Shown: piece after piece, positions 1 to 64,000 of the stretch
Layout: every line of letters begins with the position of its first letter
How positions within the stretch are numbered: the stretch's first letter is position 1
Assembly (NCBI GenBank): GCA_026394075.1
Contig: JAPKYX010000087.1
Coordinates: forward strand, 8,986 to 72,985
Length of the DNA: 64,000 nt
Source of the DNA: Acidobacteriota bacterium
GTDB taxonomy: Bacteria; Acidobacteriota; Terriglobia; Bryobacterales; Bryobacteraceae
Reading direction: 5' to 3'
Made by a program: the position numbers and the translations under genes
The notes under the pieces: generated by a model
Databases searched by the model: none
What the model was told of the DNA's origin: nothing
What the model saw: only the letters and a program-made list of their open reading frames with translations

Positions 1-2
1 AT

Positions 3-1901
3 CTGACGGCGGGCAACTTCACCACCAATGAGCTGCTGCTGGCCAACTTCACGTTGAATTCGGTGATCAGCCCCCGCATTGTGAATGCCTTTACCGCCGG
101 ACACCAGTACTGGAACAACGTCATCGATTCCGACACGAAAGTGCCGAATTTGGCATTTCCGGGCGGCATCTACTTCGGCACCAACGGGAACGTGCCCCAG
201 CAGACGTTCCAGCGCAAGTGGCAGTTCCGCGACGATCTTTCGATCACCGTGGGCAAGCACTCGCTGAAGACCGGATTTGACTATGTGAAGGTTCCCAAAC
301 TGGGTGGCTTCTTCCAGACGCCGGCTACGCTGAATCTCGTCTTCCAGGATCTGCCGAGCAAGATCACCACTGACCGGGTGACCTACCCGAATGGCTTTGC
401 CACTCCGGGCGCCATTACCGGGATGTCGGCCTCTTCCGGCAACCCTTACTTTCTGGGCCAGGATACCGCCATGTTCGGCGTCTACTTCCAGGACGACGTT
501 AAGGTGTCCCGTGACTTCAGCGTCAACATGGGCATGCGCTGGGATGTCGATTTGAACCTGCAGGGTGGCAACGTCCAGGCCCGCAGCCGCACCTATCTCG
601 CTCTGAAGCAGATCGGCAGCCCCTGGGGCGCTCGTCTGCCGAAGAACGACCGGAACAACTTCTCACCGCGTTTGGGTTTTGCCTGGAATGTGGGCGGCGA
701 TACGAAGTTCGTAGTGCGCGGCGGATGGGGCATGTACTTCGGCCAGACCTTCCAGAACATCCCGTTGTTCATGCAACAGCAGGCCAACGATACCGTCTTC
801 ACCCAAACCCTGTCGCTAAACAGCGGCGGCTTTGGGGACAATAACGCCGACATCGTCCCCGGCAATGGCGGGCGGCGCCTGTCTCAGTTCCGTTTTGGCA
901 TCGACCCGCTGCCGCCAATTCCGGCGGCCTCGACGTCGCTGACCCCTGGCTCGGTGGGCCGCCTAGTGGACCCGGACTTCCAGAACCCCTACAACCACCA
1001 ATTCAACTTGGGCGTAGCCTGGCAGCTGAACAACTCGAACGTCATTGAAGTGGAAGGTATCCACGTCCTGGGCTTGCGCGAAGCCAAGCGCCAGAACATC
1101 AACCCGCTGCGGCCCAGCGTCGGCAACACTCGCCCGCTCGGCGCGGCATTCGCCGCGGCTGGCCTGGCGCAGCTGAACCAGATCATCGTCGAATCGTCGA
1201 TCGGTCGTTCACGCTACGACGCCCTGAACATCTCCTACCGCCGCCGTCTGGCCAAGCGGTTCTCGATGAACACGAACTACGTTTACTCAGCGGCGAAAGC
1301 CTACGTTGGTGGCCCGGCCGCCTTCGGCAACGTCGCGATGTACGCGGACAACGTGTTTAACCCGGGCGACTTTGGTTACGCGCCCAACGATGAGCGTCAC
1401 CACTGGGTGTTCTCGGGCGTGCTCGATATGCCGTGGGGTATCAAGGTGGCCCCGATCATGCAGTATGGCTCGGCCCGCCCGTACAACTTGGTCCAGGGGG
1501 TCAACTGGATCGGCAACGGTGCTGGCAATGGTGCGGCCCGCGCCGTTGTATTCGCCAACAACCCCACCGACTACAAGGCCACCATTAATTTGTCAGCCCC
1601 GACCATCCGCGCCGGTGTCGCGGACGGTTCGCTGAAGGTGATCGACTACAACACGGCGCGCGGCCAGGCGTTCTACCAGTTCGACCTGCGCGTTTCGAAG
1701 ACCTTCAAGGTGGCCGAGCGGCATTCGCTCGAATTCATCAGCCAGTTCTTCAACCTGACCAACCGGGCGAATTTTGGCGGCCAGTTCCAGGGCAACATAC
1801 GCGCTGCGAACTTCGGCCAGGCCATTAACTTCATTACCCCCGGCGCGCTGGTGGTACCGAAGTCCTTTGCGGCTGAGCTGGCCGTGCAGTACCGCTTCTA
1901 A
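3..1901 (+). CDS. TonB-dependent receptor, C-terminal part (5' end outside window)
   Basis: The open frame is already running at the window edge and gives about 632 residues, so the signal peptide, regulatory domain and plug lie upstream. What is visible is the outer-membrane beta-barrel: alternating amphipathic strands, repeated 'R-x-G-x-x-Y' and 'NYVYSAAKAY' type strands, the strand 'HSLEFISQFFNLTNRANFG', and a C-terminal phenylalanine (QYRF), the usual signal for barrel assembly. The same end-of-barrel pattern occurs in the complete receptor at 42448-45666, so this is probably an Oar-like paralogue. Substrate is unknown; large carbohydrate or peptide fragments are typical for the family. 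A strong terminator follows. Confidence 0.88.
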   Translation: MTAGNFTTNELLLANFTLNSVISPRIVNAFTAGHQYWNNVIDSDTKVPNLAFPGGIYFGTNGNVPQQTFQRKWQFRDDLSITVGKHSLKTGFDYVKVPKLGGFFQTPATLNLVFQDLPSKITTDRVTYPNGFATPGAITGMSASSGNPYFLGQDTAMFGVYFQDDVKVSRDFSVNMGMRWDVDLNLQGGNVQARSRTYLALKQIGSPWGARLPKNDRNNFSPRLGFAWNVGGDTKFVVRGGWGMYFGQTFQNIPLFMQQQANDTVFTQTLSLNSGGFGDNNADIVPGNGGRRLSQFRFGIDPLPPIPAASTSLTPGSVGRLVDPDFQNPYNHQFNLGVAWQLNNSNVIEVEGIHVLGLREAKRQNINPLRPSVGNTRPLGAAFAAAGLAQLNQIIVESSIGRSRYDALNISYRRRLAKRFSMNTNYVYSAAKAYVGGPAAFGNVAMYADNVFNPGDFGYAPNDERHHWVFSGVLDMPWGIKVAPIMQYGSARPYNLVQGVNWIGNGAGNGAARAVVFANNPTDYKATINLSAPTIRAGVADGSLKVIDYNTARGQAFYQFDLRVSKTFKVAERHSLEFISQFFNLTNRANFGGQFQGNIRAANFGQAINFITPGALVVPKSFAAELAVQYRF

Positions 1902-1931
1902 CGGCAACCCACGCTTTCTCTGAGCGTCCCT

Positions 1932-1980
1932 GGGCGCCCGCCGCAATCTTCGGATTGTGGTTGGGCGCCCGGTTTGTTTT
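1932..1980 (+). terminator. Intrinsic terminator after the TonB-dependent receptor
   Basis: GGGCGCCC at 1932-1939 pairs with GGGCGCCC at 1963-1970. The inner part CAATC-TTCG-GATTG closes on a stable UUCG-type tetraloop, with two or three mismatches between the outer and inner stems. A T-rich tail (GGTTTGTTTT) follows. It sits 30 bases after the receptor stop codon. Confidence 0.8.
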
Positions 1981-2047
1981 GGGGTGCCGCGAGATAGGGG
2001 TGCTGGCAGCCTGACAATTCTGCTAAGATCGCGGCTCAGCAGCCACA

Positions 2048-4078
2048 ATGAGCACCAAGCCGCACTCCCACCAACCGTTCGTCCCCGCGAACGTTCCCAT
2101 GACCGAGTTCACCGTCCGGGCCGTACTGCTCGGGTTGGTGTTGACCATCGTGTTGGGGGCGGCCAATGCCTACCTGGGACTACGCGCCGGACAGACCATT
2201 GCCGCTACCTATCCCGCCGCCGTGATCGGCATGGCCGCAGTGCGGCTCTGGCGCGGCACGATCCTTGAAGAGAACTTGGCCCGTACGGCGGGTTCGATTG
2301 GCGAATCCGTCGCAGCTGGGGCGATCTTCACCATTCCGGCCTTTGTCATCTCCCGCGCCTGGCCGTCGTTTGCACCGGGCGAGGCGTACTGGAAGTCCAC
2401 CGCGTTGATGATGGTGGGCTCCGTGATGGGCGTCTTGTTTGTCAGCCTGGTGCGGCGCGTGCTGGTGGAAGATCCTGAGCTTCCCTACCCCGAATCGGTG
2501 GCCGCGGCGGAGATCCACAAAGCGGGCCAGTCCGGCGCCCAAGGCGCGGGCGTGCTGTTCTGGAACATTGGCCTCGGCGGCCTGGTCTACCTGCTGGGAG
2601 CGATGAAACTGTTCGCGGTGGACAAAGAGTTCTTCTTCCGCATTGGCGAAATGGGCCGCAGCGTGTTGCGTCTGGGCCCGGTCGGTTCCACGCAGACGGT
2701 GGCGACGGGCGCGGTGACCGCAGTCTCGACACCCAGCATTGCTCCGGCGTATCTGGGCGTCGGCTACATCATCGGGCCGCAACTGGCCGCGTTGAACTTC
2801 GCGGGCAGCGTGCTGGCTTGGGGGCTGATGGTACCGCTGCTGATGTATGTGCTGGGTCCGCAAGTGGCGCAGTATGTTCCGGCCGGTGGCCATGACGAAA
2901 GCTGGCTGGGCATGGCCAACGCCGTGTGGCGCTACATTGTGCGGCCCATCGCCGTCGGCACCATGATGGTGGGCGCCGCGTACACGCTTTTCCGCATGCG
3001 GAAGAACTTGACGATGGGCCTCAAGAAAGCGTTCGGCGAGCTGAGCGGCCCCAAGATCGACCTGAGCAAGCTCAACCGCAATGAGCGCTACATGAGTTCG
3101 AAGACCGTGATCGTCATGATCATGGGCGTCTTCCTGCTGATGATCGGCCTCTACGTGCAGCTGTCCGGGAACGTCTTCGCCGGTGTGATCGCGGCGGTAG
3201 TGATGCTGATCGTCGGCTTCTTCTTTGCGACCGTCTCCGGCTATCTGGTGGGCGTGATTGGCTCCTCCAACAACCCGATTTCCGGCCTGACTCTTTCGAC
3301 GCTGATCATCGCGGCACTGCTGATGGTGTCGCTGGGAGTGTCAGGGATGCAGGGCGTGACGGCGGTGTTGGGCGTGGCGGCAGTGGTCTGCGTATCGAGC
3401 GCGGTCTCGGGCGAGCTGTTGCAGGATTTCAAAGTAGGCTACCTGCTGGGCGGAACTCCGCGCACCATCCAGATTGTCGAACTGATCGCCGTGGCGGTGG
3501 CCAGCGCAGTGATGTACTTCCCGCTGCTGATCCTGCATGAGGGCAACATCAAGATGGGCGGCATTGGCTTTGGCGACAAGGCACTGTCCGCACCGCAAGC
3601 CGGGTTGATGGCCTCACTGGCGCAAGGCATCGTCGGAGGCGACATGCCGTGGCCACTGATCGTGTTCGGCATGGCGCTGGGCGTGATGTTCATCATGGTG
3701 CAGGTGAAGAGCGTGATGCTGGTGGCGATCGGCATGTACCTGCCCTTCGGAACAACATCCGCCATCTTCGTGGGCGGCATGATCCGCTGGGTCACCGATA
3801 CTCTGGCCGCCCGCCGCGGCTTCAATGAGGCGCAGAAGGCGCGCGTTGAGAACACCGGAATCCTGGTGGCTTCGGGCTTGATCGCGGGCGAGGCACTGTG
3901 CGGCCTGATCACCGCCTTCTTTGCTTGGCGCGAGATCCCGCTACCGGCCTTCTTCCCGGACCCCTCGATACTGGCTGGCATGCTGGTGATGACCCTGCTG
4001 GCGGCGGTGTTGATCCGCATTCCACTGGCCCACGCGGGGCGTGCGGATGAGCCGGCACCGCCTTCAGCCATGATGTAG
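2048..4078 (+). CDS. OPT family oligopeptide transporter
   Basis: This 676-residue polytopic inner-membrane protein has roughly 15-16 hydrophobic segments spread over its whole length. The N-terminal 'TEFTVRAVLLGLVLTIVLGAANAYLGLRAG' stretch, the 'PYPESVAAAEIHKAG' segment (about residues 147-161) and the 'SNNPISGLTLST' motif (about residues 407-418) are characteristic of bacterial OPT transporters. The family imports oligopeptides or metal chelates, probably driven by the proton gradient. A -10-like TAAGAT at 2024-2029 lies just upstream. It stands alone after the terminator and is followed 62 bases later by the spermidine-synthase-like gene. The exact substrate cannot be read from sequence. 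Confidence 0.93.
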   Translation: MSTKPHSHQPFVPANVPMTEFTVRAVLLGLVLTIVLGAANAYLGLRAGQTIAATYPAAVIGMAAVRLWRGTILEENLARTAGSIGESVAAGAIFTIPAFVISRAWPSFAPGEAYWKSTALMMVGSVMGVLFVSLVRRVLVEDPELPYPESVAAAEIHKAGQSGAQGAGVLFWNIGLGGLVYLLGAMKLFAVDKEFFFRIGEMGRSVLRLGPVGSTQTVATGAVTAVSTPSIAPAYLGVGYIIGPQLAALNFAGSVLAWGLMVPLLMYVLGPQVAQYVPAGGHDESWLGMANAVWRYIVRPIAVGTMMVGAAYTLFRMRKNLTMGLKKAFGELSGPKIDLSKLNRNERYMSSKTVIVMIMGVFLLMIGLYVQLSGNVFAGVIAAVVMLIVGFFFATVSGYLVGVIGSSNNPISGLTLSTLIIAALLMVSLGVSGMQGVTAVLGVAAVVCVSSAVSGELLQDFKVGYLLGGTPRTIQIVELIAVAVASAVMYFPLLILHEGNIKMGGIGFGDKALSAPQAGLMASLAQGIVGGDMPWPLIVFGMALGVMFIMVQVKSVMLVAIGMYLPFGTTSAIFVGGMIRWVTDTLAARRGFNEAQKARVENTGILVASGLIAGEALCGLITAFFAWREIPLPAFFPDPSILAGMLVMTLLAAVLIRIPLAHAGRADEPAPPSAMM

Positions 4079-4140
4079 CTCCTTCAACCGAGCCAGATGC
4101 TCGGGACAGCACGGCTCCGGGTCCGATAACATAAAGAGTC

Positions 4141-6483
4141 TTGTCCCGAGTCTCCACCGTTTCGCCATCTCAAGAACGTTCTGTCTCCTGGCCGCTGGTC
4201 TACCTGGGGGTGCTGCTCACCACCCTGGCGACGCTGCTGATGGAGCTATCGCTGACGCGCATTTTCTCGGTGGTGTTTTACTACCACTTCGCGTTTCTGG
4301 CCATCTCGATCGCGTTGTTCGGGCTGGGCGTCGGCGGCATTTTCTCGTATGTGGTGGCGGGCTGGCGGACGCCGTTGTTCACCAAGCTAGGCTGGCTGGC
4401 GGGCGTGAACAGCCTGGTGGTGTTAGGGTCGCTGGTATTCCTGTTGACCCGCAGTGGCGAGATGAACAACTTCACGCTGGCAGCGGTTTACTTTGCGAGC
4501 GCGCTGCCGTTCTTTCTGGCCGGGGCGATTGTCTCGCTGGTGATCTCGGAAACCATCGGCCGTGTTGATCGGGTCTACTTTTTTGATCTGCTAGGTGCCG
4601 CCGGCGGTTGCCTGTTGCTGGTCCCGCTGCTGAATGCTTTTGGCGGACCGAACACCATCATCGTGGTCGCCATGCTATTTGCGGCTTCCTCGGCGGTCTG
4701 GTTCTCGGTAGACCAGCGCAGCAAAGGCCGCGCCGGTGGCGTCGCGCTGGGCTTGGCCCTGATGGCTCTGCTGCTGATCAACGCCCGCACGGGCTTTATC
4801 GATGTCCGCTATGCCAAAGGCCAAGCCCTGACGCAGGAGCGCTGGTCCAAATGGAACAGCTTTTCGCGCATCGCCCTGGCCCCGGAACCAGGTTCAGGCC
4901 GCACGGCGATTGTGATCGATGCCGACGCCGCCACCGGTATCCCGGAATTCGACTTCGCGAAGCTCACCCCGCAGGATCGCGAAGACCTGCTCTATCAAGG
5001 CCCCGGCCTGCCTTATGTGCTGCGTCCGGGGGCCAAAGCGTTGATCATCGGACCGGGCGGCGGCTGGGATGTGTCACGCGCGCTGGCTTCCGGCTCAAAG
5101 GACATTACCGGCGTCGAGATCAACCCGATCATCGCGACGACGATCATGCGCGACAGGTTCTCCGGACTCTCCAAAGGCCTCTACCTGAAGCCCGAGATCC
5201 GCATCGTGGTCGAAGACGGCCGCAGCTTCGTGCGCCGCACGCCGGAACAGTATCAGGTGTTGCAAGCCACGCTGGTTGATACCTGGGCCTCCACCGCCGC
5301 GGGCGCTTTTGCGCTGTCGGAAAACAATCTCTACACCAGCGACGCCTTCCACGACTATCTGTCCAAGCTGACGCCCGATGGCATGCTCACCTTCACCCGC
5401 TGGGGCTTTGACCCGCCGCGCGAGTCGCTGCGCTTGATCAGTCTGGTGCGAGTGGCGCTGGCGCAACTGGGTGAGAACGAGCCTTGGAAGCACGTGATCA
5501 TTGCCCGGCAAGGCAGCGTGCAAGGCTGGGGTGCGCAGGACACGATGCTGGTCTCGCGCAAGCCGTTTAGCGCCGCGGATATTCAAACGGCCAAAGAGAC
5601 CATCGCCCGGGCCAAGATGCAGCTGATCTATCTGCCGGGTGAAGGTATCCGGTCGCCCTTCGCCGATCTGCTGCTGACCACCGAGCCGGAGCGGTTCTTT
5701 GAGAACTACACCTACAACGTAACGCCCGTCGATGACGACCGGCCATTCTTCTTCTACACCGTCCAGCCGCGTGACCTGTGGGCCTTCCTGACCACCACCA
5801 GCAAGGACAGCGCCGACTACAAGATCAACCGCGCCGTGCCGCTGCTGTTCGGCCTGGTCGGGATCAGCCTGATTGCGACTCTGGTGATCCTGGTGCTGCC
5901 GCCACTGGTGCTAGGCAGCCGCCTGCCCGCCGATGGCCGCGTGCGGCGCTTCCTGCTCTACTTTTTGTCGATCGGCATCGGCTACATCCTCATCCAGGTT
6001 GCCCTCATCCAGAAGTTCGTCCTCTTCCTGGGACACCCCACCTACGCCTTGACCGTGATCATCTTCTCCATGTTGGTGGCCTCCAGTCTGGGCAGTTACT
6101 TCTCCAAGCGCGCCACTCCGGCGCTCCCGCTGGCGGTAACAGCCTTAGTGGCAGTGCTGGCCTTCCTGGCACCGGTGGTCACCGAGGCGGGTGCCGGTTG
6201 GCCGCTAGCCCTGAAGTTCGCCGTCGCAGCGGGCCTAGTGACGCCGGCCGCCTTCCTGATGGGCATGCCCTTCCCCAGCGGCCTGCGATTGCTGGAACAA
6301 ATGCACGCGCCCTCAGTGCGTTGGGCCTGGTCCATCAACGCGGCGGCAAGCGTGCTCGGTTCCGCTGGAGCGATCTTCCTGGCCATCTACCTGGGCCTGC
6401 GCGCCACCCTTCTGATCGGCGGCCTGTTCTATGTGGCGGCCTATCTGGCGGCACTACGCACGCGCGACACTCAGGCGGCGTAG
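4141..6483 (+). CDS. Membrane-embedded spermidine synthase-like protein
   Basis: This 780-residue protein has three parts. About residues 15-215 form six or seven membrane helices. About residues 220-545 form a soluble Rossmann domain of the spermidine synthase/methyltransferase type, with the nucleotide loop 'IIGPGGGWDV' near residue 301 and the acidic 'GVEINP' near residue 324. About residues 565-780 form a second set of six or seven helices. Such fusions are common in Acidobacteria and Myxobacteria and are usually annotated as spermidine synthase or 'MFS-like' proteins, but their reaction is unproven. The start is TTG, with a -10-like TAACAT at 4127-4132 only 8 bases before it. It is about twice the size of a soluble SpeE. 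Confidence 0.8.
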   Translation: MSRVSTVSPSQERSVSWPLVYLGVLLTTLATLLMELSLTRIFSVVFYYHFAFLAISIALFGLGVGGIFSYVVAGWRTPLFTKLGWLAGVNSLVVLGSLVFLLTRSGEMNNFTLAAVYFASALPFFLAGAIVSLVISETIGRVDRVYFFDLLGAAGGCLLLVPLLNAFGGPNTIIVVAMLFAASSAVWFSVDQRSKGRAGGVALGLALMALLLINARTGFIDVRYAKGQALTQERWSKWNSFSRIALAPEPGSGRTAIVIDADAATGIPEFDFAKLTPQDREDLLYQGPGLPYVLRPGAKALIIGPGGGWDVSRALASGSKDITGVEINPIIATTIMRDRFSGLSKGLYLKPEIRIVVEDGRSFVRRTPEQYQVLQATLVDTWASTAAGAFALSENNLYTSDAFHDYLSKLTPDGMLTFTRWGFDPPRESLRLISLVRVALAQLGENEPWKHVIIARQGSVQGWGAQDTMLVSRKPFSAADIQTAKETIARAKMQLIYLPGEGIRSPFADLLLTTEPERFFENYTYNVTPVDDDRPFFFYTVQPRDLWAFLTTTSKDSADYKINRAVPLLFGLVGISLIATLVILVLPPLVLGSRLPADGRVRRFLLYFLSIGIGYILIQVALIQKFVLFLGHPTYALTVIIFSMLVASSLGSYFSKRATPALPLAVTALVAVLAFLAPVVTEAGAGWPLALKFAVAAGLVTPAAFLMGMPFPSGLRLLEQMHAPSVRWAWSINAAASVLGSAGAIFLAIYLGLRATLLIGGLFYVAAYLAALRTRDTQAA

Positions 6484-6514
6484 CCTCCCGGTTATCCTTG
6501 AGGTAGGAGCCTCT

Positions 6515-6823
6515 ATGGTGAACGTCGATTGGTCTAGCTGCCCGGTGGTGGAGAGCGTTCCCGGAAAGATGAGCGGAGCGTGGGTCCTCAAGGGAACCCG
6601 GATGCCCGTTGTGTCGATCCTCGAAAACATTGAATGTGGTGCCAGCCTGGACGACATTCTGGAATGGTTTGATGGTTTGCACCGGGAACAAGTGAAGACG
6701 GCCATCGCCTTCGCCGAACGGAGCCAAGGTCAGCCAACTGCTCACTCCCCCGCCCAGATGCGTATTTTGGTCGATCAGGCCTCGCCGGATTCCCTAGCAT
6801 CGGCACTTAACCGGCCACACTAG
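6515..6823 (+). CDS. DUF433 antitoxin-like protein with a fused toxin relic
   Basis: The 102-residue protein starts at an ATG preceded by TAGGAG with 5-base spacing; a longer in-frame extension upstream overlaps the previous gene and is not needed. Residues 1-75 match the DUF433 winged-helix antitoxin pattern: 'GTRMPVVSILENIECGASLDDILEWF', then 'REQVKTAIAFA'. Residues 82-102 begin with 'MRILVDQASPDSLASAL', which closely resembles the first residues of DUF5615 PIN-like toxins that normally follow DUF433 genes as a separate ORF. I infer that a toxin gene was deleted and its first codons fused in frame to the antitoxin. Confidence 0.8.
   Translation: MVNVDWSSCPVVESVPGKMSGAWVLKGTRMPVVSILENIECGASLDDILEWFDGLHREQVKTAIAFAERSQGQPTAHSPAQMRILVDQASPDSLASALNRPH
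6758..6823 (+). pseudogene. 5' remnant of a DUF5615 (PIN-like) toxin gene
   Basis: The ATG at 6758 opens 21 codons reading MRILVDQASPDSLASALNRPH before a stop. DUF5615 toxins start with the same pattern (M-R/K-I-L-V/L-D-x-x-L-P-x-x-L). The usual toxin is about 110-120 residues and nothing toxin-like follows the stop. It is read in the same frame as the DUF433 antitoxin, so no separate toxin would be made. Confidence 0.5.
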
Positions 6824-6831
6824 GAATCGTT

Positions 6832-7368
6832 ATGGTCGCATGCCCGAATTGCTCAATGGTTCACCCGAACGGAACCGACCGCTGTGAATGTGGAGCAGCT
6901 TTGCTCGCCAAGAGCGCGCAGCCGCCCGGAGCACCTGCACCGCGGGCCGAAGGTCCACCGTTAGATCGGTCCTGGCTTCCCGGGCTCTTGATTGTGGCCG
7001 TATTCGCAATCGGCCTGTATGTCTTCTCTTCCGACAGCCCCAGCAATGCGACAGCCCCGCCAGATCAACCGCACTCACGGCAACTTGAGCAATACATGCG
7101 AGATGCTTTCGGCGGATCGAATCCCACGCCCTGGATGATACCCGTCGTCGGGTTTCGCGCGAGGGCCCAGATTGCTACGATCGAAGTAAGAGCTGGAACT
7201 TCAACCACAGTCGCAAAGGACCTGTGCAGCGCGGCCGGCGGGTTCTTGTTCAGCAACGAGAACAGGACGGGCATGGATTCGGTGGAAATTGTGACACCGG
7301 ATAACATTCTGTTGGCATGGCGGTATGGTTCCTCGCGACCATGCAAAATAGGACCACTGAAGCGATAG
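6832..7368 (+). CDS. Zinc-ribbon, single-pass membrane protein of unknown function
   Basis: 178 residues. Residues 1-25 contain CPNC and CEC pairs (C4, C7, C18, C20) forming a short zinc ribbon of the DUF2116/zinc-ribbon type. A Pro-rich linker follows, then one membrane helix at about residues 48-65 ('LPGLLIVAVFAIGLYVF'). The C-terminal 110 residues are probably extracytoplasmic and end near 'ILLAWRYGSSRPCKIGPLKR'. The ATG lies 9 bases after the DUF433 stop. I do not recognise the C-terminal domain. A zinc ribbon followed by one helix is common in small bacterial membrane proteins, so no function is proposed. Confidence 0.7.
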   Translation: MVACPNCSMVHPNGTDRCECGAALLAKSAQPPGAPAPRAEGPPLDRSWLPGLLIVAVFAIGLYVFSSDSPSNATAPPDQPHSRQLEQYMRDAFGGSNPTPWMIPVVGFRARAQIATIEVRAGTSTTVAKDLCSAAGGFLFSNENRTGMDSVEIVTPDNILLAWRYGSSRPCKIGPLKR

Positions 7369-7410
7369 CGGTAGAAGTGGCAGAAGACCGAACGATGCGC
7401 GCCGGCACCG

Positions 7411-8133
7411 TTACACCTGCGGCCACTGGGCTTGCATCTTGCGCATCCCCCGCAACCAGCGTTCGTGGTCCGTACCGCGGTTCTGCATGTACTTGGCGAC
7501 TTCCGGGTGCGGCAGAATGAGAAACTGCTCCGCGGCCAGCGCGGCCACGGTAACGTCCGCCAGATACTCCGGCTCAATCGCACCCTGGAGCAGAAAGCCC
7601 GAGCCTTGCTCCGCTGCGTCCTTCAGCATGTCCGTCTTCACCCCTTGCGGGCACAACGCCGAAACGCGAATCCCCCGGTCGTGATAAGTGACCGAGAGCC
7701 ACTCCGAGAACGCCAGCGCCGCGTGCTTAGTGACCGAATAGGGCGCGGAGCCGATCTGCATCAACAAACCCGCGGCGGAGACGGTGTTCAAGAAGTAGCC
7801 GTGGCCGCGTTCCAGCCAGACGGGCAGAAGGTGCCGCGCGGCCCAGATGTGGGCCATGGTGTTGATGCGCCAAATACGCTCCCAGCCTTCGTCGGGCACT
7901 TCGGCTCCGCCCGGAATACCAATGCCGGCGTTCGAGACGAACAGGTCGATGTCGCCAGCTTGGGCGATGAGACTGACCAGTTGGTCTTCTTGGGAGACAT
8001 CGCAGGTGACGTCGGCGTTCTTCAAGTCCGCTGTGAGGACGGTGGCGCCTTCCTGGCGAAAGCGCGTGGCCAGAGCCGCGCCAATGCCCGCTCCGCCTCC
8101 GGTGATGACGACGCGTTTGCCGTCCAGCGTCAT
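7411..8133 (-). CDS. SDR family oxidoreductase
   Basis: This 240-residue classical short-chain dehydrogenase/reductase has the dinucleotide-binding loop TGGGAGIG (residues 11-18), the structural NAG motif (68-70), a catalytic serine near residue 119 and the Y-x-x-x-K pair (Y132, K136). An acidic residue after the second strand ('TADLKNADVTCDV') suggests NAD(H) preference. It is the last gene of the reverse operon containing the phosphotransferase, histidine phosphatase and acyl-CoA dehydrogenase, so it probably oxidises or reduces a hydroxyacyl- or ketoacyl-CoA intermediate. The substrate is inferred from context only. Confidence 0.92.
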   Translation of the reverse strand: MTLDGKRVVITGGGAGIGAALATRFRQEGATVLTADLKNADVTCDVSQEDQLVSLIAQAGDIDLFVSNAGIGIPGGAEVPDEGWERIWRINTMAHIWAARHLLPVWLERGHGYFLNTVSAAGLLMQIGSAPYSVTKHAALAFSEWLSVTYHDRGIRVSALCPQGVKTDMLKDAAEQGSGFLLQGAIEPEYLADVTVAALAAEQFLILPHPEVAKYMQNRGTDHERWLRGMRKMQAQWPQV

Positions 8134-8187
8134 GCGCGACCGCCGAGGACCGAAGCGACCCAGGCACGCTGCGGGGAAAGGTTAGAG

Positions 8188-8217
8188 ACCGCTCCTGCTG
8201 GTCGCGGCTCGGTACGG
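8188..8217. repeat. Dispersed GC-rich repeat, copy A
   Basis: A 30-base element, ACCGCTCCTGCTGG followed by TCGCGGCTCGGTACGG, has complementary ends (ACCG...CGGT). The same core occurs between genes at 18659-18693, 23475-23504, 48495-48636 and, diverged, 58309-58414. Here it lies between the acyl-CoA dehydrogenase and SDR genes of one operon. Its size and intergenic position resemble REP-type elements. Confidence 0.7.
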
Positions 8218-8233
8218 CATCTTCCGCCGGTTG

Positions 8234-9412
8234 CTACCACTTCTTCAGCTCCCACTTCGCCACCGCATCACGATGGACTTCATCGGGGCCATCGGCCAAC
8301 CGCAGCGTGCGGGCGTTGCCCCAGTGCCAGGCCATCGGGAAGTCGTCACAGACCCCCGCGCCGCCATGAGCCTGTATAGCCCGGTCCAGCACTTGCAGCG
8401 CGACGTTGGGCGCGATGATCTTGATCATGGCGATCTCGGAGCGGGCTTCTTTATTGCCCACCGTGTCCATCATCCAGGCGGCCTTCAGGACGAGTAGCCG
8501 GGCTTGTTCGATCTCAATGCGGGACGTCGCGATGTCGGCCATGATGGTGCCCTGTTCGGCCAGCTTCTTGCCGAAGGCCACACGCTGCTTCACGCGCTTC
8601 ACCATTGCCTCCAGCGCCCGTTCGGCCACGCCCATCAACCGCATGCAGTGGTGAATGCGGCCCGGCCCCAGGCGGCCTTGGGCGATCTCAAAGCCACGGC
8701 CTTCGCCCAAGAGAATGTTGCTGGCCGGCACGCGCACGTTGACGAAATCCACTTCGCCGTGGCCGTGCGGAGCATGGTCGTAGCCAAAGACGTTCAGCAT
8801 GCGCCGGATGGTGACGCCGGGCGTATCCATCGGCACCAGGATCATCGATTGCTGCTTGTGCTTCTCGGCAGTGGGGTCCGTCTTGCCCATGAAGATGCAG
8901 ATTTTGCAGCGTGGATCACCAGCGCCTGAAGTCCACCACTTGCGGCCATTGATGATGTAGCTGTCGCCATCGCGCACAATCGAGCTTTGGATGTTGGTCG
9001 CATCCGACGATGCCACGTCCGGCTCCGTCATGCCGAAGCAACTGCGGATTTCGCCGTTCAGTAGCGGAGCCAGCCATTGCGTCTTCTGCTCCATCGTCCC
9101 GTAGCGCATCAGCACTTCCATGTTGCCGGTGTCCGGCGCGGAGCAGTTGAACACCTCCGCCGCCATCGGCGACCGGCCCATGATCTCGCACAGCGGCGCG
9201 TACTCAAGGTTGGTCAATTCGGCAAACAGGTTCCACAGGCCCGCCGCGCGCGCCTTGGGTTTCAGGTCTTCGATAATCTGAACGGGCTGCCAGCGGTCGC
9301 CCGTGGCGATCTGCTGCTCGTAGAGCTTTTCGTTCGGATAGACATGCTCATCCATAAAGGCGGTGAGCGAAGCCTGAAGCTGTTTGACCTTGTCGGAAAA
9401 CTGGAAGTCCAC
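8234..9412 (-). CDS. Acyl-CoA dehydrogenase, ACAD10/11-like
   Basis: 392 residues, the full length of a flavin-dependent acyl-CoA dehydrogenase, with N-terminal helical, middle beta ('[17 protein letters not shown]') and C-terminal helical domains. Several stretches are hallmarks of the ACAD11-like branch rather than of fatty-acyl dehydrogenases: '[16 protein letters not shown]', '[17 protein letters not shown]', '[19 protein letters not shown]' and '[13 protein letters not shown]'. ACAD10/11 and bacterial LvaC act with a kinase on 4-hydroxyacyl-CoA, removing the phosphate from the phosphorylated intermediate. The kinase-like gene two positions upstream fits that role, though activity on this substrate here is inferred. 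Confidence 0.93.
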
Positions 9413-9421
9413 GGCTGGATT

Positions 9422-10108
9422 CTATCGAAACGTTCGTAGCGGTGGTTGGTCTAAATGAGGGATCGCGTTGAAGCTGATCAAACGCACATCGCCCTGTTGC
9501 ACCCGGAGCGTAGTGACGGAGGCGTTGTAGCAGGCACCGGCCAGCTTCATCGCGTTCTCGTCATTCGCATCCAGCAACGCGGCCAGCCAAAGACCGATGG
9601 GGGTGGCGGAAGTAAAGATGGCCAGATGGCCGCCCGCATCCACACGAGCCGTCACGTCCATGGCCGCCCGTACTCGAGCCTTGAAGTGTGGCCAGCTTTC
9701 GCCATCGTAGCTGTACCGCTCCTCCACCCAGGCACGGAAAACCGCCACATCGGTGGACGTCCACTGACGATGCTGCGGCGCGTCGGGTGACTGCACGGCG
9801 GCCTTCAAGGCGTCGTACTCGCGTGCAAACTCCGGACTGTCGGCATAGAGCTTGGGGGCCAAGCCTCGATAGACGGCATCGAGGTCAAACTCGGCCAAGC
9901 GAGGTTCAATCTCGGGCTCGCGAGCAGCGTGACGGGCGGTCTGGATCTGGCGACTTAAGCCGCCGGAGATGACATGGTCGAGCACGATGCCTTCCTGCTG
10001 AAACCACGCGCCCAGGCGCTGCGCTTGCAGGATGCCCAGTTCGGAAAGCGTATCGTAGTTCTGCCGGGAACCGGCTTGGCCGTGGCGGACCAGATAGACG
10101 CGGCTCAT
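9422..10108 (-). CDS. Histidine phosphatase family protein
   Basis: This 228-residue protein has the phosphohistidine motif VRHGQAG (R8-H9-G10) at the N-terminus and the general alpha/beta fold of the phosphoglycerate-mutase-like superfamily. The second catalytic histidine normally found late in the protein is not obvious: the corresponding stretch reads 'HLAIFTSATPIGLWLAAL'. Its start codon overlaps the phosphotransferase stop by 4 bases (ATGA), so the two are translationally coupled. In this operon type the phosphatase accompanies the kinase and the ACAD11-like enzyme; whether it acts on a phosphorylated acyl intermediate is unknown. Confidence 0.88.
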   Translation of the reverse strand: MSRVYLVRHGQAGSRQNYDTLSELGILQAQRLGAWFQQEGIVLDHVISGGLSRQIQTARHAAREPEIEPRLAEFDLDAVYRGLAPKLYADSPEFAREYDALKAAVQSPDAPQHRQWTSTDVAVFRAWVEERYSYDGESWPHFKARVRAAMDVTARVDAGGHLAIFTSATPIGLWLAALLDANDENAMKLAGACYNASVTTLRVQQGDVRLISFNAIPHLDQPPLRTFR

Positions 10109-11079
10109 GCTTGACGCTCCGCCAAGCGAGTGGCCTGTTCCACCAGATAGCGGACACGGGGGCCGAAGTCTTTGAAGCGATCATCGCGCGTTTGGCCGCG
10201 CACCCAACGGACGTAGATTTGTTGAAGGATCACAGCGAGCTTGAAAACTCCCAGGGTCTCATACCAGCCGATGCGGCTGAGGTCGCGGCCCGTGCGCTGG
10301 GCATAGCGCGCGATCAACTGTTCGCGCGAGTACCAGCCGCCGCCGTCAGGCGCGGAATAGGCACTGCCGATGGTCCAGTAGCAGAGCGTCAAGCCGACGT
10401 CGGCCAGCGGATCGCCGACGGTGGTCATCTCCCAATCGAGCACTGCCTCGACGCCGGAAAGGTCAGCCTTCAAGACGACGTTGTCCAGCTTGTAGTCGTT
10501 GTGCACGATGCCGGGCGCGCCTTGCTGCGGAATAGACCGGCGCAGATAGTCCATCACGAAGCTCATGTCCGGGCGGTCCGGCGTTTCAGCCAGCAGCCAG
10601 CGTTCGCTCCAGCCGGAGACTTGACGATCGAGAAACCCTTCGGGCTTGCCGATGGGCAGGTAGATCTGGTGCAGGTCGGCCAAGCAATCGACAAAGGACT
10701 CACTCAGTCGCTGCGCGGCGGCGGGCTGAACCGTCGAGGGATCCCGCAAGATGACACCGCGGCGGCGCTCCATGAGATAGAACGTGGCACCGATCACGGC
10801 CGGGTCTTCGCAAAGACGGTGGACCTTGGGCGCCGGAGGGAAAACCGGGTTCAGCGCTTCGAGGATCCGGTACTCCCGCGCCATGTCGTGCGCCTTGGGC
10901 GGCACCGGCCCCAGCGGCGCGCGGCGGAGTACGTACTCGGCGGAAGGCGTGCGGATCAGATAGGTTAAGTTCGAGTGGCCGCCAGGGAACTGCTCCACTT
11001 CGACGGGCTCGCCTAACCAACGAGTGAGCGATTCGATGGGCAATTCTTCGCCGGCGCGGACGGGTGCTGTGTCAGACAT
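10105..11079 (-). CDS. Phosphotransferase family protein (APH fold, ACAD10/11-type kinase)
   Basis: 324 residues from the ATG at 11079; a longer open frame upstream would run into the divergent enoyl-CoA hydratase gene and is rejected. The protein-kinase-like APH fold is shown by the Brenner motif 'HNDYKLDNVVL' (H-x-D-x4-N) and the metal-binding 'LDWEMTTVGDPLADVGLTL'. The N-terminal 'FPGGHSNLTYLI' is the nucleotide loop of this subfamily. Homologous domains in ACAD10/11 and in LvaA phosphorylate 4-hydroxyacyl-CoA esters. First gene of a four-gene operon (kinase, phosphatase, dehydrogenase, SDR). The promoter must lie within the 24-base gap to the divergent gene. Confidence 0.88.
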   Translation of the reverse strand: MSDTAPVRAGEELPIESLTRWLGEPVEVEQFPGGHSNLTYLIRTPSAEYVLRRAPLGPVPPKAHDMAREYRILEALNPVFPPAPKVHRLCEDPAVIGATFYLMERRRGVILRDPSTVQPAAAQRLSESFVDCLADLHQIYLPIGKPEGFLDRQVSGWSERWLLAETPDRPDMSFVMDYLRRSIPQQGAPGIVHNDYKLDNVVLKADLSGVEAVLDWEMTTVGDPLADVGLTLCYWTIGSAYSAPDGGGWYSREQLIARYAQRTGRDLSRIGWYETLGVFKLAVILQQIYVRWVRGQTRDDRFKDFGPRVRYLVEQATRLAERQA

Positions 11080-11090
11080 GCGCGAAGCTT

Positions 11091-11097
11091 TATCATA
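11091..11097. promoter_or_regulatory. Overlapping divergent -10 elements (bidirectional promoter)
   Basis: TATCATA reads as TATCAT on the plus strand (11091-11096) and TATGAT on the minus strand (11097-11092). The plus-strand hexamer ends 7 bases before the GTG at 11104, predicting a leaderless message for the hydratase. The minus-strand hexamer predicts a leader of only about 6 bases before the ATG at 11079. No convincing -35 hexamer was found for either direction. Confidence 0.5.
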
Positions 11098-11103
11098 CGG
11101 TTC

Positions 11104-11847
11104 GTGGAACACCTCCAGTACGAACTGACCGACGGCATCGCCGTTCTCACACTGAAGCGAGGCAAGGCGAACGCGATCCATCTGCCCATGATCACGGAGA
11201 TGGCGGCCGCGTTTGAGCGAGCCACCGAAGAGGCGGCGGCGATTGTCTGGTCCAGCGGATGCCCGCGTTTCTTCTCCGCCGGCTTTGACGTGAACGAGGT
11301 GTTCACTTATGACCGCGCGCAGTTGACCGAGTTTCTGGGCACTTTCTCCCGCCTGCAGCAGAGCATCCTCCACTGCCCCAAGCCAGTAGTCGCGGCACTG
11401 CCCGGGCAGACTTACGCGGGTGGCGCGATCCTGGCGCTGTCATGCGACTTCCGGGTGATGGCTGATGGCCCCTACGGGTTCGCGCTGACGGAGGTCAACA
11501 TCGGCGTCAATCTACCGCCCTCCATCTTCCACCTGCTAGCCAGCGCCGTCGGCGTGCCCAAGGCGCGCCAGATGTTCCTGACCGGCGAGCCGATCTTCGC
11601 ATCGCAGGCGTTCGCCATGGGCTTGGTGCATGAGCTGGCGGATGAATCAGAGGTCACCGATAAAGCGATCGCCTGGGCCAAGAAACTGGCGGCCAAACCG
11701 GCGGGCACCTATGCGGCGATCAAGCGGACAATGCTCGACTCCATCCACTTGTCGCGAACGGACGAGTTGGTGGTGGATGTGGACGCCTGGTTCACACCGG
11801 AAGCCGCGGAGTTCAAGAAGAGATTGCGGGAGAAGCTGGCGAAGTAG
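11104..11847 (+). CDS. Enoyl-CoA hydratase/isomerase family protein
   Basis: 247 residues with the crotonase fold: 'ADGPYGFALTEVNIGVNLPP', 'ALPGQTYAGGAILALSCDFRVM' (oxyanion-hole and CoA-binding region) and 'LTGEPIFASQAFAMGLVHELAD'. The catalytic glutamates of classical hydratases are not clearly both present: the stretch reads 'EVNIGVNLPPSIF', more like the isomerase branch. The start is GTG, 7 bases after a -10-like TATCAT. It is divergent from the operon encoding the ACAD11-like dehydrogenase and probably hydrates or isomerises the enoyl-CoA product; this is inferred from context. Confidence 0.92.
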   Translation: MEHLQYELTDGIAVLTLKRGKANAIHLPMITEMAAAFERATEEAAAIVWSSGCPRFFSAGFDVNEVFTYDRAQLTEFLGTFSRLQQSILHCPKPVVAALPGQTYAGGAILALSCDFRVMADGPYGFALTEVNIGVNLPPSIFHLLASAVGVPKARQMFLTGEPIFASQAFAMGLVHELADESEVTDKAIAWAKKLAAKPAGTYAAIKRTMLDSIHLSRTDELVVDVDAWFTPEAAEFKKRLREKLAK

Positions 11848-11878
11848 GAGTGCCTGCACGGGCTGTTATCATGCAGGC

Positions 11879-12199
11879 ATGAAGGCGATCCAGTACACAA
11901 TTCGGGGAATTCCGGAGGAGTTGGACCGGGTGCTGCGTCAGAAGGCCCGGCAGAAGAAGGTGAGTCTGAATCAGGTGGTGTTGGAAGACCTGGCCTCGAT
12001 GTGCCAAGTCGAGCGCAAGAAGCGTGACCTTTCGGGAATTGCCGGCCGGTGGGTGGAAGACCCCGGCTTCGATGCCGTCATCGCCGCGCAACGGCCCGTA
12101 AACTGGGAGATGTGGAATGAGGATCCTGCTCGACACCAACCGGCTGACCGACCTGTTACGAGGCGATCCGGCCCTCGTCCGGCTCGTCGAGCAAGCTGA
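11879..12199 (+). CDS. VapB/FitA-type ribbon-helix-helix antitoxin with a C-terminal extension
   Basis: The ATG at 11879 begins 'MKAIQYTIRGIPEELDRVLR', a ribbon-helix-helix DNA-binding domain (strand 'QYTIRGI', then two helices to about residue 45). Residues 46-79 ('RDLSGIAGRWVEDPGFDAVIAAQRPVNWEMW') are the usual toxin-binding tail of FitA-like antitoxins. Normally the frame stops here, at the toxin ATG. In this copy it stays open for another 27 residues inside the toxin gene, giving 106 residues and an overlap of 83 bases. A -10-like TATCAT at 11867-11872 ends 7 bases before the ATG, so the message may be leaderless. Confidence 0.82.
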   Translation: MKAIQYTIRGIPEELDRVLRQKARQKKVSLNQVVLEDLASMCQVERKKRDLSGIAGRWVEDPGFDAVIAAQRPVNWEMWNEDPARHQPADRPVTRRSGPRPARRAS

Positions 12200-12497
12200 C
12201 GAAGTCTGGCTGCCTTATGTGGTGCTAGCCGAGATCAAGGCGGGCTTTCTGGGTGGCACGCGGCTCAGCGAGAATATTGCTCTGCTGGCGGCTTTGCTGG
12301 CCACAGGCGTCACCGTTCTATACGCGGACGAACAAACCGTTGAGGCTTATGCGCGGCTCTTTGTCCAATTGAAGTCCGCTGGGACACCGATCCCCGACAA
12401 TGATCTTTGGATTGGTGCGCTCGCGCTGCAACACGGTCTGGTGCTGGTCACCCGCGATGCCCACTTCAAGAAGATTCCGCAGCTGCAATTGAACTAG
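12117..12497 (+). CDS. PIN domain toxin, VapC/FitB type
   Basis: 126 residues, full length for a PIN ribonuclease. The conserved acidic residues are present: D6 in 'LLDTN', E in 'LAEIKAGF' (about residue 41), D in 'IPDNDLWIGALAL' (about residue 95) and D in 'VTRDAHF' (about residue 113). These should bind Mg2+ and cleave RNA. It overlaps the 3' end of the antitoxin, the normal arrangement for translational coupling. It appears intact, in contrast to the other damaged toxin loci in the window. Confidence 0.92.
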   Translation: MRILLDTNRLTDLLRGDPALVRLVEQADEVWLPYVVLAEIKAGFLGGTRLSENIALLAALLATGVTVLYADEQTVEAYARLFVQLKSAGTPIPDNDLWIGALALQHGLVLVTRDAHFKKIPQLQLN

Positions 12498-12506
12498 CCG
12501 CGCAAA

Positions 12507-14918
12507 CTACGCCAGTTCAACACCGTGCGCGGCAACCGCGCCGGCTTCCAGCGCGGCGGTGGGGGCAAGCAGCGCCGCCACCAAACGGGCGGCCACCACC
12601 TTCCCGGCATCGCCCACTTCACCTACGGGACCCACACAACTGGGGCAGCCCGATTCGCAGGGGCAAGCGGCGATCAGGTCGCGGGCCATTTCCAGCAGCT
12701 TGGGGACACGGCGGTACAGGGGTTCGGATTGGCCGATGCCGCCGGGGTAGTTGTCGTAGAGGAAGAGGTCCGGCTCAAACTTCGGTTGCCCTTGGCTCGC
12801 GTCTTCGCTGACCGCGAGACCCAGGTCACGCGGGTCGCACATCACCAGCAGGGCACCCACGCCGCGCAGGATGTTGCCCAGGCCGGCGATGCCGTTCTGG
12901 CGTTCTGATGGCGTCAGGTCAGCGAACTGGGCCAGGAAGCTTTCGCCGAAGTGGAGCCAGAAGGACGTCGTATGCATCTCCTGCTCCGGCATCGACAAGT
13001 TCCCCGCCCCGATGTTTTCCAGCGTGTAGAACTTGATCTTCTTAAAGCCCACCACCTGCCGGTTCACCCGCACATCGCCATGGATGACGCGCACCCCCGG
13101 CACCAGATCGGCTGCGGCAAACTCTTCCAGCGACTTCACCTGCGAATGCTCAATCGCGGTGGTGAAGTAATCGCACTCGACGCGGCGGACAAAAGCCTTG
13201 CGCTGCTCGTAATCGAACTTCTCCACCTGGTACTGGCGCGCCTCGTGCAAGTAGATTGCTTTCTCGTGCAACTCGGTGAGCGCAGCGGGAAAGGCCACCT
13301 CCGCGATCACTTCTTCGCCCGATCCCGCGCCACCGTAGCCGGCGTTAAAAGCATTGCGCTCAATCACGATGAAGTTGTCGCTGGTCACCGCACGGAGACT
13401 GACCGTGTCAGCGGGATAGGTATCGGAAACCCAATGCCAGGCATCTCGCGAATGATGCAGAAAGCCGGCGTCCTTCAGGAACTCGCAGGGCTCAGCCGTG
13501 TCGTGCGGACCAAATTTTTCGCCATCCCGGATGGGCAGTTCGAAGGCGGCGCACTTCAAGTGGTTCAGCAGAATCTCGGCGTTGTTGGCGTTGATGTGTG
13601 CTTCCTCGGGCGGGCGATCAAAGAAGTATTGCGGGTGCTCCACAATATACTGGTCCAGCGGTGCCGACGAAGCCACCAGCACGGCCAGCGAGGTCCGTTG
13701 CCGGCGGCCCGCGCGACCCGCGCGCTGCCATGTGGAGGCAATGGTGCCGGGGTATCCGGCCATGATCACCGAATCCAGAGAGCCGATATCAATACCGAGT
13801 TCCAGCGCGTTGGTGGCGACGACGCCGCGGATGGTCCCTTCGCGCAGCTCCCGCTCAATCGTCCGGCGCTCCTTCGGCAAGTAGCCACCGCGATAGCCCC
13901 GGATAGTCTCACTGGGGTAGGGGCCTTTTTCGGAAGCCTCTTTTAGGTACTTCACCAGGATCTCGGTGGCCAGGGGATCATTGGCGAACACCAGCGTCTG
14001 CGCGCCGCGTTCGATCGATTCGACCGCCAGCCGCCGGGTCTCGTGCAGGTAGCTGCGGCGGATGCCCAGCTGTTGATTCACCACCGGCGGGTTGTAGAAG
14101 ACGAAGTACTTTTCGCCCTGCGGCGCGCCGTTGCGATCGACCAGCTCAAACGGCTCCTCGCAGATCGCCTGCGCGAGTTCCCGGGGATTGGCGATGGTGG
14201 CCGACGAGCAGATGAACTGCGGTTTCGACCCGTAGAACTCCGCGATACGCTTCACCCGGCGCAGCACATTGGCCAGATGGCTGCCATAGACACCGCGATA
14301 GTAGTGCAGTTCGTCGATGACAAAGTAGCGGAGGTTCTCAAACAGCTTGGCCCACTTGGTGTGATGCGGCAGGATCCCGGTGTGCAGCATGTCGGGATTG
14401 GTCAGTACCACCTGCGCCCGCTCCCGGATGGCTTTGCGGGCATCCGGCGGTGTATCGCCGTCATAGGTGAACGCCTTGATGTCAGCGCCCAGTGCGGTGA
14501 CGGCCGCGTTGAACTCGTGCATCTGGTCTTCCGCCAGTGCCTTGGTGGGGAACAGGTAAACGGCCCGCGCCCCGGGTTCATTCAGCAGGCGGTTCAGCAC
14601 CGGCAGGTTGTAGCAGAGCGTTTTTCCGGATGCCGTCGGCGTCACCACGGCGACGTTGCGGCCGGCATGAGTATGCGCAAAAGCTTCCGCCTGGTGCGTG
14701 TACAAAGCCGCCACGCCGCGCGCCGTCAAGGCCTCGCGCAAACGGGGGTCTACTTCACCCGGCAACTCAACGGACTGGGCCTCGCGGGCGGGCTGGTGGT
14801 GGATGGCCCGGATGGGCGAATTGGGCCGGGCCTGCAATTCTTCGAAACGGCGCAGAGCGGTTTCGACGCTTTGGGATCGCGTCGGGGCAGGCAGATCGAA
14901 CAGGGAAGGCGTCGCCAT
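12507..14918 (-). CDS. DEAD/DEAH-box helicase with DUF1998 zinc-binding domain (YprA-like)
   Basis: 803 residues. The N-terminal RecA-like domain has motif I 'TPTASGKT', motif II 'DELH' and motif III 'SSAT'. The second RecA-like domain has 'VATNALELGIDIG' and 'QRAGRAGR'. The C-terminal DUF1998 (MZB) region ends in a four-cysteine cluster, C-x-C-x3-C-x2-C, in 'CPCESGCPSC'. This architecture matches the YprA/MrfA and Hrq1 family of 3'-5' DNA helicases, of which Bacillus MrfA acts in repair of mitomycin-C damage. A role in DNA repair is therefore likely. The gene is convergent with vapC, 9 bases away. Confidence 0.92.
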   Translation of the reverse strand: MATPSLFDLPAPTRSQSVETALRRFEELQARPNSPIRAIHHQPAREAQSVELPGEVDPRLREALTARGVAALYTHQAEAFAHTHAGRNVAVVTPTASGKTLCYNLPVLNRLLNEPGARAVYLFPTKALAEDQMHEFNAAVTALGADIKAFTYDGDTPPDARKAIRERAQVVLTNPDMLHTGILPHHTKWAKLFENLRYFVIDELHYYRGVYGSHLANVLRRVKRIAEFYGSKPQFICSSATIANPRELAQAICEEPFELVDRNGAPQGEKYFVFYNPPVVNQQLGIRRSYLHETRRLAVESIERGAQTLVFANDPLATEILVKYLKEASEKGPYPSETIRGYRGGYLPKERRTIERELREGTIRGVVATNALELGIDIGSLDSVIMAGYPGTIASTWQRAGRAGRRQRTSLAVLVASSAPLDQYIVEHPQYFFDRPPEEAHINANNAEILLNHLKCAAFELPIRDGEKFGPHDTAEPCEFLKDAGFLHHSRDAWHWVSDTYPADTVSLRAVTSDNFIVIERNAFNAGYGGAGSGEEVIAEVAFPAALTELHEKAIYLHEARQYQVEKFDYEQRKAFVRRVECDYFTTAIEHSQVKSLEEFAAADLVPGVRVIHGDVRVNRQVVGFKKIKFYTLENIGAGNLSMPEQEMHTTSFWLHFGESFLAQFADLTPSERQNGIAGLGNILRGVGALLVMCDPRDLGLAVSEDASQGQPKFEPDLFLYDNYPGGIGQSEPLYRRVPKLLEMARDLIAACPCESGCPSCVGPVGEVGDAGKVVAARLVAALLAPTAALEAGAVAAHGVELA

Positions 14919-15078
14919 TTTCGCTTTTTCTTCGGCTCTAGATGAGCGTAACGCGAAGCGGCGCCGGGTGCAAGTGAGCAGATCCAGGGGAGCCAGAACA
15001 ATCCGGAGCTACCGGATCAGCCGAGGCTTCCAGGCGGGCCACCGCGCCCGGCGAACCGGGCGTGGCGATAGGCGCGAA

Positions 15079-15426
15079 TTACTTGTTGCGGACGAACTCG
15101 TAGCGCTCGAGGGTGGCGGCCACTTGAGGAAGGTCAGCGGTATCCTTGGCCGACCGGCGGATCACTTTTCCGCGGCACAGCAGTTCCACCGCATCCTGCG
15201 CCGTCGAGGGCAGCGTGATGCGATATTCAATCGGATCGCCTACTTCAAAAGCAGTTTGAGACTGAAACAGCACCCCACCCGAGGAGAGGTTCCTTGTTTC
15301 ACAGGTCTCGAATTTCGCCGCACCCGCGGGCCGCAATTGAAGCGGCAACTTGAGTTCGAAGCGTTTAAATCGTCGTTGATCAGTCACAGACTCTATTACT
15401 CTACGGCCTGAGGAGGAAGTTTTCAA
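15079..15426 (-). CDS. PilZ domain protein
   Basis: 115 residues making a single PilZ domain. The two cyclic-di-GMP-binding signatures are visible: an arginine-rich 'RRFKRFEL' (about residues 18-25, R-x3-R) and 'NLSSGGVLF' (about residues 45-53, the [D/N]-x-S-x-x-G motif). A stand-alone PilZ protein usually acts as a c-di-GMP effector on a partner; no obvious partner is adjacent. A 7-base-pair hairpin (15045-15062, CGCCCGG-CGAA-CCGGGCG) lies just downstream but has no T-run. The gene is divergent from the small membrane-protein gene at 15491. Confidence 0.88.
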   Translation of the reverse strand: MKTSSSGRRVIESVTDQRRFKRFELKLPLQLRPAGAAKFETCETRNLSSGGVLFQSQTAFEVGDPIEYRITLPSTAQDAVELLCRGKVIRRSAKDTADLPQVAATLERYEFVRNK

Positions 15427-15490
15427 GCAGAAACCGGATCGAAAGATAGCAAAAAGCCCTAGTACTCTCAGTGACGTAGTTTACAACCGC

Positions 15491-15730
15491 TTGTCTCCAC
15501 CCGCGGCACTGTTACGATGGGATCGAGTGTTCCGAAAAGTATGGCGCATCAGTGCGGGCGTGGGGCTGATTCTGATCGGCATCGTGGGCCTCATTCTACC
15601 GGTGATGCCCGGGTGGGTCTTTATCATTCCCGGGCTGGTGATTTTGGGCGACTACTTCCCGCCCATCAAGCGTCTGCTCGATTGGGCCAAGGCGAAACTG
15701 GAAGCCGAAAAGGCTAAGCACTTCAAGTAG
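15491..15730 (+). CDS. PGPGW-type small transmembrane protein
   Basis: 79 residues. An amphipathic N-terminus is followed by two closely spaced membrane helices, about residues 19-36 and 40-55, with 'LPVMPGWVFIIPGLVILG' between and within them; this resembles the PGPGW family. The C-terminus is charged ('KAKLEAEKAKHFK'). The TTG at 15491 is the earliest start; the in-frame GTG at 15527 is an alternative and would leave 67 residues with both helices intact. Function of the family is unknown. Confidence 0.75.
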   Translation: MSPPAALLRWDRVFRKVWRISAGVGLILIGIVGLILPVMPGWVFIIPGLVILGDYFPPIKRLLDWAKAKLEAEKAKHFK

Positions 15731-15792
15731 GGGCCAGCCAGCCATCAAACAGGATGGGGGCAACGTTGCAGTGGCGCGCGTCCCGGCGCACT

Positions 15793-17136
15793 CTATTCGC
15801 GAACGCGGGGGCGGGAATAGAGGAAGTAGATACCCAAGCCGGCGGCCAGCCAAACGAAGAACAGCAGCCAGGTTTGCAAAGGCAAGCTCAGCATCAATAG
15901 CAGGCAGGAAAAGACGCTGATCAGCGGCAGCCATGGCACCAGCGGTACGCGGAAGCTGCGAGGCCGGTCCGGCTGCGTACGCCGTAACACGATCACCGCA
16001 ATACTGGCGATCACAAAGGCGAACAGCGTACCGATGTTAGACAAATCAGCAAAGGTGCCTATGTCCCACACCATAGCCGGTAAGCCGACAAACAAACCAG
16101 CCACCCAGGTGGAGATATGTGGGGTTTTGTATTGCGAATGTAGGCGAGAGAAGATACCCGGCAGCAACCTGTCCCGTGACATCGCAAACCACACCCGAGC
16201 CTGGCCGTACTGAAAGACCAGCAGCGAAGACACCATGCCCGTCAGCGCCCCGATGGCCACCAGCCACCGGACGTTGGCATACCCCAGGTTCTTCAGCACG
16301 GTCACGACTGGTGCCGCATTGCCCAAGGTCTGCCAGTTGGCGACGCCGGTCAGCACCAGTGCCACGCCAGCATAGAGAATGGTGCAGATGAACAGCGTGG
16401 CGATGATGCCGATGGGCAAGTCGCGCTGGGGGTTCTTGCATTCTTCCGCCGCGGTGGAGACGCTGTCGAAGCCGATGTAGGTAAAGAAGACGATGGCCGC
16501 GCCGGTCATTACGCCGGGCAGGCCGTTGGGGAAGAACGGATTCCAGTTCTGGATATCGACGTGCTTCGAACCCACGACGATGAAGACGAGAATCACGGCG
16601 ATCTTCACCAGCACCATGATGTTGTTGGCATTGGCCGATTCCTTCACGCCTCGGACCAGCATCCAGGTGAGCAGCATCAGGATGATGAAGGCCGAGATGT
16701 TGACGTGGCCGGTGTAGGCTCCATTCATGAACATCGGCTCGGATAGATATTGCGGCAACGCCAGGCCAAACCGCTCCAGCACATCGTTGACGTGCGCCGA
16801 AAATCCGACCGCGACGGCCATGTTGGAGACGGCATACTCCAAAATCAGATCCCAGCCGATAATCCAGGCCACAATCTCGCCCAGCGCGGCATAGGCGTAC
16901 GTGTAGGTGCCGCCGGCGATGGGGATCATCGAGGCCAGCTCCGCGTAGCAGAGCGCCGCAAAGCTGCACGCCAGGGCCACTAGGACGAACGAGAGAGAGA
17001 TGCCGGGGCCTGCACCCAGGCGGCCGACCGTCGAGACCGCGTTCGTACCTTCCCGCAGCAGATCGAGGACCGGCGCATTCAGGATGGAGCTGAAGCTCAT
17101 AGTCTGGCACCAATGCCCAAGGCCGTCAGTGTCCAC
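15793..17136 (-). CDS. Amino acid permease (APC/CAT family), N-terminally disrupted
   Basis: The open frame covers the body of a cationic-amino-acid-transporter-type permease: 'SMIPIAGGTYTYAYAALGE', 'WIIGWDLILEYAVS', 'FFTYIGFDSVSTAAEECKNPQRDLP' and 'SRLHSQYKTPHISTW' are typical of this family. About eleven helices are present. The first helix is not: the natural N-terminus (17225-17106) is in another frame and stops after 'LTALGIGA', exactly where the substrate-binding 'GAGIFVLTG' should follow. The body resumes at about 17100 with 'MSFSSILNAPVLDLL'. As it stands the gene should not make a working transporter. Confidence 0.75.
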   Translation of the reverse strand: MDTDGLGHWCQTMSFSSILNAPVLDLLREGTNAVSTVGRLGAGPGISLSFVLVALACSFAALCYAELASMIPIAGGTYTYAYAALGEIVAWIIGWDLILEYAVSNMAVAVGFSAHVNDVLERFGLALPQYLSEPMFMNGAYTGHVNISAFIILMLLTWMLVRGVKESANANNIMVLVKIAVILVFIVVGSKHVDIQNWNPFFPNGLPGVMTGAAIVFFTYIGFDSVSTAAEECKNPQRDLPIGIIATLFICTILYAGVALVLTGVANWQTLGNAAPVVTVLKNLGYANVRWLVAIGALTGMVSSLLVFQYGQARVWFAMSRDRLLPGIFSRLHSQYKTPHISTWVAGLFVGLPAMVWDIGTFADLSNIGTLFAFVIASIAVIVLRRTQPDRPRSFRVPLVPWLPLISVFSCLLLMLSLPLQTWLLFFVWLAAGLGIYFLYSRPRVRE

Positions 17137-17225
17137 GGACCCATGGTCCGTTCCAGGCGCTTGCCGTGCGCTTCGCTGGCGGCCAGCAGCTCATCAATCG
17201 ACTTCGTGCGAAAGTAACCGGACAT
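17097..17225 (-). pseudogene. Detached N-terminal fragment of the amino acid permease
   Basis: The ATG at 17225 opens 42 codons beginning 'MSGYFRTKSIDELLAASEAH' and ending 'WTLTALGIGARL' before TGA. This is the canonical N-terminus and first half of helix 1 of CAT-type permeases. It lies immediately before, but one frame away from, the permease body. The expected remainder of helix 1 is absent, so the damage is a short deletion that is not a multiple of three rather than a simple one-base slip. An assembly error cannot be excluded. Confidence 0.7.
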
Positions 17226-17517
17226 GGGGATCAGGGTAGCAGGCTGGAGGTAGGCGAGGTATGAGATTTGCTTTGACGATGGTTGGCTGGGCCAAGTTTT
17301 TGGGAGACCGTCCCCTCAAGACCAATGAATAGCCCTGAGCCATGTGTCGCCGCGAAGGAACGGCGGGACTGGGACGGGAGCCAAGTGCAGTAGACGCTTT
17401 GGATGTTGGCGTGCTGGTTGAGAAGACGATATCGGCGATCTTGAACACGCCTCATCGGTGATTTCAGCCCCGAACTGCTGAACCTGGAGTAGAGGCAGCA
17501 GAGAAGGAGTAGGAGCA
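17226..17517. other. Intergenic region without recognisable gene
   Basis: About 290 bases between the divergent permease and cytochrome c peroxidase genes. No conserved ORF, RNA or strong hairpin was recognised. The last 20 bases contain two overlapping purine-rich ribosome-binding sequences (AGAAGGAG and TAGGAG) for the peroxidase. Promoters for both neighbours must lie here, but none stands out. Confidence 0.5.
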
Positions 17518-18543
17518 ATGAAGCGAAACGTAATCTTGATTGGCACTTTCGCGTTGGGTGCCTTGAGCCTGGTTGGGCAAGCCCCCGGCCCTGGGGGTCA
17601 GCACGGTGGCATGGGTATGGGCGGAATGCACGGGCGAATGATGGGTGCGCTGCCGGAGGTGATGGAGTCCGGCACGAATCCGGTGACGCCAGCTAAAGTC
17701 GATTTGGGCCGGATGCTGTTCTACGAGACTCGTCTCTCGGCTGGCCGCGACATCTCTTGCAACTCGTGCCATGATCTGGCTCGTTATGGCGTGGACGGGC
17801 GACCCGTTTCCACGGGGCATCGCGGCCAGCAAGGCACGCGAAACTCACCCACCGTCTACAACGCGGCGGGGCATATCGCGCAGTTCTGGGATGGCCGGGC
17901 GGCGGACGTCGAGGAACAGGCGAAGGGGCCCGTGATGAATCCCGCGGAGATGGCCATGCCGGCGGAAGCGGAGGTGGTGCAGAAGCTGCGGGCCATTCCC
18001 GGCTACGCTGCCGCCTTCCGCCGGGCTTTTCCTGAGACTGCCGAGCCGGTGACTTTCGACAACATGGCGCTAGCGATTGGCGCATTCGAACGGAAGCTCG
18101 TGACGCCCTCACGGTGGGATCGCTTCCTGGCTGGCGACCAGAATGCCGTTACCGCCGAGGAAATGAGCGGCCACCATGAGTTCATGCACAGCGGTTGTGC
18201 CACTTGCCACAACGGTACCTACGTTGGCGGGCGGATGTTCCAAAAGCTGGGGGCGGAAAAGCCCTGGCCCGATGCGTCCGACCAAGGCCGCTTTGCGGTC
18301 ACGAAACTTTCCTCGGACCGGATGGTGTTCAAGGTGCCTTCACTCCGCAACGTGGAGAAGACGGGGCCGTACTTCCACGACGGCAAGGTGGCGACGCTGG
18401 AAGAGGCGATTCGGCTGATGGGTGAGCACCAGTTGAACACCCAGCTTTCAGGGCAACAGGTGCAGAAGATTGCATCCTGGCTAAAGACGCTGACCGGCGA
18501 GATTCCGCGGGAGTATGTTCGTCCGCCGAAGCTACCGGAATAG
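17518..18543 (+). CDS. Di-haem cytochrome c peroxidase family protein
   Basis: 341 residues. A signal peptide ('MKRNVILIGTFALGALSLVGQA') sends it to the periplasm; a Gly/Met/His-rich stretch follows (residues 24-43). Two c-type haem sites are present, CNSCH at residues 81-85 and CATCH at residues 227-231, with the family motifs 'LGRMLFYETRLSAGRDISC' and 'FKVPSLRNVEKTGPYFHDG'. The family reduces hydrogen peroxide with electrons from small cytochromes, although the MauG branch modifies proteins instead. The start is supported by AAGGAG/TAGGAG just upstream. The GMGMGGMHGRMM stretch after the signal peptide could bind copper; this is speculative. Confidence 0.93.
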   Translation: MKRNVILIGTFALGALSLVGQAPGPGGQHGGMGMGGMHGRMMGALPEVMESGTNPVTPAKVDLGRMLFYETRLSAGRDISCNSCHDLARYGVDGRPVSTGHRGQQGTRNSPTVYNAAGHIAQFWDGRAADVEEQAKGPVMNPAEMAMPAEAEVVQKLRAIPGYAAAFRRAFPETAEPVTFDNMALAIGAFERKLVTPSRWDRFLAGDQNAVTAEEMSGHHEFMHSGCATCHNGTYVGGRMFQKLGAEKPWPDASDQGRFAVTKLSSDRMVFKVPSLRNVEKTGPYFHDGKVATLEEAIRLMGEHQLNTQLSGQQVQKIASWLKTLTGEIPREYVRPPKLPE

Positions 18544-18658
18544 GGCCGTTAGCGCCCACTCGACCATGTCCACGCTGTGCCGGCGCGCCGGATGACACGG
18601 ACGCGACGCGCTAGCTGCGGGCTGGAAAAGGGTTGTCTACCTGAGAACTGGAGGGCAG

Positions 18659-18693
18659 CCCGCTCCTGCTGGTCGCGGCTCGGTACGGCTGCC
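18659..18693. repeat. Dispersed GC-rich repeat, copy B
   Basis: GCTCCTGCTGGTCGCGGCTC is identical to copy A at 8191, flanked here by complementary CAGCC...GGCTG ends. It lies downstream of the cytochrome c peroxidase gene. The whole stretch 18544-18849 (306 bases) holds no recognisable gene, only this element and the terminator at 18750-18783. Confidence 0.7.
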
Positions 18694-18749
18694 GTCGTTA
18701 GGGGGGAAGTTGTGGCCCGTGAGCCTGCGGGCAAGCGTGGGCCAACAGC

Positions 18750-18783
18750 AAAAGGCGCGGGCCAGAGCATGCTGGCCCGCGCC
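18750..18783 (-). terminator. Intrinsic terminator after the uvrD/small-protein operon
   Basis: A perfect 12-base-pair stem (GGCGCGGGCCAG, 18754-18765, with CTGGCCCGCGCC, 18772-18783) has a 6-base loop. On the minus strand it is followed by TTTT (18753-18750). A second hairpin, GGGCGTCC/GGACGCCC (18804-18826), lies between it and the small-protein stop codon and has no T-run. Confidence 0.75.
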
Positions 18784-18849
18784 ATCGTGGGAAGACGCGG
18801 TGTGGGCGTCCGGTAAGAGGACGCCCGTTGATGCGAGAAGGGGGAGGGA

Positions 18850-19020
18850 CTAGCGCTTGCGCGACTGGCCCTTCACGAGCTTCTTCACTTTCCTCTTCAT
18901 GGAACCGCGGGCGACGCTTTCGGCGCGCGGGGCCAGAGGCTTGGCCTCTTCCGCCTTCTTGCGGGCGGTACGCTTGAGCGTCTTGCGCTCCACTTTATCG
19001 GCTACGTGCTTGGTATTCAT
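18850..19020 (-). CDS. Small basic protein, translationally coupled to UvrD
   Basis: 56 residues, strongly basic, beginning 'MNTKHVADKVERKTLKRTAR' and ending 'KRKVKKLVKGQSRKR'. About 40 percent of residues are Lys or Arg. Its ATG (19020-19018) overlaps the TGA of the helicase gene (19019-19017) in an ATGA junction, so it is probably translated by reinitiation. A strong terminator follows it, placing it firmly in the same transcript. Composition suggests nucleic-acid binding, but no family was recognised. Codon use and coupling argue that it is real. Confidence 0.7.
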   Translation of the reverse strand: MNTKHVADKVERKTLKRTARKKAEEAKPLAPRAESVARGSMKRKVKKLVKGQSRKR

Positions 19021-21446
19021 TCCTTGACAATAATCCCTGCGTATTTCTGAACTAGCTTTTTCAAACCATGCCCCGCAAACTGGACGGTGAGCTTGGCGTC
19101 ATCTCCATCGCCCTCCCTGCGGAGGACGGTACCCCGGCCGTACTTCGGATGCTCAATGACTGAACCGTTCCGAAGCCCAACCGGCTTCTTCTGTCCGAAC
19201 CCTGTTGATACCGGCCCCGCCGACGCGGGCCTTGCCGATACCGGTCCCGCGGATGCTGGCCTCGACATTCCCGCGGAGGCGGGCGTGAACGGAGGTGCCG
19301 TGGCAGAACGGGGAGGCGCAGCAGCCGGTCTCGGCACGCCCGGAGGCTGAATGCCTTTGGCCGCAAAGAACTGCTGAATGCTCTCTACTGAATTATACGT
19401 CTTTCCGGTGAAAGAGTTGCGACGGGCAGTTTCGCGGGCGTACTGCTGCTCTCCGTAGAGGTCAACATCGACGGCGTTGGCGGCCCCAGTCTTGACGATC
19501 TCGAGCAGGTGCACGGGCACCTCATTCAAGAAGCGAGATGGCATGGTGGGTTCCGGCATACCCGTGCCAAAACGGCGGCGGGAGCGCGCCCAGGACAGAT
19601 AGAGCTTCTGTTCGGCGCGCGTCATGGCGACGTAACAAAGCCGCCGTTCTTCTTCCATCGCCGTCTCGTTGTCGCGTGACCGGGAGTGCGGAAACAGGCC
19701 TTCTTCCATGCCCGCCACAAAGACCACCGGAAACTCCAGGCCCTTGGCGTTGTGCATGGTGAGCAGCGAGATCTGCGATTCTTCGTCGAGAGAATCAGAA
19801 TCGGCCACCAGCGCGGCGTGATCCAGAAACTCCGCCAAGCCTTCGCCACGCTCCGCCGCTTCGGCAGCGGCGTTGATCAATTCGGAAAGGTTCTGCAGGC
19901 GGGATTCGGCATCGGGTGCCGGATCGGTCTCCAGCATCTTCCAATAGCCGGTCTTGTCCAGCACCTGACGCAGCAACCGCTCCGGCCCCAGTTCGGCGGC
20001 CGATTGCTGGAAGCCTTCCATCATCTCTTTGAACAGCACCAGAGCGGTTTCAGCGCGGGCGGAGAACTGCTTTTCTTCCACCATGCGGGCGATGGCGGCC
20101 CAAAGCGTCAGGTCATGCTCGCGCGAGAACTGCTCCACTTGGTCGAGCGTAGTTTTGCCGATGCCGCGCGCCGGGGTGTTGATGATGCGCTGCAGGGCGA
20201 TCGGGTCGTTGGGCGACTGAATGATCTTCAGGTAGCAGAGCGCGTCTTTCACTTCCGAGCGCTGGTAGAAACTGAAGCCGCCGACAACGATGTACTTGCG
20301 GTTGTAGCGGCGCAACGCCTCTTCGATTTGCCGGGACTGCGAATTGGTGCGGTAGAGGACGGCAAGGCGCGTCTTGGGGTCGCGCTTGATCTCGCGGTCC
20401 ATCACGTCGGCGATCCAGAGCGCTTCTTCCTCGGCGTCGCGCGCTTCGTAGAGCTTCACCGTTTCGCCCGTGTCCGATTCGGTCCACAGGTTCTTGCCCT
20501 TGCGCTGCTTGTTGCGGGCGACGACGGCGCCGGCCGAGTTCAAGATGTTTTTGGTGGAGCGGTAGTTCTGCTCGAGGCGAATCACCTTGGCGTTCGGGTA
20601 ATCCTTCTCGAAATCGAGAATGTTGCGGATGTCGGCACCGCGCCAGGAATAGATGGATTGATCTTCGTCACCGACGACGGCGACGTTGGAATGCGATACA
20701 GAGAGCAACCGCATCAGGTCGTACTGGCTGCGGTTGGTGTCCTGGTATTCGTCGATCATCAGGTAATGCACGCGGCGGTTCCAGGCGTCGCGGGTGGCCT
20801 GATCGGAATGCAGCAGCCGCACGGATTCGAGCAAGAGATCATCGAAATCAAGCGCGTTGGCCTGTTGCAGACGGGTTTGGTACTGCTCAAACACCACGGC
20901 CAGCTTGCCCATGTTCGGATCAGCGGCCTGCTTGTAGAAGTCCTGCGGCGTTTCCTTGCGGTTCTTGGCTTGCGAGATGCGCGACAGGGCGGCCCGGTAC
21001 TGCATGAACTTCTCATCCAGGCCCGCATAGCGGTAAATCTGCTTAATCGTGGCCAGTTGGTCGTCGTCGTCGTAAATCGTAAACTGCGTGGTGAAGCCCG
21101 GCCGGACCCGGGCCAGCGGCGCGCCATCCTGCCGCAACAGGCGGACGCAGAAGCTGTGGAAGGTGGAGACCATGGGGCCAAAACCGCGCATCGCGCCCTG
21201 GCGAAGAATCCCCTGCACCCGGTCACGCATCTCTTGAGAAGCCTTGTTGGTGAAGGTAACAGCGAGAATCGATGAGCCGGGAACGCCTTTCTCATCAATG
21301 AGATAGGCGATGCGGTTGGTGATGACGCGGGTTTTGCCGGAGCCAGCACCGGCCAGGATCAACAGCGGACCCTGGTCATGCATGACGGCTTCTCGTTGCT
21401 GTGGATTGAGGCCGGAAAGTAGGTCCATCGAGGTAGAAAAAGCCAA
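19017..21446 (-). CDS. uvrD: ATP-dependent DNA helicase UvrD/PcrA
   Basis: 809 residues, a full-length SF1A helicase. Motif I AGAGSGKT (about residues 32-39), motif II 'DEYQDTN', motif III 'VVGDEDQSIYSWRGAD' and the later 'LLTMHNAKGLEFPVVFVAGMEEGLFPH' and 'EEERRLCYVAMTRA' are all present. The C-terminal linker contains near-tandem 'RPASAGPVSA' repeats before a Tudor-like end ('VIEHPKYGRGTVLRREGDG') that in PcrA contacts RNA polymerase. The first possible start is a TTG at 21446; an ATG at 21428 is an equally good alternative because neither has a clear ribosome-binding site. It unwinds DNA in repair and in removing RecA or stalled polymerase. Confidence 0.95.
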   Translation of the reverse strand: MAFSTSMDLLSGLNPQQREAVMHDQGPLLILAGAGSGKTRVITNRIAYLIDEKGVPGSSILAVTFTNKASQEMRDRVQGILRQGAMRGFGPMVSTFHSFCVRLLRQDGAPLARVRPGFTTQFTIYDDDDQLATIKQIYRYAGLDEKFMQYRAALSRISQAKNRKETPQDFYKQAADPNMGKLAVVFEQYQTRLQQANALDFDDLLLESVRLLHSDQATRDAWNRRVHYLMIDEYQDTNRSQYDLMRLLSVSHSNVAVVGDEDQSIYSWRGADIRNILDFEKDYPNAKVIRLEQNYRSTKNILNSAGAVVARNKQRKGKNLWTESDTGETVKLYEARDAEEEALWIADVMDREIKRDPKTRLAVLYRTNSQSRQIEEALRRYNRKYIVVGGFSFYQRSEVKDALCYLKIIQSPNDPIALQRIINTPARGIGKTTLDQVEQFSREHDLTLWAAIARMVEEKQFSARAETALVLFKEMMEGFQQSAAELGPERLLRQVLDKTGYWKMLETDPAPDAESRLQNLSELINAAAEAAERGEGLAEFLDHAALVADSDSLDEESQISLLTMHNAKGLEFPVVFVAGMEEGLFPHSRSRDNETAMEEERRLCYVAMTRAEQKLYLSWARSRRRFGTGMPEPTMPSRFLNEVPVHLLEIVKTGAANAVDVDLYGEQQYARETARRNSFTGKTYNSVESIQQFFAAKGIQPPGVPRPAAAPPRSATAPPFTPASAGMSRPASAGPVSARPASAGPVSTGFGQKKPVGLRNGSVIEHPKYGRGTVLRREGDGDDAKLTVQFAGHGLKKLVQKYAGIIVKE

Positions 21447-21529
21447 GCCTGCCCGAAGGCACCTTGATTGGGGGGAACACCAATCTTAGCAGGTCCAGCA
21501 GCGGGATTTGGCAAAAGACCCCCAAATGA

Positions 21530-21540
21530 GGGTAGTACCC
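21530..21540. promoter_or_regulatory. Palindrome GGGTAGTACCC, copy 1
   Basis: An 11-base palindrome lies between the divergent uvrD gene and the small gene at 21593. The same 11 bases occur upstream of the Hfq-like gene at 47375-47385. In both places the palindrome centre is about 35 bases from a -10-like hexamer, as expected for an activator site or an extended -35 region. A related dyad, GGTACT-CAT-AGTACC (21563-21577), follows. Confidence 0.35.
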
Positions 21541-21592
21541 ACCCGCATCAAATCTCTTGCGTGGTACTCATAGTACCTAGTAAAGTGGACGC

Positions 21593-21790
21593 ATGTCGCT
21601 GAAGAAAGCCTCCCCCCCGGCTCAGCCTTCCGCTTTGAGGACTGATCTGCTTCAGGCTCGTCTGGAGTATCTGTACACTCGCCGGATTGTTGTGACCAAT
21701 TTGATCCGGTCACTTGAAGCCTACACGGCCGCCCGCCCTGAAAATGACGTGATCCCTTCGACGGATCAAGGATACCGCTTAGCGAGCTAG
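21593..21790 (+). CDS. Small hypothetical protein
   Basis: 65 residues, with a central helix 'LLQARLEYLYTRRIVVTNLIRSLEAYTA' rich in Arg and aliphatic residues. I do not recognise a family, though the 'RR.VV..LI.SLE.Y' pattern looks selected. No Shine-Dalgarno sequence precedes the ATG. A perfect inverted repeat 8 bases after the stop could end the message. It could be an acidobacterial lineage-specific protein; the evidence is coding-like composition and a tidy transcription-unit layout. Confidence 0.5.
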   Translation: MSLKKASPPAQPSALRTDLLQARLEYLYTRRIVVTNLIRSLEAYTAARPENDVIPSTDQGYRLAS

Positions 21791-21797
21791 GCTAAAC

Positions 21798-21831
21798 GGA
21801 AACATCACGACCGCTCCATCGTGATGTTTCC
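21798..21831. terminator. Perfect 13-bp hairpin after the small gene
   Basis: GGAAACATCACGA (21798-21810) pairs perfectly with TCGTGATGTTTCC (21819-21831) around an 8-base loop. It begins 8 bases after the stop codon of the small gene. There is no T-run on the plus strand, so termination would be imperfect; it may instead protect the 3' end. Confidence 0.5.
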
Positions 21832-22054
21832 AATGGCACCCGGTGGCTGCCAGTGCGCCACTCAACAGCAGACGCTTTACAACGTTCCCAAACCGGGCGC
21901 GACATGCCTTCCGCTGTCGCGCCTGCTTTCTCGTCTCTAGACCTTCCCTCAGCAATCTCGCGGTCGCCATCGGTTCCCCAACCTTGTAACCTAGCTATTT
22001 GCCGAAGCGCCTCTACAATTTGACGGTTCCGCGGCTTGGTGGCCCAAACGGGTC

Positions 22055-22663
22055 GTGGCGCAGGGTGAGTTGGGGGCTGGCCGCGTGCTAGTCGAACCCG
22101 AACTGATCGAGCGCGCCCGTTCCGGCGATGATGCCGCCTTTAATGAGGTGGTGCGCACCTATCGGAAGCGGATCCTGGGCACGATCAGCCGCCTGATTGG
22201 CCGCCCGGAAGATGTGGAGGATGTGGGGCAAGAAGTATTCTTGCGGCTTTACTATTCGATGGAGCAGTTGCGGACGGCTGATATGTTCGAGCCGTGGCTG
22301 TACCGGCTGACGGTGAATGCGGCCTACGATTATCTGCGGAAGCAGAAGCGCAAGAAGGAATCGCGGATCTCCGACCTTTCAGAATCCCAGGTGACGCTGG
22401 CCGACGCGGCGGCGGGTGGGTTGGCCACGCAGGAAGAGCAGCGCAAGAGCGGCATTCGGGAGTTTGTGCAGAAGTTGTTGGGATCGGTTTCTGAAGAGGA
22501 CCGGCTGCTGCTGTTGATGAAGGAAGTGGAAGGCCTTTCGGTGAAGGACCTGGAGAAGGTGTACGGCATTAATGAAAACGCCGTCAAGGTTCGGCTGTTC
22601 CGGGCGCGGCAGCGGGTGCTGAAGGCCTTTGAAAAGCAGGGTGGCGATTTCCCGCCCGGCTAG
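22055..22663 (+). CDS. ECF-type RNA polymerase sigma factor
   Basis: 202 residues. Sigma region 2 ('DDAAFNEVVRTYRKRILG', 'DVGQEVFLRLYYSMEQL') spans about residues 25-90. Region 4 ('DRLLLLMKEVEGLSVKDLEKVYGINENAVKVRLFRARQRVL') spans about residues 145-195 and contains the helix-turn-helix. There is no region 1 or 3, as usual for ECF factors. It would direct polymerase to a specific regulon. The GTG at 22055 is the longest start, with GTG 22085 an alternative. A -10-like TACAAT lies at 22014-22019. The next two genes encode membrane and periplasmic partners. Confidence 0.93.
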   Translation: MAQGELGAGRVLVEPELIERARSGDDAAFNEVVRTYRKRILGTISRLIGRPEDVEDVGQEVFLRLYYSMEQLRTADMFEPWLYRLTVNAAYDYLRKQKRKKESRISDLSESQVTLADAAAGGLATQEEQRKSGIREFVQKLLGSVSEEDRLLLLMKEVEGLSVKDLEKVYGINENAVKVRLFRARQRVLKAFEKQGGDFPPG

Positions 22664-22721
22664 GAAGCCCTTCGGGGCGTCGGCTATGATTTAGGTAGGA
22701 CTGAAGAGAAGTTGGGGAATG

Positions 22722-23057
22722 ATGAGCCAGGCAGATAAGAAGCTGGATGAGCTGATGGTCCACTACCGGGAAGCATGCCCGGAACCGGGCGAAGCTATGC
22801 ACTTCATGCCACGGTTGTGGCATCGCATCGAGGCCCAGCGCCAGATGCTGAAGAAGGCTCGCGGTTGGACGTCTGGAGTGGTGACGCTGGCGGCAACGAT
22901 TTGCCTCTTGCTGGCGCTGCTGCTCTCACTGCAATCGAATCCCCTGATTCACAACTACCTGGAGGCGCTGGATAGCGACCAGGACGCGGCGCCGGCGATT
23001 GAAGGCAGTGCCCATAGCGATGCCGTGCTGGCCAAGCCGTCTGGGGAGGCACGATGA
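22722..23057 (+). CDS. Single-pass membrane protein, possible anti-sigma factor
   Basis: About 111 residues (a second ATG directly upstream at 22719 adds one Met). The cytoplasmic N-terminus 'DKKLDELMVHYREACPEPGEAMHFMPRLWHRIEAQR' precedes one membrane helix at about residues 49-67 ('VVTLAATICLLLALLLSLQ') and a short extracytoplasmic tail. This layout and its place directly after an ECF sigma gene are those of an anti-sigma factor, but the zinc-binding H-x3-C-x2-C motif is absent. It is translationally coupled to the next gene. Function is inferred from context. Confidence 0.7.
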   Translation: MSQADKKLDELMVHYREACPEPGEAMHFMPRLWHRIEAQRQMLKKARGWTSGVVTLAATICLLLALLLSLQSNPLIHNYLEALDSDQDAAPAIEGSAHSDAVLAKPSGEAR

Positions 23058-23446
23058 AACGGTCCTTGTTCATCTACGGCGCACTGATCTTCTTTAGCGG
23101 GCTGGCGGTGGGCGCCCTCGGTCACCGGCTCTATTCCAGCACGGCGGTGGCGGCCACGGCCGCGCCACCCCGTCCGGACGACTGGCGGCGGCAGTTCATT
23201 CAAGAGATGGTCACCCGGGTTCATTTGGACGCCCAGCAGGTGACGGCACTGCACGGGGTTCTGGATGAATCAAAAACGCTTTTTGACCAGGTACGAGACA
23301 AGTACAAGCCGGAAATGAAGGCGATCTACGATAGCCAGGTGGACAAGGTGCGACAGATGCTGACGGCGGAGCAGCGTCCGCTTTATGAGACCCTGCGGCT
23401 GGAGCGCGAAGCTCGCCGCAAAGCCGCCGAGAAATCGCCCCGCTAG
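23054..23446 (+). CDS. Spy/CpxP-like periplasmic protein
   Basis: 130 residues with an N-terminal signal anchor ('LFIYGALIFFSGLAVGALGHRL') and a helical periplasmic part: 'VHLDAQQVTALHGVLDESKTLFDQVRDKYKPEMKAIYDSQVDKVRQMLTAEQRPLYETL'. The 'L-x-x-E-Q-R-x-x-Y/F' ending resembles the LTXXQ motif of Spy/CpxP/CnrX-type chaperones and sensors. Its ATG overlaps the upstream stop by 4 bases (ATGA). With the sigma factor and membrane partner it forms a compact three-gene envelope-stress-like module, similar in design to CnrH-CnrY-CnrX. Confidence 0.75.
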   Translation: MKRSLFIYGALIFFSGLAVGALGHRLYSSTAVAATAAPPRPDDWRRQFIQEMVTRVHLDAQQVTALHGVLDESKTLFDQVRDKYKPEMKAIYDSQVDKVRQMLTAEQRPLYETLRLEREARRKAAEKSPR

Positions 23447-23474
23447 CCACTTTCGGCCCCAACAGTGACATTGC

Positions 23475-23504
23475 TGACCGCTCCCTTGCGGTCACGGCTC
23501 GGTC
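23475..23504. repeat. Dispersed GC-rich repeat, copy C
   Basis: GACCGCTCCCTTGCGGTCACGGCTCGGTC has self-complementary ends (GACCG...CGGTC) and shares the core of copies A and B. It lies between the Spy-like gene and the L31 terminator. Confidence 0.65.
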
Positions 23505-23549
23505 GGTGGCGGTGAAGAAAAACTCCGATGGCGTTGGCAGCAAATGAAA

Positions 23550-23580
23550 ATGCCCCAGCCGAGGGCCGGGGCATCTTTTA
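23550..23580. terminator. Bidirectional intrinsic terminator of L31
   Basis: TGCCCCAGCC (23551-23560) pairs with GGCCGGGGCA (23564-23573) with one G-T pair. On the minus strand TTTT follows (complement of 23550-23547); on the plus strand CTTTTAA follows. It ends the L31 message and probably also the sigma-factor operon. Confidence 0.8.
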
Positions 23581-23596
23581 AACTTGGGAAGCTTTG

Positions 23597-23848
23597 TTAG
23601 TTCGCGGCCGGAGCCGGGGACTTGGAGCGCTGGGCTTGCAGGGCGCTGGACTTGGCCATCTTCTTTTGGAAGCGGTCAACGCGGCCTTCGGTGTCAACCA
23701 GCTTCTGGCGGCCCGTGAAGAAGGGGTGGCAGCTGGAGCAGATTTCCACGCGGAGGTCCCCTTTATGGGTGGAGCGGGTCTGAAACGAGTTCCCGCACGC
23801 GCAGGTGACCTTCAGTTCGTTGTACGCGGGATGAATTCCGGCTTGCAT
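23597..23848 (-). CDS. rpmE: Ribosomal protein bL31
   Basis: 83 residues from the ATG at 23848; the longer open frame upstream is not part of the protein. It is the zinc-binding form: cysteines C16, C18, C37 and C40 in 'TCACGN' and '[11 protein letters not shown]' match the CxC...CxxC site. '[20 protein letters not shown]' is the standard L31 N-terminus. A Lys/Ala/Pro tail extends beyond the usual end. It binds the ribosomal subunit interface. It is not next to other ribosomal genes. A -10-like TATCAT (23863-23858) sits 9 bases before the ATG. Confidence 0.95.
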
Positions 23849-23930
23849 GACTTTTTGATGATAGCAAACGAATGGCCAAAACGCCAGCGGAAGAGGCTCG
23901 GCGCCGCAAGAGAGGGTTGAGTGTGGGCCC

Positions 23931-23969
23931 AAAACAAAGAACCCCTGAGGCGTGGTTCACCTTCAGGGG
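23931..23969 (-). terminator. Intrinsic terminator or attenuator of the RNA unit
   Basis: On the minus strand CCCCTGA, an inner GGTG/CGCC helix with a 5-base loop, and TCAGGGG form one long hairpin (23942-23969). TTCTTTGTTTT follows (23941-23931). The hairpin lies 83 bases before the L31 start codon. Confidence 0.75.
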
Positions 23970-24163
23970 CTCAATGCACAAATCGGAGGAATTACGGTTA
24001 TCTTCAGCGCGTGAGACGATCAGCCTAGTGGCTCGAACGGTCTCGTCACTGCCGCGAAACCAACGACATTACAGTCCGGCTCAGCGGCCGATAACCTCAC
24101 GCGTTGAAAGACTACAGTCGGTACTCATAAATTTAGACTGGATCACCTCCTTTCTCAGTGATG
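23931..24163 (-). ncRNA. Candidate structured RNA with a perfect anti-SD match
   Basis: A well-formed promoter (24169-24198) and an intrinsic terminator (23931-23969) delimit a minus-strand transcript of about 230 bases that matches no RNA family I know. Near its 5' end it carries AGAAAGGAGGTGATCCAG (complement of 24155-24138), complementary to the last bases of 16S rRNA (anti-Shine-Dalgarno region). A 14-codon ORF (ATG at 24127, MSTDCSLSTREVIGR) follows, at unusually long spacing. Downstream, GCGTGAG/CTCACGC and GGTTATC/GATAACC can pair in crossing order (pseudoknot or alternative folds), and AGCC-ACTA-GGCT lies in a hairpin. L31 starts 83 bases after the terminator, so an attenuated L31 leader is an alternative. 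Confidence 0.45.
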
Positions 24164-24168
24164 CCCTG

Positions 24169-24198
24169 ATCTTAGGGCGAGTCCGGCCGGGCTGTCAA
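24169..24198 (-). promoter_or_regulatory. Strong sigma-70-type promoter for the RNA unit
   Basis: On the minus strand a consensus -35 TTGACA (24198-24193), an 18-base spacer and -10 TAAGAT (24174-24169) are present. The predicted start is about 24162-24164. This is the best match to the housekeeping consensus seen anywhere in the window. Confidence 0.7.
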
Positions 24199-24300
24199 TA
24201 GAAAAATCGCGCACGGCCCACAAAATCTTGGGGTCCGTTGATTGCACCTTCCAGCGGCAGTAGTGCGCCTCCGGAAACCCGGCGGGGGTACAATTGCCAA

Positions 24301-25530
24301 GTGGCTGAGATGCCTCCTAACCCGCTCCCCTCCGCACCGGTGGAACCGCCCGGTTCGCCGTCGGTGATGGCCCAACCGGTGGCCTCCCGGCGGGCGTTGG
24401 CGGGGTTGTTTTTGTCCGGCCTGTTTCTGGCTTTTCCGGGCGTGATCCTGGTGGCTTGGGACTATCACCGCAGCTCGGACTACGCGGCGATGGGGCTGTA
24501 CTTCCTCTTCATGAACCTGGGAGTGCTGGCCGCCGTCCAGTCCGCCCGCCTGATCCTGAAGAGGCGCGGCATCAAGACACTGCTGGCCAGCGGTTGCCTG
24601 CTGGCTGCGGCTTGCCTGGTGGTGCTGGCCTTCACGCCGCCACCCGCGCCGGTGGCGTGGAGGTGGGCTGCGCTGTTCGGGATGGGTGCCGCGGCGGGTC
24701 TGCTGAATGCGGGCGTTTTCCAGTTGTTGGCCGTGGCCTATGAACGCGCACCGGCCGCCACGATGAACTTGGCCGGTATTCTGTTCGGCGGGGGCTGCCT
24801 GGCCGGATGCCTTTTGGTGGGCGCGGGAATTGGTACCTACGGACTGTGGCTGCCGGTGGTTTTGTTTGCGCTGGTCTCAGCCATTTATGGACTTTGGTAC
24901 CTGCGCAGACCGTTCCCGGCCGCCATTCTGCCGGAGAAGGTGCCGACCGCGCGAGCAGTGGAAGCTTTCCGGTCGCCGGCGGCCATTCTACTGGCGCTGC
25001 TGCTGTTTTTCCAGTTCGGCAGTGAATGGGCCATTGCCGCCTGGCTGCCGCTGTTTCTGGTGCAACGCTTGGGAGTCAGCCCGGGGGCGGGACTTTGGCT
25101 GCTGTCGCTTTACTGGCTGGCGATCGTGCTGGGGCGAATTCTGATCCAACCATTGCTACAGCGGTTTCGTCATGGCCGACTGCTGCTGTTCAGTGTGCTG
25201 GCCGCTCTGTTGGGATGCATGATTCTGGCGTCCACCAACAACCTGCCCGGAGCCGGCGTGGCCGTGGTGGCCACCGGACTGGGGTTCGCGGCCGTCTACC
25301 CGCTGGTGGTGGAACGAGTGGGGGCGCGATTCAGCTACTACCACCCGGTTTACTTCAACGGAATTTTTTCGGTGGCGTTTACGGGCGGCCTGTTGGCCCC
25401 GTGGCTGGTGGGTATGCTGGCGTCGGTGATGGGAATCGGGGCTGTGATGTTGGTGGCGGTGGCGGGCACGCTGGCCGTCTTCGTACTGCTGATCTTGATT
25501 TGGGTTGAATCGAAGCTGAATCCCTTATGA
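24301..25530 (+). CDS. MFS transporter
   Basis: About 409 residues with twelve hydrophobic segments. 'LFLSGLFLAFPGVILVAW' is helix 1, 'RLILKRRGIKTLL' is the charged loop 2-3 typical of the superfamily, and 'RILIQPLLQRF' is its counterpart between helices 8 and 9. Substrate is unknown; overall it resembles fucose-permease/FsR-like facilitators. I prefer the GTG at 24301 because a -10-like TACAAT (24289-24294) ends 7 bases before it, implying a leaderless message; the open frame extends to 24238 and an ATG lies at 24310. It overlaps the PBP4 gene by 4 bases. Confidence 0.85.
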   Translation: MAEMPPNPLPSAPVEPPGSPSVMAQPVASRRALAGLFLSGLFLAFPGVILVAWDYHRSSDYAAMGLYFLFMNLGVLAAVQSARLILKRRGIKTLLASGCLLAAACLVVLAFTPPPAPVAWRWAALFGMGAAAGLLNAGVFQLLAVAYERAPAATMNLAGILFGGGCLAGCLLVGAGIGTYGLWLPVVLFALVSAIYGLWYLRRPFPAAILPEKVPTARAVEAFRSPAAILLALLLFFQFGSEWAIAAWLPLFLVQRLGVSPGAGLWLLSLYWLAIVLGRILIQPLLQRFRHGRLLLFSVLAALLGCMILASTNNLPGAGVAVVATGLGFAAVYPLVVERVGARFSYYHPVYFNGIFSVAFTGGLLAPWLVGMLASVMGIGAVMLVAVAGTLAVFVLLILIWVESKLNPL

Positions 25531-27014
25531 CCTTCCATCGATGGATTGCGAGCAGTCTGCTGCTGGGGCTGATCGGTGCGAACCATGCCGATGCCCAGGA
25601 CGAGTTCACACCACGCCTGGCGGCCATCCTGGAGGCGACTCCGGGTGCGGCGCGGGCCCACTGGGGCGTCCAGGTGGTGCAGGTGGAAACGGGCACCGTC
25701 GTGGCGCAGTTGAACCCGCAGCGATACTTTGTTCCGGCCTCCAATTTGAAGCTCTATTCCAGCGCGCTGGCGCTGCTGCGGCTGGGGCCGGAGTACCGCT
25801 TCTCCACCAGCATCCGCCGCGACCGCAATGGCGACCTGCGCCTGGTGGGCGGCGGCGACCCATCCATGTCGGCGCGCGCCTACCCTTACGCCAAGGGCCC
25901 CGACCCCGGGCAGCCGCTGGCGGCGATCGAGGCGATGGCGGACGCTTTGGTGGCGCAGGGCTTGAAGGAAGTGCCGGGCGACATTGTGGGCGACGATTCG
26001 CGCTGGGTCCATGCGCCTTACCCGGAGGGTTGGGCGGTAGACGACACGCTGTACGAGAGCGGTGCCCCGGTGGGTGCGTTGACGCTGAATGACAATACCC
26101 TGGAAGTTAAGATCACCCCCGGCGCCGCGACCGGTGACTTGGCACGGCTGACCTGGCTGCCGGCGCTCGAGTATTTCTCGATCGACAACCGCGTGCGTAC
26201 CGAACCGGGCGAGCGGCAGCTGGAGATCTATCGCGACGGCCCCGGCCAATTGCGCCTGGTGGGCCGCATCGCGCCAGGCAGTGCCGGGCGCACGGTGACG
26301 GTGGCGCAGGATGATCCGGCGCAGTTCGCCGCGGCGGCACTCTATGAGGCGCTCACCCGCCGCGGGGTGGTGATTCGTGGCCGGGCAGTGGCGCGGCATC
26401 TGGCGTCCGCCAGTCCGAGAGAACCGGCAAACCCGGGCTCCGACGAAGGGCAATTGCTATGGCAGCGTCAATCGCCGCCTCTGTCTGAACTGCTGGGTGT
26501 GCTCGACAAGGTCAGCCAGAATCTGCATGCCGAAATGATCCTGCGCGAAGTGGCGTGGCAGACTACGGGTGATGGGTCGCTCCGCACGGGTTTGGAGGAG
26601 TTGAAGAAGCTGCTAGCGGAGATTGGCATCGAGCCGGACGGCTACGATATCCGCGATGGAAGCGGCTTGTCGCGCATGTCGTTGGTGACCCCGGACGCAA
26701 CGGTGAAGCTGTTGCGCCATCTGCACCAGAGTCCGCACCGCGACCTGTGGTTGAGCGTGTTGCCGGTGGGCGGTGTCGATGGCACGCTCGAGAATCGCTT
26801 CAAGTCGAAAAGCCTGACCGCGGCGGAACGCACTCGCGGCGAACTGGTTCGGGCCAAGACCGGATCATTGGCGCACATCAATACACTGGCCGGCTACATC
26901 GAATCGCAGACCTACGGACGCCTCGCCATGGCGATCATGGCCAATGCTTCGCAGGTGCCTTCTGCCGAAATCCGGGCCACGATTGATAAACTGTGTGTGG
27001 AGCTAAGCAAGTAA
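25527..27014 (+). CDS. dacB: D-alanyl-D-alanine carboxypeptidase/endopeptidase (PBP4 type)
   Basis: 495 residues, the normal size for class C PBP4. A signal peptide ('WIASSLLLGLIGANHADAQ') leads to the periplasm. The penicillin-binding motifs are S-x-x-K in 'VPASNLKLYS' (about residues 70-79), S-x-N in 'KVSQNLHAE' (about residue 330) and K-T-G in 'VRAKTGSLAHINTLAGY' (about residue 448). It cleaves D-Ala-D-Ala bonds and peptide cross-links during cell-wall turnover. Its start overlaps the MFS stop (ATGA), and the FmdB-like gene starts at the next base after its stop codon. Confidence 0.93.
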   Translation: MTFHRWIASSLLLGLIGANHADAQDEFTPRLAAILEATPGAARAHWGVQVVQVETGTVVAQLNPQRYFVPASNLKLYSSALALLRLGPEYRFSTSIRRDRNGDLRLVGGGDPSMSARAYPYAKGPDPGQPLAAIEAMADALVAQGLKEVPGDIVGDDSRWVHAPYPEGWAVDDTLYESGAPVGALTLNDNTLEVKITPGAATGDLARLTWLPALEYFSIDNRVRTEPGERQLEIYRDGPGQLRLVGRIAPGSAGRTVTVAQDDPAQFAAAALYEALTRRGVVIRGRAVARHLASASPREPANPGSDEGQLLWQRQSPPLSELLGVLDKVSQNLHAEMILREVAWQTTGDGSLRTGLEELKKLLAEIGIEPDGYDIRDGSGLSRMSLVTPDATVKLLRHLHQSPHRDLWLSVLPVGGVDGTLENRFKSKSLTAAERTRGELVRAKTGSLAHINTLAGYIESQTYGRLAMAIMANASQVPSAEIRATIDKLCVELSK

Positions 27015-27245
27015 ATGCCGATTTTTGAATACGCCTGCCAGAGTTGCGGAAACCAGTTCGAGAAGCTGGTCCGGCGCGCCGATGATGCGGTGGAGTGCCC
27101 GGAATGCCAGTCTCAGAAGCTGGCCACCCGCTATTCCACGTTCTCTGCCCGGGCCAATGGCATGGCCAAGGAAGCGGCTCCGCGACCGGCGGGTGGCTGC
27201 GGCGCCGGCATGTGCCAGACGCCGGGGATGTGCGGCCGGAACTAG
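27015..27245 (+). CDS. FmdB-type zinc-ribbon protein
   Basis: 76 residues. 'MPIFEYACQSCGNQFEKLV' is the FmdB/CxxC_CxxC_SSSS signature, with the second pair in 'VECPECQSQKLATRYSTFSA'. A C-terminal Gly/Cys tail ('GGCGAGMCQTPGMCGRN') adds more cysteines. The family is small, putatively regulatory, and poorly understood. It follows PBP4 without a gap and is convergent with the chemotaxis receptor gene, overlapping it by 4 bases. Confidence 0.88.
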   Translation: MPIFEYACQSCGNQFEKLVRRADDAVECPECQSQKLATRYSTFSARANGMAKEAAPRPAGGCGAGMCQTPGMCGRN

Positions 27246-28555
27246 ACGCTGAGCGCCTTCAGCTCGCCCGAGATCTGCCCCACCAGCGCCGCTTGGTCTT
27301 CCAGTGACCGGACGGCCTGCGCGCCTTCAGCCGCCGTTTGGGAGTTGCGCGACGTCAGGTTTTTGATCTCGCGGAAGGAGCCAAACACTTGCTCGATGCT
27401 TTCCACTTGCTGGCGGTTTGCTTCGCTGACCTTGCCGGCCAGTTTGGAGACTGAATCAATATCGCCGCCCACCTTGCTGACCAACTCGGCCACATGACCG
27501 GCCCGGCGTGAACCAGCCATCGACATGCGAGCACACTCCTCCACCAGCGTGGTCGTCTCGCGCGCAGCTTCGGTACAGCGCCCCGCCAGCGTCCGCACCT
27601 CATCAGCCACTACTGAAAAGCCGCCCCCGAAAGCACCGGCGCGGGCCGCCTCGACGGAAGCATTCAGCGACAGCAACTTCGTCTGCAAAGCAATCTCATC
27701 GATCAACCGGACAATACCGGCGATCTTGCGGCTAGTGGCCTGGATGTTGCCGACATCGTTCACCAGCGCTCCCAGTTCCTTGCTGGCTGCTGAAAAGCCC
27801 GTGTTCACTGCGGCCATGGCGGCCATCATTTGCTCGTTGTGCTGGCGGTTGGACTTGGTGGCCGCCTCGATCTGGGAACTGGCCGAATCGGTGGAGGCCA
27901 AAGCGTGCTCCTGCTCCGACGCTCCTGCGGCCAGGTTCTGGCTGAGCGCGGCGAACTGGGCCGTTGCCTCTGACAACTCCGTTACCACGGAGGGCAGTTG
28001 TTGCGCCGTGAGGCTTTGCGCGTCGACCGACCGGCGCAACTGCAGTGCGATCCAGCAGACCGGAATCGTCTCCACGATCACAAACACGGCGTGGAGCAGC
28101 ACAATCCCGAACCCGGCTTCGTAGTTGAACACACTCTGCGGCAGCCAGAGCCAGAACGCGATATGGTGCACCGCCGCCGTACCCGCGGCCGCCAGTACGG
28201 GCAGCGCTTCCGCGAACATCGCCACCATCGCCAGCGTCACGAAGATATGGAAGTGCATCTCGATCATGCCGTTGCCCAGGTGAATCATCAGTCCGCTCAT
28301 GCTAATGCCCGCCACTGCCAACGCGATGGAGGTGGTACGGGAAGCTGGGGCAGTCAAGAGCAGCAGCGCGGGCCCCAAGGCGATGGCGAAAGCGATCCCC
28401 AACCCGGCCAACCACGAATGGTTGAAAGCCAAGGCCGCCACCACGGACAGCGGCAGATGGGCGGCGATCACTAGAAAGAACATCCGGTTGGCCCGGCGAA
28501 GATAATTTTGAGCAAAAGAGTTTTCAGCAACGTTCACAAGCAAGTTCCTCAACAA
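27242..28555 (-). CDS. Methyl-accepting chemotaxis protein with a multi-helix membrane domain
   Basis: 437 residues. About residues 24-175 form six membrane helices with little periplasmic loop, so sensing would be within or close to the membrane. About residues 190-437 form the cytoplasmic coiled-coil signalling domain, with the conserved hairpin tip 'DEIALQTKLLSLNASVEAARAG' and 'VVADEVRTLA'. No HAMP domain is apparent between them. It should control CheA through CheW; no che genes are nearby. The start is uncertain: the TTG at 28555 lies inside a 19-base tandem duplication. Confidence 0.88.
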   Translation of the reverse strand: MLRNLLVNVAENSFAQNYLRRANRMFFLVIAAHLPLSVVAALAFNHSWLAGLGIAFAIALGPALLLLTAPASRTTSIALAVAGISMSGLMIHLGNGMIEMHFHIFVTLAMVAMFAEALPVLAAAGTAAVHHIAFWLWLPQSVFNYEAGFGIVLLHAVFVIVETIPVCWIALQLRRSVDAQSLTAQQLPSVVTELSEATAQFAALSQNLAAGASEQEHALASTDSASSQIEAATKSNRQHNEQMMAAMAAVNTGFSAASKELGALVNDVGNIQATSRKIAGIVRLIDEIALQTKLLSLNASVEAARAGAFGGGFSVVADEVRTLAGRCTEAARETTTLVEECARMSMAGSRRAGHVAELVSKVGGDIDSVSKLAGKVSEANRQQVESIEQVFGSFREIKNLTSRNSQTAAEGAQAVRSLEDQAALVGQISGELKALSV

Positions 28556-28585
28556 TTCCCAGAGCCCTCAACAGTTCCCAGAGCC
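28548..28585. repeat. 19-bp tandem duplication at the chemotaxis-gene start
   Basis: CTCAACAATTCCCAGAGCC (28548-28566) is followed directly by the same 19 bases with a single A-to-G change (28567-28585). The first unit contains the proposed TTG start codon of the receptor gene on the minus strand. Confidence 0.85.
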
Positions 28586-28597
28586 AAGGGCCAGCAC

Positions 28598-29185
28598 CTA
28601 GCGTTCCAATAGAGCCTTCAAACCGAACGGATCCAGCCGCGCCCGCATTTGACGGGAAGTTGCACAACCATAGACCGGCAGGGGCTCCACTGCTGATCCG
28701 CGCGACAACTTGGCGAGTATTTCCCGATCATGAAAGCCGTCCTGCGCGTCCCGGCGCTGGGAATACCCACCGGCATACCGGACCCGACCATCGGGCGCCA
28801 CCACAATCAGCAGGGGCGCGGCGGAAATCTCCATGCTCAGGTTGGCCAAGCGCAACCGGCTTGCGCCATCCACCGGCACCAGCCGCTCCCGAACGCCGTC
28901 AATCCCGGGGCGCTGCTTCAGATAGGCCCGCACCCGGTTGGAGCAGGCACAACCATCAGCCAGTACATGGATCAACTGCCACTGGCCGCTACCTGCCCCC
29001 GCTCGGGAATCAAACAGAGGTGCCTGAAACGGGGCATGGGTAGCGCCCAGGGACGCGATCAGGATGGAGGGAAGCACCACCCCGGCGGCGAATACGACGG
29101 ATTGAAATACTGCTCGACGCCCCACATAAGCAATATCGGTGCGTAGATTAGGTTCTTGCAATCGCTGTGCGGGGAAACTTTGCAC
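28598..29185 (-). CDS. Membrane-anchored thioredoxin-like protein
   Basis: 195 residues. A single hydrophobic segment at about residues 27-48 ('AVFQSVVFAAGVVLPSILIAS') is followed by a thioredoxin-like domain: 'WQLIHVLADGCACSNRVRAYLKQR' with a C-x-C in place of C-x-x-C, then 'ISAAPLLIVVAPDGRVRYAGGY', which has the cis-proline-like 'APL' and beta strands of thioredoxins. It resembles RedB-like proteins. A redox role in the periplasm is likely but the reaction is unknown. It is divergent from lexA. Confidence 0.65.
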   Translation of the reverse strand: MQSFPAQRLQEPNLRTDIAYVGRRAVFQSVVFAAGVVLPSILIASLGATHAPFQAPLFDSRAGAGSGQWQLIHVLADGCACSNRVRAYLKQRPGIDGVRERLVPVDGASRLRLANLSMEISAAPLLIVVAPDGRVRYAGGYSQRRDAQDGFHDREILAKLSRGSAVEPLPVYGCATSRQMRARLDPFGLKALLER

Positions 29186-29212
29186 CTTGCGCTACGGCGG
29201 CGCACAAGGCAC

Positions 29213-29241
29213 TTGTATTTCCCCTTTTGTTCGCCTACACT
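29213..29241 (+). promoter_or_regulatory. lexA promoter, predicted leaderless
   Basis: TTGTAT (29213-29218), a 17-base spacer and TACACT (29236-29241) form a good sigma-70 promoter. The predicted transcript start falls on or next to the ATG at 29248. No SOS box that I can name with confidence is visible; the spacer contains a T/C-rich tract and GTTCGCC. Confidence 0.6.
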
Positions 29242-29247
29242 TGAGGC

Positions 29248-29904
29248 ATGGCATTAACCCGCCGGCAGAAAGAAGTGCTCGACTTCATTGCGCACTTCGT
29301 CCAAGACAATCAATACAGCCCCAGCTACGAAGAGATTGCTACCGGGCTGGACTTGGCATCGCTCGCCACCGTCCACAAACACATCCAGGCACTGGAGACG
29401 AAGCGGTACCTGAAGCGTGGCTTCAACCAATCCCGCTCGATTGAGCTGGCGGAGAAGTATTTCCAGGAGCAAAAGCAGTTTGCTGAGCGCGCCCCGGCGA
29501 TGATGCGGCCGGTAGCGATGATGCCGTCGGTACCGCTGCTGGGCCGGATTGCGGCGGGCGCTCCGGTGGAGGCCGTGGCCGGCAGCGCGACGCTGGAGTT
29601 TGGCGACTTTGCGGGCAACAGTGACACCTATGCCCTGGAAGTGCGCGGCGATTCGATGATCGACGACCACATTATGTCGGGCGACTATGTGCTGATAAAG
29701 CGGACCCGAGACGTCCGTGATGGCGACATCGTGGTGGCGCTGGTGGGCGGCACGGAGTCCACACTGAAGCGGTTTTATCGCGAACCGGATGGACGCGCGC
29801 GGCTACAGCCGGCCAATTCCACCATGGGGCCGATTCTGGTGCCAATGGATCAATTAGAGATCCAGGGCAAGTTGCTGGCCGTGCTGCGCAAATATGGCCG
29901 GTAG
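29248..29904 (+). CDS. lexA: LexA repressor
   Basis: 218 residues. Residues 1-65 are the winged helix-turn-helix DNA-binding domain ('LTRRQKEVLDFIAHFVQDNQYSPSYEEIATGL'). The S24 peptidase domain follows, with the self-cleavage site A103-G104 in 'GRIAAGAPVEA', catalytic Ser136 in 'GDSMIDD' and Lys174 in 'STLKRFYR'. These are all the residues needed for RecA-stimulated autocleavage, so it should control the SOS regulon. Helices 'ATVHKHIQALETKRYL' are the expected recognition region. The message appears leaderless. Confidence 0.95.
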   Translation: MALTRRQKEVLDFIAHFVQDNQYSPSYEEIATGLDLASLATVHKHIQALETKRYLKRGFNQSRSIELAEKYFQEQKQFAERAPAMMRPVAMMPSVPLLGRIAAGAPVEAVAGSATLEFGDFAGNSDTYALEVRGDSMIDDHIMSGDYVLIKRTRDVRDGDIVVALVGGTESTLKRFYREPDGRARLQPANSTMGPILVPMDQLEIQGKLLAVLRKYGR

Positions 29905-29910
29905 GCAACA

Positions 29911-29952
29911 AAAACGGCGGATGGAGGTGGGGGCTTCCATCCGCTGTTTAGT
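29911..29952. terminator. Intrinsic terminator between lexA and the DUF2934 gene
   Basis: GGCGGATGGA (29916-29925) pairs with TCCATCCGCT (29936-29945) around a 10-base loop. It is followed by GTTTAG on the plus strand and by GTTTTTG on the minus strand, so it can serve both convergent genes. Confidence 0.7.
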
Positions 29953-30015
29953 TGGTGATTTTTTTGAACTCGCCGGCTGATGCCGGGCGGGGTTAGCTAA
30001 GTGGTGTCTAACTGA

Positions 30016-30495
30016 TTACAGGCCGTAACGGGACTTGACTAAGTCTTCCGCGCGGGCCCAATCGTCCAGCGCCCGGCCGTGCTGGCAGCCGCCCTCCATC
30101 CAGAGCTGATACGCCACCCGGGAAATCTCATCGCTGAGCGCGGTCAAGCTGACCATCTCGGTGGGCACGGAGTGCGTCGCGATGATTGGCTCGGCGGCTA
30201 ATTCAGCGCTGGTGATGGTGACGCCCGTGAGCGGAGATCTGCTCGCCACTTCTTTCGGTTCGGCCTTAACGGCCTTGGTGGCTGCTTTGGGAGCCTTGGC
30301 CTTCGCCGGTGCTGGTTTACTGGCAGCGGGCACTGGGGCCGCGGTCTTCTTGGTGTTTGGTGCCTCGGCGGTCTTGGCCGCCTTTACGGTCTTGGGAGCA
30401 TCGACGGCCTTTGCGGCCTTGATGGCCTTGACGGTCAACGGAGCAACGACCGGCTGAGAGACTGCTTCCGCTTTGATTGTTCGCTTAGTGGGCAT
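30016..30495 (-). CDS. Histone H1-like Lys/Ala-rich protein with DUF2934 domain
   Basis: 159 residues. About residues 20-85 are a low-complexity tail of Lys, Ala and Pro ('KAIKAAKAVDAPKTVKAAK', 'KPAPAKAKAPKAATKAVK') resembling histone H1 and AlgP-type tails, which bind DNA without sequence specificity. About residues 120-159 are a DUF2934 domain ('ISRVAYQLWMEGGCQHGRAL' then 'DDWARAEDLV'). DUF2934 has no known function and usually occurs alone or with short tails. The combination suggests a nucleoid-associated protein; this is inference. Confidence 0.8.
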   Translation of the reverse strand: MPTKRTIKAEAVSQPVVAPLTVKAIKAAKAVDAPKTVKAAKTAEAPNTKKTAAPVPAASKPAPAKAKAPKAATKAVKAEPKEVASRSPLTGVTITSAELAAEPIIATHSVPTEMVSLTALSDEISRVAYQLWMEGGCQHGRALDDWARAEDLVKSRYGL

Positions 30496-30623
30496 AGTTT
30501 GTCCTTTTGTGTTTGTGTACGACAGGGTGAAAAATCAGCGTGGAGCTTTCAGTATAAAGCAAAACGCTCTAACTCTGTTCTGGCGCCCCCTCAGGAGGGT
30601 GCCAACTGCGATATGCTTCTCCG

Positions 30624-32339
30624 ATGTTGCAAATTCAGCGCAGGCAGGAAGTGGCTGACGTTCTGGTGATCGGCTCCGGTGCCGGTGGCGGCACCATGAC
30701 CCACGTGCTGGCCAACAAGGGCGTCAACGTGACGCTGCTGGAGGCCGGTCCGGGGCTGAACCCCGCCAAGGACTACAAGGAGCACATGTGGCCCCACCAG
30801 GTGGACCACCGGGGTGCCGGGACGGGCAAGAACTACCAGGGCCAGGAAGAGTTCGCTTTCGGCTACTTCCTGGCGCCCAACGGCTATTGGGAGATTGAGG
30901 GCGAGCCCTACACCACCGCCCCGGGCACCACCTTCCGCTGGTTCCGCAGCCGCATTCTGGGCGGCCGCACCAACCATTACGGCCGCATCTCGCTGCGTTT
31001 TGCCGACTACGACTTCAAGCCGTACTCCACCGACGGTTTGGGCGACGACTGGCCCATCACCTACGAGGACATCGCGCCCTACTACGACAAGGCCGAATCG
31101 TTCATCGGCGTCACGGGCACCAAGGAGAACATCCGGTCCGCGCCGGATGGCATCTTCCAGATGCCTCCCCCGCCCCGGGTCCACGAGCATCTGGTGAAGG
31201 CCTCCTGCGACCGGTTGAAGATCCCCTGCATTCCGTCGCGCATGGCGATCATCACCAAGAATCACAATGGCCGCGCGGCCTGCCATTACTGCGGCCAGTG
31301 CGGCCGCGGCTGCGTGACGGCGTCCAACTATTCGTCGAGCCAAGTGCAGATCTTCCCCGCCATGAAGACCGGCCGCGTCAACCTGATCAACAACGCGATG
31401 GTGCGCGAGTTGATCACGGATTCCACCGGCAAGGTGGTGGCCGTCAGCTACATCGACAAAGTGACCCGGCAGGAGAAGCAGATCAAGTGCCGCAGCGTGG
31501 TGCTGGCGGCCAGCGCCTGCGAGTCGGCCCGGCTGCTGCTGAACTCAAAATCGCCGCGGCATTCGAACGGCTTGGCCAATGGCTCCGGGGCCGTGGGCCG
31601 CTACCTGACTGACTCGGTGGGCTATGGGCTGTCGGGCTACATTCCCGCGCTCGAAGGTCTGCAGAAGCATGACTCCGATGGCATCGGCGGCATGCATCTC
31701 TACATCCCGTGGTGGGAGTGGGCGAAGAAGAACAAAGACTTCCCGCGTGGCTATCACGTCGAGATCGGCGGCGGGTTCGGCATGCCGCAAGTGGGCAGCT
31801 TCCACAACCAGTGCCGCCGTCATGAAGGCTACGGCGCGTCGCTGAAACAGAACATCGCGCGCGAGTACGGCTCTTTCGTTGGCCTTTCGGGGCGCGGCGA
31901 GATGGTGCCCAATGAGCAGACGTTCATGGAGGTCGACCCCAATGTTGTCGACCGTTTCGGCATTCCGGTGCCGCGCTTCCACTTCCGCTGGAGCGAGTAC
32001 GAGCACAAGCAGGTGAAGCACATGCACGACACCTTCACCAACATCATCGAGGGCATGGGCGGGCGCGTCATGGGCCTGCGCAATCCGGAGCGCGAAGGCT
32101 CCGGCATTTCGGCGGGCGGCTCGATCATCCATGAGTTGGGCACGGTCCGCATGGGGGATGACCCGAAAAAGTCCGTATTGAACAAGTACTGCCAGGCGCA
32201 CGAAGTGAAGAATCTGTTTGTGGCCGACGCCGCTCCGTTTGTGTCGAACCCCGACAAGAACCCGACGCTGACCATCTGCGCCCTGGCGTGGCGCACCGCT
32301 GACTATCTGGCCGAAGAATTGAGGAAGGGCAATGTCTAA
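30624..32339 (+). CDS. GMC family oxidoreductase (gluconate dehydrogenase-like large subunit)
   Basis: 571 residues. The FAD-binding Rossmann motif 'VLVIGSGAGGGTMTHVLANKG' spans about residues 13-33. 'GRTNHYGRISLRF' and the C-terminal 'SGISAGGSIIHELGTVRMGD' and 'NPTLTICALAWRTADYLAEE' are GMC signatures, with the active-site His in 'IIHELGT'. A cysteine-rich 'CHYCGQCGRGC' (about residues 216-226) is typical of the gluconate/glucoside 3-dehydrogenase branch. It oxidises a sugar or alcohol and passes electrons to a partner. The next gene overlaps by 8 bases and encodes that likely partner. Confidence 0.92.
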   Translation: MLQIQRRQEVADVLVIGSGAGGGTMTHVLANKGVNVTLLEAGPGLNPAKDYKEHMWPHQVDHRGAGTGKNYQGQEEFAFGYFLAPNGYWEIEGEPYTTAPGTTFRWFRSRILGGRTNHYGRISLRFADYDFKPYSTDGLGDDWPITYEDIAPYYDKAESFIGVTGTKENIRSAPDGIFQMPPPPRVHEHLVKASCDRLKIPCIPSRMAIITKNHNGRAACHYCGQCGRGCVTASNYSSSQVQIFPAMKTGRVNLINNAMVRELITDSTGKVVAVSYIDKVTRQEKQIKCRSVVLAASACESARLLLNSKSPRHSNGLANGSGAVGRYLTDSVGYGLSGYIPALEGLQKHDSDGIGGMHLYIPWWEWAKKNKDFPRGYHVEIGGGFGMPQVGSFHNQCRRHEGYGASLKQNIAREYGSFVGLSGRGEMVPNEQTFMEVDPNVVDRFGIPVPRFHFRWSEYEHKQVKHMHDTFTNIIEGMGGRVMGLRNPEREGSGISAGGSIIHELGTVRMGDDPKKSVLNKYCQAHEVKNLFVADAAPFVSNPDKNPTLTICALAWRTADYLAEELRKGNV

Positions 32340-32934
32340 CCAACCGGAACTGAATTCTGCTGAGATGGCGAACGCCGAGGATGTTTCGCGCCGCGACCTG
32401 CTGCGCAACGTCGCCTTGGCGGCGACGCTCGGCGGCCTGGAACCACTGGCCGCCCAGCATGTCCACCAGATGGCCGCCTCCGACAAGAAGGGCGGGGTCT
32501 ATGCACCGAAGCTCTTCAAGGAGGCCGAGTGGAAGTCCGTCGAAGCCTTCGCGGAGGCCGTCATGCCCGGTGCGTCCAAGGGCGGTGCCAAAGAGTTCAT
32601 CGACCTGATCTGCAGCGCCAACCCGACGCTGGCGGCCACCTGGACGGGAGGCCTGGCGTGGATGGCCGGGCGCTTAGGCAAGCCGTTCCATCTGGCGACG
32701 GCGGCCGAGCAGACGGCATTGCTGGACCAGATTGCGTTCCGCAAAAACAACTCCCCCGCCCTGGCCGCTGGAATCAGCTTCTTTGATCTAGCCCGCCGCA
32801 TGGTGGTGGACGCCTACTACACCTCCGCTGTGGGCACTGCTGAGTTGGGGTATCTGGGCAACAAGGGCATGAGCGAGTTCAAGGTGCCGGGCGATGCCGT
32901 GGCCTATGCGATGCGGCGGGCGGGCCTGGCTTAG
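32332..32934 (+). CDS. Gluconate 2-dehydrogenase subunit 3 family protein
   Basis: 200 residues. The N-terminus has a twin-arginine signal ('SRRDLLRNVALAATLGG', about residues 18-34), so the folded protein is exported, probably carrying the GMC subunit with it (hitchhiker). The rest ('AFAEAVMPGASKGGAKEFIDL', 'TALLDQIAF') is the DUF1636/gluconate-dehydrogenase gamma fold. It overlaps the GMC gene by 8 bases, implying a stoichiometric complex. An electron-accepting cytochrome subunit is not adjacent. Confidence 0.9.
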   Translation: MSNQPELNSAEMANAEDVSRRDLLRNVALAATLGGLEPLAAQHVHQMAASDKKGGVYAPKLFKEAEWKSVEAFAEAVMPGASKGGAKEFIDLICSANPTLAATWTGGLAWMAGRLGKPFHLATAAEQTALLDQIAFRKNNSPALAAGISFFDLARRMVVDAYYTSAVGTAELGYLGNKGMSEFKVPGDAVAYAMRRAGLA

Positions 32935-32940
32935 GTGGCA

Positions 32941-33879
32941 CTAAGCGCCAGGATTCCGATCGCGGATTAGCGGATGGTTCCAGTTGAGGCAGATGACCGA
33001 GTAGTCATTCAGTTCCCCGGTGCGCTTTACAACCCGGAAAGCGCCCTTGGCCTCCAAATGCGACACGATGCGTTTGCGCTCCGGCTCGGTGAGTTCGGGC
33101 ATTTCGCCGCGCAACTTGTTCAGGTAGGGAGTCAGCCAAATATCCGCTTTACCGCGGAAGTACTTAAAGGCAATCTCGATTGCGGCGAGTTCGTACTTTT
33201 CCCAGTCAATTCCAATTTCATCAGGGATTGACTGCCATTGTGGTGCCATCGAGTAGGGTACTGCTTGACTTGCTGGGCCTGCGGCAGGTAGCGTAGGCAC
33301 TTGGCCGAGGCCAGACTTAGCGGCGGCAGAGGCAGCCTTAGCAACCAAAGGACTTGGCCGCGAAGGTGCTGGCTCGGACAGGGGAATGAATTTGGTGGCC
33401 GGGATAAAGTTCTCAACGCCTACAATCGCGACAAGGTCCCCTGACGTACTTTTTGGAAAGCCCACCACCCTGACGATTCGGCCTCTCTTCTTTAAGTACT
33501 GAATTACAGGTATATAGTCCCGATCGCCGGCGACGAAAACGAACGACCGGATCTCCGGGCGATTGTAAAGTATGTCCAGCGTGTCGATGCAAAGGCGCAT
33601 GTCGGCAGCATTCTTTGTCTCTGTTCCGAGCACATTGTGGGTTTCGACACCGACCAGATACAGCTCACTCTGAGAAGCTTCCTCGATGCGATCGAAATCG
33701 GCATAGGCGTCCATGCTGATCACAGACTCATCAAAATCCTTCAGAAGTTGAGTATTCAAACTGCGGATCATCTCAACAACGATCTCAGTAATTTCCCGTC
33801 CATCAGGGTAGACGTGGTTTTTCAAAAAATAAAACACATTCTCAAAGTCGATCAGGACCGCTGCAAAGTCACGTGCCAT
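32941..33879 (-). CDS. NYN domain protein (LabA/DUF88) with a C-terminal OST-HTH-like domain
   Basis: 312 residues. About residues 1-150 form a NYN (PIN-like) nuclease domain, with the acidic residues in 'LIDFENVF', 'KNAADMRLCIDTLDI' and 'FVAGDRDYIPVIQYLKKRG'. A low-complexity Ala/Pro/Ser linker covers about residues 175-210. About residues 215-305 ('YELAAIEIAFKYFRGKADIW', 'LTEPERKRIVSHLEAKGAF') resemble a winged-helix OST-HTH/LOTUS domain that binds RNA. Likely an RNA-processing nuclease. It is convergent with the GMC pair. Start ATG 33879. Confidence 0.85.
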   Translation of the reverse strand: MARDFAAVLIDFENVFYFLKNHVYPDGREITEIVVEMIRSLNTQLLKDFDESVISMDAYADFDRIEEASQSELYLVGVETHNVLGTETKNAADMRLCIDTLDILYNRPEIRSFVFVAGDRDYIPVIQYLKKRGRIVRVVGFPKSTSGDLVAIVGVENFIPATKFIPLSEPAPSRPSPLVAKAASAAAKSGLGQVPTLPAAGPASQAVPYSMAPQWQSIPDEIGIDWEKYELAAIEIAFKYFRGKADIWLTPYLNKLRGEMPELTEPERKRIVSHLEAKGAFRVVKRTGELNDYSVICLNWNHPLIRDRNPGA

Positions 33880-33969
33880 GGGAACGCCCTCCTAACGTGA
33901 TTATGACTTGGCAGCGGGCCGCTTGTGTGGAGCAAGACGCCGCTGGAACGGCTGGTTGATGCCCCGTAG

Positions 33970-34122
33970 GATGGCCCGGTTGGGGCCGCATGGGGAGCGG
34001 TGTTGCTGGTTGTGCATGCGTATCGGGAGGATCTAAATGGCGAAGAAATTATCCGCATCATCTCGGCCCGTGCGGCTGACCACCATGACATCCGCCGATA
34101 TCAAGAACAGGCCCTGGACTGA
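33970..34122 (+). pseudogene. brnT: BrnT toxin, C-terminal remnant
   Basis: The frame from 33970 (just after an in-frame TAG) to the TGA at 34120-34122 contains 'VLLVVHAYREDLNGEEIIRI' and 'ISARAADHHDIRRYQE'. These are the last strands and helix of BrnT toxins (L-V-V-V-H-x-Y-R ... I-R-I-I-S-A-R-x-A). The N-terminal half of BrnT ('F-x-W-D-x-x-K' and 'H-G-V-S-F') is missing and stop codons occur upstream in this frame. No active toxin is expected. Confidence 0.6.
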
Positions 34123-34393
34123 GGGAGAGAAATCAGCTGTTCGCCAGATTGCGGCCCGTCAAGCGGCAGGCAATGATTCCGCAATTGATTATTCAGATAT
34201 ACCCCGCCTGAGCCCGGAGCAACTGGCCAGCATGGTCCGGCTTCGCGGGGCGCGCCGCAAGGTGGCGGTGAGCGTGCGCCTGGACCCGCAGGTAGTGGAG
34301 TGGCTGAAGTCGAAGGGGACGGGTCATCTAACCCGCATCAGTGACATCCTCGCCAATCTGATGGAAGCTGAGCAGCGACAGCCATCCCGGTAG
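34037..34393 (+). CDS. brnA: BrnA family antitoxin
   Basis: 118 residues. The C-terminus 'VRLDPQVVEWLKSKGTGHLTRISDILANLME' is the ribbon-helix-helix-like BrnA/DUF4415 signature. The N-terminal 'WTEGEKSAVRQIAARQAAG' region normally wraps the toxin. The start at 34037 is fixed by GGAGG at 34025-34029 with 7-base spacing; this places the start deep inside the remnant brnT reading frame. The antitoxin appears intact although its toxin is not, so it may now act only as a DNA-binding regulator. Confidence 0.85.
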   Translation: MAKKLSASSRPVRLTTMTSADIKNRPWTEGEKSAVRQIAARQAAGNDSAIDYSDIPRLSPEQLASMVRLRGARRKVAVSVRLDPQVVEWLKSKGTGHLTRISDILANLMEAEQRQPSR

Positions 34394-34458
34394 GGCGGAT
34401 GGCATCGGACCGCTTCGTCCACCAAATCGATATACTCAGCTCTCGAAGGAGAGCCCCG

Positions 34459-35487
34459 ATGCCCTTAACCCGAACCGCCATGTGGGCGGTCACACTACTG
34501 TCTGCCGCTCAGTTGAGCGCCCAATCGAACGCACCCAATTCGCAACCCAATCCTTACCGCACCATCGAGAACTTCGGCGAACTGCCGGAGGGGCGCAAGT
34601 GGGGGTCGACCAGTGCGGTCGAGATTGACCGCGACGGCAAGAGCATTTGGGCGGCGGAGCGGTGCGGGGCCAATACTTGCGTGGGCAATACCTCGACGCC
34701 GGTGATCGTGAAGCTGGACGAGAACGGGAAGCTGCTGAAGAGCTTTGGCGAAGGGATGTTTGTCTTTCCGCACGGCATCTATGTCGACAAGGAAGGCAAC
34801 GTGTGGGTGACGGACGGCCAGGGACGCAATGGCAAGGGGCACCAGGTGATCAAGTTTTCGCCTGAAGGCAAGGTGCTGTTGACGCTGGGCAAGGCGGGCG
34901 TGGCCGGCACGGGGCCGGATGAGTTCAACATGCCGTCCGATGTGGTGACCGGCAAGAACGGCGACATCTTTGTCGCCGACGGGCATGGCCGGGATTCGAA
35001 CGCGCGCATCGTCAAGTTCGACAAGGCTGGCAAGTTCATCAAGAGTTGGGGGAAGAAGGGCACGGGACCGGGTGAGTTTGATTGCCCGCACGCGCTGGCC
35101 ATCGACTCCAAAGGCCGCCTGTTTGTCGGCGACCGGTTCAATAACCGCATCCAGATCTTTGACCAGGACGGCAAGTACCTGGCCGAGTGGAAGCAGTTCG
35201 CGCGGCCCAGCGGGCTCTATATTGACCGGCGCGACATGCTGTACGTAGCCGATTCAGAATCAATTGACACCGGCGGCTATGCGGGCAACAACCCCGGCTG
35301 GAAGCGCGGGCTGCGTATTGGCAGTGCCAAGGACGGTTCCGTGACGGCCTTCATCCCCGACCCGACGCCCGGCAAGGGAGCCACCAGCGCCGCCGAAGGC
35401 GTGGTTGCCGACTCGAGGGGAAATCTCTACGGGGCGGAAGTGCTGTCGAAGTCGCTGAAAAAGTACGTCAAAGCCTCCAGTAAATAG
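34459..35487 (+). CDS. NHL-repeat / peptidyl-alpha-hydroxyglycine alpha-amidating lyase-like protein
   Basis: 342 residues from the ATG at 34459, which has GAAGGAG upstream. A signal peptide ('MWAVTLLSAAQLSAQ') exports it. Successive NHL blades are visible: 'FVFPHGIYVDKEGNVWVTDG', 'EFNMPSDVVTGKNGDIFVAD', 'EFDCPHALAIDSKGRLFVGD', 'FARPSGLYIDRRDMLYVAD'. This is a six-bladed propeller like that of amidating lyases. Acidobacteria have many such exported propellers, and enzymatic activity cannot be assumed. It probably binds or cleaves a small substrate in the periplasm. Confidence 0.85.
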   Translation: MPLTRTAMWAVTLLSAAQLSAQSNAPNSQPNPYRTIENFGELPEGRKWGSTSAVEIDRDGKSIWAAERCGANTCVGNTSTPVIVKLDENGKLLKSFGEGMFVFPHGIYVDKEGNVWVTDGQGRNGKGHQVIKFSPEGKVLLTLGKAGVAGTGPDEFNMPSDVVTGKNGDIFVADGHGRDSNARIVKFDKAGKFIKSWGKKGTGPGEFDCPHALAIDSKGRLFVGDRFNNRIQIFDQDGKYLAEWKQFARPSGLYIDRRDMLYVADSESIDTGGYAGNNPGWKRGLRIGSAKDGSVTAFIPDPTPGKGATSAAEGVVADSRGNLYGAEVLSKSLKKYVKASSK

Positions 35488-35538
35488 TTGTCCACCGCTG
35501 ACCGGAGAGCCGCTGACACCGCCCGCGCGCGGGTCCGG

Positions 35539-35567
35539 TTGTGCCCTGCCCGCATTCAAGCGACAAT
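35539..35567 (+). promoter_or_regulatory. Promoter of the ppiD-dedA gene group
   Basis: TTGTGC (35539-35544), a 17-base spacer and GACAAT (35562-35567) lie 22 bases before the ATG at 35589. The leader would be about 15 bases and contains TTTGGGAG. Confidence 0.45.
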
Positions 35568-35588
35568 AGAAGGTTTGGGAGATCTGTA

Positions 35589-37532
35589 ATGTTTCAATTG
35601 TTCCGCCGTAAAGATACCGTTGTGCGGTATGTGCTGATGGGCCTGCTGGGCGTGATTGCCGTTTCGATGGTCTGGTCGCTGACGCCGTCCGGGATGGGTG
35701 GTGCTTCCGGCAGCCGCTCGGAAACCGTGATTGCCGACGTGGGCGACCAACAGGTGACCATCCAGGAAGCCTCGGCGCGGATTGAACAGATGATGCGCAA
35801 TTCCAGCATTCCCCGCTCCATGGCGGGCATGGTGGCCAACAATGTGGTGGACGGCTTGGTTCGCGAGAAGGCAGTGGAGCTGCAGGCCCAGAAGATGGGC
35901 TTTACAGTGACCGATGCCGAAGTGGTGTCGATGATCCAGACGGTTCTACCGCAGTTGTTCCCCAATGGCGAGTTTATGGGCAAAGAGGCCTATTCGTCGT
36001 TCCTGGCCCAACGCGGCATGACGACGGCGATGTTTGAGACCAACCTCCGCCGCCAGCTGCTGTCGGCCAAGGTCCAGAACGTGATCAGCGAAGGCATCAT
36101 TGTCACGCCGGCGCAGGTGGAAACCGAATTCAAGCGCAGCAATGAGAAGGTGAAGATCGAGTACGTCTCACTGACGGTGGCTGAACTGAAGAAGCAGTTG
36201 AGCGTGGATGATGCCGCCGTCCAGGCCGAGTACGACAAGCGCAAGGCCACGCTGAAGCTGCCGGAGCGCCGTTCGGCCACGCTGCTGATTGTCGATCAGG
36301 CCCGCACCGCGGCCGGTATTCAGGTGTCGGAGGCGGACTTGCGCCGCGCTTATGAAGACAACAAGGAGCGCTATCGCACTCCGGAACGTGTCCACGTGCG
36401 CCATATCCTGCTGAAGACCACCGACAAGTCGCCGGCTCAGGTGGCCGACGCGCAGAAGAAGATTGAAGACCTGCTGAAGCAGGTCCAAAAGGGCGCGGAC
36501 TTTGGCGAACTGGCCAAGAAGAACTCCGAGGACCCGGGCTCCGGCGCCAATGGGGGCGATCTGGGATTTGTCACCAAGGGCCAGATGGTGCCGAACTTCG
36601 AAGCGGCGGCCTTCGCGTTGAAGACGCCCAAGCAGCTGTCGCCGGTGGTGAAGACCGAGTACGGCTTCCACATCCTGGAACTCCTGAGCCGCGAAGACGC
36701 GCGGTTGCGGCCCTTTGAAGAGACCAAGGCCGAACTGGTGGCCGAGACGCAGAAGCAGGTGGTATTTGACCGCATGCAGCGCAACATTGATGGCATCCGC
36801 GCGGCCGCCGCGAAGTCTCCCGAGAAGCTGGGTGAGATCGCTTCGCAGTACAACGCCGTGCTGGCCATGTCCGGCATGATGACCTCCGGCGATAGCAATT
36901 TCCCTGAGCTGGGTGCCCGCCCCGAACTGACGTCGTTGATCTTTTCGGCCAAGAAGGGCGAAGTGACCAGCATGGTGGAAGCGCCCGGCAACAAGCTGGC
37001 GGTGGCCGTCGTCACCGCCGTTGAGCCGGAACGGCAAGCCCAGTTGGCGGATGTCGCCGCCCGTTTGCGCGATGAACTTCTCAATCGCAAAGCGACCGAA
37101 GAACTGAAGACGAAAGCCGCGCAACTGTTGGCCAAGGCCAAGGCGGGCGGAGCCGATTTCAAGAAGCTGGCTGCGGAGTTCAAGGGCGAATACAAGACGC
37201 CGAATGAGTTCGCCCGCAATGGAGCTGTTGAGGGCATGGGCGGTGCGGTTGTAGTGGAGGAAGCCTTCGGCAAGCCGGCCGGCACGGTCACCGGACCCCA
37301 TGCCCTGGGCGAGGCCACTTTTGTGGTTCGTGTCGTCGAAGCCATCCCGGCTGATCTGTCGAAGCTGGCCATGGATCGCGAAAGTGTCGTGAAGACGATC
37401 CGCGAGCGCCAGGGCCGGGAGCGGGAAGAGCTGTTCACCGACGGCTTGGTCCAGAAGTTGACCAAGGACGGCAAAGTGAAGATGTATCCCGACAACGTCA
37501 AGCGCCTGTTGTCGTCCTACGGCCAGTCCTAA
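35589..37532 (+). CDS. Peptidyl-prolyl cis-trans isomerase, PpiD/SurA type
   Basis: 647 residues from the ATG at 35589. An N-terminal membrane anchor lies at about residues 14-35 ('VRYVLMGLLGVIAVSMVWSL'). A SurA-N-like chaperone region follows to about residue 190. A parvulin domain ('ERVHVRHILLKTTDKSP', 'NGGDLGFVTKGQMVPNFEAAAF', 'EYGFHILEL') occupies about residues 258-360. A second, degenerate rotamase-like domain is possible at the C-terminus. It should assist folding of exported proteins at the inner membrane. Its stop codon overlaps the dedA start (TAATG). Confidence 0.9.
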   Translation: MFQLFRRKDTVVRYVLMGLLGVIAVSMVWSLTPSGMGGASGSRSETVIADVGDQQVTIQEASARIEQMMRNSSIPRSMAGMVANNVVDGLVREKAVELQAQKMGFTVTDAEVVSMIQTVLPQLFPNGEFMGKEAYSSFLAQRGMTTAMFETNLRRQLLSAKVQNVISEGIIVTPAQVETEFKRSNEKVKIEYVSLTVAELKKQLSVDDAAVQAEYDKRKATLKLPERRSATLLIVDQARTAAGIQVSEADLRRAYEDNKERYRTPERVHVRHILLKTTDKSPAQVADAQKKIEDLLKQVQKGADFGELAKKNSEDPGSGANGGDLGFVTKGQMVPNFEAAAFALKTPKQLSPVVKTEYGFHILELLSREDARLRPFEETKAELVAETQKQVVFDRMQRNIDGIRAAAAKSPEKLGEIASQYNAVLAMSGMMTSGDSNFPELGARPELTSLIFSAKKGEVTSMVEAPGNKLAVAVVTAVEPERQAQLADVAARLRDELLNRKATEELKTKAAQLLAKAKAGGADFKKLAAEFKGEYKTPNEFARNGAVEGMGGAVVVEEAFGKPAGTVTGPHALGEATFVVRVVEAIPADLSKLAMDRESVVKTIRERQGREREELFTDGLVQKLTKDGKVKMYPDNVKRLLSSYGQS

Positions 37533-38167
37533 TGGAGCTGATCCGGACGCTGATCAGCGCCGAGAAGTTGCGGCTGCTGCTAGAGACCAGCCTTTCCGGC
37601 TGGTATGCCTACGCGGCACTGGCGGCCATTGTTTTCGCGGAAACCGGGCTGCTGGTGGGTTTCTTTCTCCCCGGTGACAGCTTGCTATTTGTGGCGGGAA
37701 TGGTGGCGGGGACCGGCCGGCTGGAGGTTGTGCCACTGATTGCGTTGTTGACCGTGGCGGCCATTGTCGGCGACGCGACGGGTTACCTGCTGGGCCGCCG
37801 CGCGGGTCCCGCCATCTTTAACCGACCATCCTCCCGATGGTTTAAGCGGGAACATCTGCTGCGCACCAAAGAGTTCTACGAGAAGCACGGCGGCCAGACT
37901 ATTGTCATCGCCCGGTTTGTGCCCATCATCCGGACGTTTGCGCCGTTTGTGGCCGGCGTCGCGGAGATGAGCTATTCCAAGTTTGCCTCCTACAACATCT
38001 TTGGCGGCATTGGCTGGGTGGCGGGCGTGACGTTGCTGGGTTACTTCCTGGGCGGACTTCCGTTTGTCCAGAAGTACTTTGACAAGGTGCTGATCGGCAT
38101 CGTGCTGGTGAGCGTATTGCCCATCGGCATCGAATATCTGCGGTCCCGGTCACCGCGCAAGGCCTAG
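37532..38167 (+). CDS. DedA family membrane protein
   Basis: 211 residues, with four or five membrane helices. 'FAETGLLVGFFLPGDSLLF' and 'GQTIVIARFVPIIRTFAPFVAGVAEMSY' contain the signature E, F-x-P-G-[D/E], R-x-x-P and R-T-x-x-P elements of the DedA/SNARE-associated superfamily. Recent work ties members to flipping of polyprenyl-phosphate or phospholipid carriers across the membrane. Translation is coupled to the upstream PpiD gene. A methyltransferase gene starts 14 bases after. Confidence 0.93.
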   Translation: MELIRTLISAEKLRLLLETSLSGWYAYAALAAIVFAETGLLVGFFLPGDSLLFVAGMVAGTGRLEVVPLIALLTVAAIVGDATGYLLGRRAGPAIFNRPSSRWFKREHLLRTKEFYEKHGGQTIVIARFVPIIRTFAPFVAGVAEMSYSKFASYNIFGGIGWVAGVTLLGYFLGGLPFVQKYFDKVLIGIVLVSVLPIGIEYLRSRSPRKA

Positions 38168-38181
38168 AGCGGCGCTATCCC

Positions 38182-38766
38182 ATGGAGATCCTCGACGTCG
38201 GCTGCGGGATCAAAAAGTATCCGGGAGCAATCGGGATTGACCGCCTGCCCGGCACCGCGGCGGACATCGTTCATGACCTGGACCACTTCCCCTGGCCACT
38301 GCCGGATTCATCCTTCGATCAACTGCGGCTGATCCACGTGATTGAGCATGTGGGCGACGTCATCCGCACGATGGAAGAACTGCACCGCCTGGGCCGGAAC
38401 GGCGCCCGCGTCGTGATCGCCACGCCGCACTACACCGACTTCAGCTCATTTTGTGACCCCACCCACCGCTGGCACCTGAACAGCTTCTCCTTGCGCTATT
38501 TCGGCGCGGACAATGCGGGCTTTGGCTACTATTCGGCGGTAAAGTTTCGAGAGATTTCCGTCTACGTCAAGCTACTAGCACTGTGGAGGTATCTAGGCTT
38601 TGAGCTGCTGGTAAACGCCTTCCCCCGCTTCCGGCGATTCTGGGAGTTCTATCTCTGCTACATCGTGCGGGGCAAGGTGATTGAGTGGGAGCTTGAAGTG
38701 ATCAAAAGCGATGTTCCGCCAACTGCTGGACCGGCTACGCCACCGAGCCAGACTGCGCACCGGTAA
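38182..38766 (+). CDS. Class I SAM-dependent methyltransferase
   Basis: 194 residues. Motif I 'ILDVGCGIKKYPGAIGID' lies right at the N-terminus, with 'WPLPDSSFDQLRLIHVIEHV' as the acidic and motif II-III region, as in type-11 methyltransferases. The C-terminal 'YFGADNAGFGYYSAVKFREI' and 'FELLVNAFPRFRRFWEFYLCYI' are unusual aromatic, possibly membrane-associated segments seen in sugar or lipid methyltransferase relatives. The acceptor is unknown. Its last 56 bases overlap the YraN gene. Confidence 0.88.
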   Translation: MEILDVGCGIKKYPGAIGIDRLPGTAADIVHDLDHFPWPLPDSSFDQLRLIHVIEHVGDVIRTMEELHRLGRNGARVVIATPHYTDFSSFCDPTHRWHLNSFSLRYFGADNAGFGYYSAVKFREISVYVKLLALWRYLGFELLVNAFPRFRRFWEFYLCYIVRGKVIEWELEVIKSDVPPTAGPATPPSQTAHR

Positions 38767-39130
38767 TCGGGCACACGCCATGGGCCGCCAGGGTGAAGAC
38801 TTGGCCCACCGGTATCTGGAGGGCTGCGGCTTGACGGTAGTGGCGCGCAACTACCGCGCACCGGGTGGGGCGGGCGAAATCGATCTGGTGGTGCGGGATG
38901 GCGAAACGATCGTTTTTGTCGAAGTGAAGTCCCGGGCGACCGAAGAGTTCGGCTCACCGGACCGGGCGGTGGGTGTGGAAAAGGAACGCCACTTGCTCCG
39001 CGCCGCGCTGGACTACGTGCATCGCGCGGAGGCGGACTGGGAGACGGTCCGCTTTGACATCGTCAACGTCGTCTTTGCGAACCCACCCGCGATTGAGCAT
39101 CGGCGGGATGTGCTCCGTTGGCGGAGGTAG
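38711..39130 (+). CDS. YraN family endonuclease-like protein (UPF0102)
   Basis: 139 residues. 'GRQGEDLAHRYLEGCGLTVVARNYR', 'GEIDLVVRDGETIVFVEVKSRA' and 'FDIVNV' match the family; the D-x(n)-E-V-K pattern is a restriction-endonuclease-like active site. YraN proteins are widespread but poorly characterised, probably acting in DNA metabolism. The start overlaps the methyltransferase gene by 56 bases; a later in-frame ATG at about 38780 ('MGRQGEDLA') would remove most of that overlap and is a credible alternative. Confidence 0.88.
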   Translation: MFRQLLDRLRHRARLRTGNRAHAMGRQGEDLAHRYLEGCGLTVVARNYRAPGGAGEIDLVVRDGETIVFVEVKSRATEEFGSPDRAVGVEKERHLLRAALDYVHRAEADWETVRFDIVNVVFANPPAIEHRRDVLRWRR

Positions 39131-39162
39131 GAAAGTGTCGGCGTTGAGCGCCCGCCGCTAGC

Positions 39163-39591
39163 CTACTGTTTCCATTCCGCTGCCTGGGCCAGAAACAACT
39201 CCACCCGGTCAGTTGTCCAAGTGGCTACTCCACAGCCGAAGAAGTCGGTATCTTCGGTCCAAATGGGGCAGTCGAAGGTGAGCGCCACCGCCACGACGGG
39301 CCAGTCATCCTCATCACGCTGGGCGATCCGCTCGCGGGCACTGGTCGAGCACAGAGAATAGGTCTCAGGATCCACAGCCTTGACCAAGCAGGAAACTAGC
39401 TCGAGCATCGCCATTGCCGGATCGACAGCCACACCACGGGCGGCGAGTATCGCGGGCAGGTGCTCCCTTGCTTCCTGAAAGGCTGTGTCCGGTGCAAGGA
39501 ACTCAACACGCGGCGAATAGTGGCGCAACAAGGACACCACTCTTGATCCGAGCACGGCGCGAATCAAGATATTCGCGTCAAGCACCAGCAT
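39163..39591 (-). CDS. PIN domain toxin
   Basis: 142 residues. 'MLVLDANILIRAVLG' has the first conserved Asp. 'QRDEDDWPVVAVALTFDCPIWTEDTDFFGCG' supplies the downstream acidic residues. The expected middle Glu is in 'QEAREHLP'. It is somewhat longer than typical VapC, resembling the PIN_3/DUF4411-like branch. It starts 2 bases after the Phd-type antitoxin stop codon, a standard toxin-antitoxin layout. Target RNA unknown. It appears intact. Confidence 0.85.
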   Translation of the reverse strand: MLVLDANILIRAVLGSRVVSLLRHYSPRVEFLAPDTAFQEAREHLPAILAARGVAVDPAMAMLELVSCLVKAVDPETYSLCSTSARERIAQRDEDDWPVVAVALTFDCPIWTEDTDFFGCGVATWTTDRVELFLAQAAEWKQ

Positions 39592-39593
39592 GG

Positions 39594-39875
39594 TTAGCTC
39601 TTCAGGATCCTACGCTGGCGGCGCAAGGCCTTGAAATCCGCCACCAGCTCTTCTTCGCTGGTGCCTGCCGCCGCAATCAACTCACGCATTTTTTCGCCAG
39701 CCACCCGAATCGCTTCCAGTTCCTCCTGGCGAGGCTGGGGCCGGGTTGGGACGTAGATACCGATGGTGGTGCCATGACGAGTGATGGCCACGGGAGTCTG
39801 CGATTCCAGGTAACTGGACAGATTCTCCCGGAACTCCCGGATTCCGACTTTTGCCGTCTCTGTCGTCCGCGCCAT
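39594..39875 (-). CDS. Phd/YefM-type antitoxin
   Basis: 93 residues from the ATG at 39875. 'KVGIREFRENLSSYLESQTPVAITRHGTTIGIYVP' is the Phd/YefM DNA-binding fold. The C-terminal helical part ('ELEAIRVAGEKMRELIAAAG') would neutralise the PIN toxin encoded next. An in-frame start 21 bases upstream is possible but would cover the promoter region. Two direct repeats just upstream (39882-39900) are candidate autoregulatory sites. Confidence 0.88.
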   Translation of the reverse strand: MARTTETAKVGIREFRENLSSYLESQTPVAITRHGTTIGIYVPTRPQPRQEELEAIRVAGEKMRELIAAAGTSEEELVADFKALRRQRRILKS

Positions 39876-39881
39876 TTGCGT

Positions 39882-39900
39882 ACACAATGATAACACAATG
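39882..39900. promoter_or_regulatory. Candidate Phd operator: two ACACAATG direct repeats
   Basis: ACACAATG occurs at 39882-39889 and 39893-39900, spaced 11 bases, about one helical turn. On the minus strand the region also contains a -10-like TTATCAT (39894-39888), so repressor binding would cover the promoter. Autorepression is the rule for Phd-type antitoxins. Confidence 0.45.
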
Positions 39901-39920
39901 TGGCTTCGCTACCGGGTCAG

Positions 39921-40931
39921 CTAACGCTGCGGCGCGCCTTCAATGACGGCCGCGAAGAAGCCGTCGCCCTCGTCTTCGCCCGGCCAGCGGCGCATGGTCT
40001 TCAGCACCGGCAGGCCGGCCACCACGTCCTCGTTTTCCTCGGGCTCAAGCGAGCACGTCGCATAGACCACCCGCCGCCCCACTTTCAGGGCTTGCTCCAG
40101 GATCTGCCGCTGGCGTTGCTGCTGGCGGAGGAAGTCTTCCGGCCAGAGGCGCCACTTGATTTCCGGATTGCGGGCGAGTGTGCCGGTGCCGGAACACGGG
40201 GCGTCCACCAGGACGCAATCAAAGATCTGGCTAAAGGGAAGTGGCTGCGTGGCGTCGAGTAGGACACGATGGCCGGGCACGGTTTCCAGGCGCCGCAAGC
40301 TGCGGTCGGCGGCGACGACGAGCGAGGGCGAGTAGGTCAACGCTTGTCGCGTCTTGTTGCCGGGGGCCGAGCACAGGTCCAGGAACGTCATGCCAGGAGC
40401 CAGTTCCAGCAGCGGGACGATGGTTTGCGCGCCGACGTCCATGCCGCTGGGCGGGATGGTGAGCGCATGCCCGGCGATCGCCTCCGCGCGCACTCCCCAA
40501 CGGGCCATCAGCCATTCCGGGCAGGACCATTCGGTTTCGCGGTCAGGCCAGGGCACGGGGTCTCGGGTGACTTTGCGGAGCACGGCATTCACGAGACCGG
40601 CGGCGGAGCGTTTGCCGTTGCGCTTCACCAGTTCGACGCTTTCGCCCACAGCGGCGTGGCGGGGGATACGGTCCAGGTAACGCATCTGGAAGATCCCCAG
40701 GCGCAGCGCGGTGCGGACCTTGTCGTCCAGGTGCGGGGGCGCGCCAAAGTAGCCCATCAGGAAGTCCAGCGAGAGCTGATTCCGCAGGACGCCCAGCACC
40801 ATCTCCTGCGCGAGGCCGGCGTCGCGGCTTTCGAGCGTCATGCACCGGTAGAGCAGCGCTTCATCGGAATGCGCGCCTTCCAGCACGTCCAGCAGTGCGT
40901 CCCAGGCGGCGGCGCGGGCAGGGCTCAACAT
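39921..40931 (-). CDS. 16S rRNA methyltransferase RsmB-like
   Basis: 336 residues from the ATG at 40931. About residues 1-125 form a NusB-like RNA-binding domain ('AAAWDALLDVLEGAHSDEALL', 'VNAVLRKVTRDP'). The rest is the RsmB/NOP2 SAM-dependent domain, with 'FLDLCSAPGNKTRQAL' (motif I), 'VLVDAPCSGTGTLARNPEIKW' and 'VVYATCSLEPEENEDVV'. Both functional cysteines of the m5C mechanism are present. It is shorter than E. coli RsmB (429 residues). It overlaps the hydrolase gene by 7 bases. Confidence 0.9.
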   Translation of the reverse strand: MLSPARAAAWDALLDVLEGAHSDEALLYRCMTLESRDAGLAQEMVLGVLRNQLSLDFLMGYFGAPPHLDDKVRTALRLGIFQMRYLDRIPRHAAVGESVELVKRNGKRSAAGLVNAVLRKVTRDPVPWPDRETEWSCPEWLMARWGVRAEAIAGHALTIPPSGMDVGAQTIVPLLELAPGMTFLDLCSAPGNKTRQALTYSPSLVVAADRSLRRLETVPGHRVLLDATQPLPFSQIFDCVLVDAPCSGTGTLARNPEIKWRLWPEDFLRQQQRQRQILEQALKVGRRVVYATCSLEPEENEDVVAGLPVLKTMRRWPGEDEGDGFFAAVIEGAPQR

Positions 40932-41785
40932 GCGGCCTCCGCGTGCTGGCGTAGCACGTCCAGCACCAGTTCGGGAGCATCCAGATGCACCCAGTGTCCG
41001 CCGCGCGGGGCCACCAGATGGCGGCCACGGGACGAAAGGGCGGCGCAATGCTGATGTTCAGCTTGCAGTTCTGGCGTCAGATGAGCGCCTGAGATCACAG
41101 TCAACGGCAAATCTCCTAAAGGTGCCCAACGGGCTCCATCTTCACAACTGGTTTCTAGCGAAGCAAAGTACCGGGCGACGTTGCGGAAACTCCCCGGTTG
41201 GGACCAATGGCGTCGCACCAGTGGCCAAGTCCAGGCGGGCATCTTGGCGATCTCACCCAGCAGTTGCTTCAAGCGCGGATGCCGGACGGACTCGACGCCA
41301 CCTCCCCGCCCCAGCAAAGGACGCAGCAGGCCGGTTGCGGCAACGGCGGCCATCAGCCGAGCCGCGGTGACGCCGCGACGCCACCGTCGGCGGGAGGCGG
41401 GCGTGGGCGGCCACCATTCTCCGATCAAGATCGGGTCCAGCAGAATCAGGCCCGCCACGCGCTGCGGCCGGAGTTCGGCCAGAAGGCGGACGATCAAGCC
41501 GCCAAAGGAATGGCCCAGCAGGATCAGCTTTTCTTGCGCTAGCGAACCAGCTTCCAGCAGCTCCGCCAACTCCATGGCACATTGGCGTGCCGTGCGCGGC
41601 TCCGGACGCGGAGCGGACTCGCCATAGCCGGCCCGGTCGTACACCACCACGCGGGTGAACTCCGCTAGCTGCGGGACCAAGCCCATCCAGTTCAAGTGCG
41701 ATCCGGCAATGCCGGATTCACACACCACCAGTGGACCATCCTGGCCAAACTGTTTCAGGGCGATGGGCTGGGGAGGAGGATTCAA
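40925..41785 (-). CDS. Alpha/beta hydrolase
   Basis: About 286 residues from a TTG at 41785. The nucleophile elbow G-H-S-F-G ('LILLGHSFGGLIVRLLAE') carries the serine, the oxyanion segment is 'CESGIAGSHLNW', and the catalytic His is in 'PRGGHWVHLDAPE'. Substrate is unknown. An ATG at 41857 would begin the protein with 'MLSATLACSAIIGSEA' but overlaps the ssb start on the other strand, so I prefer the later TTG. It shares 7 bases with rsmB and is probably in the same message. Confidence 0.82.
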   Translation of the reverse strand: MNPPPQPIALKQFGQDGPLVVCESGIAGSHLNWMGLVPQLAEFTRVVVYDRAGYGESAPRPEPRTARQCAMELAELLEAGSLAQEKLILLGHSFGGLIVRLLAELRPQRVAGLILLDPILIGEWWPPTPASRRRWRRGVTAARLMAAVAATGLLRPLLGRGGGVESVRHPRLKQLLGEIAKMPAWTWPLVRRHWSQPGSFRNVARYFASLETSCEDGARWAPLGDLPLTVISGAHLTPELQAEHQHCAALSSRGRHLVAPRGGHWVHLDAPELVLDVLRQHAEAAC

Positions 41786-41855
41786 AGTACTTCGCGTGGC
41801 AGGCGGACGGGCTTCGCTTCCGATTATGGCAGAACATGCTAAAGTTGCGGAGAGC

Positions 41856-42338
41856 ATGGCACGTAGCGTCAATAAAGTAATCCTGATCGGCAATTTGGGC
41901 CGCGATGCGGAAACCCGCTTTACTCCCCAGGGAGTCGCCGTCACCCAGTTCTCGGTGGCCACATCGCGCCGCTGGAAAGATCAGCAGACCGGCGATTGGA
42001 AAGAAGCCACCACCTGGAACAACGTGGTGTTGTGGCGTCAGGAAAATGTCGGCACTTACCTGCTGAAGGGCAAGCAGGTCTACGTCGAAGGGCGCCTGGA
42101 AACGCGCAGCTACGACGACAAGGACGGCAACAAGAAGTACACCACCGAAGTGGTGGCCGAAGAAGTGATCCTGCTGGGTGGCCGCGGTGAAGGCGGCGGT
42201 GGCGAAGAGTTCCAGGGCGGCGGCATGCAGTCCGCTCCGCGCCGCGCTGGTGGCGGACGTCCGATGCAGCAGGGTGCTCCCTCGGGCGGCCACGACGACT
42301 TTGCACCGGGCATCACTGACGACGACGTTCCGTTCTAA
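41856..42338 (+). CDS. ssb: Single-stranded DNA-binding protein
   Basis: 160 residues from the ATG at 41856, preceded by GGAGAG. 'SVNKVILIGNLGRDAETRFTP', 'VTQFSVATSRRWKDQQTGDW' and 'LLKGKQVYVEGRLETRSYDDKDG' form the OB fold. A Gly/Gln-rich linker (about residues 113-148) leads to the acidic tip 'ITDDDVPF', which recruits repair and replication proteins. An in-frame ATG at 41826 would add ten residues. It is divergent from the hydrolase gene. Confidence 0.96.
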   Translation: MARSVNKVILIGNLGRDAETRFTPQGVAVTQFSVATSRRWKDQQTGDWKEATTWNNVVLWRQENVGTYLLKGKQVYVEGRLETRSYDDKDGNKKYTTEVVAEEVILLGGRGEGGGGEEFQGGGMQSAPRRAGGGRPMQQGAPSGGHDDFAPGITDDDVPF

Positions 42339-42411
42339 GGCGCTGCGATGGGCAGCCGCTCAATGGCCAGAGCGGCACTTCTTTGTCAGACATATCGCAA
42401 ACTGTATTGCA

Positions 42412-42440
42412 TTGCGAAGTTTCGTACCCGGTGATAGCAT
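42412..42440 (+). promoter_or_regulatory. Candidate promoter of the TonB-dependent receptor
   Basis: TTGCGA (42412-42417), a 17-base spacer and TAGCAT (42435-42440). The predicted start lies within a base or two of the ATG at 42448, suggesting a leaderless message. Confidence 0.4.
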
Positions 42441-42447
42441 CTCAGGC

Positions 42448-45400
42448 ATGCGAAATCGGATTGTCATCAGTTTGCTTGTGTGGGGAGCCTTCGCGTCGAC
42501 CGCGATGGCCCAATCAGCTCGCAGCACCATTCTGGGACGCGTGACGGACCCGTCGGGGTCGGCCGTCGGTTCGGCCAAGGTCGTCATCGACAACTTGGCG
42601 AACGGCCAAGCCGTGAGCGTGCTGGCCTCGACGGGTGGCGAGTTTAGCGTGCCCAATCTATTGCCCGGCACCTACCGCGCGACGGTCAGCGCCGCTGGCT
42701 TCAAGATGAACGTCATCAACGATCTGGTAGTGAACCTGGATCAGACCGTTCGCCTGGATGTCTCGCTCACCGTAGGCGATGTCACCACGCGAGTCGAGAT
42801 TGAGGCCGAGGCACCGGTGATCCAGACCGATTCATCCAGCGTCGGCAATATCGTCGATGGCAAGCAGATCACGACGATGCCGCTGAATGGACGCCAGAAC
42901 CTGTTCGGGCTGCTTTCGCTGGCGCCCGGTGTGCAGAATCCAGCCATGAACCCCTATGTGGCGGGCAATGGCGGCTTCGGCGCGGTGAATCTGACCGTCG
43001 ATGGCGTGTCCGGCAACGATGCCGGCAATGAGCGGAATCTCACCACCGTGCCGTCGCTCGAATCGATCGGCGAATTTAAGGTGATCGCCAACAACGCCAG
43101 TGCCGAGTTTGGCCGTGGCGGAGCGCAGATTGTCGTCAGCTCCAAGTCCGGCACCAATGAGCTGCACGGCAGTCTCTTCTACTTCAATCGCAACCGCGCG
43201 ACCGCGGCCAATAGCTTCTTCAACAACCGCGCCGGCATCCCGCGTCAAGTGTTTAATCGGAACGAGTATGGCGCCTCGCTGGGTGGGAAGATCATTCGCA
43301 ATAAGCTGTTTTACTTCGGCAGCTTTGAAGGATTCCGCCTGTTGCGGGCGGGCCAGAACGTGACGCAGATGCCCACCCTCGCGCTGCGGCAGGGAGATTT
43401 CAGACTGGTACCGACGGCCATCCGCGACCCGTTCAACGGTGGCGTGCCGTTCCCCGGCAACCAGATTCCGGCAGAGCGCATTGCCGCGGTACCCAAGGGG
43501 TTGGATCGCTTTTTCTCAGCGCCTAATCTGCCCGGTTCAGGACCGGCGGGCCTCGGAAACAACTACGTCGCGAATATTCCGGTGCTGGAGCCAGTGGACC
43601 GCTATTCGATCAAGGTGGACTACAACCTTTCGCAGAACGACCGGATCACGGGGCGCTTCTTCCGGTCGGCCAATGGACCGTTCAACCAATCTGGTGTTTT
43701 CTTTTCCAGCGCCGTGGGTGGTGCGGGCACGGAGAAGTTTGGCAACTGGGGCGGTTGGGGCAACTCCACGAACAACACGATGTTGCAGTACACGCGGACC
43801 ATCCGTTCGAACCTGCTGAATGAGGCTCGGTTCGGCTGGCAGCATAACCGCTTTTTCCGCACGCCGCAGAACTTTGATTTCGATCCCTCCTCGTTGATCC
43901 CGGGCCTGATCAAACCGGCAGAAGGGTTAGGAGGTTTGCCGGGAGTCAGCATTCTGGGCTTCCGCGGCTTTGCCGACGCCCCGGGTTCAGCGGACCGCCA
44001 GGCGACCTACGAACTCTACGATTCAGTCACCTGGATCAAGAACAAGCACACCGTCAAGATGGGCGCGGAGTTCCAGCGCATCTCCAGCTACAACCGCCAG
44101 AACACGCCCCCGCAGCGCGGGCAGTTCACGTTTGATGGCCGGTATTCCGGCAACTCGTTCTCTGATTACCTGCTGGGCGCGCTAGCATTGTCGTCCCGCA
44201 ACACCCGCAACGCCGAGAATGAGCCGGTGAACAGCCGCATCTTTGGCTTCATCCAGGACGACTGGCAGATCACCTCCAAGCTGACGTTGAATGTGGGCGT
44301 GCGTTATGAGTTCGCCACGCCGTTTGACAATTCCAGTGGCGACATCGCCAATTGGGATGCCACGCTCAATCGCGTGGTCGTCGTAAAGGGTATTGCCAAT
44401 GCGGATCGCCGTCTGCTGGGACTGCCGGTGGTGGACGGCTCGACCAACGGCATTGATGTGAGCAACTATCTCTTCCCGGACCGCAACAACTTTGCCCCGC
44501 GGTTGGGCCTGGCCTGGCGTCCGTTCGGCAACCGCTTCGTGATCCGGACCGGTTACGGAATCTTCTACAACGTCATCGCCGCCTACAACGGCACCCTGGG
44601 CATGGGCATTACGAATCCGCCGTTCCGGGCACAGGAGAATTTCGAACCGATCTCGACCACGGTACCCAATCTCACGTGGGCCAACCCGTTCCCCGGCGCG
44701 GGCACACTGCCGACCAATCCGGCCATCCTGGCGGTGGCCCGCAACCGCGCCACGCCTTACTCACAGCAATGGAATGTGACGATGGAGTACGAACTGGCCA
44801 AGAACACCGCCCTCCGCGTTTCCTACCTGGGCAACAAAGGCACCAAGCTGGAGCGCAATTCCAATCCCAACGAGCCCATCATGGCGCCCGGCACCGTGCA
44901 ACCGCGGCGGCGCTTCCAGCCTTGGGGCCCCATCACCTACTGGGAATCCGGCCGCAACAGCATCCTGCACCAGTTGCAGGTGGGCGTGCAACGCCGCTAT
45001 AGTTCTGGCTTCACGCTGCAGGCGGAGTATCAGTTTAGCCGGGCCTTGAACGAGTTCACCTTTGGAGACGCACCGGCGAACAATCAGGATTTCCGGTATG
45101 ACCGGGGCAACCAGGACGGCATCCGCCGCCACTGGTTTGTCACCAACTACTCCTACGACCTGCCGTTCGGCAAAGGCCAGCGATTCCTCTCCGGCGCCAA
45201 AGGCTTGCAGGAAAAACTGGTGGGCGGATGGCGGGTCTCGGGCATTCTCAGCACGGGCACCGGTTCGCCGTACTCAGTCAACTTCACGGCCACCCAATTG
45301 GGTTGGCTCTCCAGCCGGGCCAATGTCGTGAACGGCTACGGGGCGGCGGTTCCGTCCAACCGTTCCGTGGATCGCTGGTTTGACCCGAGCGCCTTTGCCA

Positions 45401-45666
45401 TCCCGACACCATTCACTTTCGGCAATAGTGCCCGCAATGCACTGTTTGGGCCGGGCGTCGCGTCCTGGGACGCGGCGATCTTCAAGAACTTCGCCATCAC
45501 GGAGCGGCTCCGCGCCAGCCTCCGCACGGAGTTCTTCAACATGTTGAACCGGGCGAACTTTGGTAATCCGGCCACCAACATCAGCGTGCCGGCGAATGTG
45601 GGCCGCATCGCTTCGACGATTACCGATCCCCGGACGGTGCAGTTCGGGTTGCGGCTCGATTTCTAA
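42448..45666 (+). CDS. TonB-dependent receptor, Oar-like, with N-terminal carboxypeptidase regulatory-like domain
   Basis: 1072 residues from the ATG at 42448; the open frame runs upstream through ssb and that part is not coding here. It has a signal peptide ('MRNRIVISLLVWGAFASTAMAQ'). A CarboxypepD_reg-like domain covers about residues 27-110 ('ILGRVTDPSGSAVGSAKVVI', 'LLPGTYRATVSAAGFK'). A plug domain covers about residues 115-235 ('NLFGLLSLAPGVQNP', 'SVDGVSGND'-like loop). A large barrel follows and ends 'TVQFGLRLDF', with C-terminal Phe. Acidobacteria carry many such receptors, thought to import large oligosaccharide or peptide breakdown products with TonB-ExbBD. No dedicated SusD partner is adjacent. 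Confidence 0.93.
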   Translation: MRNRIVISLLVWGAFASTAMAQSARSTILGRVTDPSGSAVGSAKVVIDNLANGQAVSVLASTGGEFSVPNLLPGTYRATVSAAGFKMNVINDLVVNLDQTVRLDVSLTVGDVTTRVEIEAEAPVIQTDSSSVGNIVDGKQITTMPLNGRQNLFGLLSLAPGVQNPAMNPYVAGNGGFGAVNLTVDGVSGNDAGNERNLTTVPSLESIGEFKVIANNASAEFGRGGAQIVVSSKSGTNELHGSLFYFNRNRATAANSFFNNRAGIPRQVFNRNEYGASLGGKIIRNKLFYFGSFEGFRLLRAGQNVTQMPTLALRQGDFRLVPTAIRDPFNGGVPFPGNQIPAERIAAVPKGLDRFFSAPNLPGSGPAGLGNNYVANIPVLEPVDRYSIKVDYNLSQNDRITGRFFRSANGPFNQSGVFFSSAVGGAGTEKFGNWGGWGNSTNNTMLQYTRTIRSNLLNEARFGWQHNRFFRTPQNFDFDPSSLIPGLIKPAEGLGGLPGVSILGFRGFADAPGSADRQATYELYDSVTWIKNKHTVKMGAEFQRISSYNRQNTPPQRGQFTFDGRYSGNSFSDYLLGALALSSRNTRNAENEPVNSRIFGFIQDDWQITSKLTLNVGVRYEFATPFDNSSGDIANWDATLNRVVVVKGIANADRRLLGLPVVDGSTNGIDVSNYLFPDRNNFAPRLGLAWRPFGNRFVIRTGYGIFYNVIAAYNGTLGMGITNPPFRAQENFEPISTTVPNLTWANPFPGAGTLPTNPAILAVARNRATPYSQQWNVTMEYELAKNTALRVSYLGNKGTKLERNSNPNEPIMAPGTVQPRRRFQPWGPITYWESGRNSILHQLQVGVQRRYSSGFTLQAEYQFSRALNEFTFGDAPANNQDFRYDRGNQDGIRRHWFVTNYSYDLPFGKGQRFLSGAKGLQEKLVGGWRVSGILSTGTGSPYSVNFTATQLGWLSSRANVVNGYGAAVPSNRSVDRWFDPSAFAIPTPFTFGNSARNALFGPGVASWDAAIFKNFAITERLRASLRTEFFNMLNRANFGNPATNISVPANVGRIASTITDPRTVQFGLRLDF

Positions 45667-45693
45667 AATCACTTGCGTCCGGCGGTGCGGAGC

Positions 45694-46005
45694 TTACCCC
45701 AACATCGCCAGCGCACCCTCAAGCTCACCCAGCGTGTGACCATCACCGGTCCGGCGAGCAGTAGTGATGCCGTCGCGATAGATGGCTTTGGCGTCTTCTG
45801 TGCGGCCCAGGGTTTCCAGCGCGCGGCCGCCGTGGAAGTAGGCGGCGACGTAGTTGGGGTCGTTTTCGATCAGCGTGCGGAACTCGGTGACCGCCCCTTC
45901 GCCGTCGCCGGAGTTCAGCAGGTCCTGCGCCAGGCCGTAGCGGACGAAGCTGTTTTTCGGGTCTTGCGCCAACATTTGGCGGAGGGCATCGGATCGGGCA
46001 CTCAT
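45694..46005 (-). CDS. Tetratricopeptide repeat protein
   Basis: 103 residues from the ATG at 46005. Two to three TPR motifs are visible: 'SFVRYGLAQDLLNSGDGEGAVTEFRTLIENDP' and 'VAAYFHGGRALETLGRTEDAKAIYRDGI'. It has no signal peptide, so it probably acts as a cytoplasmic protein-protein adaptor. The longer open frame upstream overlaps the divergent gene at 46075 and is not included. Confidence 0.8.
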   Translation of the reverse strand: MSARSDALRQMLAQDPKNSFVRYGLAQDLLNSGDGEGAVTEFRTLIENDPNYVAAYFHGGRALETLGRTEDAKAIYRDGITTARRTGDGHTLGELEGALAMLG

Positions 46006-46074
46006 GCTCTCTATGATACCGGGCACGGATCGTGAGCTGTCTTCAAATCGGCCGGGCGTGTTAAGATTCAGCGC

Positions 46075-46404
46075 GTGCCGTGCCCTTATTTTGAGCCTCA
46101 GACGAAGTCCCACCGCGCGGTAGCGTTCCGGCTGCCCTTGCGGGCGTTTTGGCTGGGAAGTTGCACGGTGGGGGGCACGCCGGACGAGGAGGCGCAGTTG
46201 GAGCACTGCAACCTGGGGTACGCCCGGCAATGCCCGCACCTGCCGCCAGAGCGGGAAGCCGACGCGGTGCGCTTCAGTCAGCGGCCGGAAGGGCCGATGT
46301 TTATCCTGGAGAAGGATCATCGTCCGGTGCGCTGGGGTGGCTTGGCCACCATCGAAGCCGGTACGGTGCTCTCGACGCAGGCAGAGGCATGGCTGAAAGA
46401 ATAA
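46075..46404 (+). CDS. Small cysteine-containing hypothetical protein
   Basis: 109 residues from GTG, with a -10-like TAAGAT (46062-46067) 7 bases before it. Four cysteines (C3, C30, C45, C53; 'MPCPYFEP', 'GSCTVGG', 'LEHCNLGYARQCPHLP') could bind a metal or Fe-S cluster. 'PMFILEKDHRPVRWGGL' is followed by a helical end. I do not recognise a family, though the C-terminal region overlapping the thioesterase start suggests a conserved pair. Coding potential is supported by the tight, 16-base overlap with the next gene. Confidence 0.6.
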   Translation: MPCPYFEPQTKSHRAVAFRLPLRAFWLGSCTVGGTPDEEAQLEHCNLGYARQCPHLPPEREADAVRFSQRPEGPMFILEKDHRPVRWGGLATIEAGTVLSTQAEAWLKE

Positions 46405-46913
46405 CTCCCCCCACCCCCGAACCGCGGTCGCTGGAACCGCGGATGGTCCGCGAATCGCTCTCGGAGATTTCTGAGATGGCGCTGCCCAACGATGCCAACC
46501 CGCTGGGCAACCTGATCGGCGGCAAGGTGATGCACCTGGTGGACATCGCGGCGGCGATCGCCGCCAGCCGGCATTCGCGGCACCCCTGCGTGACCGCGTC
46601 GGTGGACCACATGACCTTTCTTCACCCCGTGCACATTGGCGAGCTGGTGGTGGTGAAAGCCAGCGTCAACCGAGCCTTTACGACGTCGATGGAAGTGGGC
46701 GTTAAGGTGATCGTCGAGAATCTGCGGACCGGCACCGTGCGGCATACCTCATCGGCCTATCTGACGTTTGTGGCGCTGGATGCGGACGGCAAGCATACGC
46801 GCGTCCCGCCGGTGGTGCCCGAGACCGAAGCGGAAAAGCGGCGGTATGAGGCGGCAGGCGAGCGGCGCAGGTATCGGTTGGCCGTGCGGGCGCAGGCGGG
46901 GTCGACCAGCTGA
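46389..46913 (+). CDS. Acyl-CoA thioesterase (hot-dog fold)
   Basis: 174 residues from the ATG at 46389. 'EMALPNDANPLGNLIGGKVMHLVDIAAAIAASRH' contains the Asn/Asp catalytic region of YciA-like thioesterases, followed by 'SVDHMTFLHPVHIGELVVVKA' and 'TSSAYLTFVALDADGK', the usual hot-dog core strands. It hydrolyses acyl-CoA to free acid and CoA. The C-terminal 'RRYEAAGERRRYRLAVRAQA' is a basic tail. It overlaps the preceding small gene by 16 bases. Confidence 0.92.
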   Translation: MAERITPPTPEPRSLEPRMVRESLSEISEMALPNDANPLGNLIGGKVMHLVDIAAAIAASRHSRHPCVTASVDHMTFLHPVHIGELVVVKASVNRAFTTSMEVGVKVIVENLRTGTVRHTSSAYLTFVALDADGKHTRVPPVVPETEAEKRRYEAAGERRRYRLAVRAQAGSTS

Positions 46914-46928
46914 GGCTGAGAGAATTCC

Positions 46929-46994
46929 AGCCCCATGCGTGAGCTTGGGGCTTCTTCCTGGAACCGAGCGAGCCCCAAGCTAACGCATAGGGCT
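46929..46994. repeat. Long imperfect inverted repeat between convergent genes
   Basis: AGCCCCATGCGTGAGCTTGGGGCTT (46929-46953) pairs with 46970-46994 over 25 positions with three or four mismatches, around a 16-base loop. It lies between the ends of the thioesterase gene and the Hfq-like gene. There is no T-run, but the stem could end transcription from both sides or be a mobile-element-like (REP/MITE) unit. Confidence 0.7.
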
Positions 46995-47011
46995 AGTCGG
47001 ACAGAAGGCTA

Positions 47012-47329
47012 CTAGGCCTTGTAGAGGTACTTGATGTTGTCCTTGAACAACAGCAGGTTGGGTGCGCCTTCGCGGTTCACTTTCAGGCTGGCGCGGTCGT
47101 ACCATTCGATGACGCCCTTGATCACTTCGCCATCCCGCAGAACAAACACCATCTCGGTCTTCGACTGCATCTGTTTCAGGTAGTAGAAGTTTTCCGCGTT
47201 GGTTTGATCCGGGGGGACTTGCTTTTTCTGGGCGGGCGGCCGGGATGCGGTTCCGGTGGGCGCGCTGCGGATCGGCTTGCGGTTTACGGGTTCCATGGGT
47301 TTAATCAATCGACGTTTATCGTCGATCAA
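47012..47329 (-). CDS. hfq: Hfq-like Sm-fold RNA-binding protein
   Basis: 105 residues. About residues 48-105 form an Sm-type fold: 'NFYYLKQMQSKTEMVFVLRDGEVIKGVIEWYDRASLKV' (Sm1) and 'NLLLFKDNIKYLYKA' (Sm2, with K-D-N-I in place of the usual K-H-A-I). The N-terminal 45 residues are basic and disordered, unlike canonical Hfq, where a disordered tail is C-terminal. Such divergent forms occur in Acidobacteria. The TTG at 47329 has AGGGGG 6 bases upstream; the ATG at 47296 is an alternative. It probably binds small RNAs. Confidence 0.75.
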   Translation of the reverse strand: MIDDKRRLIKPMEPVNRKPIRSAPTGTASRPPAQKKQVPPDQTNAENFYYLKQMQSKTEMVFVLRDGEVIKGVIEWYDRASLKVNREGAPNLLLFKDNIKYLYKA

Positions 47330-47374
47330 ATGTTTCCCCCTATCATAGCGGACCCGGTTAAGGGTCGCCGGGAG

Positions 47375-47385
47375 GGGTAGTACCC
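47375..47385. promoter_or_regulatory. Palindrome GGGTAGTACCC, copy 2
   Basis: Identical to 21530-21540. Its centre is about 35 bases upstream of a minus-strand -10-like TATGAT (47348-47343) for the Hfq-like gene. Confidence 0.35.
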
Positions 47386-47389
47386 AAGC

Positions 47390-48445
47390 CTACCGCGTGG
47401 TCGCGGCGCGGCTGAGTTCGACGATCAAGGCATCCAGCGCAATTGCCTTCTGGATGTTGCGCCGCACCAATTGACCCAAGGCCTCAACCCGCGTCACGGC
47501 CAGCCGGATCCAGGCAAAGGTGACCGTGGTGGCCAGCTGCTGCAGGTCGCGTCGCAGGTCCACGTTGCGGATTTCGGCATTGCCGTGCGCCAACAGCAAA
47601 AGGTCTTCCAGCAGGATGGCCAGCACCCGCAGCAGTTCGTCCAACTTCTCTGACTTGGACGCCGAGATGGATTCGGCGTACTTCACCCAGGTGCCAAAGT
47701 TGGCCTGCCCGGCGGCCACCTTCAGCAGCGCCAGCATCGCGCCCCGGCGCTTGTCGTAGAGATCGAGGTCGATCGAGAGCGCCTGCCCTGGTGAGCCGTT
47801 GGCCAGCGCCAGCCGCCGTTCCGCGCGGTCCACCTGAGCATGGGTGGTGAGGAAATTCTGCATCTCGTCGGGAGCCAGCGGCGTCAGGTGCACCGGGACG
47901 GAGCGGGAGCGGATGGTGGGCAGCAGATCGTAGGCATTGGTGGCCGTCATGATGATCACCAGGTGAGCGGGCGGCTCCTCCAGGGTCTTCAACAGCGAAT
48001 TGGCCGCCTGCTCATTGGCCCGGTCAATGCCATCAATCAGAAAGACCCGCCGGGAGCCGTGAAGCGGGGCAAACTGGGCCTGTTCGCGGAGGAAGCGCAT
48101 CTGGGGCATGCCGATCTGGCGCAGCGGGCCGTCGGGCGGGAAGGTGACGAAATCGGACTGGGTGGCAAAGAAGATCGGCTCTTCGTTGCGCTTCTCCGAA
48201 GTCCACTTCTCACGCTCCGTGATGCGTTCCTGATTTTCGGGCCGGGACAGGTCGTCCTGCTCGATCTTGGCCGGTTCGCCGAGCACCGCCGCGCCAAAGC
48301 GGCGGGCCAGCGTGGCTTTGCCGATGCCCTCCGGGCCGTCAAACAGCAGGGTCTGCGGAATGCGGCCGGTGGACACCATCTGTTCGAGCGTCGCTACGGC
48401 GCTGGCATTGCCCCAGAACGGTTCGCGGACGCGTCCGTCAAACAT
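47390..48445 (-). CDS. holB: DNA polymerase III subunit delta'
   Basis: 351 residues. 'LFDGPEGIGKATLARRF' is a Walker-A-like motif of the AAA+ clamp-loader fold. 'VFLIDGIDRANEQAANSLLKTLEEPP' and 'IRSRSVPVHLTPL' (SRC-like region) are delta'/HolB signatures. A metal-binding CxxC cluster often found in delta' is absent. It is a stator of the clamp loader that places the sliding clamp on DNA. Tmk lies upstream as in many genomes (tmk-holB), separated here by a repeat array. Confidence 0.93.
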   Translation of the reverse strand: MFDGRVREPFWGNASAVATLEQMVSTGRIPQTLLFDGPEGIGKATLARRFGAAVLGEPAKIEQDDLSRPENQERITEREKWTSEKRNEEPIFFATQSDFVTFPPDGPLRQIGMPQMRFLREQAQFAPLHGSRRVFLIDGIDRANEQAANSLLKTLEEPPAHLVIIMTATNAYDLLPTIRSRSVPVHLTPLAPDEMQNFLTTHAQVDRAERRLALANGSPGQALSIDLDLYDKRRGAMLALLKVAAGQANFGTWVKYAESISASKSEKLDELLRVLAILLEDLLLLAHGNAEIRNVDLRRDLQQLATTVTFAWIRLAVTRVEALGQLVRRNIQKAIALDALIVELSRAATTR

Positions 48446-48494
48446 GGGGGGCCACCTTGGTCACGCATGGCAAAATCCATCTTGCGACCGGCCA

Positions 48495-48636
48495 GACCGC
48501 TTGCTGACGCGCACGGCTCAGTAGTATTGGACCCGCTTGCTCGCGCGCGCGGCTCGGTAGGATTGGACCCGCTTGCTGGCGCGCGCGGCTCGGTACAAAG
48601 AGTGCGCTACCGAGCCGCGACCGCGAGGGAGCGGTA
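48495..48636. repeat. Dispersed repeat, copy D: three tandem units plus one inverted unit
   Basis: Three 35-36-base direct units start at 48495, 48530 and 48566, each GACC(C)GCTTGCT...CGGCTCGGTA followed by G-A/T-ATTG or CAAAG. An inverted unit follows (48608-48636, TACCGAGCCGCGACCGCG onward), ending GAGCGGTA. The third unit and the inverted one can form a long hairpin. All share the core of copies A-C. The array fills most of the gap between tmk and holB. Confidence 0.8.
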
Positions 48637-48660
48637 TTGGCGGCGCACGGCCAAAGGTGG

Positions 48661-49293
48661 CTAGACATGAGGAGCTACCGCCTCCCACACCAATTGCTCT
48701 ACTTCGTCAGGGGTACCCGAGGCGTCGATCAGGCGGAAGCGGTCGGGCTCGGCGGCGGCCATCCGGTGGTAGGCGTCGCGGACGAGGGCGCGGAACTGGT
48801 CGGGCTCTTCTTCCAGGCGGTCACGCTTTTTGGCGCGGGCGGCACTGGTGGCGAGATCAATGTCGAGGCACAGGGTGAGATCGGGCTTCACGCCGCGGCA
48901 GGCGATCCGGTCCAGTTGCCGGACCAGTTCCTCCCCCAGGCCACGGCCGGAGCCCTGGTAGGCCAGCGTCGAATCGGTAAAGCGGTCGCTGATGATGATG
49001 GCGCCGCTGGCAACCCCTGGCCGGATCAGTTCATCGACGTTCTGCGCGCGGGCCGCGAAGTAGAGCAGGATCTCGGTGGTGGGCGAAAGTTCCGGCGTGG
49101 CCGGGTCCAGCAGGACCTCTCGGATGCGGCGGGAGATGCGGCTGCCGCCGGGTTCCGCACTTTCGACGACATGCCGGCCCAGTTCACGCAAGCGCGCCAC
49201 CAGGCGGACCATCTGCGTCGACTTGCCGCCGCCGTCGATGCCCTCAAAACTGATGAAGAGGCCGCGCGTATCCGGCACGTTACTGGGCCTCAT
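48661..49293 (-). CDS. tmk: Thymidylate kinase
   Basis: 210 residues. P-loop 'FEGIDGGGKSTQMVRL' (about residues 16-31), the 'ERF-like' 'DRFTDSTLAYQGSGRGL' region and the 'LEEEPDQF' lid are all present. It phosphorylates dTMP to dTDP. The TGG of the usual DR[Y/F] motif is 'SDRFTDSTLAYQG', normal for the family. It overlaps the uracil-DNA glycosylase gene by 14 bases and is followed by the repeat array and holB. Confidence 0.95.
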   Translation of the reverse strand: MRPSNVPDTRGLFISFEGIDGGGKSTQMVRLVARLRELGRHVVESAEPGGSRISRRIREVLLDPATPELSPTTEILLYFAARAQNVDELIRPGVASGAIIISDRFTDSTLAYQGSGRGLGEELVRQLDRIACRGVKPDLTLCLDIDLATSAARAKKRDRLEEEPDQFRALVRDAYHRMAAAEPDRFRLIDASGTPDEVEQLVWEAVAPHV

Positions 49294-50311
49294 CGTAGAC
49301 GAAGTGCAGCACCTTCTTCAGGTCTTCCCAAGCCTCGCGGCGCAGTTCCTTGGACTGGTTCCGCAACAGGTAGGAGGGGTGATAGGTGACCATCACCGGC
49401 ACATCGCGCCACTTGTACCACTGGCCGCGCGCCTTGGTGATGCCTTCCTTCAGATTCAGCAAGGCCTTGGCCGCCGTGCCCCCCAGACAGCAGATGGCGC
49501 GGGGCTTCATGACGGTTAACTGGCGCGACAGAAACTGCCCGCAGATCTCCATTTCGTCCGGCTGCGGCGTGCGGTTTTCCGGCGGGCGGCACTTGACGAC
49601 GTTGCAGATGTAGATATCCGGGCGCGTGATGGCGATGCCTTCTTTGGACGCCGTGTTCTCGATCATCTGCGTCAACAGCTGGCCGGCGCGGCCGACAAAT
49701 GGCAGACCTTGCTGGTCTTCATCGGCACCGGGGCCTTCGCCCACAAAGACGAGCGGCGATTGTTCATTGCCAGAACCAAAGACGATCTTGTTGCGGCCTT
49801 CGCACAAGCGGCAGCGGCGGCAATCGCCGATGTCCTCGCGGATCTTCAGCATCGAATCATCGGCGGGTTCAAGCGGGGGCAAAGTATACAACTCAGGCAT
49901 GGGTTCAGGGGGGCGCGGGAGCACCGGCTCAGGCTGGGGAGCAACGGGAGGTGGCGCGGGCGCCAGAGCCGGAGGGGCGGTCGGACTTTCCTGCTGGACC
50001 GGCTCCGGCACATAGGGTTCAATGGCGGCAATGGCCGGCGGTTCGGTGGCTAACGGTGCAGTGGCCAACGGTTGAGTCGCGAACGGGGCAGTGACGGACT
50101 TTGAGGGCTGGGGGGCGGCCATGGGGGCCACTTGAGCCGGTTGCGGCGCGGGTGGCTCCGCTGCCGCTGCGAGGGGCGCAGAAACAGTTGCCGCCGGCGG
50201 CTCAGCCGCGGGTGCCTCTGCGGATGCTTCTGCCGCCGGGCGGCGGAACAGAAAAGTGAAGCCCAGGTCCTGGTAGAACTCCAGTTGGCGCCGTTTTTCT
50301 TCCGGTGTCAT
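49280..50311 (-). CDS. Uracil-DNA glycosylase (type 4, Fe-S)
   Basis: 343 residues from the ATG at 50311. The C-terminal 200 residues are the enzyme: 'CRRCRLCEGRNKIVFGSGNE', 'VGEGPGADEDQQGLPFVGRAGQLLTQMI' (uracil-binding and catalytic) and 'TYHPSYLLRN'. Cysteines in 'CRRCRLC', 'VVKCRPPENRTP' and 'AICCLGG' would hold a 4Fe-4S cluster. The N-terminal 130 residues are an unusual Pro/Ala-rich, low-complexity extension. It removes uracil from DNA. Neighbours are coaBC and tmk. Confidence 0.92.
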   Translation of the reverse strand: MTPEEKRRQLEFYQDLGFTFLFRRPAAEASAEAPAAEPPAATVSAPLAAAAEPPAPQPAQVAPMAAPQPSKSVTAPFATQPLATAPLATEPPAIAAIEPYVPEPVQQESPTAPPALAPAPPPVAPQPEPVLPRPPEPMPELYTLPPLEPADDSMLKIREDIGDCRRCRLCEGRNKIVFGSGNEQSPLVFVGEGPGADEDQQGLPFVGRAGQLLTQMIENTASKEGIAITRPDIYICNVVKCRPPENRTPQPDEMEICGQFLSRQLTVMKPRAICCLGGTAAKALLNLKEGITKARGQWYKWRDVPVMVTYHPSYLLRNQSKELRREAWEDLKKVLHFVYDEAQ

Positions 50312-50336
50312 CTCACTCGCTCCGTGATGGGCCCTT

Positions 50337-51554
50337 TCACGCCGCCCCGTGCAACGCCAGCCGCAACCGGAGGGCGTGATCAAAAATGACGTCGGCAATG
50401 GCGCGTTTGGCCGCCGCCGGCACTTCCACGGTTTCGCCGGTGCTCATCACCAGCGTCACTTCGTTCATGTCGGATTCAAAGCCGGTGGAGGTGGAGTTCA
50501 CCAGATTGCCCACCACCATGTCGCAGTGCTTGGTTTCCAGCTTCCGCCGCGCCTCGGCGACCAGGTTCTGGGTTTCGGCGGCGAAACCGATCAGCAGCCG
50601 GTCCCCTTTGCGACGTCCGGCTTCGGCCAGGATGTCGGGCGTCGGGTCCAGGTTCAGGCTCAACCGCAGAGCGCTCTTTTTCACCTTCTGGTCCGGTACG
50701 TCCACGACGTGATAGTCCGCGACCGCCGCCGCTTTGATGATGATGGACGCTTTGTCCAGCTGTGCCATCACGGCCTCGCGCATTTGCTGGGCCGTGCGCA
50801 CGTGCAGCATCTCGACACCCGCGGGCTCCTCAATGTGCACCGGGCCGGTGATCAGCACGACGCGAGCTCCGCGATCGCGAGCCGCCTCGGCCAGCGCGTA
50901 GCCCATCTTGCCGCTGGACCGGTTGGTGATGTAGCGTACGGGGTCCAGGGGCTCCTGGGTGGGGCCGGCGGTGATGAGGACGGTTTCGCCCTCAAGGTCA
51001 TGCCGCGGATGCGCCACAGCGTCCACGAAGGCGGCAATCTGATCCGGCTCCGCCAGCCGTCCCGGGCCGGTGGTGCCACAGGCCAGCAGGCCGGAATCGG
51101 GCGCAATCAGGTGATGACCCGGGCGCTGCCGCAAGACGCCCACGTTGGCCTGGGTGGCGGGGTGCTGCCACATGTTCGAGTTCATAGCCGGAGCCAGAAC
51201 GACGGGGCCGGTGAAGGCCAAGTAGGTGGTCGAAAGAAAGTCCGGCGCGAGGCCATGGGCGAACTTGGCCAGCAGATCCGCAGTAGCCGGGGCCACCAGC
51301 AAGAGATCATTTTCCTGGGCGACGCCAATGTGTTCAACGGAGCTGGAGAGAGTCGCCTCGGGCGAGGCTTCAGAGAAGAGGCCGGTGATCACCTTTTGGC
51401 CAGTTAAGGCCGCAAAAGTGAGGGGCTGGATGAACTGTTGCGCACTCTCGGTGAGGATTACCTGGACGGTGTGGCCGCGCTCCATGAGCCTGCGGGCCAC
51501 TTCCGCCGCCTTGTAGGCGGCAATGCCTCCGCCAACACCGAGAGCGATCTTCAT
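50337..51554 (-). CDS. coaBC: Bifunctional phosphopantothenoylcysteine decarboxylase/phosphopantothenate-cysteine ligase
   Basis: 405 residues. The N-terminal flavoprotein (CoaC) half has 'ALGVGGGIAAYKAAEVAR', 'APAMNSNMW' and the active-site Cys in 'GLLACGTTGPGRL'. The C-terminal CoaB ligase half begins 'VLITAGPTQEPLDPVRYITNRSSGKMGYALAEAA'. Together they convert 4'-phosphopantothenate to 4'-phosphopantetheine in coenzyme A synthesis. It follows rpoZ, the classic rpoZ-coaBC order. Confidence 0.95.
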   Translation of the reverse strand: MKIALGVGGGIAAYKAAEVARRLMERGHTVQVILTESAQQFIQPLTFAALTGQKVITGLFSEASPEATLSSSVEHIGVAQENDLLLVAPATADLLAKFAHGLAPDFLSTTYLAFTGPVVLAPAMNSNMWQHPATQANVGVLRQRPGHHLIAPDSGLLACGTTGPGRLAEPDQIAAFVDAVAHPRHDLEGETVLITAGPTQEPLDPVRYITNRSSGKMGYALAEAARDRGARVVLITGPVHIEEPAGVEMLHVRTAQQMREAVMAQLDKASIIIKAAAVADYHVVDVPDQKVKKSALRLSLNLDPTPDILAEAGRRKGDRLLIGFAAETQNLVAEARRKLETKHCDMVVGNLVNSTSTGFESDMNEVTLVMSTGETVEVPAAAKRAIADVIFDHALRLRLALHGAA

Positions 51555-51589
51555 GAATCGAGCTTACTCAAGCTGGACGGAGCCAGCGT

Positions 51590-51820
51590 CTAGACGACTT
51601 CGGCGGGACGGTCGCGGTTGGAATCTTCGTACTTCACCAAGCCGCGGCGCACTTCTTCCATCGAGGCGATGGTGGGCTTCTTCAGCGTGGTCGGCAGGAA
51701 GCTGCGGGCGCCCGCTTGCAACTGGCGCGCGCGCTTGGCGGCGACGATGATGAAGCGATAGGTGCTGGATTCCGGGTCATCCGGAATCGTGTTCAACGCA
51801 TTAGGGCGCAAGTCAGACAT
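51590..51820 (-). CDS. rpoZ: RNA polymerase omega subunit
   Basis: 76 residues. 'STYRFIIVAAKRARQLQAGARSFL' is the Rpb6/omega core helix (A-x-R-A-R-Q-L-x-x-G). 'KKPTIASMEEVRRGLVKYE' is the conserved end. It stabilises the beta' subunit during polymerase assembly. It lies between gmk and coaBC, the standard neighbourhood. Confidence 0.93.
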   Translation of the reverse strand: MSDLRPNALNTIPDDPESSTYRFIIVAAKRARQLQAGARSFLPTTLKKPTIASMEEVRRGLVKYEDSNRDRPAEVV

Positions 51821-51862
51821 TTCTTCAAACTCCTCAAACCAATACCGCGGTCAACCAAAACA

Positions 51863-52471
51863 CTATCGGTCGAACGTGGCCAGAATCGGGCCAATCCGTT
51901 CTTCCATCCGGATCCGGCGAACGCGTTCTGCGGCGACGATCGCCTGCAGGTTGCGCACCGAATCCTCTACCTGATCATTCACCAACACGTAGTCGTAGTC
52001 GGCGTAGTTGCGGATCTCATTGGCCGCTTCCAGCAGCCGCCGCTCAATCACCGCTTCGGAATCTTCCGAACGGGCCCGCAACCGCTTTTCGAGGATCTCC
52101 CGGGAAGGTGCCAGGATAAAAATCGAAACCGCGTACGGTATCCGCTGCTTTAATTGTCGCGCACCCTGCACATCAATGTCGAGAACCAGATCGTGCCGTT
52201 GGGCTTGGGCCTGTTCGAGGCTGCTGATGTGGGTGCCGTAGTAGTTGCCGAAAACTTCGGCCCATTCCAAAAACTCATTCTTGGCGTTGCGGGCCTGGAA
52301 ATCGTCGCGCCCAATGTAGTGATAGCTTTCGCCATCCTTCTCATTGCCGCGCGGGGCCCGCGTGGTGTAGGAAATCGAGAAATCAAGCCGGGGGTCTTCC
52401 GCGAGCAGGCGGTTCACCAAAGTGGATTTGCCGGAGCCCGACGGCGCCGAGACGATGAAGACATTGGTCAT
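51863..52471 (-). CDS. gmk: Guanylate kinase
   Basis: 202 residues. P-loop 'VSAPSGSGKSTLVNRLL' and the GMP-binding 'SYTTRAPRGNEKDGESYHYIGRDDF' with 'EFLEWAEVFGNYYGT' are all present. It converts GMP to GDP. The yicC-gmk-rpoZ-coaBC order is widely conserved. Confidence 0.96.
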   Translation of the reverse strand: MTNVFIVSAPSGSGKSTLVNRLLAEDPRLDFSISYTTRAPRGNEKDGESYHYIGRDDFQARNAKNEFLEWAEVFGNYYGTHISSLEQAQAQRHDLVLDIDVQGARQLKQRIPYAVSIFILAPSREILEKRLRARSEDSEAVIERRLLEAANEIRNYADYDYVLVNDQVEDSVRNLQAIVAAERVRRIRMEERIGPILATFDR

Positions 52472-52549
52472 CGGGTAGGTAAAAGTATTATTCCAGAGTC
52501 ATCGACCACAAGATGGTTAAATTTAGGTCCGGCCACCAGATAACTCCCG

Positions 52550-53440
52550 CTATTCGACATTGAGCGACTGTTCCCGGATCTTCTCGATCTCGGCTTTCAG
52601 TGCCAGACCGAGATGCGTCAGCGCCATGCCGGCCTCTCCGGCGTTAGCCGATTTGGCCAGCGTCGTATTGGCTTCGCGATTCAGCTCCTGCAACAGAAAA
52701 TCGAGCTTCTTGCCCATTTCGCCGCCCGCTTCGAGCAGCTTTTTCAGTTCCGCGGTGTGGATGCGCAGGCGAGCGAGCTCTTCGGCAATGTCGGAGCGGT
52801 CCGCCAGCAGCGCGGCTTCCTGCGCCAGCCGCTGCGGGTCCAGTTTCAGCTCCATGTCGGCCAGTTTCTGGTTGACCCGCGTCCGGAGTGCGGTGACGAT
52901 CGCCTCGCGGTGCGGTTCGATTTGATCCACCAGGCTGGCAATCGAGGCTTGGCGGGACTGCATATCGGCGGCCAACTCTGCGCCTTCACGCTGGCGGAAC
53001 TGGTCGAAGACATCGATGGCGGCGTGGAGGGCGTCCACCAGTTGTGCTTCGGTCGCCGCATCGGGTTCACCGATGGCACCGCTGGAATCCGCCAGGATGC
53101 CCGGAAGACGCAGCGCGGCGTTCAGATCAGGCTCGCCGGAGAGGTGATACTCGGCCGCGAGTGCGCGGTAGGAAGCGATGTACGTGTCGAGCAGTTCTCG
53201 ATTGACGGTTGCCGTCGCGGCGGTGCGCGGGCGTTCCACCGAGGCACGCAGTTCGACGTGACCGCGATGGAGACGCTTCTTCAGCACCGCCCGTAGCGCC
53301 GATTCATAGGGCTCCAGCGCGTTGGGCAGGCCGATGTGCAGGTCCAGTGTGCGGTGGTTGACGCTCTTCAGCGAAAACGTCACGTCGCCCAACCCGGTGG
53401 GCCGCTTCAGCCGGGCATAGCCCGTCATCGAACGAGTCAT
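52550..53440 (-). CDS. YicC family endoribonuclease-like protein
   Basis: 296 residues. 'RSMTGYARLKRPTGLGDVTFSLKSVNHRTLDLHIGLP' is the YicC N-terminus. 'EEEL-like' 'IAEELARLRIHTAELKKLLEAGGEMGKKLDFLLQELNREANTTLAKS' is the DUF1732 C-terminal region. Bacterial YicC has been shown to be an endoribonuclease in some species. Its start overlaps the ABC-exporter stop by 4 bases (ATGA). Confidence 0.93.
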   Translation of the reverse strand: MTRSMTGYARLKRPTGLGDVTFSLKSVNHRTLDLHIGLPNALEPYESALRAVLKKRLHRGHVELRASVERPRTAATATVNRELLDTYIASYRALAAEYHLSGEPDLNAALRLPGILADSSGAIGEPDAATEAQLVDALHAAIDVFDQFRQREGAELAADMQSRQASIASLVDQIEPHREAIVTALRTRVNQKLADMELKLDPQRLAQEAALLADRSDIAEELARLRIHTAELKKLLEAGGEMGKKLDFLLQELNREANTTLAKSANAGEAGMALTHLGLALKAEIEKIREQSLNVE

Positions 53441-55245
53441 GATACGTCTGCCTCCAAGTACTGCATTTCGTGCAAGCGCTGGTAGATGCCGCCGCCGGAG
53501 ACCAGCTCTTCGTGCGTGCCCAATTCACTGACCTGCCCGCGGTCGATCACGACGATCTTGTCCGCCCGGCGGATGGTGGACAGGCGATGGGCGATCACGA
53601 TCACGGTGCGGCCTTCGATCAGGTTTGAGAGCGCCCGCTGCACCAGCATCTCGGATTCGGTGTCGAGGTGCGAGGTTGCTTCGTCCAGGATCAAGATCGG
53701 CGCGTTGCGCAGCAGCGCCCGCGCAATCGCCAACCGCTGGCGCTGGCCGCCGGAGAGCTTGGTGCCGCGTTCGCCGATCACCGTTTCGTAGCCTTCGGGA
53801 AGCTGCTCAATAAACTCCGCCGCCAGGGCGTTGCGCGCGGCTTCGCGAACCTCAGCGTCGGTGGCGCTCAGCCGCCCGTAGCGGATGTTGTTGGCGACGG
53901 TCGTGTTAAACAGGAACGTCTCCTGCGCCACGATGCCGATCTGGCCGCGCAATGAATCAAGCGTGTAGTCGCGGATGTCGCGCCCATCGATCGTCAACTG
54001 GCCGCCGGTGATCTCGCGGAAGCGGGGCACCATGTTGGCGGTGGTGGTCTTGCCGCCGCCCGAAGGCCCGACGAGTGCTACCACTTCACCGTTCTTCACT
54101 TCGAGATTTATGCCACGCAGCGTGTCGCTTTCCGAGGTGGGGTAACGGAACCGCACGTCTTGGAAGTGGATGCTGTGGCGGAAGGCGGTCAAGGGCTGCG
54201 CCTGCGGGCTATCGCAGATCTCGTGCTTGGTATCGAGATACTCAAACACCTTCTGCGACGCGCCGGCGGCTTGCTGGAAGATGTTGTGGATGCCGGTGAG
54301 GCGCTTCACCGGCTCATAGAGCATCAGCAGCGCAATCACAAAGCTGGTGAACTCGCCGGCGGTCATCGCGCCGGTCTTGATCTGCGTGCGGGCGTAGGTG
54401 AGCAGGCCGATGATGGTGAGCGCGCCGAAGAACTCGATCAAGGGCGAGGCCAGTGCTTGCTGGGCCACGTAGCGCAGGTTCGAGATGCGCAGGCGCCGCG
54501 TGGCGGCTTCAAAGCGGATCGCCTCGTGCTGTTCCGCATTGAAGGCCTTCACCACGGGATGCCCGGCCAGGGCCTCTTGCAGCACCTCATTCAATTCAGC
54601 CGCGTCATCCTGAGCGCGGCGCGTCGTGCGGCGCAGCCGCTTGCCGATGCGGGCAGTGGGCACCAGCACGAACGGCAGCACGGTCAACGACACGAAGGCC
54701 AGCTTCCAGTCGTGCTGGAGCAGAACGGTCAATAGGCCGATCGCCGAAAAGGTTTGCCGCAGCCAGTCCGCCAGCATGTGGGAGGAGGCGACCTGGATCT
54801 TTTCGATGTCGTTCATGATGGACGACATCAGTCGGGCGGTCGAGTTCAGTTCAAAGAACTGCGAATCCTGCTTGAGCACGTGGGTAAACACCCGTTGCCG
54901 CAGGTCCATGACGGCACCCAGGCCGACGTAGTTGATCAGGTAGTTGCCGCAGTAATCGCAGACGCCCTTGATCAGGTAGACGGTGGTAATGCCGGCGGCC
55001 ACCATGGTCCAGACATCGTGCATACCGGCCGGGAAGAGATGATTCAAATCAAGGCGCAGGCCGATGGCGGGGAACGTCAGCAATGGCACGGCATCATCGG
55101 CTGTCGAGGGGTTCAGCACCCGGTCAAAGATCGGCCGGATCAGCAACGCGAGTGCCGCTTGCGCCGCGCCCACCAGGGCCATCAGCACGACGGAACCTGC
55201 CAGTGCCGCCCAGTACGGCTTCACATACGCGAGCAGCCGCCTCAT
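53437..55245 (-). CDS. ABC transporter, MsbA-like lipid exporter
   Basis: 602 residues, an ABC half-transporter. About residues 1-320 form the six-helix membrane domain. The nucleotide-binding domain has Walker A 'ALVGPSGGGKTTTANMV', signature 'LSGGQRQRLAIARALL' and Walker B 'ILILDEATSHLD'. Similarity to MsbA and the adjacent glycosyltransferase 9 gene suggest lipid A or lipid-linked saccharide export, though a drug or lipid flippase role is equally possible. It overlaps both neighbours by 4 bases. Confidence 0.9.
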   Translation of the reverse strand: MRRLLAYVKPYWAALAGSVVLMALVGAAQAALALLIRPIFDRVLNPSTADDAVPLLTFPAIGLRLDLNHLFPAGMHDVWTMVAAGITTVYLIKGVCDYCGNYLINYVGLGAVMDLRQRVFTHVLKQDSQFFELNSTARLMSSIMNDIEKIQVASSHMLADWLRQTFSAIGLLTVLLQHDWKLAFVSLTVLPFVLVPTARIGKRLRRTTRRAQDDAAELNEVLQEALAGHPVVKAFNAEQHEAIRFEAATRRLRISNLRYVAQQALASPLIEFFGALTIIGLLTYARTQIKTGAMTAGEFTSFVIALLMLYEPVKRLTGIHNIFQQAAGASQKVFEYLDTKHEICDSPQAQPLTAFRHSIHFQDVRFRYPTSESDTLRGINLEVKNGEVVALVGPSGGGKTTTANMVPRFREITGGQLTIDGRDIRDYTLDSLRGQIGIVAQETFLFNTTVANNIRYGRLSATDAEVREAARNALAAEFIEQLPEGYETVIGERGTKLSGGQRQRLAIARALLRNAPILILDEATSHLDTESEMLVQRALSNLIEGRTVIVIAHRLSTIRRADKIVVIDRGQVSELGTHEELVSGGGIYQRLHEMQYLEADVS

Positions 55246-56144
55246 CCGCGCCCCCCTGCCTGGCGCACAGAAGCGCTCCTCAGATCAGCCACGGCTTCGC
55301 GAACCGCGGCGACCGGGATGGCCGAGAGATCAGTGTTTTTCAGCACGCGAGACTCGGTGCGCCAGGGTGCCCAGACCACTTCATTGGAAGGTCCGAACAA
55401 CACTACTACCGGCAGCCCGAATGCCGCCGCCATGTGCGCGGGGCCGGAATCGTTGCCAATAAACAGCGACGCCCCGGCCAGCAGCCGTTTGGTCTCGTTC
55501 AGTGATCCGGCCACGCAGCGGTACTGCGCGAAAGGAGTGAAGTCATCCGCTGCGGTGCCGATGAAGACGGGCTCCAGATCGAGATTCGCCGCCACTTCCC
55601 GAAAGCGCTCGGCGGGCCACTGCTTTTCCGGTGCCGAGGCGAAGGGATGGATCACGGCGTAGGGCGGCCCAGCCACGGGTGGATCGGCAAAGAGCTTGGC
55701 TCGGGGAATCTCCGTGGGCGGGACGCCCAGCCAGAACATCGCGGAGGCGACATGCTCCGCCGTGTGAACCACGCGGTCTACACCCAGAATCTCCTGCGCC
55801 CGCGGGATGCGGAGGTTGTAGATCCAGCGCAGGGAATAGTGCGCAAAGCCGGCCCGCCAGCGGGCGCCGGACTTTAGCGTCATCAGCGCACTGCGCGTGC
55901 CGCCATGGAGATTGATCGCCAGATCGGGGCGGAAGCGGCGGACATCATCGACAATCTCCAGCCCCGGCACGCCTTCATAAATGGCGCGAAAGGCGGGTTC
56001 GACCACGACGCCCAAGGCGACGCCCGGCTGATGCGCCTGCAGCAGTTGGATGGCGGGCGTCGTGAGCACACAATCGCCCAAGCTCCGCAGCCGGATGAGG
56101 AGAACCCGGAGGTCCGCCTTATTCTTCGATAGTGGCTTTATCAA
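55242..56144 (-). CDS. Glycosyltransferase family 9 (heptosyltransferase-like)
   Basis: 300 residues. 'VLLIRLRSLGDCVLTTPAIQLL' is the GT9 N-terminus. 'LFIGNDSGPAHMAAAFGLPVVVLFGPS' is the donor-binding motif (nucleotide-sugar). It probably adds heptose or another sugar to the lipopolysaccharide core. Start ATG 56144 lies within the 3' end of the Trm112-like gene (26-base overlap). It is translationally coupled to the MsbA-like exporter downstream. Confidence 0.92.
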   Translation of the reverse strand: MIKPLSKNKADLRVLLIRLRSLGDCVLTTPAIQLLQAHQPGVALGVVVEPAFRAIYEGVPGLEIVDDVRRFRPDLAINLHGGTRSALMTLKSGARWRAGFAHYSLRWIYNLRIPRAQEILGVDRVVHTAEHVASAMFWLGVPPTEIPRAKLFADPPVAGPPYAVIHPFASAPEKQWPAERFREVAANLDLEPVFIGTAADDFTPFAQYRCVAGSLNETKRLLAGASLFIGNDSGPAHMAAAFGLPVVVLFGPSNEVVWAPWRTESRVLKNTDLSAIPVAAVREAVADLRSASVRQAGGRG

Positions 56145-56289
56145 TCAACATCACCGGGATGTCGTCTTGGATGGGGTAGACGCGCTTGCAGGCCTGACAC
56201 TTCAAGCCACGTGAATCCGCCAGCAGTTCCAGCGGCTGGTGGCACTGGGGGCAGACAAGCAGGTCGAGGAGTTCTTTACTAATGGCCAT
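56119..56289 (-). CDS. Trm112 family protein
   Basis: 56 residues from the ATG at 56289. Two C-x-x-C pairs ('LVCPQCHQPLELL' and 'LKCQACKRVYPIQDDIPVML') form the Trm112 zinc ribbon. In eukaryotes Trm112 activates methyltransferases; bacterial YcaR-type members often lie beside lipopolysaccharide genes, as here. It is the first gene of the long reverse-strand run. Confidence 0.9.
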   Translation of the reverse strand: MAISKELLDLLVCPQCHQPLELLADSRGLKCQACKRVYPIQDDIPVMLIDKATIEE

Positions 56290-56432
56290 AGCCACTCCTG
56301 AGTGTAACAGCGCTGGACCCGGATTTCTGGCGAGGTGATTCCCGCCGGAACGGGTGGGTTCAATTGTAGACAAAAATCTGATAGTATCGGGCAATGATCC
56401 GTATTTCGAGCGCGATCGGTCAATCCTAGCGC

Positions 56433-57080
56433 ATGTTTCCACCCCGGAACTATCCTCCCCGCGGGCCTCGTCCCCGAATTCGTGAAAATGTTAATGAAGC
56501 GATCCGTGCGCGTGAAGTGCGCGCCGTGTTCCCCGATGGCAGTGTGGCCGTCATGCCGACGCATGAAGCCATCCGCAAAGCCCAGGAACTCGGCCTGGAT
56601 CTGATCTGCGTCTCGCCCACAGCGGAGCCGCCCGTGGCCAAGGCCATGGACTACGGCCAGTGGCAGTACGAGAACAAGAAGAAGCAGAACGAAGCCAAGA
56701 AGAAGCAGCACGTCATCCAGGTGAAGGAACTGAAGTTCCGGCCCAACACCGATGACCATGACTACGACTTCAAGAAGAACCACGCCATCCGCTTCCTGAA
56801 GGAAGGCAACCGCGTCAAAGCGGTGGTGCAGTTCCGTGGCCGCGAAATCGCGCACGTTGATCTGGGCAAGAAGCTGCTGCTTCGCTTTTCAGATGATCTG
56901 AAAGAGCACGGCACCATCGAAGGCCAGCCGAAACTGGAAGGCCGCAACGCCCACCTGATCATCAGTCCGGTGAAGGTGATGGTGCAGAATGCGCCGAAGG
57001 TGAAAGCTGCGCCGCCAGCCGGTGGCGCTCCGAATGCCGGCCCGGCGGGTCCGCCGCCGCAGGCTCCGCCCGCGCAGTAA
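56433..57080 (+). CDS. infC: Translation initiation factor IF-3
   Basis: 215 residues. N-domain ('RENVNEAIRAREVRAVFPDG'), basic linker ('NKKKQNEAKKKQHVIQVKEL') and C-domain ('KEGNRVKAVVQFRGREIAH') are all present. A Pro/Ala/Gly-rich tail of about 35 residues is added. It starts at a plain ATG, unlike the rare codons used for autoregulation in enterobacteria. rpmI and rplT, normal neighbours, are absent downstream. Confidence 0.95.
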   Translation: MFPPRNYPPRGPRPRIRENVNEAIRAREVRAVFPDGSVAVMPTHEAIRKAQELGLDLICVSPTAEPPVAKAMDYGQWQYENKKKQNEAKKKQHVIQVKELKFRPNTDDHDYDFKKNHAIRFLKEGNRVKAVVQFRGREIAHVDLGKKLLLRFSDDLKEHGTIEGQPKLEGRNAHLIISPVKVMVQNAPKVKAAPPAGGAPNAGPAGPPPQAPPAQ

Positions 57081-57120
57081 TGCGGGCGATCCGCCCTAAG
57101 CACTAGCGATCAAGCTCAGA

Positions 57121-57164
57121 CGGCCTGTACGCCCGCCCTATGGTGGATGTGCAGGCCGTTTGCA
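57121..57164 (+). terminator. Candidate terminator after infC
   Basis: ACGGCCTGTAC (57121-57131) pairs with GTGCAGGCCGT (57150-57160) with one G-T pair. TTTGCATT follows. The loop is 18 bases. Confidence 0.5.
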
Positions 57165-57304
57165 TTCGGGCTGCAGACTCAGGGTCACGCCCGAACGCAA
57201 AAAAACTCCCTCCTGTTTTCATCTACTTATCGCGGGCCGGGTTCAGGACCGCGGTGTCTGCCAGAAATGCTCTTGAAGCGGAGAGCCTTTCCGGGCGACA
57301 CCCT

Positions 57305-57961
57305 ATGACCCAAACCCACACCGTCGACATCACGGCCTTTGCCACTCCGTCCGCGCGCAGTGAAGCGATGCAGACGCAGTTGGCCCAGATCTTTGAGCGC
57401 ATCGACACGCTGCCCGATGTGCAGACCACGCGGAATGAACTGGAGCAGGTGCGCCTGCGCCTGAAGCGCTATCACCTTTCACAACAGGAAGTGATGCGCC
57501 GCGCCTCCGAGACGGCGGACCGGATCGGCAGCCTCACCAGTGAGATCGAACTCGCCTTGGCGCAGGGCACCGAACCCCCGGCACTGGAGCCGCTGCTGAA
57601 AATGGACCTGGAGCATCGCGTCCTGACCCGCGCCAACTTCCGCCTGATCGAGCGGCTGGTGCCGGAGGCCGAGATCGACGAGATGCAGATGACGGCCACC
57701 CACCTGCTATCACGTGCCGCGGCGTTGCGGCAGGAAGCGGCGGGCCGCATTGCGCGCACGGCGCAACTGATGGCCGAGGCGGCGGAGTTTGAGGGCCACA
57801 TCCGGTTCGACCCGGCCCAGACGCTCTCCGGTGCGCTCACCGCCCACGCCGTGGAATTGGAAACTCAGGCCGACAACTACCGCCGCTGGGCGGAAGAACG
57901 CACGCTGAAGCACGACAAAGTGCTCCGCGAACTGGACTCCCTGCAAATGCTGAAAGGTTAA
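57305..57961 (+). CDS. Coiled-coil hypothetical protein
   Basis: 218 residues from the ATG at 57305; the longer frame to 57140 overlaps the terminator. It is almost wholly helical, with heptad-like 'TTRNELEQVRLRLKRYHLSQQEVMRRASETADRIGSLTSEIELAL' (about residues 35-80) and a second long helix to the end. No signal peptide. No family recognised. The next ORF follows after 9 bases and is likely co-transcribed. Confidence 0.7.
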   Translation: MTQTHTVDITAFATPSARSEAMQTQLAQIFERIDTLPDVQTTRNELEQVRLRLKRYHLSQQEVMRRASETADRIGSLTSEIELALAQGTEPPALEPLLKMDLEHRVLTRANFRLIERLVPEAEIDEMQMTATHLLSRAAALRQEAAGRIARTAQLMAEAAEFEGHIRFDPAQTLSGALTAHAVELETQADNYRRWAEERTLKHDKVLRELDSLQMLKG

Positions 57962-57970
57962 GACAACAAC

Positions 57971-58177
57971 ATGGACACTCGATTGAAAATCCGCGAACTC
58001 GTGGCTGGTTTGAGCGAATCGCAACGCGACATCATGACCGAGGAACTGCGCACCGCCGTGGCCGAATCCCGGCCCCGGATGTCGCTGGAAGAGATCACCC
58101 CGGCCCGGGTAAGCGATCCGGAGTTTGCCGCCAAGGTGCGGGCGGAGATCGCCGCCGCGTTGCGCGGGGAGATTTAG
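57971..58177 (+). CDS. Small hypothetical protein
   Basis: 68 residues, acidic and helical: 'LKIRELVAGLSESQRDIMTEEL' and 'SDPEFAAKVRAEIAAAL'. It starts 9 bases after the coiled-coil gene. No family recognised; it may be a partner of that protein. Confidence 0.6.
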   Translation: MDTRLKIRELVAGLSESQRDIMTEELRTAVAESRPRMSLEEITPARVSDPEFAAKVRAEIAAALRGEI

Positions 58178-58308
58178 TGTAGTGCTTCACACAGAGTGAC
58201 TCGTGTGAAGCAAGGTGCAGAGCTCGACCTGGACGGTGTGGTGCTACCGCCGCAAGTAAGCGGGGAGCGCTTTTCCATCGGCCGTACCAGGGTCTCGCTT
58301 TGAGGGCA

Positions 58309-58414
58309 GGCCCCTCCTGCGGGTCGGGGCTCGGTTCCGAAACGGTGGGCCGGGCATAACCGGTCAACTCGCCGGATATGCGTTCAGGCCGAGCCTCGAC
58401 CCGCAGGAGGGGCC
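58309..58414. repeat. Dispersed repeat, copy E: 26-bp inverted pair
   Basis: GGCCCCTCCTGCGGGTCGGG onward (58309-58334) is inverted at 58389-58414 with a single mismatch, 54 bases apart. The core (CTCCTGCGGGTCGGGGCTCGG) is a diverged form of copies A-D. The two arms could form a long hairpin. It lies between the convergent small gene and exported methyltransferase. Confidence 0.8.
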
Positions 58415-58465
58415 TATTCCATCGCAGCAGGCAGCCTGCGCCACACCAATGGATTGCCAGGAAAC

Positions 58466-59149
58466 TTAGTTCTTAGCCGCCGCCAGCGCTTTCTTGAAAA
58501 TGAGAATGTGCTGGCGCGGCAGGTCTTTCTTTACTGAGTCAAGCAGAAACCCTTCGTCTTCCACTTCCAGCTTTGCTTCCGCCACACTCATCTTGTGTTC
58601 CGGCCGGATGGGCACCCAGGGGTCTTCCTTGCGGTATTCCAGCAACACCAATCGGCCGTCATCCTTCAGCGCCTCGCGCAACTTGCGCAGCATCTTTTGA
58701 GGTTGGGCAAACTCGTGATAGACGTCCACCATCAGAATCAAGTCCTGCGATTTGGCGGGCAGCTTCGGGTCAGCCTCGGTTCCCAGTACGGTCTCGATAT
58801 TGGTGAACTGGGCCTTGGCTAGCCGTTGCCGTAACAGGCGCAGCATCTCGGGCTGAATGTCGTTGGCGTAGACCTTCCCGGCCGCCCCCACCTTTCTTGA
58901 TAGCCGCACGGTAAAGTAGCCGGACCCAGCGCCCACGTCGGCGACGGTCATCCCTTCCTTGACGCCGATTGACGTCAAAGCCGTGTCGGGCATCTCTTCA
59001 ATCTCGCGTTCCGACCGTTCCAGCCACTCCGCTCCGCCAAAACCCATCACGCCCGCAATGCGGCGCCCGGTCTTAGGATGTTCAGACTGGGCCGATAGTC
59101 CGGCGGCACCAAAAGTTAGCGCTAGAAAAACTGCCAGGAAGCGATACAT
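58466..59149 (-). CDS. Exported class I SAM-dependent methyltransferase-like protein
   Basis: 227 residues. A signal peptide ('MYRFLAVFLALTFGAAGLSAQ') is followed by a class I fold: motif I 'TVADVGAGSGYFTVRLSRKVG', motif II 'VYANDIQPEMLRLLRQRL' and 'DLILMVDVYHEFAQPQKMLRKLREAL'. Export of a SAM-binding protein is odd, since SAM is cytoplasmic, yet similar proteins are common in Acidobacteria and planctomycetes. The start is only 10 bases from the divergent lipoprotein GTG. Confidence 0.85.
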   Translation of the reverse strand: MYRFLAVFLALTFGAAGLSAQSEHPKTGRRIAGVMGFGGAEWLERSEREIEEMPDTALTSIGVKEGMTVADVGAGSGYFTVRLSRKVGAAGKVYANDIQPEMLRLLRQRLAKAQFTNIETVLGTEADPKLPAKSQDLILMVDVYHEFAQPQKMLRKLREALKDDGRLVLLEYRKEDPWVPIRPEHKMSVAEAKLEVEDEGFLLDSVKKDLPRQHILIFKKALAAAKN

Positions 59150-59159
59150 TAGAATTTAC

Positions 59160-59780
59160 GTGAGACCTCGTCAAAACCCAACTATCCGCCCGTTTCAATT
59201 ACACACGATCTGTTTGCTGGCCGCAGCCGCTGTGCTGGGGGCGTGCGGCAAGAGTTCCCCCACGCAAAGCAAGCTCTCCTACAAAATGGGCGATCGCATG
59301 CAGGTGGGTCCGCTGCTCTACAACGTGCTGGAAACGCAGTGGAAGCCGCAGTTGGGCGACTTGCTGTCCACCCGGATCCCGCAGAACCGCTTTCTGCTAG
59401 TGCGGGTGACGATCACGAACTCGGGTGGCAGTGATGTCTCGGTACCGCTGCTGAATCTGGAAGACAGCAAGGGCAACTCGTACCAGGAACTGGCCGATGG
59501 CAATGGCGTCGACAACTGGCTGGGTATGCTGCGCACCATCAAGCCGGCCCAGACAGAAGAAGGCTGGATCCTGTTCGACGTGGCCCCCAGCGGCTACAAC
59601 CTGCGCGTGACCGATGGTGGTGAGACGGGCAGCGAACAAAGCCTGCTGATTGAGATCCCGCTTTCGATGGAGAGCATGAATGATTCCCTGCCCGCATCCG
59701 GCACTGGCGCACCCAATACTGGCTTACCCGGCCTGCCAGCGGTGGTTCCGCCACCTTCCGCTCCGCCTGCGCCGCGCTAG
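59160..59780 (+). CDS. Lipoprotein with DUF4352-like domain
   Basis: 206 residues from GTG 59160. The lipobox L-G-A-C ('AAAVLGACGKSS') puts the lipid on C29. The rest, 'GPLLYNVLETQWKPQLG', 'RFLLVRVTITNSGGSDVSVPLLNLED' and 'EGWILFDVAPSGYNLRV', is the immunoglobulin-like DUF4352 fold found in telomere-like-binding surface lipoproteins. A Pro-rich tail follows. It overlaps the next gene by 101 bases. Confidence 0.8.
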   Translation: MRPRQNPTIRPFQLHTICLLAAAAVLGACGKSSPTQSKLSYKMGDRMQVGPLLYNVLETQWKPQLGDLLSTRIPQNRFLLVRVTITNSGGSDVSVPLLNLEDSKGNSYQELADGNGVDNWLGMLRTIKPAQTEEGWILFDVAPSGYNLRVTDGGETGSEQSLLIEIPLSMESMNDSLPASGTGAPNTGLPGLPAVVPPPSAPPAPR

Positions 59781-60630
59781 CCCCAACGGGTTCGGGCTGA
59801 CCTTTTGCGCCTGGGCGCTGGGCGCGGCACTGGGCCCTGTGGCTGCCGGCCAGCCGGTGATCGACAACTTCACCCTCCGCCAGTTCGAAGGCGGGCCGGC
59901 GGTGGCGCGCGACTACCGGGCGCTGCCCGGAGAACTGGTGTTCACTGATTTCCAGGTCAGCCAGTTCGGCAAAAGTGACGACCCTGACCAGAAGGTCCGC
60001 CTGGATTACGCCATCCTGCTGACCGATTCGGGCGGCCTGCTGGTGGCGGAAAGCCGCAGCGGCAAAGTGGAAGTGGAACTGGCGGACGAAGACAAAAAAT
60101 GGCGTCCGCGGATCGGGGCCAGCTTCGCCTTGCCCGCCCTGCTGAACGCCGGCACCTATCAACTGCGCATCGTGGTGAAAGACTTGATCGCGCAAACCGA
60201 AGTCCGGCAGCAGTTTCCGGTTCCCGTCGGCGGCCGCGTCATCACGCCGCCGGCCACTCTCTCTGCTCTGAATCTGCGGTGGTTCCGGTCAGAAGAAAGC
60301 ACGGTGGAAATGGACGCCCCCGACTATGCCGCGGGCGAACCAATCTGGGCCCGTTTTGATCTTTCGGGCTTCAACCTGGGCCCCCGCAATGCTGTCCAGA
60401 TCGAGTACGGCCTGGTGGTTCGCGATGCAGCCGGCAAAGTGCTGTTCCGCCAGGAGCTATGCGCCCGGGAGGACCGCCAGTTCTTCTATCCCCCACCCGC
60501 CATTCCCGGCGTCATCAGCCTGGCCCCCGATTCCAAGGTCGCTCCCGGCCGCTACACCGCCACGCTGATCCTGCGTGACCTGATTGCCAAGACCAGTTCC
60601 GAAAGCACACACCCGTTTCACATCCGTTAG
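59680..60630 (+). CDS. Exported protein with two related beta-sandwich domains
   Basis: 316 residues. The ATG at 59680 overlaps the lipoprotein end; a hydrophobic segment 'FGLTFCAWALGAALGPVAAG' (about residues 38-57) is the likely signal peptide, so a later non-ATG start is possible. Two repeats are visible: 'LPALLNAGTYQLRIVVKDLIAQTE' and 'VAPGRYTATLILRDLIAKTSSE' end the two similar domains. These look like Ig-like/bacterial macroglobulin-like folds. Function unknown. Confidence 0.7.
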   Translation: MIPCPHPALAHPILAYPACQRWFRHLPLRLRRASPNGFGLTFCAWALGAALGPVAAGQPVIDNFTLRQFEGGPAVARDYRALPGELVFTDFQVSQFGKSDDPDQKVRLDYAILLTDSGGLLVAESRSGKVEVELADEDKKWRPRIGASFALPALLNAGTYQLRIVVKDLIAQTEVRQQFPVPVGGRVITPPATLSALNLRWFRSEESTVEMDAPDYAAGEPIWARFDLSGFNLGPRNAVQIEYGLVVRDAAGKVLFRQELCAREDRQFFYPPPAIPGVISLAPDSKVAPGRYTATLILRDLIAKTSSESTHPFHIR

Positions 60631-60647
60631 CACTGTTGATTATTCCC

Positions 60648-60676
60648 TTGTGGAATTCCTCTCACAGTGCAATAAT
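60648..60676 (+). promoter_or_regulatory. Promoter of cydAB
   Basis: TTGTGG (60648-60653), an exact 17-base spacer and AATAAT (60671-60676). Predicted start about 60683, giving a leader of about 56 bases that ends in GAAAGGAGC before the ATG. Confidence 0.55.
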
Positions 60677-60694
60677 TCTCCTGAAAGTAGAATT

Positions 60695-60709
60695 TCTCTA
60701 GTTTAGAGA
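60695..60709. promoter_or_regulatory. Dyad TCTCTA-GTT-TAGAGA in the cydAB leader
   Basis: A 6-3-6 perfect inverted repeat lies 12-26 bases after the predicted transcript start. Its position just downstream of the promoter would suit a repressor; the identity of the regulator is unknown. Confidence 0.4.
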
Positions 60710-60738
60710 GATCCTACGCAGTCAGAAAGGAGCGACTG

Positions 60739-62118
60739 ATGGATTCGGCCCTGGCTCTCCACCGCTTTCACTTCGCTTTCACCGTTACCTACCACTACCT
60801 GTTCCCCCAGCTCACCATGGGGCTGGCGCTACTGATCGTCATCCTAAAGGGTCTGCATCTTCGGACGGGCGACCCGCACTACAACGAATCCGCCCGTTTC
60901 TGGGCCCGCATTTTTGCCATCAACTTCGCCATGGGCGTGGTGACGGGCATTCCGATGGAGTTCCAGTTCGGCACCAACTGGTCCCGCTTCTCGAAAGCGG
61001 CCGGCGGGGTGATCGGCCAGACGCTGGCGATGGAGGGGGTCTATTCGTTTTTCCTCGAATCCACCTTCCTGGGCCTGTTCATCTATGGCGAAAAGATCCT
61101 GGGCCGCACCGGACACTTTGCCGCCGCCTGCTGCGTGTTTGTCGGTTCCTGGATGTCGGGCTTCTTCATCATCGCCACCGACGCCTGGATGCAGCACCCG
61201 GTGGGCTATAAGCTGGGGCCGCAGGGCGAGATCATACTGGACAGCTGGGCGGCGCTGATCTTCAATCCGTGGACGTTCTGGCAGTATCTGCACAACATGA
61301 TCGGGTCCGTGGTGACGGCCGCCTTTGTGATGTCGTCCATCGGTGCGTTCTACCTGTTGCAGCGCAAGCATGAGCAGCATGGACGCGTCTTCGTCCGGCT
61401 GGGCGTACTGGCGGGCCTGGTGGCCTGCGTGCTGATGCTGTTCCCCACCGGCGACGGGCAAGGCCAGAACGTCGCGCGCTATCAGCCCGCGACACTGGCG
61501 GCGATGGAGGGACATTTCGAAACCAATCCGGCCGGCCAAGGCGCAGGCGTTGCCTTGATGGGCCAGCCAGACGTCGAGAAAGGCAAGCTGGACAACCCGC
61601 TAATCATCCCGGAGGCGCTGAGCTTTATCACCTACAAGCGTTGGAATGCCCAAGTGAAGGGCTTGAAGGATTTTCCGCCGGACCAACGCCCGGACAACAT
61701 TCCGCTGCTGTTCTATAGCTTCCACATCATGGTGGGCCTGGGTACGCTGTTCATTGCGGCCATGGGATGGGCCACGCTCTCGCTGCTGCGGGGACGGCTC
61801 TACACATCGAGGCCTTTGCTCTGGATGCTGTTTTTGCTGGCCCCCTTCCCCTACATCGCCAACACCGCCGGCTGGATGACCGCTGAGATCGGCCGGCAGC
61901 CCTGGTTGATCTACGGCCTGATGCGGACCTCCGAAGGCGCGTCCATGCGGGTGTCGGCCGGCAATACGCTGTTCACGCTGCTGGGCTTTATGGGGATGTA
62001 CACCCTGCTGAGCGTCCTGTTTCTGTTCATGATCTGGCGTGAAGTGGACCACGGGCCAGGATCGGCCACGCCCACGCCTGACACCTTGCCGCAACCCGTT
62101 CCGGCCGTAGGAGACTGA
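60739..62118 (+). CDS. cydA: Cytochrome bd-type ubiquinol oxidase subunit I
   Basis: 459 residues. 'LHRFHFAFTVTYHYLFPQLTMG' begins the protein and carries the haem-ligand histidine. 'MGVVTGIPMEFQFGTNWSRFS' and 'EGVYSFFLESTFLGLFIYGE' hold conserved Glu residues. 'GRQPWLIYGLMRTSEGAS' is the Q-loop end. The Q-loop is short, as in the cyanide-insensitive (CioA-like) branch. It reduces oxygen to water with quinol under low oxygen. The second subunit follows after 3 bases. Confidence 0.95.
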   Translation: MDSALALHRFHFAFTVTYHYLFPQLTMGLALLIVILKGLHLRTGDPHYNESARFWARIFAINFAMGVVTGIPMEFQFGTNWSRFSKAAGGVIGQTLAMEGVYSFFLESTFLGLFIYGEKILGRTGHFAAACCVFVGSWMSGFFIIATDAWMQHPVGYKLGPQGEIILDSWAALIFNPWTFWQYLHNMIGSVVTAAFVMSSIGAFYLLQRKHEQHGRVFVRLGVLAGLVACVLMLFPTGDGQGQNVARYQPATLAAMEGHFETNPAGQGAGVALMGQPDVEKGKLDNPLIIPEALSFITYKRWNAQVKGLKDFPPDQRPDNIPLLFYSFHIMVGLGTLFIAAMGWATLSLLRGRLYTSRPLLWMLFLLAPFPYIANTAGWMTAEIGRQPWLIYGLMRTSEGASMRVSAGNTLFTLLGFMGMYTLLSVLFLFMIWREVDHGPGSATPTPDTLPQPVPAVGD

Positions 62119-62121
62119 CCC

Positions 62122-63165
62122 ATGGACACCAATACTCTTCAGATCTTGTGGTTCTGCCTGGTCGCGGTGATGCTGACCTTCTACGTGATCCTGGATGGCT
62201 TCGACATCGGCGCGGGCATCGTCAGCCTGTTGATCGGCCGCGATCAGACCCGCCGGGCGCTGGTTTTGAAATCGATTGGCCCCTTCTGGGATGGCAATGA
62301 GGTCTGGCTGCTGGCCGGCGGTGGTTGTCTCTACTCTGCCTTCCCTACGCTCTACGCCTCCAGCTTCCAGGGCTTCTACCTGCCACTGATGATGGTGCTG
62401 TGGCTGCTGATGCTGCGCGGCATCTCGATTGAGCTGCGCAACCACATCGTCAGCGATCTGTGGCGGCCGCTATGGGATAAGGTCTTCGGCGTCGCCAGCG
62501 CGTTGCTCGCGATTTTTTACGGGGCGGCCCTGGGTAACGTCGTGCGCGGTGTACCGCTTGATAGCCAAGCGGAGTTCTTCCTCCCACTGTGGACCAACTG
62601 GCAGCCCGGCGCTGACCCCGGCATTCTGGACTGGTACACGGTGCTGGTGGGTCTGCTGGCGTTCGCCACCCTCACCATGCACGGCGCGCTCTGGGTGAAG
62701 CTGAAGACGGAAGGTGCGCTGGCCAATGACAGCCGCACCCTGGCCCGCCTGGCGGCAGCGGTGGCACTGCTGCTGACCGGTGCCGTCACCGTCGCCAGCT
62801 TTTCGCTTCAGCCGCAGATCGTGCGGAGCTTCACCACGCAGCCCGCCGGCCTGATCTTCCCCGCCCTGGCGGTGGTGGGCCTGGGCATCGTGTTCCTGAA
62901 GCAAGGCGACGTGACGCAGTTTCTGGGCAGTTGCGTCTTCATCCTGGGCATGATGACCTCGGCCGCCTTTGGCCTCTTCCCCTACGTCCTGCCGTCCTCC
63001 ACGCAACCCAGCCTGGGCTTAACCATCCAGAACACCGCCGCGGCCAACTACGGCCTGGGCGTGGGGCTGTGGTGGTGGACACCGGGCATGTTGCTGGCCG
63101 GAGCCTACACGTGGTTCCTCTACCGCCGTTTCGCGGGCAAGGTGCAACTGGACAGCACCCACTAG
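62122..63165 (+). CDS. cydB: Cytochrome bd-type ubiquinol oxidase subunit II
   Basis: 347 residues with eight or nine membrane helices. 'WFCLVAVMLTFYVILDGFDIGAG' and 'IGPFWDGNEVWLLAGGGCLYSAFPTLYA' are the standard CydB N-terminal motifs. It pairs with subunit I. Its TAG abuts the stop of the convergent GMC gene with no base between. Confidence 0.95.
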   Translation: MDTNTLQILWFCLVAVMLTFYVILDGFDIGAGIVSLLIGRDQTRRALVLKSIGPFWDGNEVWLLAGGGCLYSAFPTLYASSFQGFYLPLMMVLWLLMLRGISIELRNHIVSDLWRPLWDKVFGVASALLAIFYGAALGNVVRGVPLDSQAEFFLPLWTNWQPGADPGILDWYTVLVGLLAFATLTMHGALWVKLKTEGALANDSRTLARLAAAVALLLTGAVTVASFSLQPQIVRSFTTQPAGLIFPALAVVGLGIVFLKQGDVTQFLGSCVFILGMMTSAAFGLFPYVLPSSTQPSLGLTIQNTAAANYGLGVGLWWWTPGMLLAGAYTWFLYRRFAGKVQLDSTH

Positions 63166-64000
63166 CTAGCGGGCCTTTTGGGCAAATTCCTTGACGATGT
63201 AGTCGCAGGTGCGGACGGTTAGCGCCATCATGGTCAACGTCGGATTCTGGCAGCCGATCGAGACCCAGGCCGCTCCGTCGGTGACGAACAGATTGTTGAC
63301 GTCCCAGCTTTGGCACCACTTGTTGAGGACGCTGGCCTTCGGGTCGGACCCCATGCGCGCGGTGCCCACTTCGTGGATGCAGAAACCGGGCACGGACCAC
63401 CGGCCATCGGGAGTCGTCTTGACATCCTTGGCCCCTGCCGCTTCCAGCATCTCGCCGGCCTGGGCCACGCCGTCGCGCCAGAGCTTCTTTTCGTTGTCGC
63501 CCCATTCCATGATGGTCTTCAGCACCGGGATGCCCCAGGCATCGACACGGTCCTTATCGATCTCGACGCGGTTCTCTTTGCGGGCCAGGCATTCGCCCCA
63601 CAGCCCAATGTTGATGCCGTACATGCCCGCGCGCACGGCTTCCTTGTACTCCGCGCCAAAGCCATCAGCGCCCATATTGAAGGCCGGCTGCGAGCCGCCC
63701 TGGTAGCCATAACCGCGGATGAAGCCGTTGGTGGACGGCTGGTTCAGGTTCCGGAACCGCGGCACGTAGATCCCGTTCGGCCGGCGCGGCGCACCTGCCC
63801 AGGGCTTGGTCTCCACGTTCGGCATGATGCCCTGCGCACCACCCGAATAGATGTGGTCCATCAGGTAGTGGCCCAGCGCGCCGGATGAATTGGCGATACC
63901 CGAATTCATCATCAACCGCGTCGATTCCAGCGTCGAAGCGCACAGAATCACGATCTTGCCCCGCACCTCACGCGGCGCGCGCGTCAGGCGGTCAAAGTAG
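63166..64000 (-). CDS. GMC family oxidoreductase, C-terminal part (5' end outside window)
   Basis: About 278 residues are seen; the frame runs on past the window edge ('YFDRLTRAPREVRGKIV'). 'VILCASTLESTRLMMNSGIANSSGALGHYLMDH', 'HEVGTARMGSDPKASVLN' and 'NPTLTMMALTVRTCDYIVKEF' are GMC signatures and match those of the GMC oxidoreductase at 30624. Hence a second sugar or alcohol dehydrogenase of the same type. Confidence 0.92.
   Translation of the reverse strand, partial: YFDRLTRAPREVRGKIVILCASTLESTRLMMNSGIANSSGALGHYLMDHIYSGGAQGIMPNVETKPWAGAPRRPNGIYVPRFRNLNQPSTNGFIRGYGYQGGSQPAFNMGADGFGAEYKEAVRAGMYGINIGLWGECLARKENRVEIDKDRVDAWGIPVLKTIMEWGDNEKKLWRDGVAQAGEMLEAAGAKDVKTTPDGRWSVPGFCIHEVGTARMGSDPKASVLNKWCQSWDVNNLFVTDGAAWVSIGCQNPTLTMMALTVRTCDYIVKEFAQKAR

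Follow-up and report, generated by a model that had tools for sequence, protein, structure and literature searches.

The window, the whole stretch of 64,000 nucleotides that was analysed, carries on its minus strand a short transcription unit that lies between a divergent MFS transporter gene (PF07690; 24238-25530, plus strand), which adjoins its promoter, and a gene for ribosomal protein L31 (Table 1). Beyond the L31 gene, a plus-strand ORF at 23054-23446 encodes 130 amino acids with an N-terminal segment resembling a membrane anchor and has no Pfam match. The near-consensus promoter of the original prediction is present, with TTGACA and TAAGAT at a spacing of 18 matching 10 of 12 consensus positions, and TTGAC stands in the equivalent position in all 16 family relatives compared. 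The predicted transcript, with its start placed 7 nt after the -10 element, would run for about 230 bases to the strong intrinsic terminator that had been claimed, which ends at 23931 and consists of the hairpin GAGCCCCTGA...TCAGGGGTTC (23972-23939, -22.9 kcal/mol) followed by TTTGTTTT. A simple terminator scan missed it, although hairpin and T-run are nonetheless visible in the sequence. The predicted fold of the transcript lies 4.3 standard deviations below dinucleotide shuffles. What had been described as an orphan transcription unit thus has a promoter and a terminator of its own and neighbours that change between lineages, and the minus-strand unit 24198-23931 is a real, single-copy RNA gene, conserved and folded.

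Table 1. The RNA gene, its elements and its downstream neighbour, in window coordinates
Feature	Position	Strand	Basis
Sigma-70 type promoter TTGACA-18-TAAGAT	24169..24198	-	-35 conserved in family relatives
Small RNA gene, predicted transcript of about 232 nt	23931..24162	-	Promoter and terminator positions; single copy
UCACUG, 5' strand of the pseudoknot between 5' end and P4 loop	24156..24161	-	54 family sequences, permutation test
Extended Shine-Dalgarno AGAAAGGAGGTGATCCAG, fully complementary to the 16S 3' tail	24138..24155	-	Exact match
Micro-ORF MSTDCSLSTREVIGR-stop	24081..24128	-	Frame and E-V-x-x-x-stop ending conserved
P1 5' strand GCGTGAG	24096..24102	-	Covariation with 24009-24015
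Hub GAGGTT, complementary to the anti-SD and separated from the stop codon by 9 nt	24093..24098	-	P-site register from positions
P2 5' strand GGTTATC (GGTGGCC in most relatives)	24090..24096	-	Covariation
P4 hairpin GGTTTCG/CGAGACC with CAGTGA (24051-24046) in the loop	24039..24061	-	Double compensatory changes
P1 3' strand CTCACGC	24009..24015	-	Covariation with 24096-24102
P2 3' strand GATAACC, in relatives GGCTACC, ahead of the terminator	23996..24002	-	Covariation
Intrinsic terminator	23931..23972	-	Stem of -22.9 kcal/mol, T-rich tail
Ribosomal protein L31 gene, downstream neighbour and not part of the RNA	23597..23848	-	NCBIfam PRK00019.1, 111 bits

Near its 5' end the RNA carries AGAAAGGAGGTGATCCAG, and the full complementarity to the 16S 3' tail that had been proposed for it holds at 18 of 18 bases, because the genome's own 16S rRNA terminates in ...GGCTGGATCACCTCCTTTCTAAG. 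A site of this kind with at most 3 mismatches is expected 0.04 times per window, and the 15-base core GAAAGGAGGTGATCC, allowing at most 1 mismatch, occurs in the 5.8 Mb genome only at the RNA locus and in the 16S gene. Across the family 13-18 nt of complementarity to the 16S tail are kept. Most relatives carry GTGGTCC, with a G-U pair, and a bulge (GGAGGATGATCC) occurs in one large family. An antisense 16S fragment was rejected as an explanation, the similarity to 16S being confined to the 18-nt tail complement while the remainder is covarying RNA.

The conservation of the gene reaches far beyond its closest relatives. BLASTN found the RNA in 17 of 61 relatives. With a covariance model (R1) built from 16 sequences of the window's family, 56 of the family's 61 genera proved to have a single copy each, and so did 44 of 46 when only high-quality genomes were counted. 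R1 matched 48 of 396 Acidobacteriota genomes, at one locus each, and the Rfam model RF02471, which was built from Actinobacteria, matched 17 of 297. Among 198 genomes around a Nitrospirota locus, sequence patterns located the RNA unit in 6, and among 198 searched with RF02471 for actinobacterial members, 39 held real ones. The genomes around a Gemmatimonadota locus (121) and those of the class of a Brevundimonas locus (115) all lacked the signature; both sets double as specificity controls. A phage origin was rejected, as four signature matches in viral contigs all lacked the anatomy of the RNA. The anatomy that members share comprises a 5' element, AAGGAGGTG[A/G]TCC, a micro-ORF ending E-V-x-x-x-stop, the helix P2, outside the window's family also the helix P0, and a terminator.

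The micro-ORF that follows the extended Shine-Dalgarno has 15 sense codons (MSTDCSLSTREVIGR, 24128-24081), not the 14 first given, and ends EVIGR-stop. The E-V-x-x-x-stop ending is common to other acidobacterial members, Nitrospirota and Actinobacteria, and the first ATG after the Shine-Dalgarno is in frame with it in 17 of 17 and in 36 of 39 family members. A search that did not fix how far GAG lies from the stop gave five codons in every member located; 30 actinobacterial loci fit GAG-GTN-3 codons-stop, the distance there forming part of the search. The Glu codon weighs less as evidence, because it was partly a search criterion. The hub formed by the Glu and Val codons, always 9 nt from the stop, reads GAGGTG in 89 of 91 sequences counted, and GAGGTT in the window is a weaker match to 16S; the Val codon is accordingly GTG in 89 of 91, with GTT only in the window's genus. 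The residue at -6 before the stop is free to change (10 amino acids: R, C, S, L, P, Q, G, E, Y, H) and varies in step with the P0 pairing described below, and the three codons after E-V are variable and all three stop codons are in use, with the position of the stop fixed. With the Val codon near-invariant, residue -6 following the pairing and the stop unmoved, the comparison therefore shows selection on the RNA sequence and the place of termination, not on the peptide. With the stop codon in the A-site, these positions put GAGGUG 6 nt upstream of the P-site codon, at the usual Shine-Dalgarno distance for a terminating ribosome, which may have functional meaning. One acidobacterial family (L030, L031, L036, L038, L172) has two GAGGTG motifs in its micro-ORF, for example MSYHSRSEVFDRTREVAAT, possibly two ribosome-anchoring sites.

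These observations bear on two alternatives. The locus might be a functional micropeptide gene with a strong Shine-Dalgarno, as the open frame and its stop are conserved in three phyla and many members encode Ser/Cys-rich peptides; we consider this very improbable, given peptides of about 11-23 residues whose N-terminal part cannot be aligned, a valine specified almost always by the same codon and a residue -6 that follows RNA pairing. Alternatively, the 16S-tail complement could act as a decoy or sponge that binds free 30S subunits and lowers initiation elsewhere, its translation being incidental. The conservation of the complement in the family and its absence from the rest of the genome outside 16S fit such a role, but a pure decoy would need neither the strictly conserved frame nor the stop position nor the hub, and the G-U pair in most relatives and the bulge in one large family also count against it, which makes this explanation unlikely.

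Two pairs of segments in crossing order, GCGTGAG/CTCACGC (P1) and GGTTATC/GATAACC (P2), had suggested a pseudoknot or a two-state switch. Both pairs are present, their 5' segments overlapping by one base (24102-24096 and 24096-24090), and compensatory changes found in these stems among the relatives back both crossing pairings. The P4 hairpin has double compensatory changes in 6 of 6 pairs counted, and its loop pairs with the 5' end of the RNA in a pseudoknot that is absent from R1 and is stronger than 5000 of 5000 partner permutations over 54 family sequences, its variants including CACUGGA/UCCAGUG and UACUGAA/UUCAGUA; this permutation test, like those below, does not remove the shared ancestry of the sequences. 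On 57 aligned family members P1, P4 and the pseudoknot together have 93.8% of cells paired and double compensatory changes in 19 of 25 pairs, figures that for P1 and P4 lean towards the model because the alignment was fitted to R1; 0 of 500 shuffles were as good by any measure, and slid partners were at most 49% paired. P2 takes the form GGTGGCC/GGCTACC in most relatives having it, a clear compensatory change with respect to GGTTATC/GATAACC. Of 54 family members, 30 have a strictly matching P2 partner. GGTGGCC is alternatively able to extend P1, with the partner CGGCCxCC just upstream of CTCACGC, and therefore a pseudoknot and a two-state switch are both possible; because of this pairing within P1 in members without a strict P2, P2 may be dispensable in the window's family.

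In the superfamily as a whole P2 joins the hub GGUGNCUG to CAGN'xCACC before the terminator, and its variable pair N/N' takes A-U, G-C, U-A and C-G. It pairs in 95.8% of cells (slid versions at most 47%), and its own partners were stronger than 20000 of 20000 permutations over 31 distinct pairs; with the single exception of L105, the 3' strands had been picked for their place before the terminator and not for being the best complement. A further helix, P0, occurs outside the window's family, where the 5' end of the RNA pairs with the bases immediately preceding the hub. The 5' ends CACG, CACUG, CGCUAG, CGCA, CACC, CCAG, CGUGAG and others have the partners CGUG, CAGUG, CUAGCG, UGCG, GGUG, CUGG, CUCACG and others, and this helix was stronger than 20000 of 20000 permutations in a set of 53 distinct pairs. 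The window's family lacks this hub pairing, and there the P4 loop takes the place of the hub as partner of the 5' end. Final pairing counts were taken from an alignment built directly from the loci (A3).

The 3' strand of P2 could also be read as the active part of a trans-acting base-pairing sRNA, in which the exposed segment before the terminator (GCUACCG or UUCACCG) targets mRNAs and the micro-ORF protects or gates it. The strand is conserved, it directly precedes the terminator, where seeds are often found, and translation of the ORF would free it. It covaries with the hub and is not fixed in sequence, unlike a conserved seed, and we regard this role as rather unlikely, if still worth some weight.

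The RNA had further been suggested to be an attenuation leader for the L31 gene 83 bases downstream, and L31 does lie directly downstream in 11 of 17 family members. However, ThiG (PF05690) occupies this place in most of a sister family and other genes do so elsewhere, no neighbour within 2.5 kb being common to different groups, and the L31 gene has a separate -10-like element, TATCAT, at 23863-23858. The terminator is separate from the switch helices: wherever both were located in a member, the P2 strand stops before the terminator stem begins, an arrangement that speaks against attenuation of the classical kind. Known L31 leaders (L31-Coriobacteria, RF03128, and relatives) resemble the window RNA in standing upstream of an L31 gene, but the window scores 15.7 bits against a gathering cut-off of 33 (RF03128), and its RNA is cut off from L31 by its own terminator and occurs without L31 elsewhere. 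To the leader explanation we give hardly any credence.

The original prediction could name no RNA family for this transcript. For the window copy this stands, as searches of the window against Rfam at gathering level and at E 10 gave nothing credible, and neither the window nor its genome has a match to Ms_IGR-5 (RF02471; gathering 45 bits); its relatives, by contrast, do match that family, though below gathering level at the loci that R1 also found. RF02471 scored 47.7, 50.3 and 50.6 bits at three loci not found by R1 (L056, L167 and L168) and 23.6-44.8 bits at loci found by both models. Because the two independently built models choose the same locus in ten acidobacterial genomes (G079, G126, G172, G188, G213, G229, G274, G294, G324, G354), we take the RNA to be a distant relative of RF02471. 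The case is strong that the Ms_IGR-5 superfamily includes it as a diverged acidobacterial branch, one with a pseudoknot of its own. Ms_IGR-5 shares with the acidobacterial RNA an ACAC-like 5' end, GGAAGGAGGUGGUCC, a micro-ORF ending E-V-x-x-x-stop, a terminator of its own, a length of about 200 nt and the pairing of the GAGGUG hub with a CACC strand before the terminator, a pairing that in the window is GGUUAUC/GAUAACC. It differs in that the window copy falls below the reporting score and that in the window's family P1 is a long stem and the 5' end does not pair with the hub. The Rfam consensus structure of RF02471 draws neither P0 nor P2, and the anatomy shared by the three phyla (Shine-Dalgarno, micro-ORF, hub pairing) is not described in Rfam.

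Homologues of Ms_IGR-5 are known to be expressed. In M. abscessus and M. smegmatis the ribosomal reads on them are significant in published Ribo-seq data (PMC4974804), and M. smegmatis also transcribes them (PMC10454040). RNA-seq confirmed them in S. lividans (PMC8079986), and in S. avermitilis they are an sRNA unit that stands by itself (PMC8780764). In the literature searched we found no functional study of Ms_IGR-5. The full Shine-Dalgarno, the frame-conserved micro-ORF and the ribosome footprints on these homologues (PMC4974804) agree with the earlier suggestion of a ribosome-binding small RNA.

Other RNAs combine similar elements. tmRNA has pseudoknots and a short reading frame; it was rejected here, since ARAGORN, used to test for a tRNA-like domain and tag frame, gave no tRNA or tmRNA match. 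The Caulobacter sRNA CC2171 (RF01867), considered as a homologue for its shared Shine-Dalgarno, likewise has GAAAGGAGGUGAUCCAG near its 5' end, a micro-ORF after it and an ORF segment paired with a stretch before the terminator. However, the window scores 11.1 bits against a gathering threshold of 75, and the conserved part of CC2171 is an N-terminal S-H-C region paired with GACAAUG, whereas the window has neither an MSHC frame nor this pairing. The E-V ending is not general there, E-V being at a fixed place in only a minority of 39 CC2171-type loci, and we did not accept CC2171 as a homologue; the resemblance is probably one of architecture. A literal name search found no functional paper on CC2171; two predicted ncRNAs of Caulobacter were proved to be translated (PMC4117421).

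In the same searches we met several micro-ORFs behind a full Shine-Dalgarno. CC2171-type loci, listed as sRNA under RF01867 (L062, L098, L110 and others, three of them checked against Rfam), have a micro-ORF starting VSHC, and in Bosea such a locus is followed by an ORF that by eye resembles RNase R. Rhodobacteraceae loci among L049-L166 (for example L050, 1739 onward) contain a different unit of the MSRVILERGVGTVRGAVA type, situated upstream of the ribosome rescue gene arfB in 33 of 53 loci and with an internal anti-SD, C[AG][TC]CTCC, after the ORF in 45 of 53; it is a candidate ribosome-sensing leader. In Bradyrhizobium and relatives (L080, L086, L093, L094, L108, L119, L121, L142, L160, L161) a 14-codon ORF, VSYTKRCHLAGIAR-stop or a close variant, is nearly invariant, and two Phycisphaerales loci (L061, L126) have the micro-ORFs MIKAETQQGPRF and MIQDCRRGPSR.

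For the RNA of the window we lean, with a little better than even confidence, towards a small translated RNA encoded by an independent gene, whose fold changes when a ribosome terminates on the hub. The near-perfect Shine-Dalgarno would recruit 30S subunits to the micro-ORF. As long as no ribosome occupies it, the hub would be paired with the RNA 3' end (P2), to which the window's family adds a local stem (P1) and the superfamily at large a pairing with the 5' end (P0). To reach the stop, a translating ribosome would have to strip these helices. With the stop in the A-site, GAGGUG would stand in the usual Shine-Dalgarno register, so that the 16S tail could hold the terminating ribosome at the hub. 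Depending on how many ribosomes are available, the RNA may therefore be either closed or held open by a ribosome. Displacement of the helices and anchoring of the ribosome, which we infer, would act on components that the comparisons establish, namely the gene, its helices, the conserved frame and stop, and the relationship to Ms_IGR-5. A more specific form, which we offer tentatively and hold to be less likely than not, is a ribosome-parking switch with a pair of anti-SD-complementary sites, of which the first serves initiation and the second stands in Shine-Dalgarno register when the ribosome terminates. Together they would trap the 30S subunit after termination and so open the RNA, both of whose ends are held by one hub.

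RF02471, catalogued as an actinobacterial sRNA, now extends to Acidobacteriota and Nitrospirota, and a frame-conserved micro-ORF and covarying helices linking the fold to the position of a terminating ribosome are new for it. The mechanism is testable and would mean that the conserved feature of a coding sequence is the place where translation stops, not the peptide. Should the ribosome-parking form of it hold, RNAs of this type would be widespread sensors of how many ribosomes are available.
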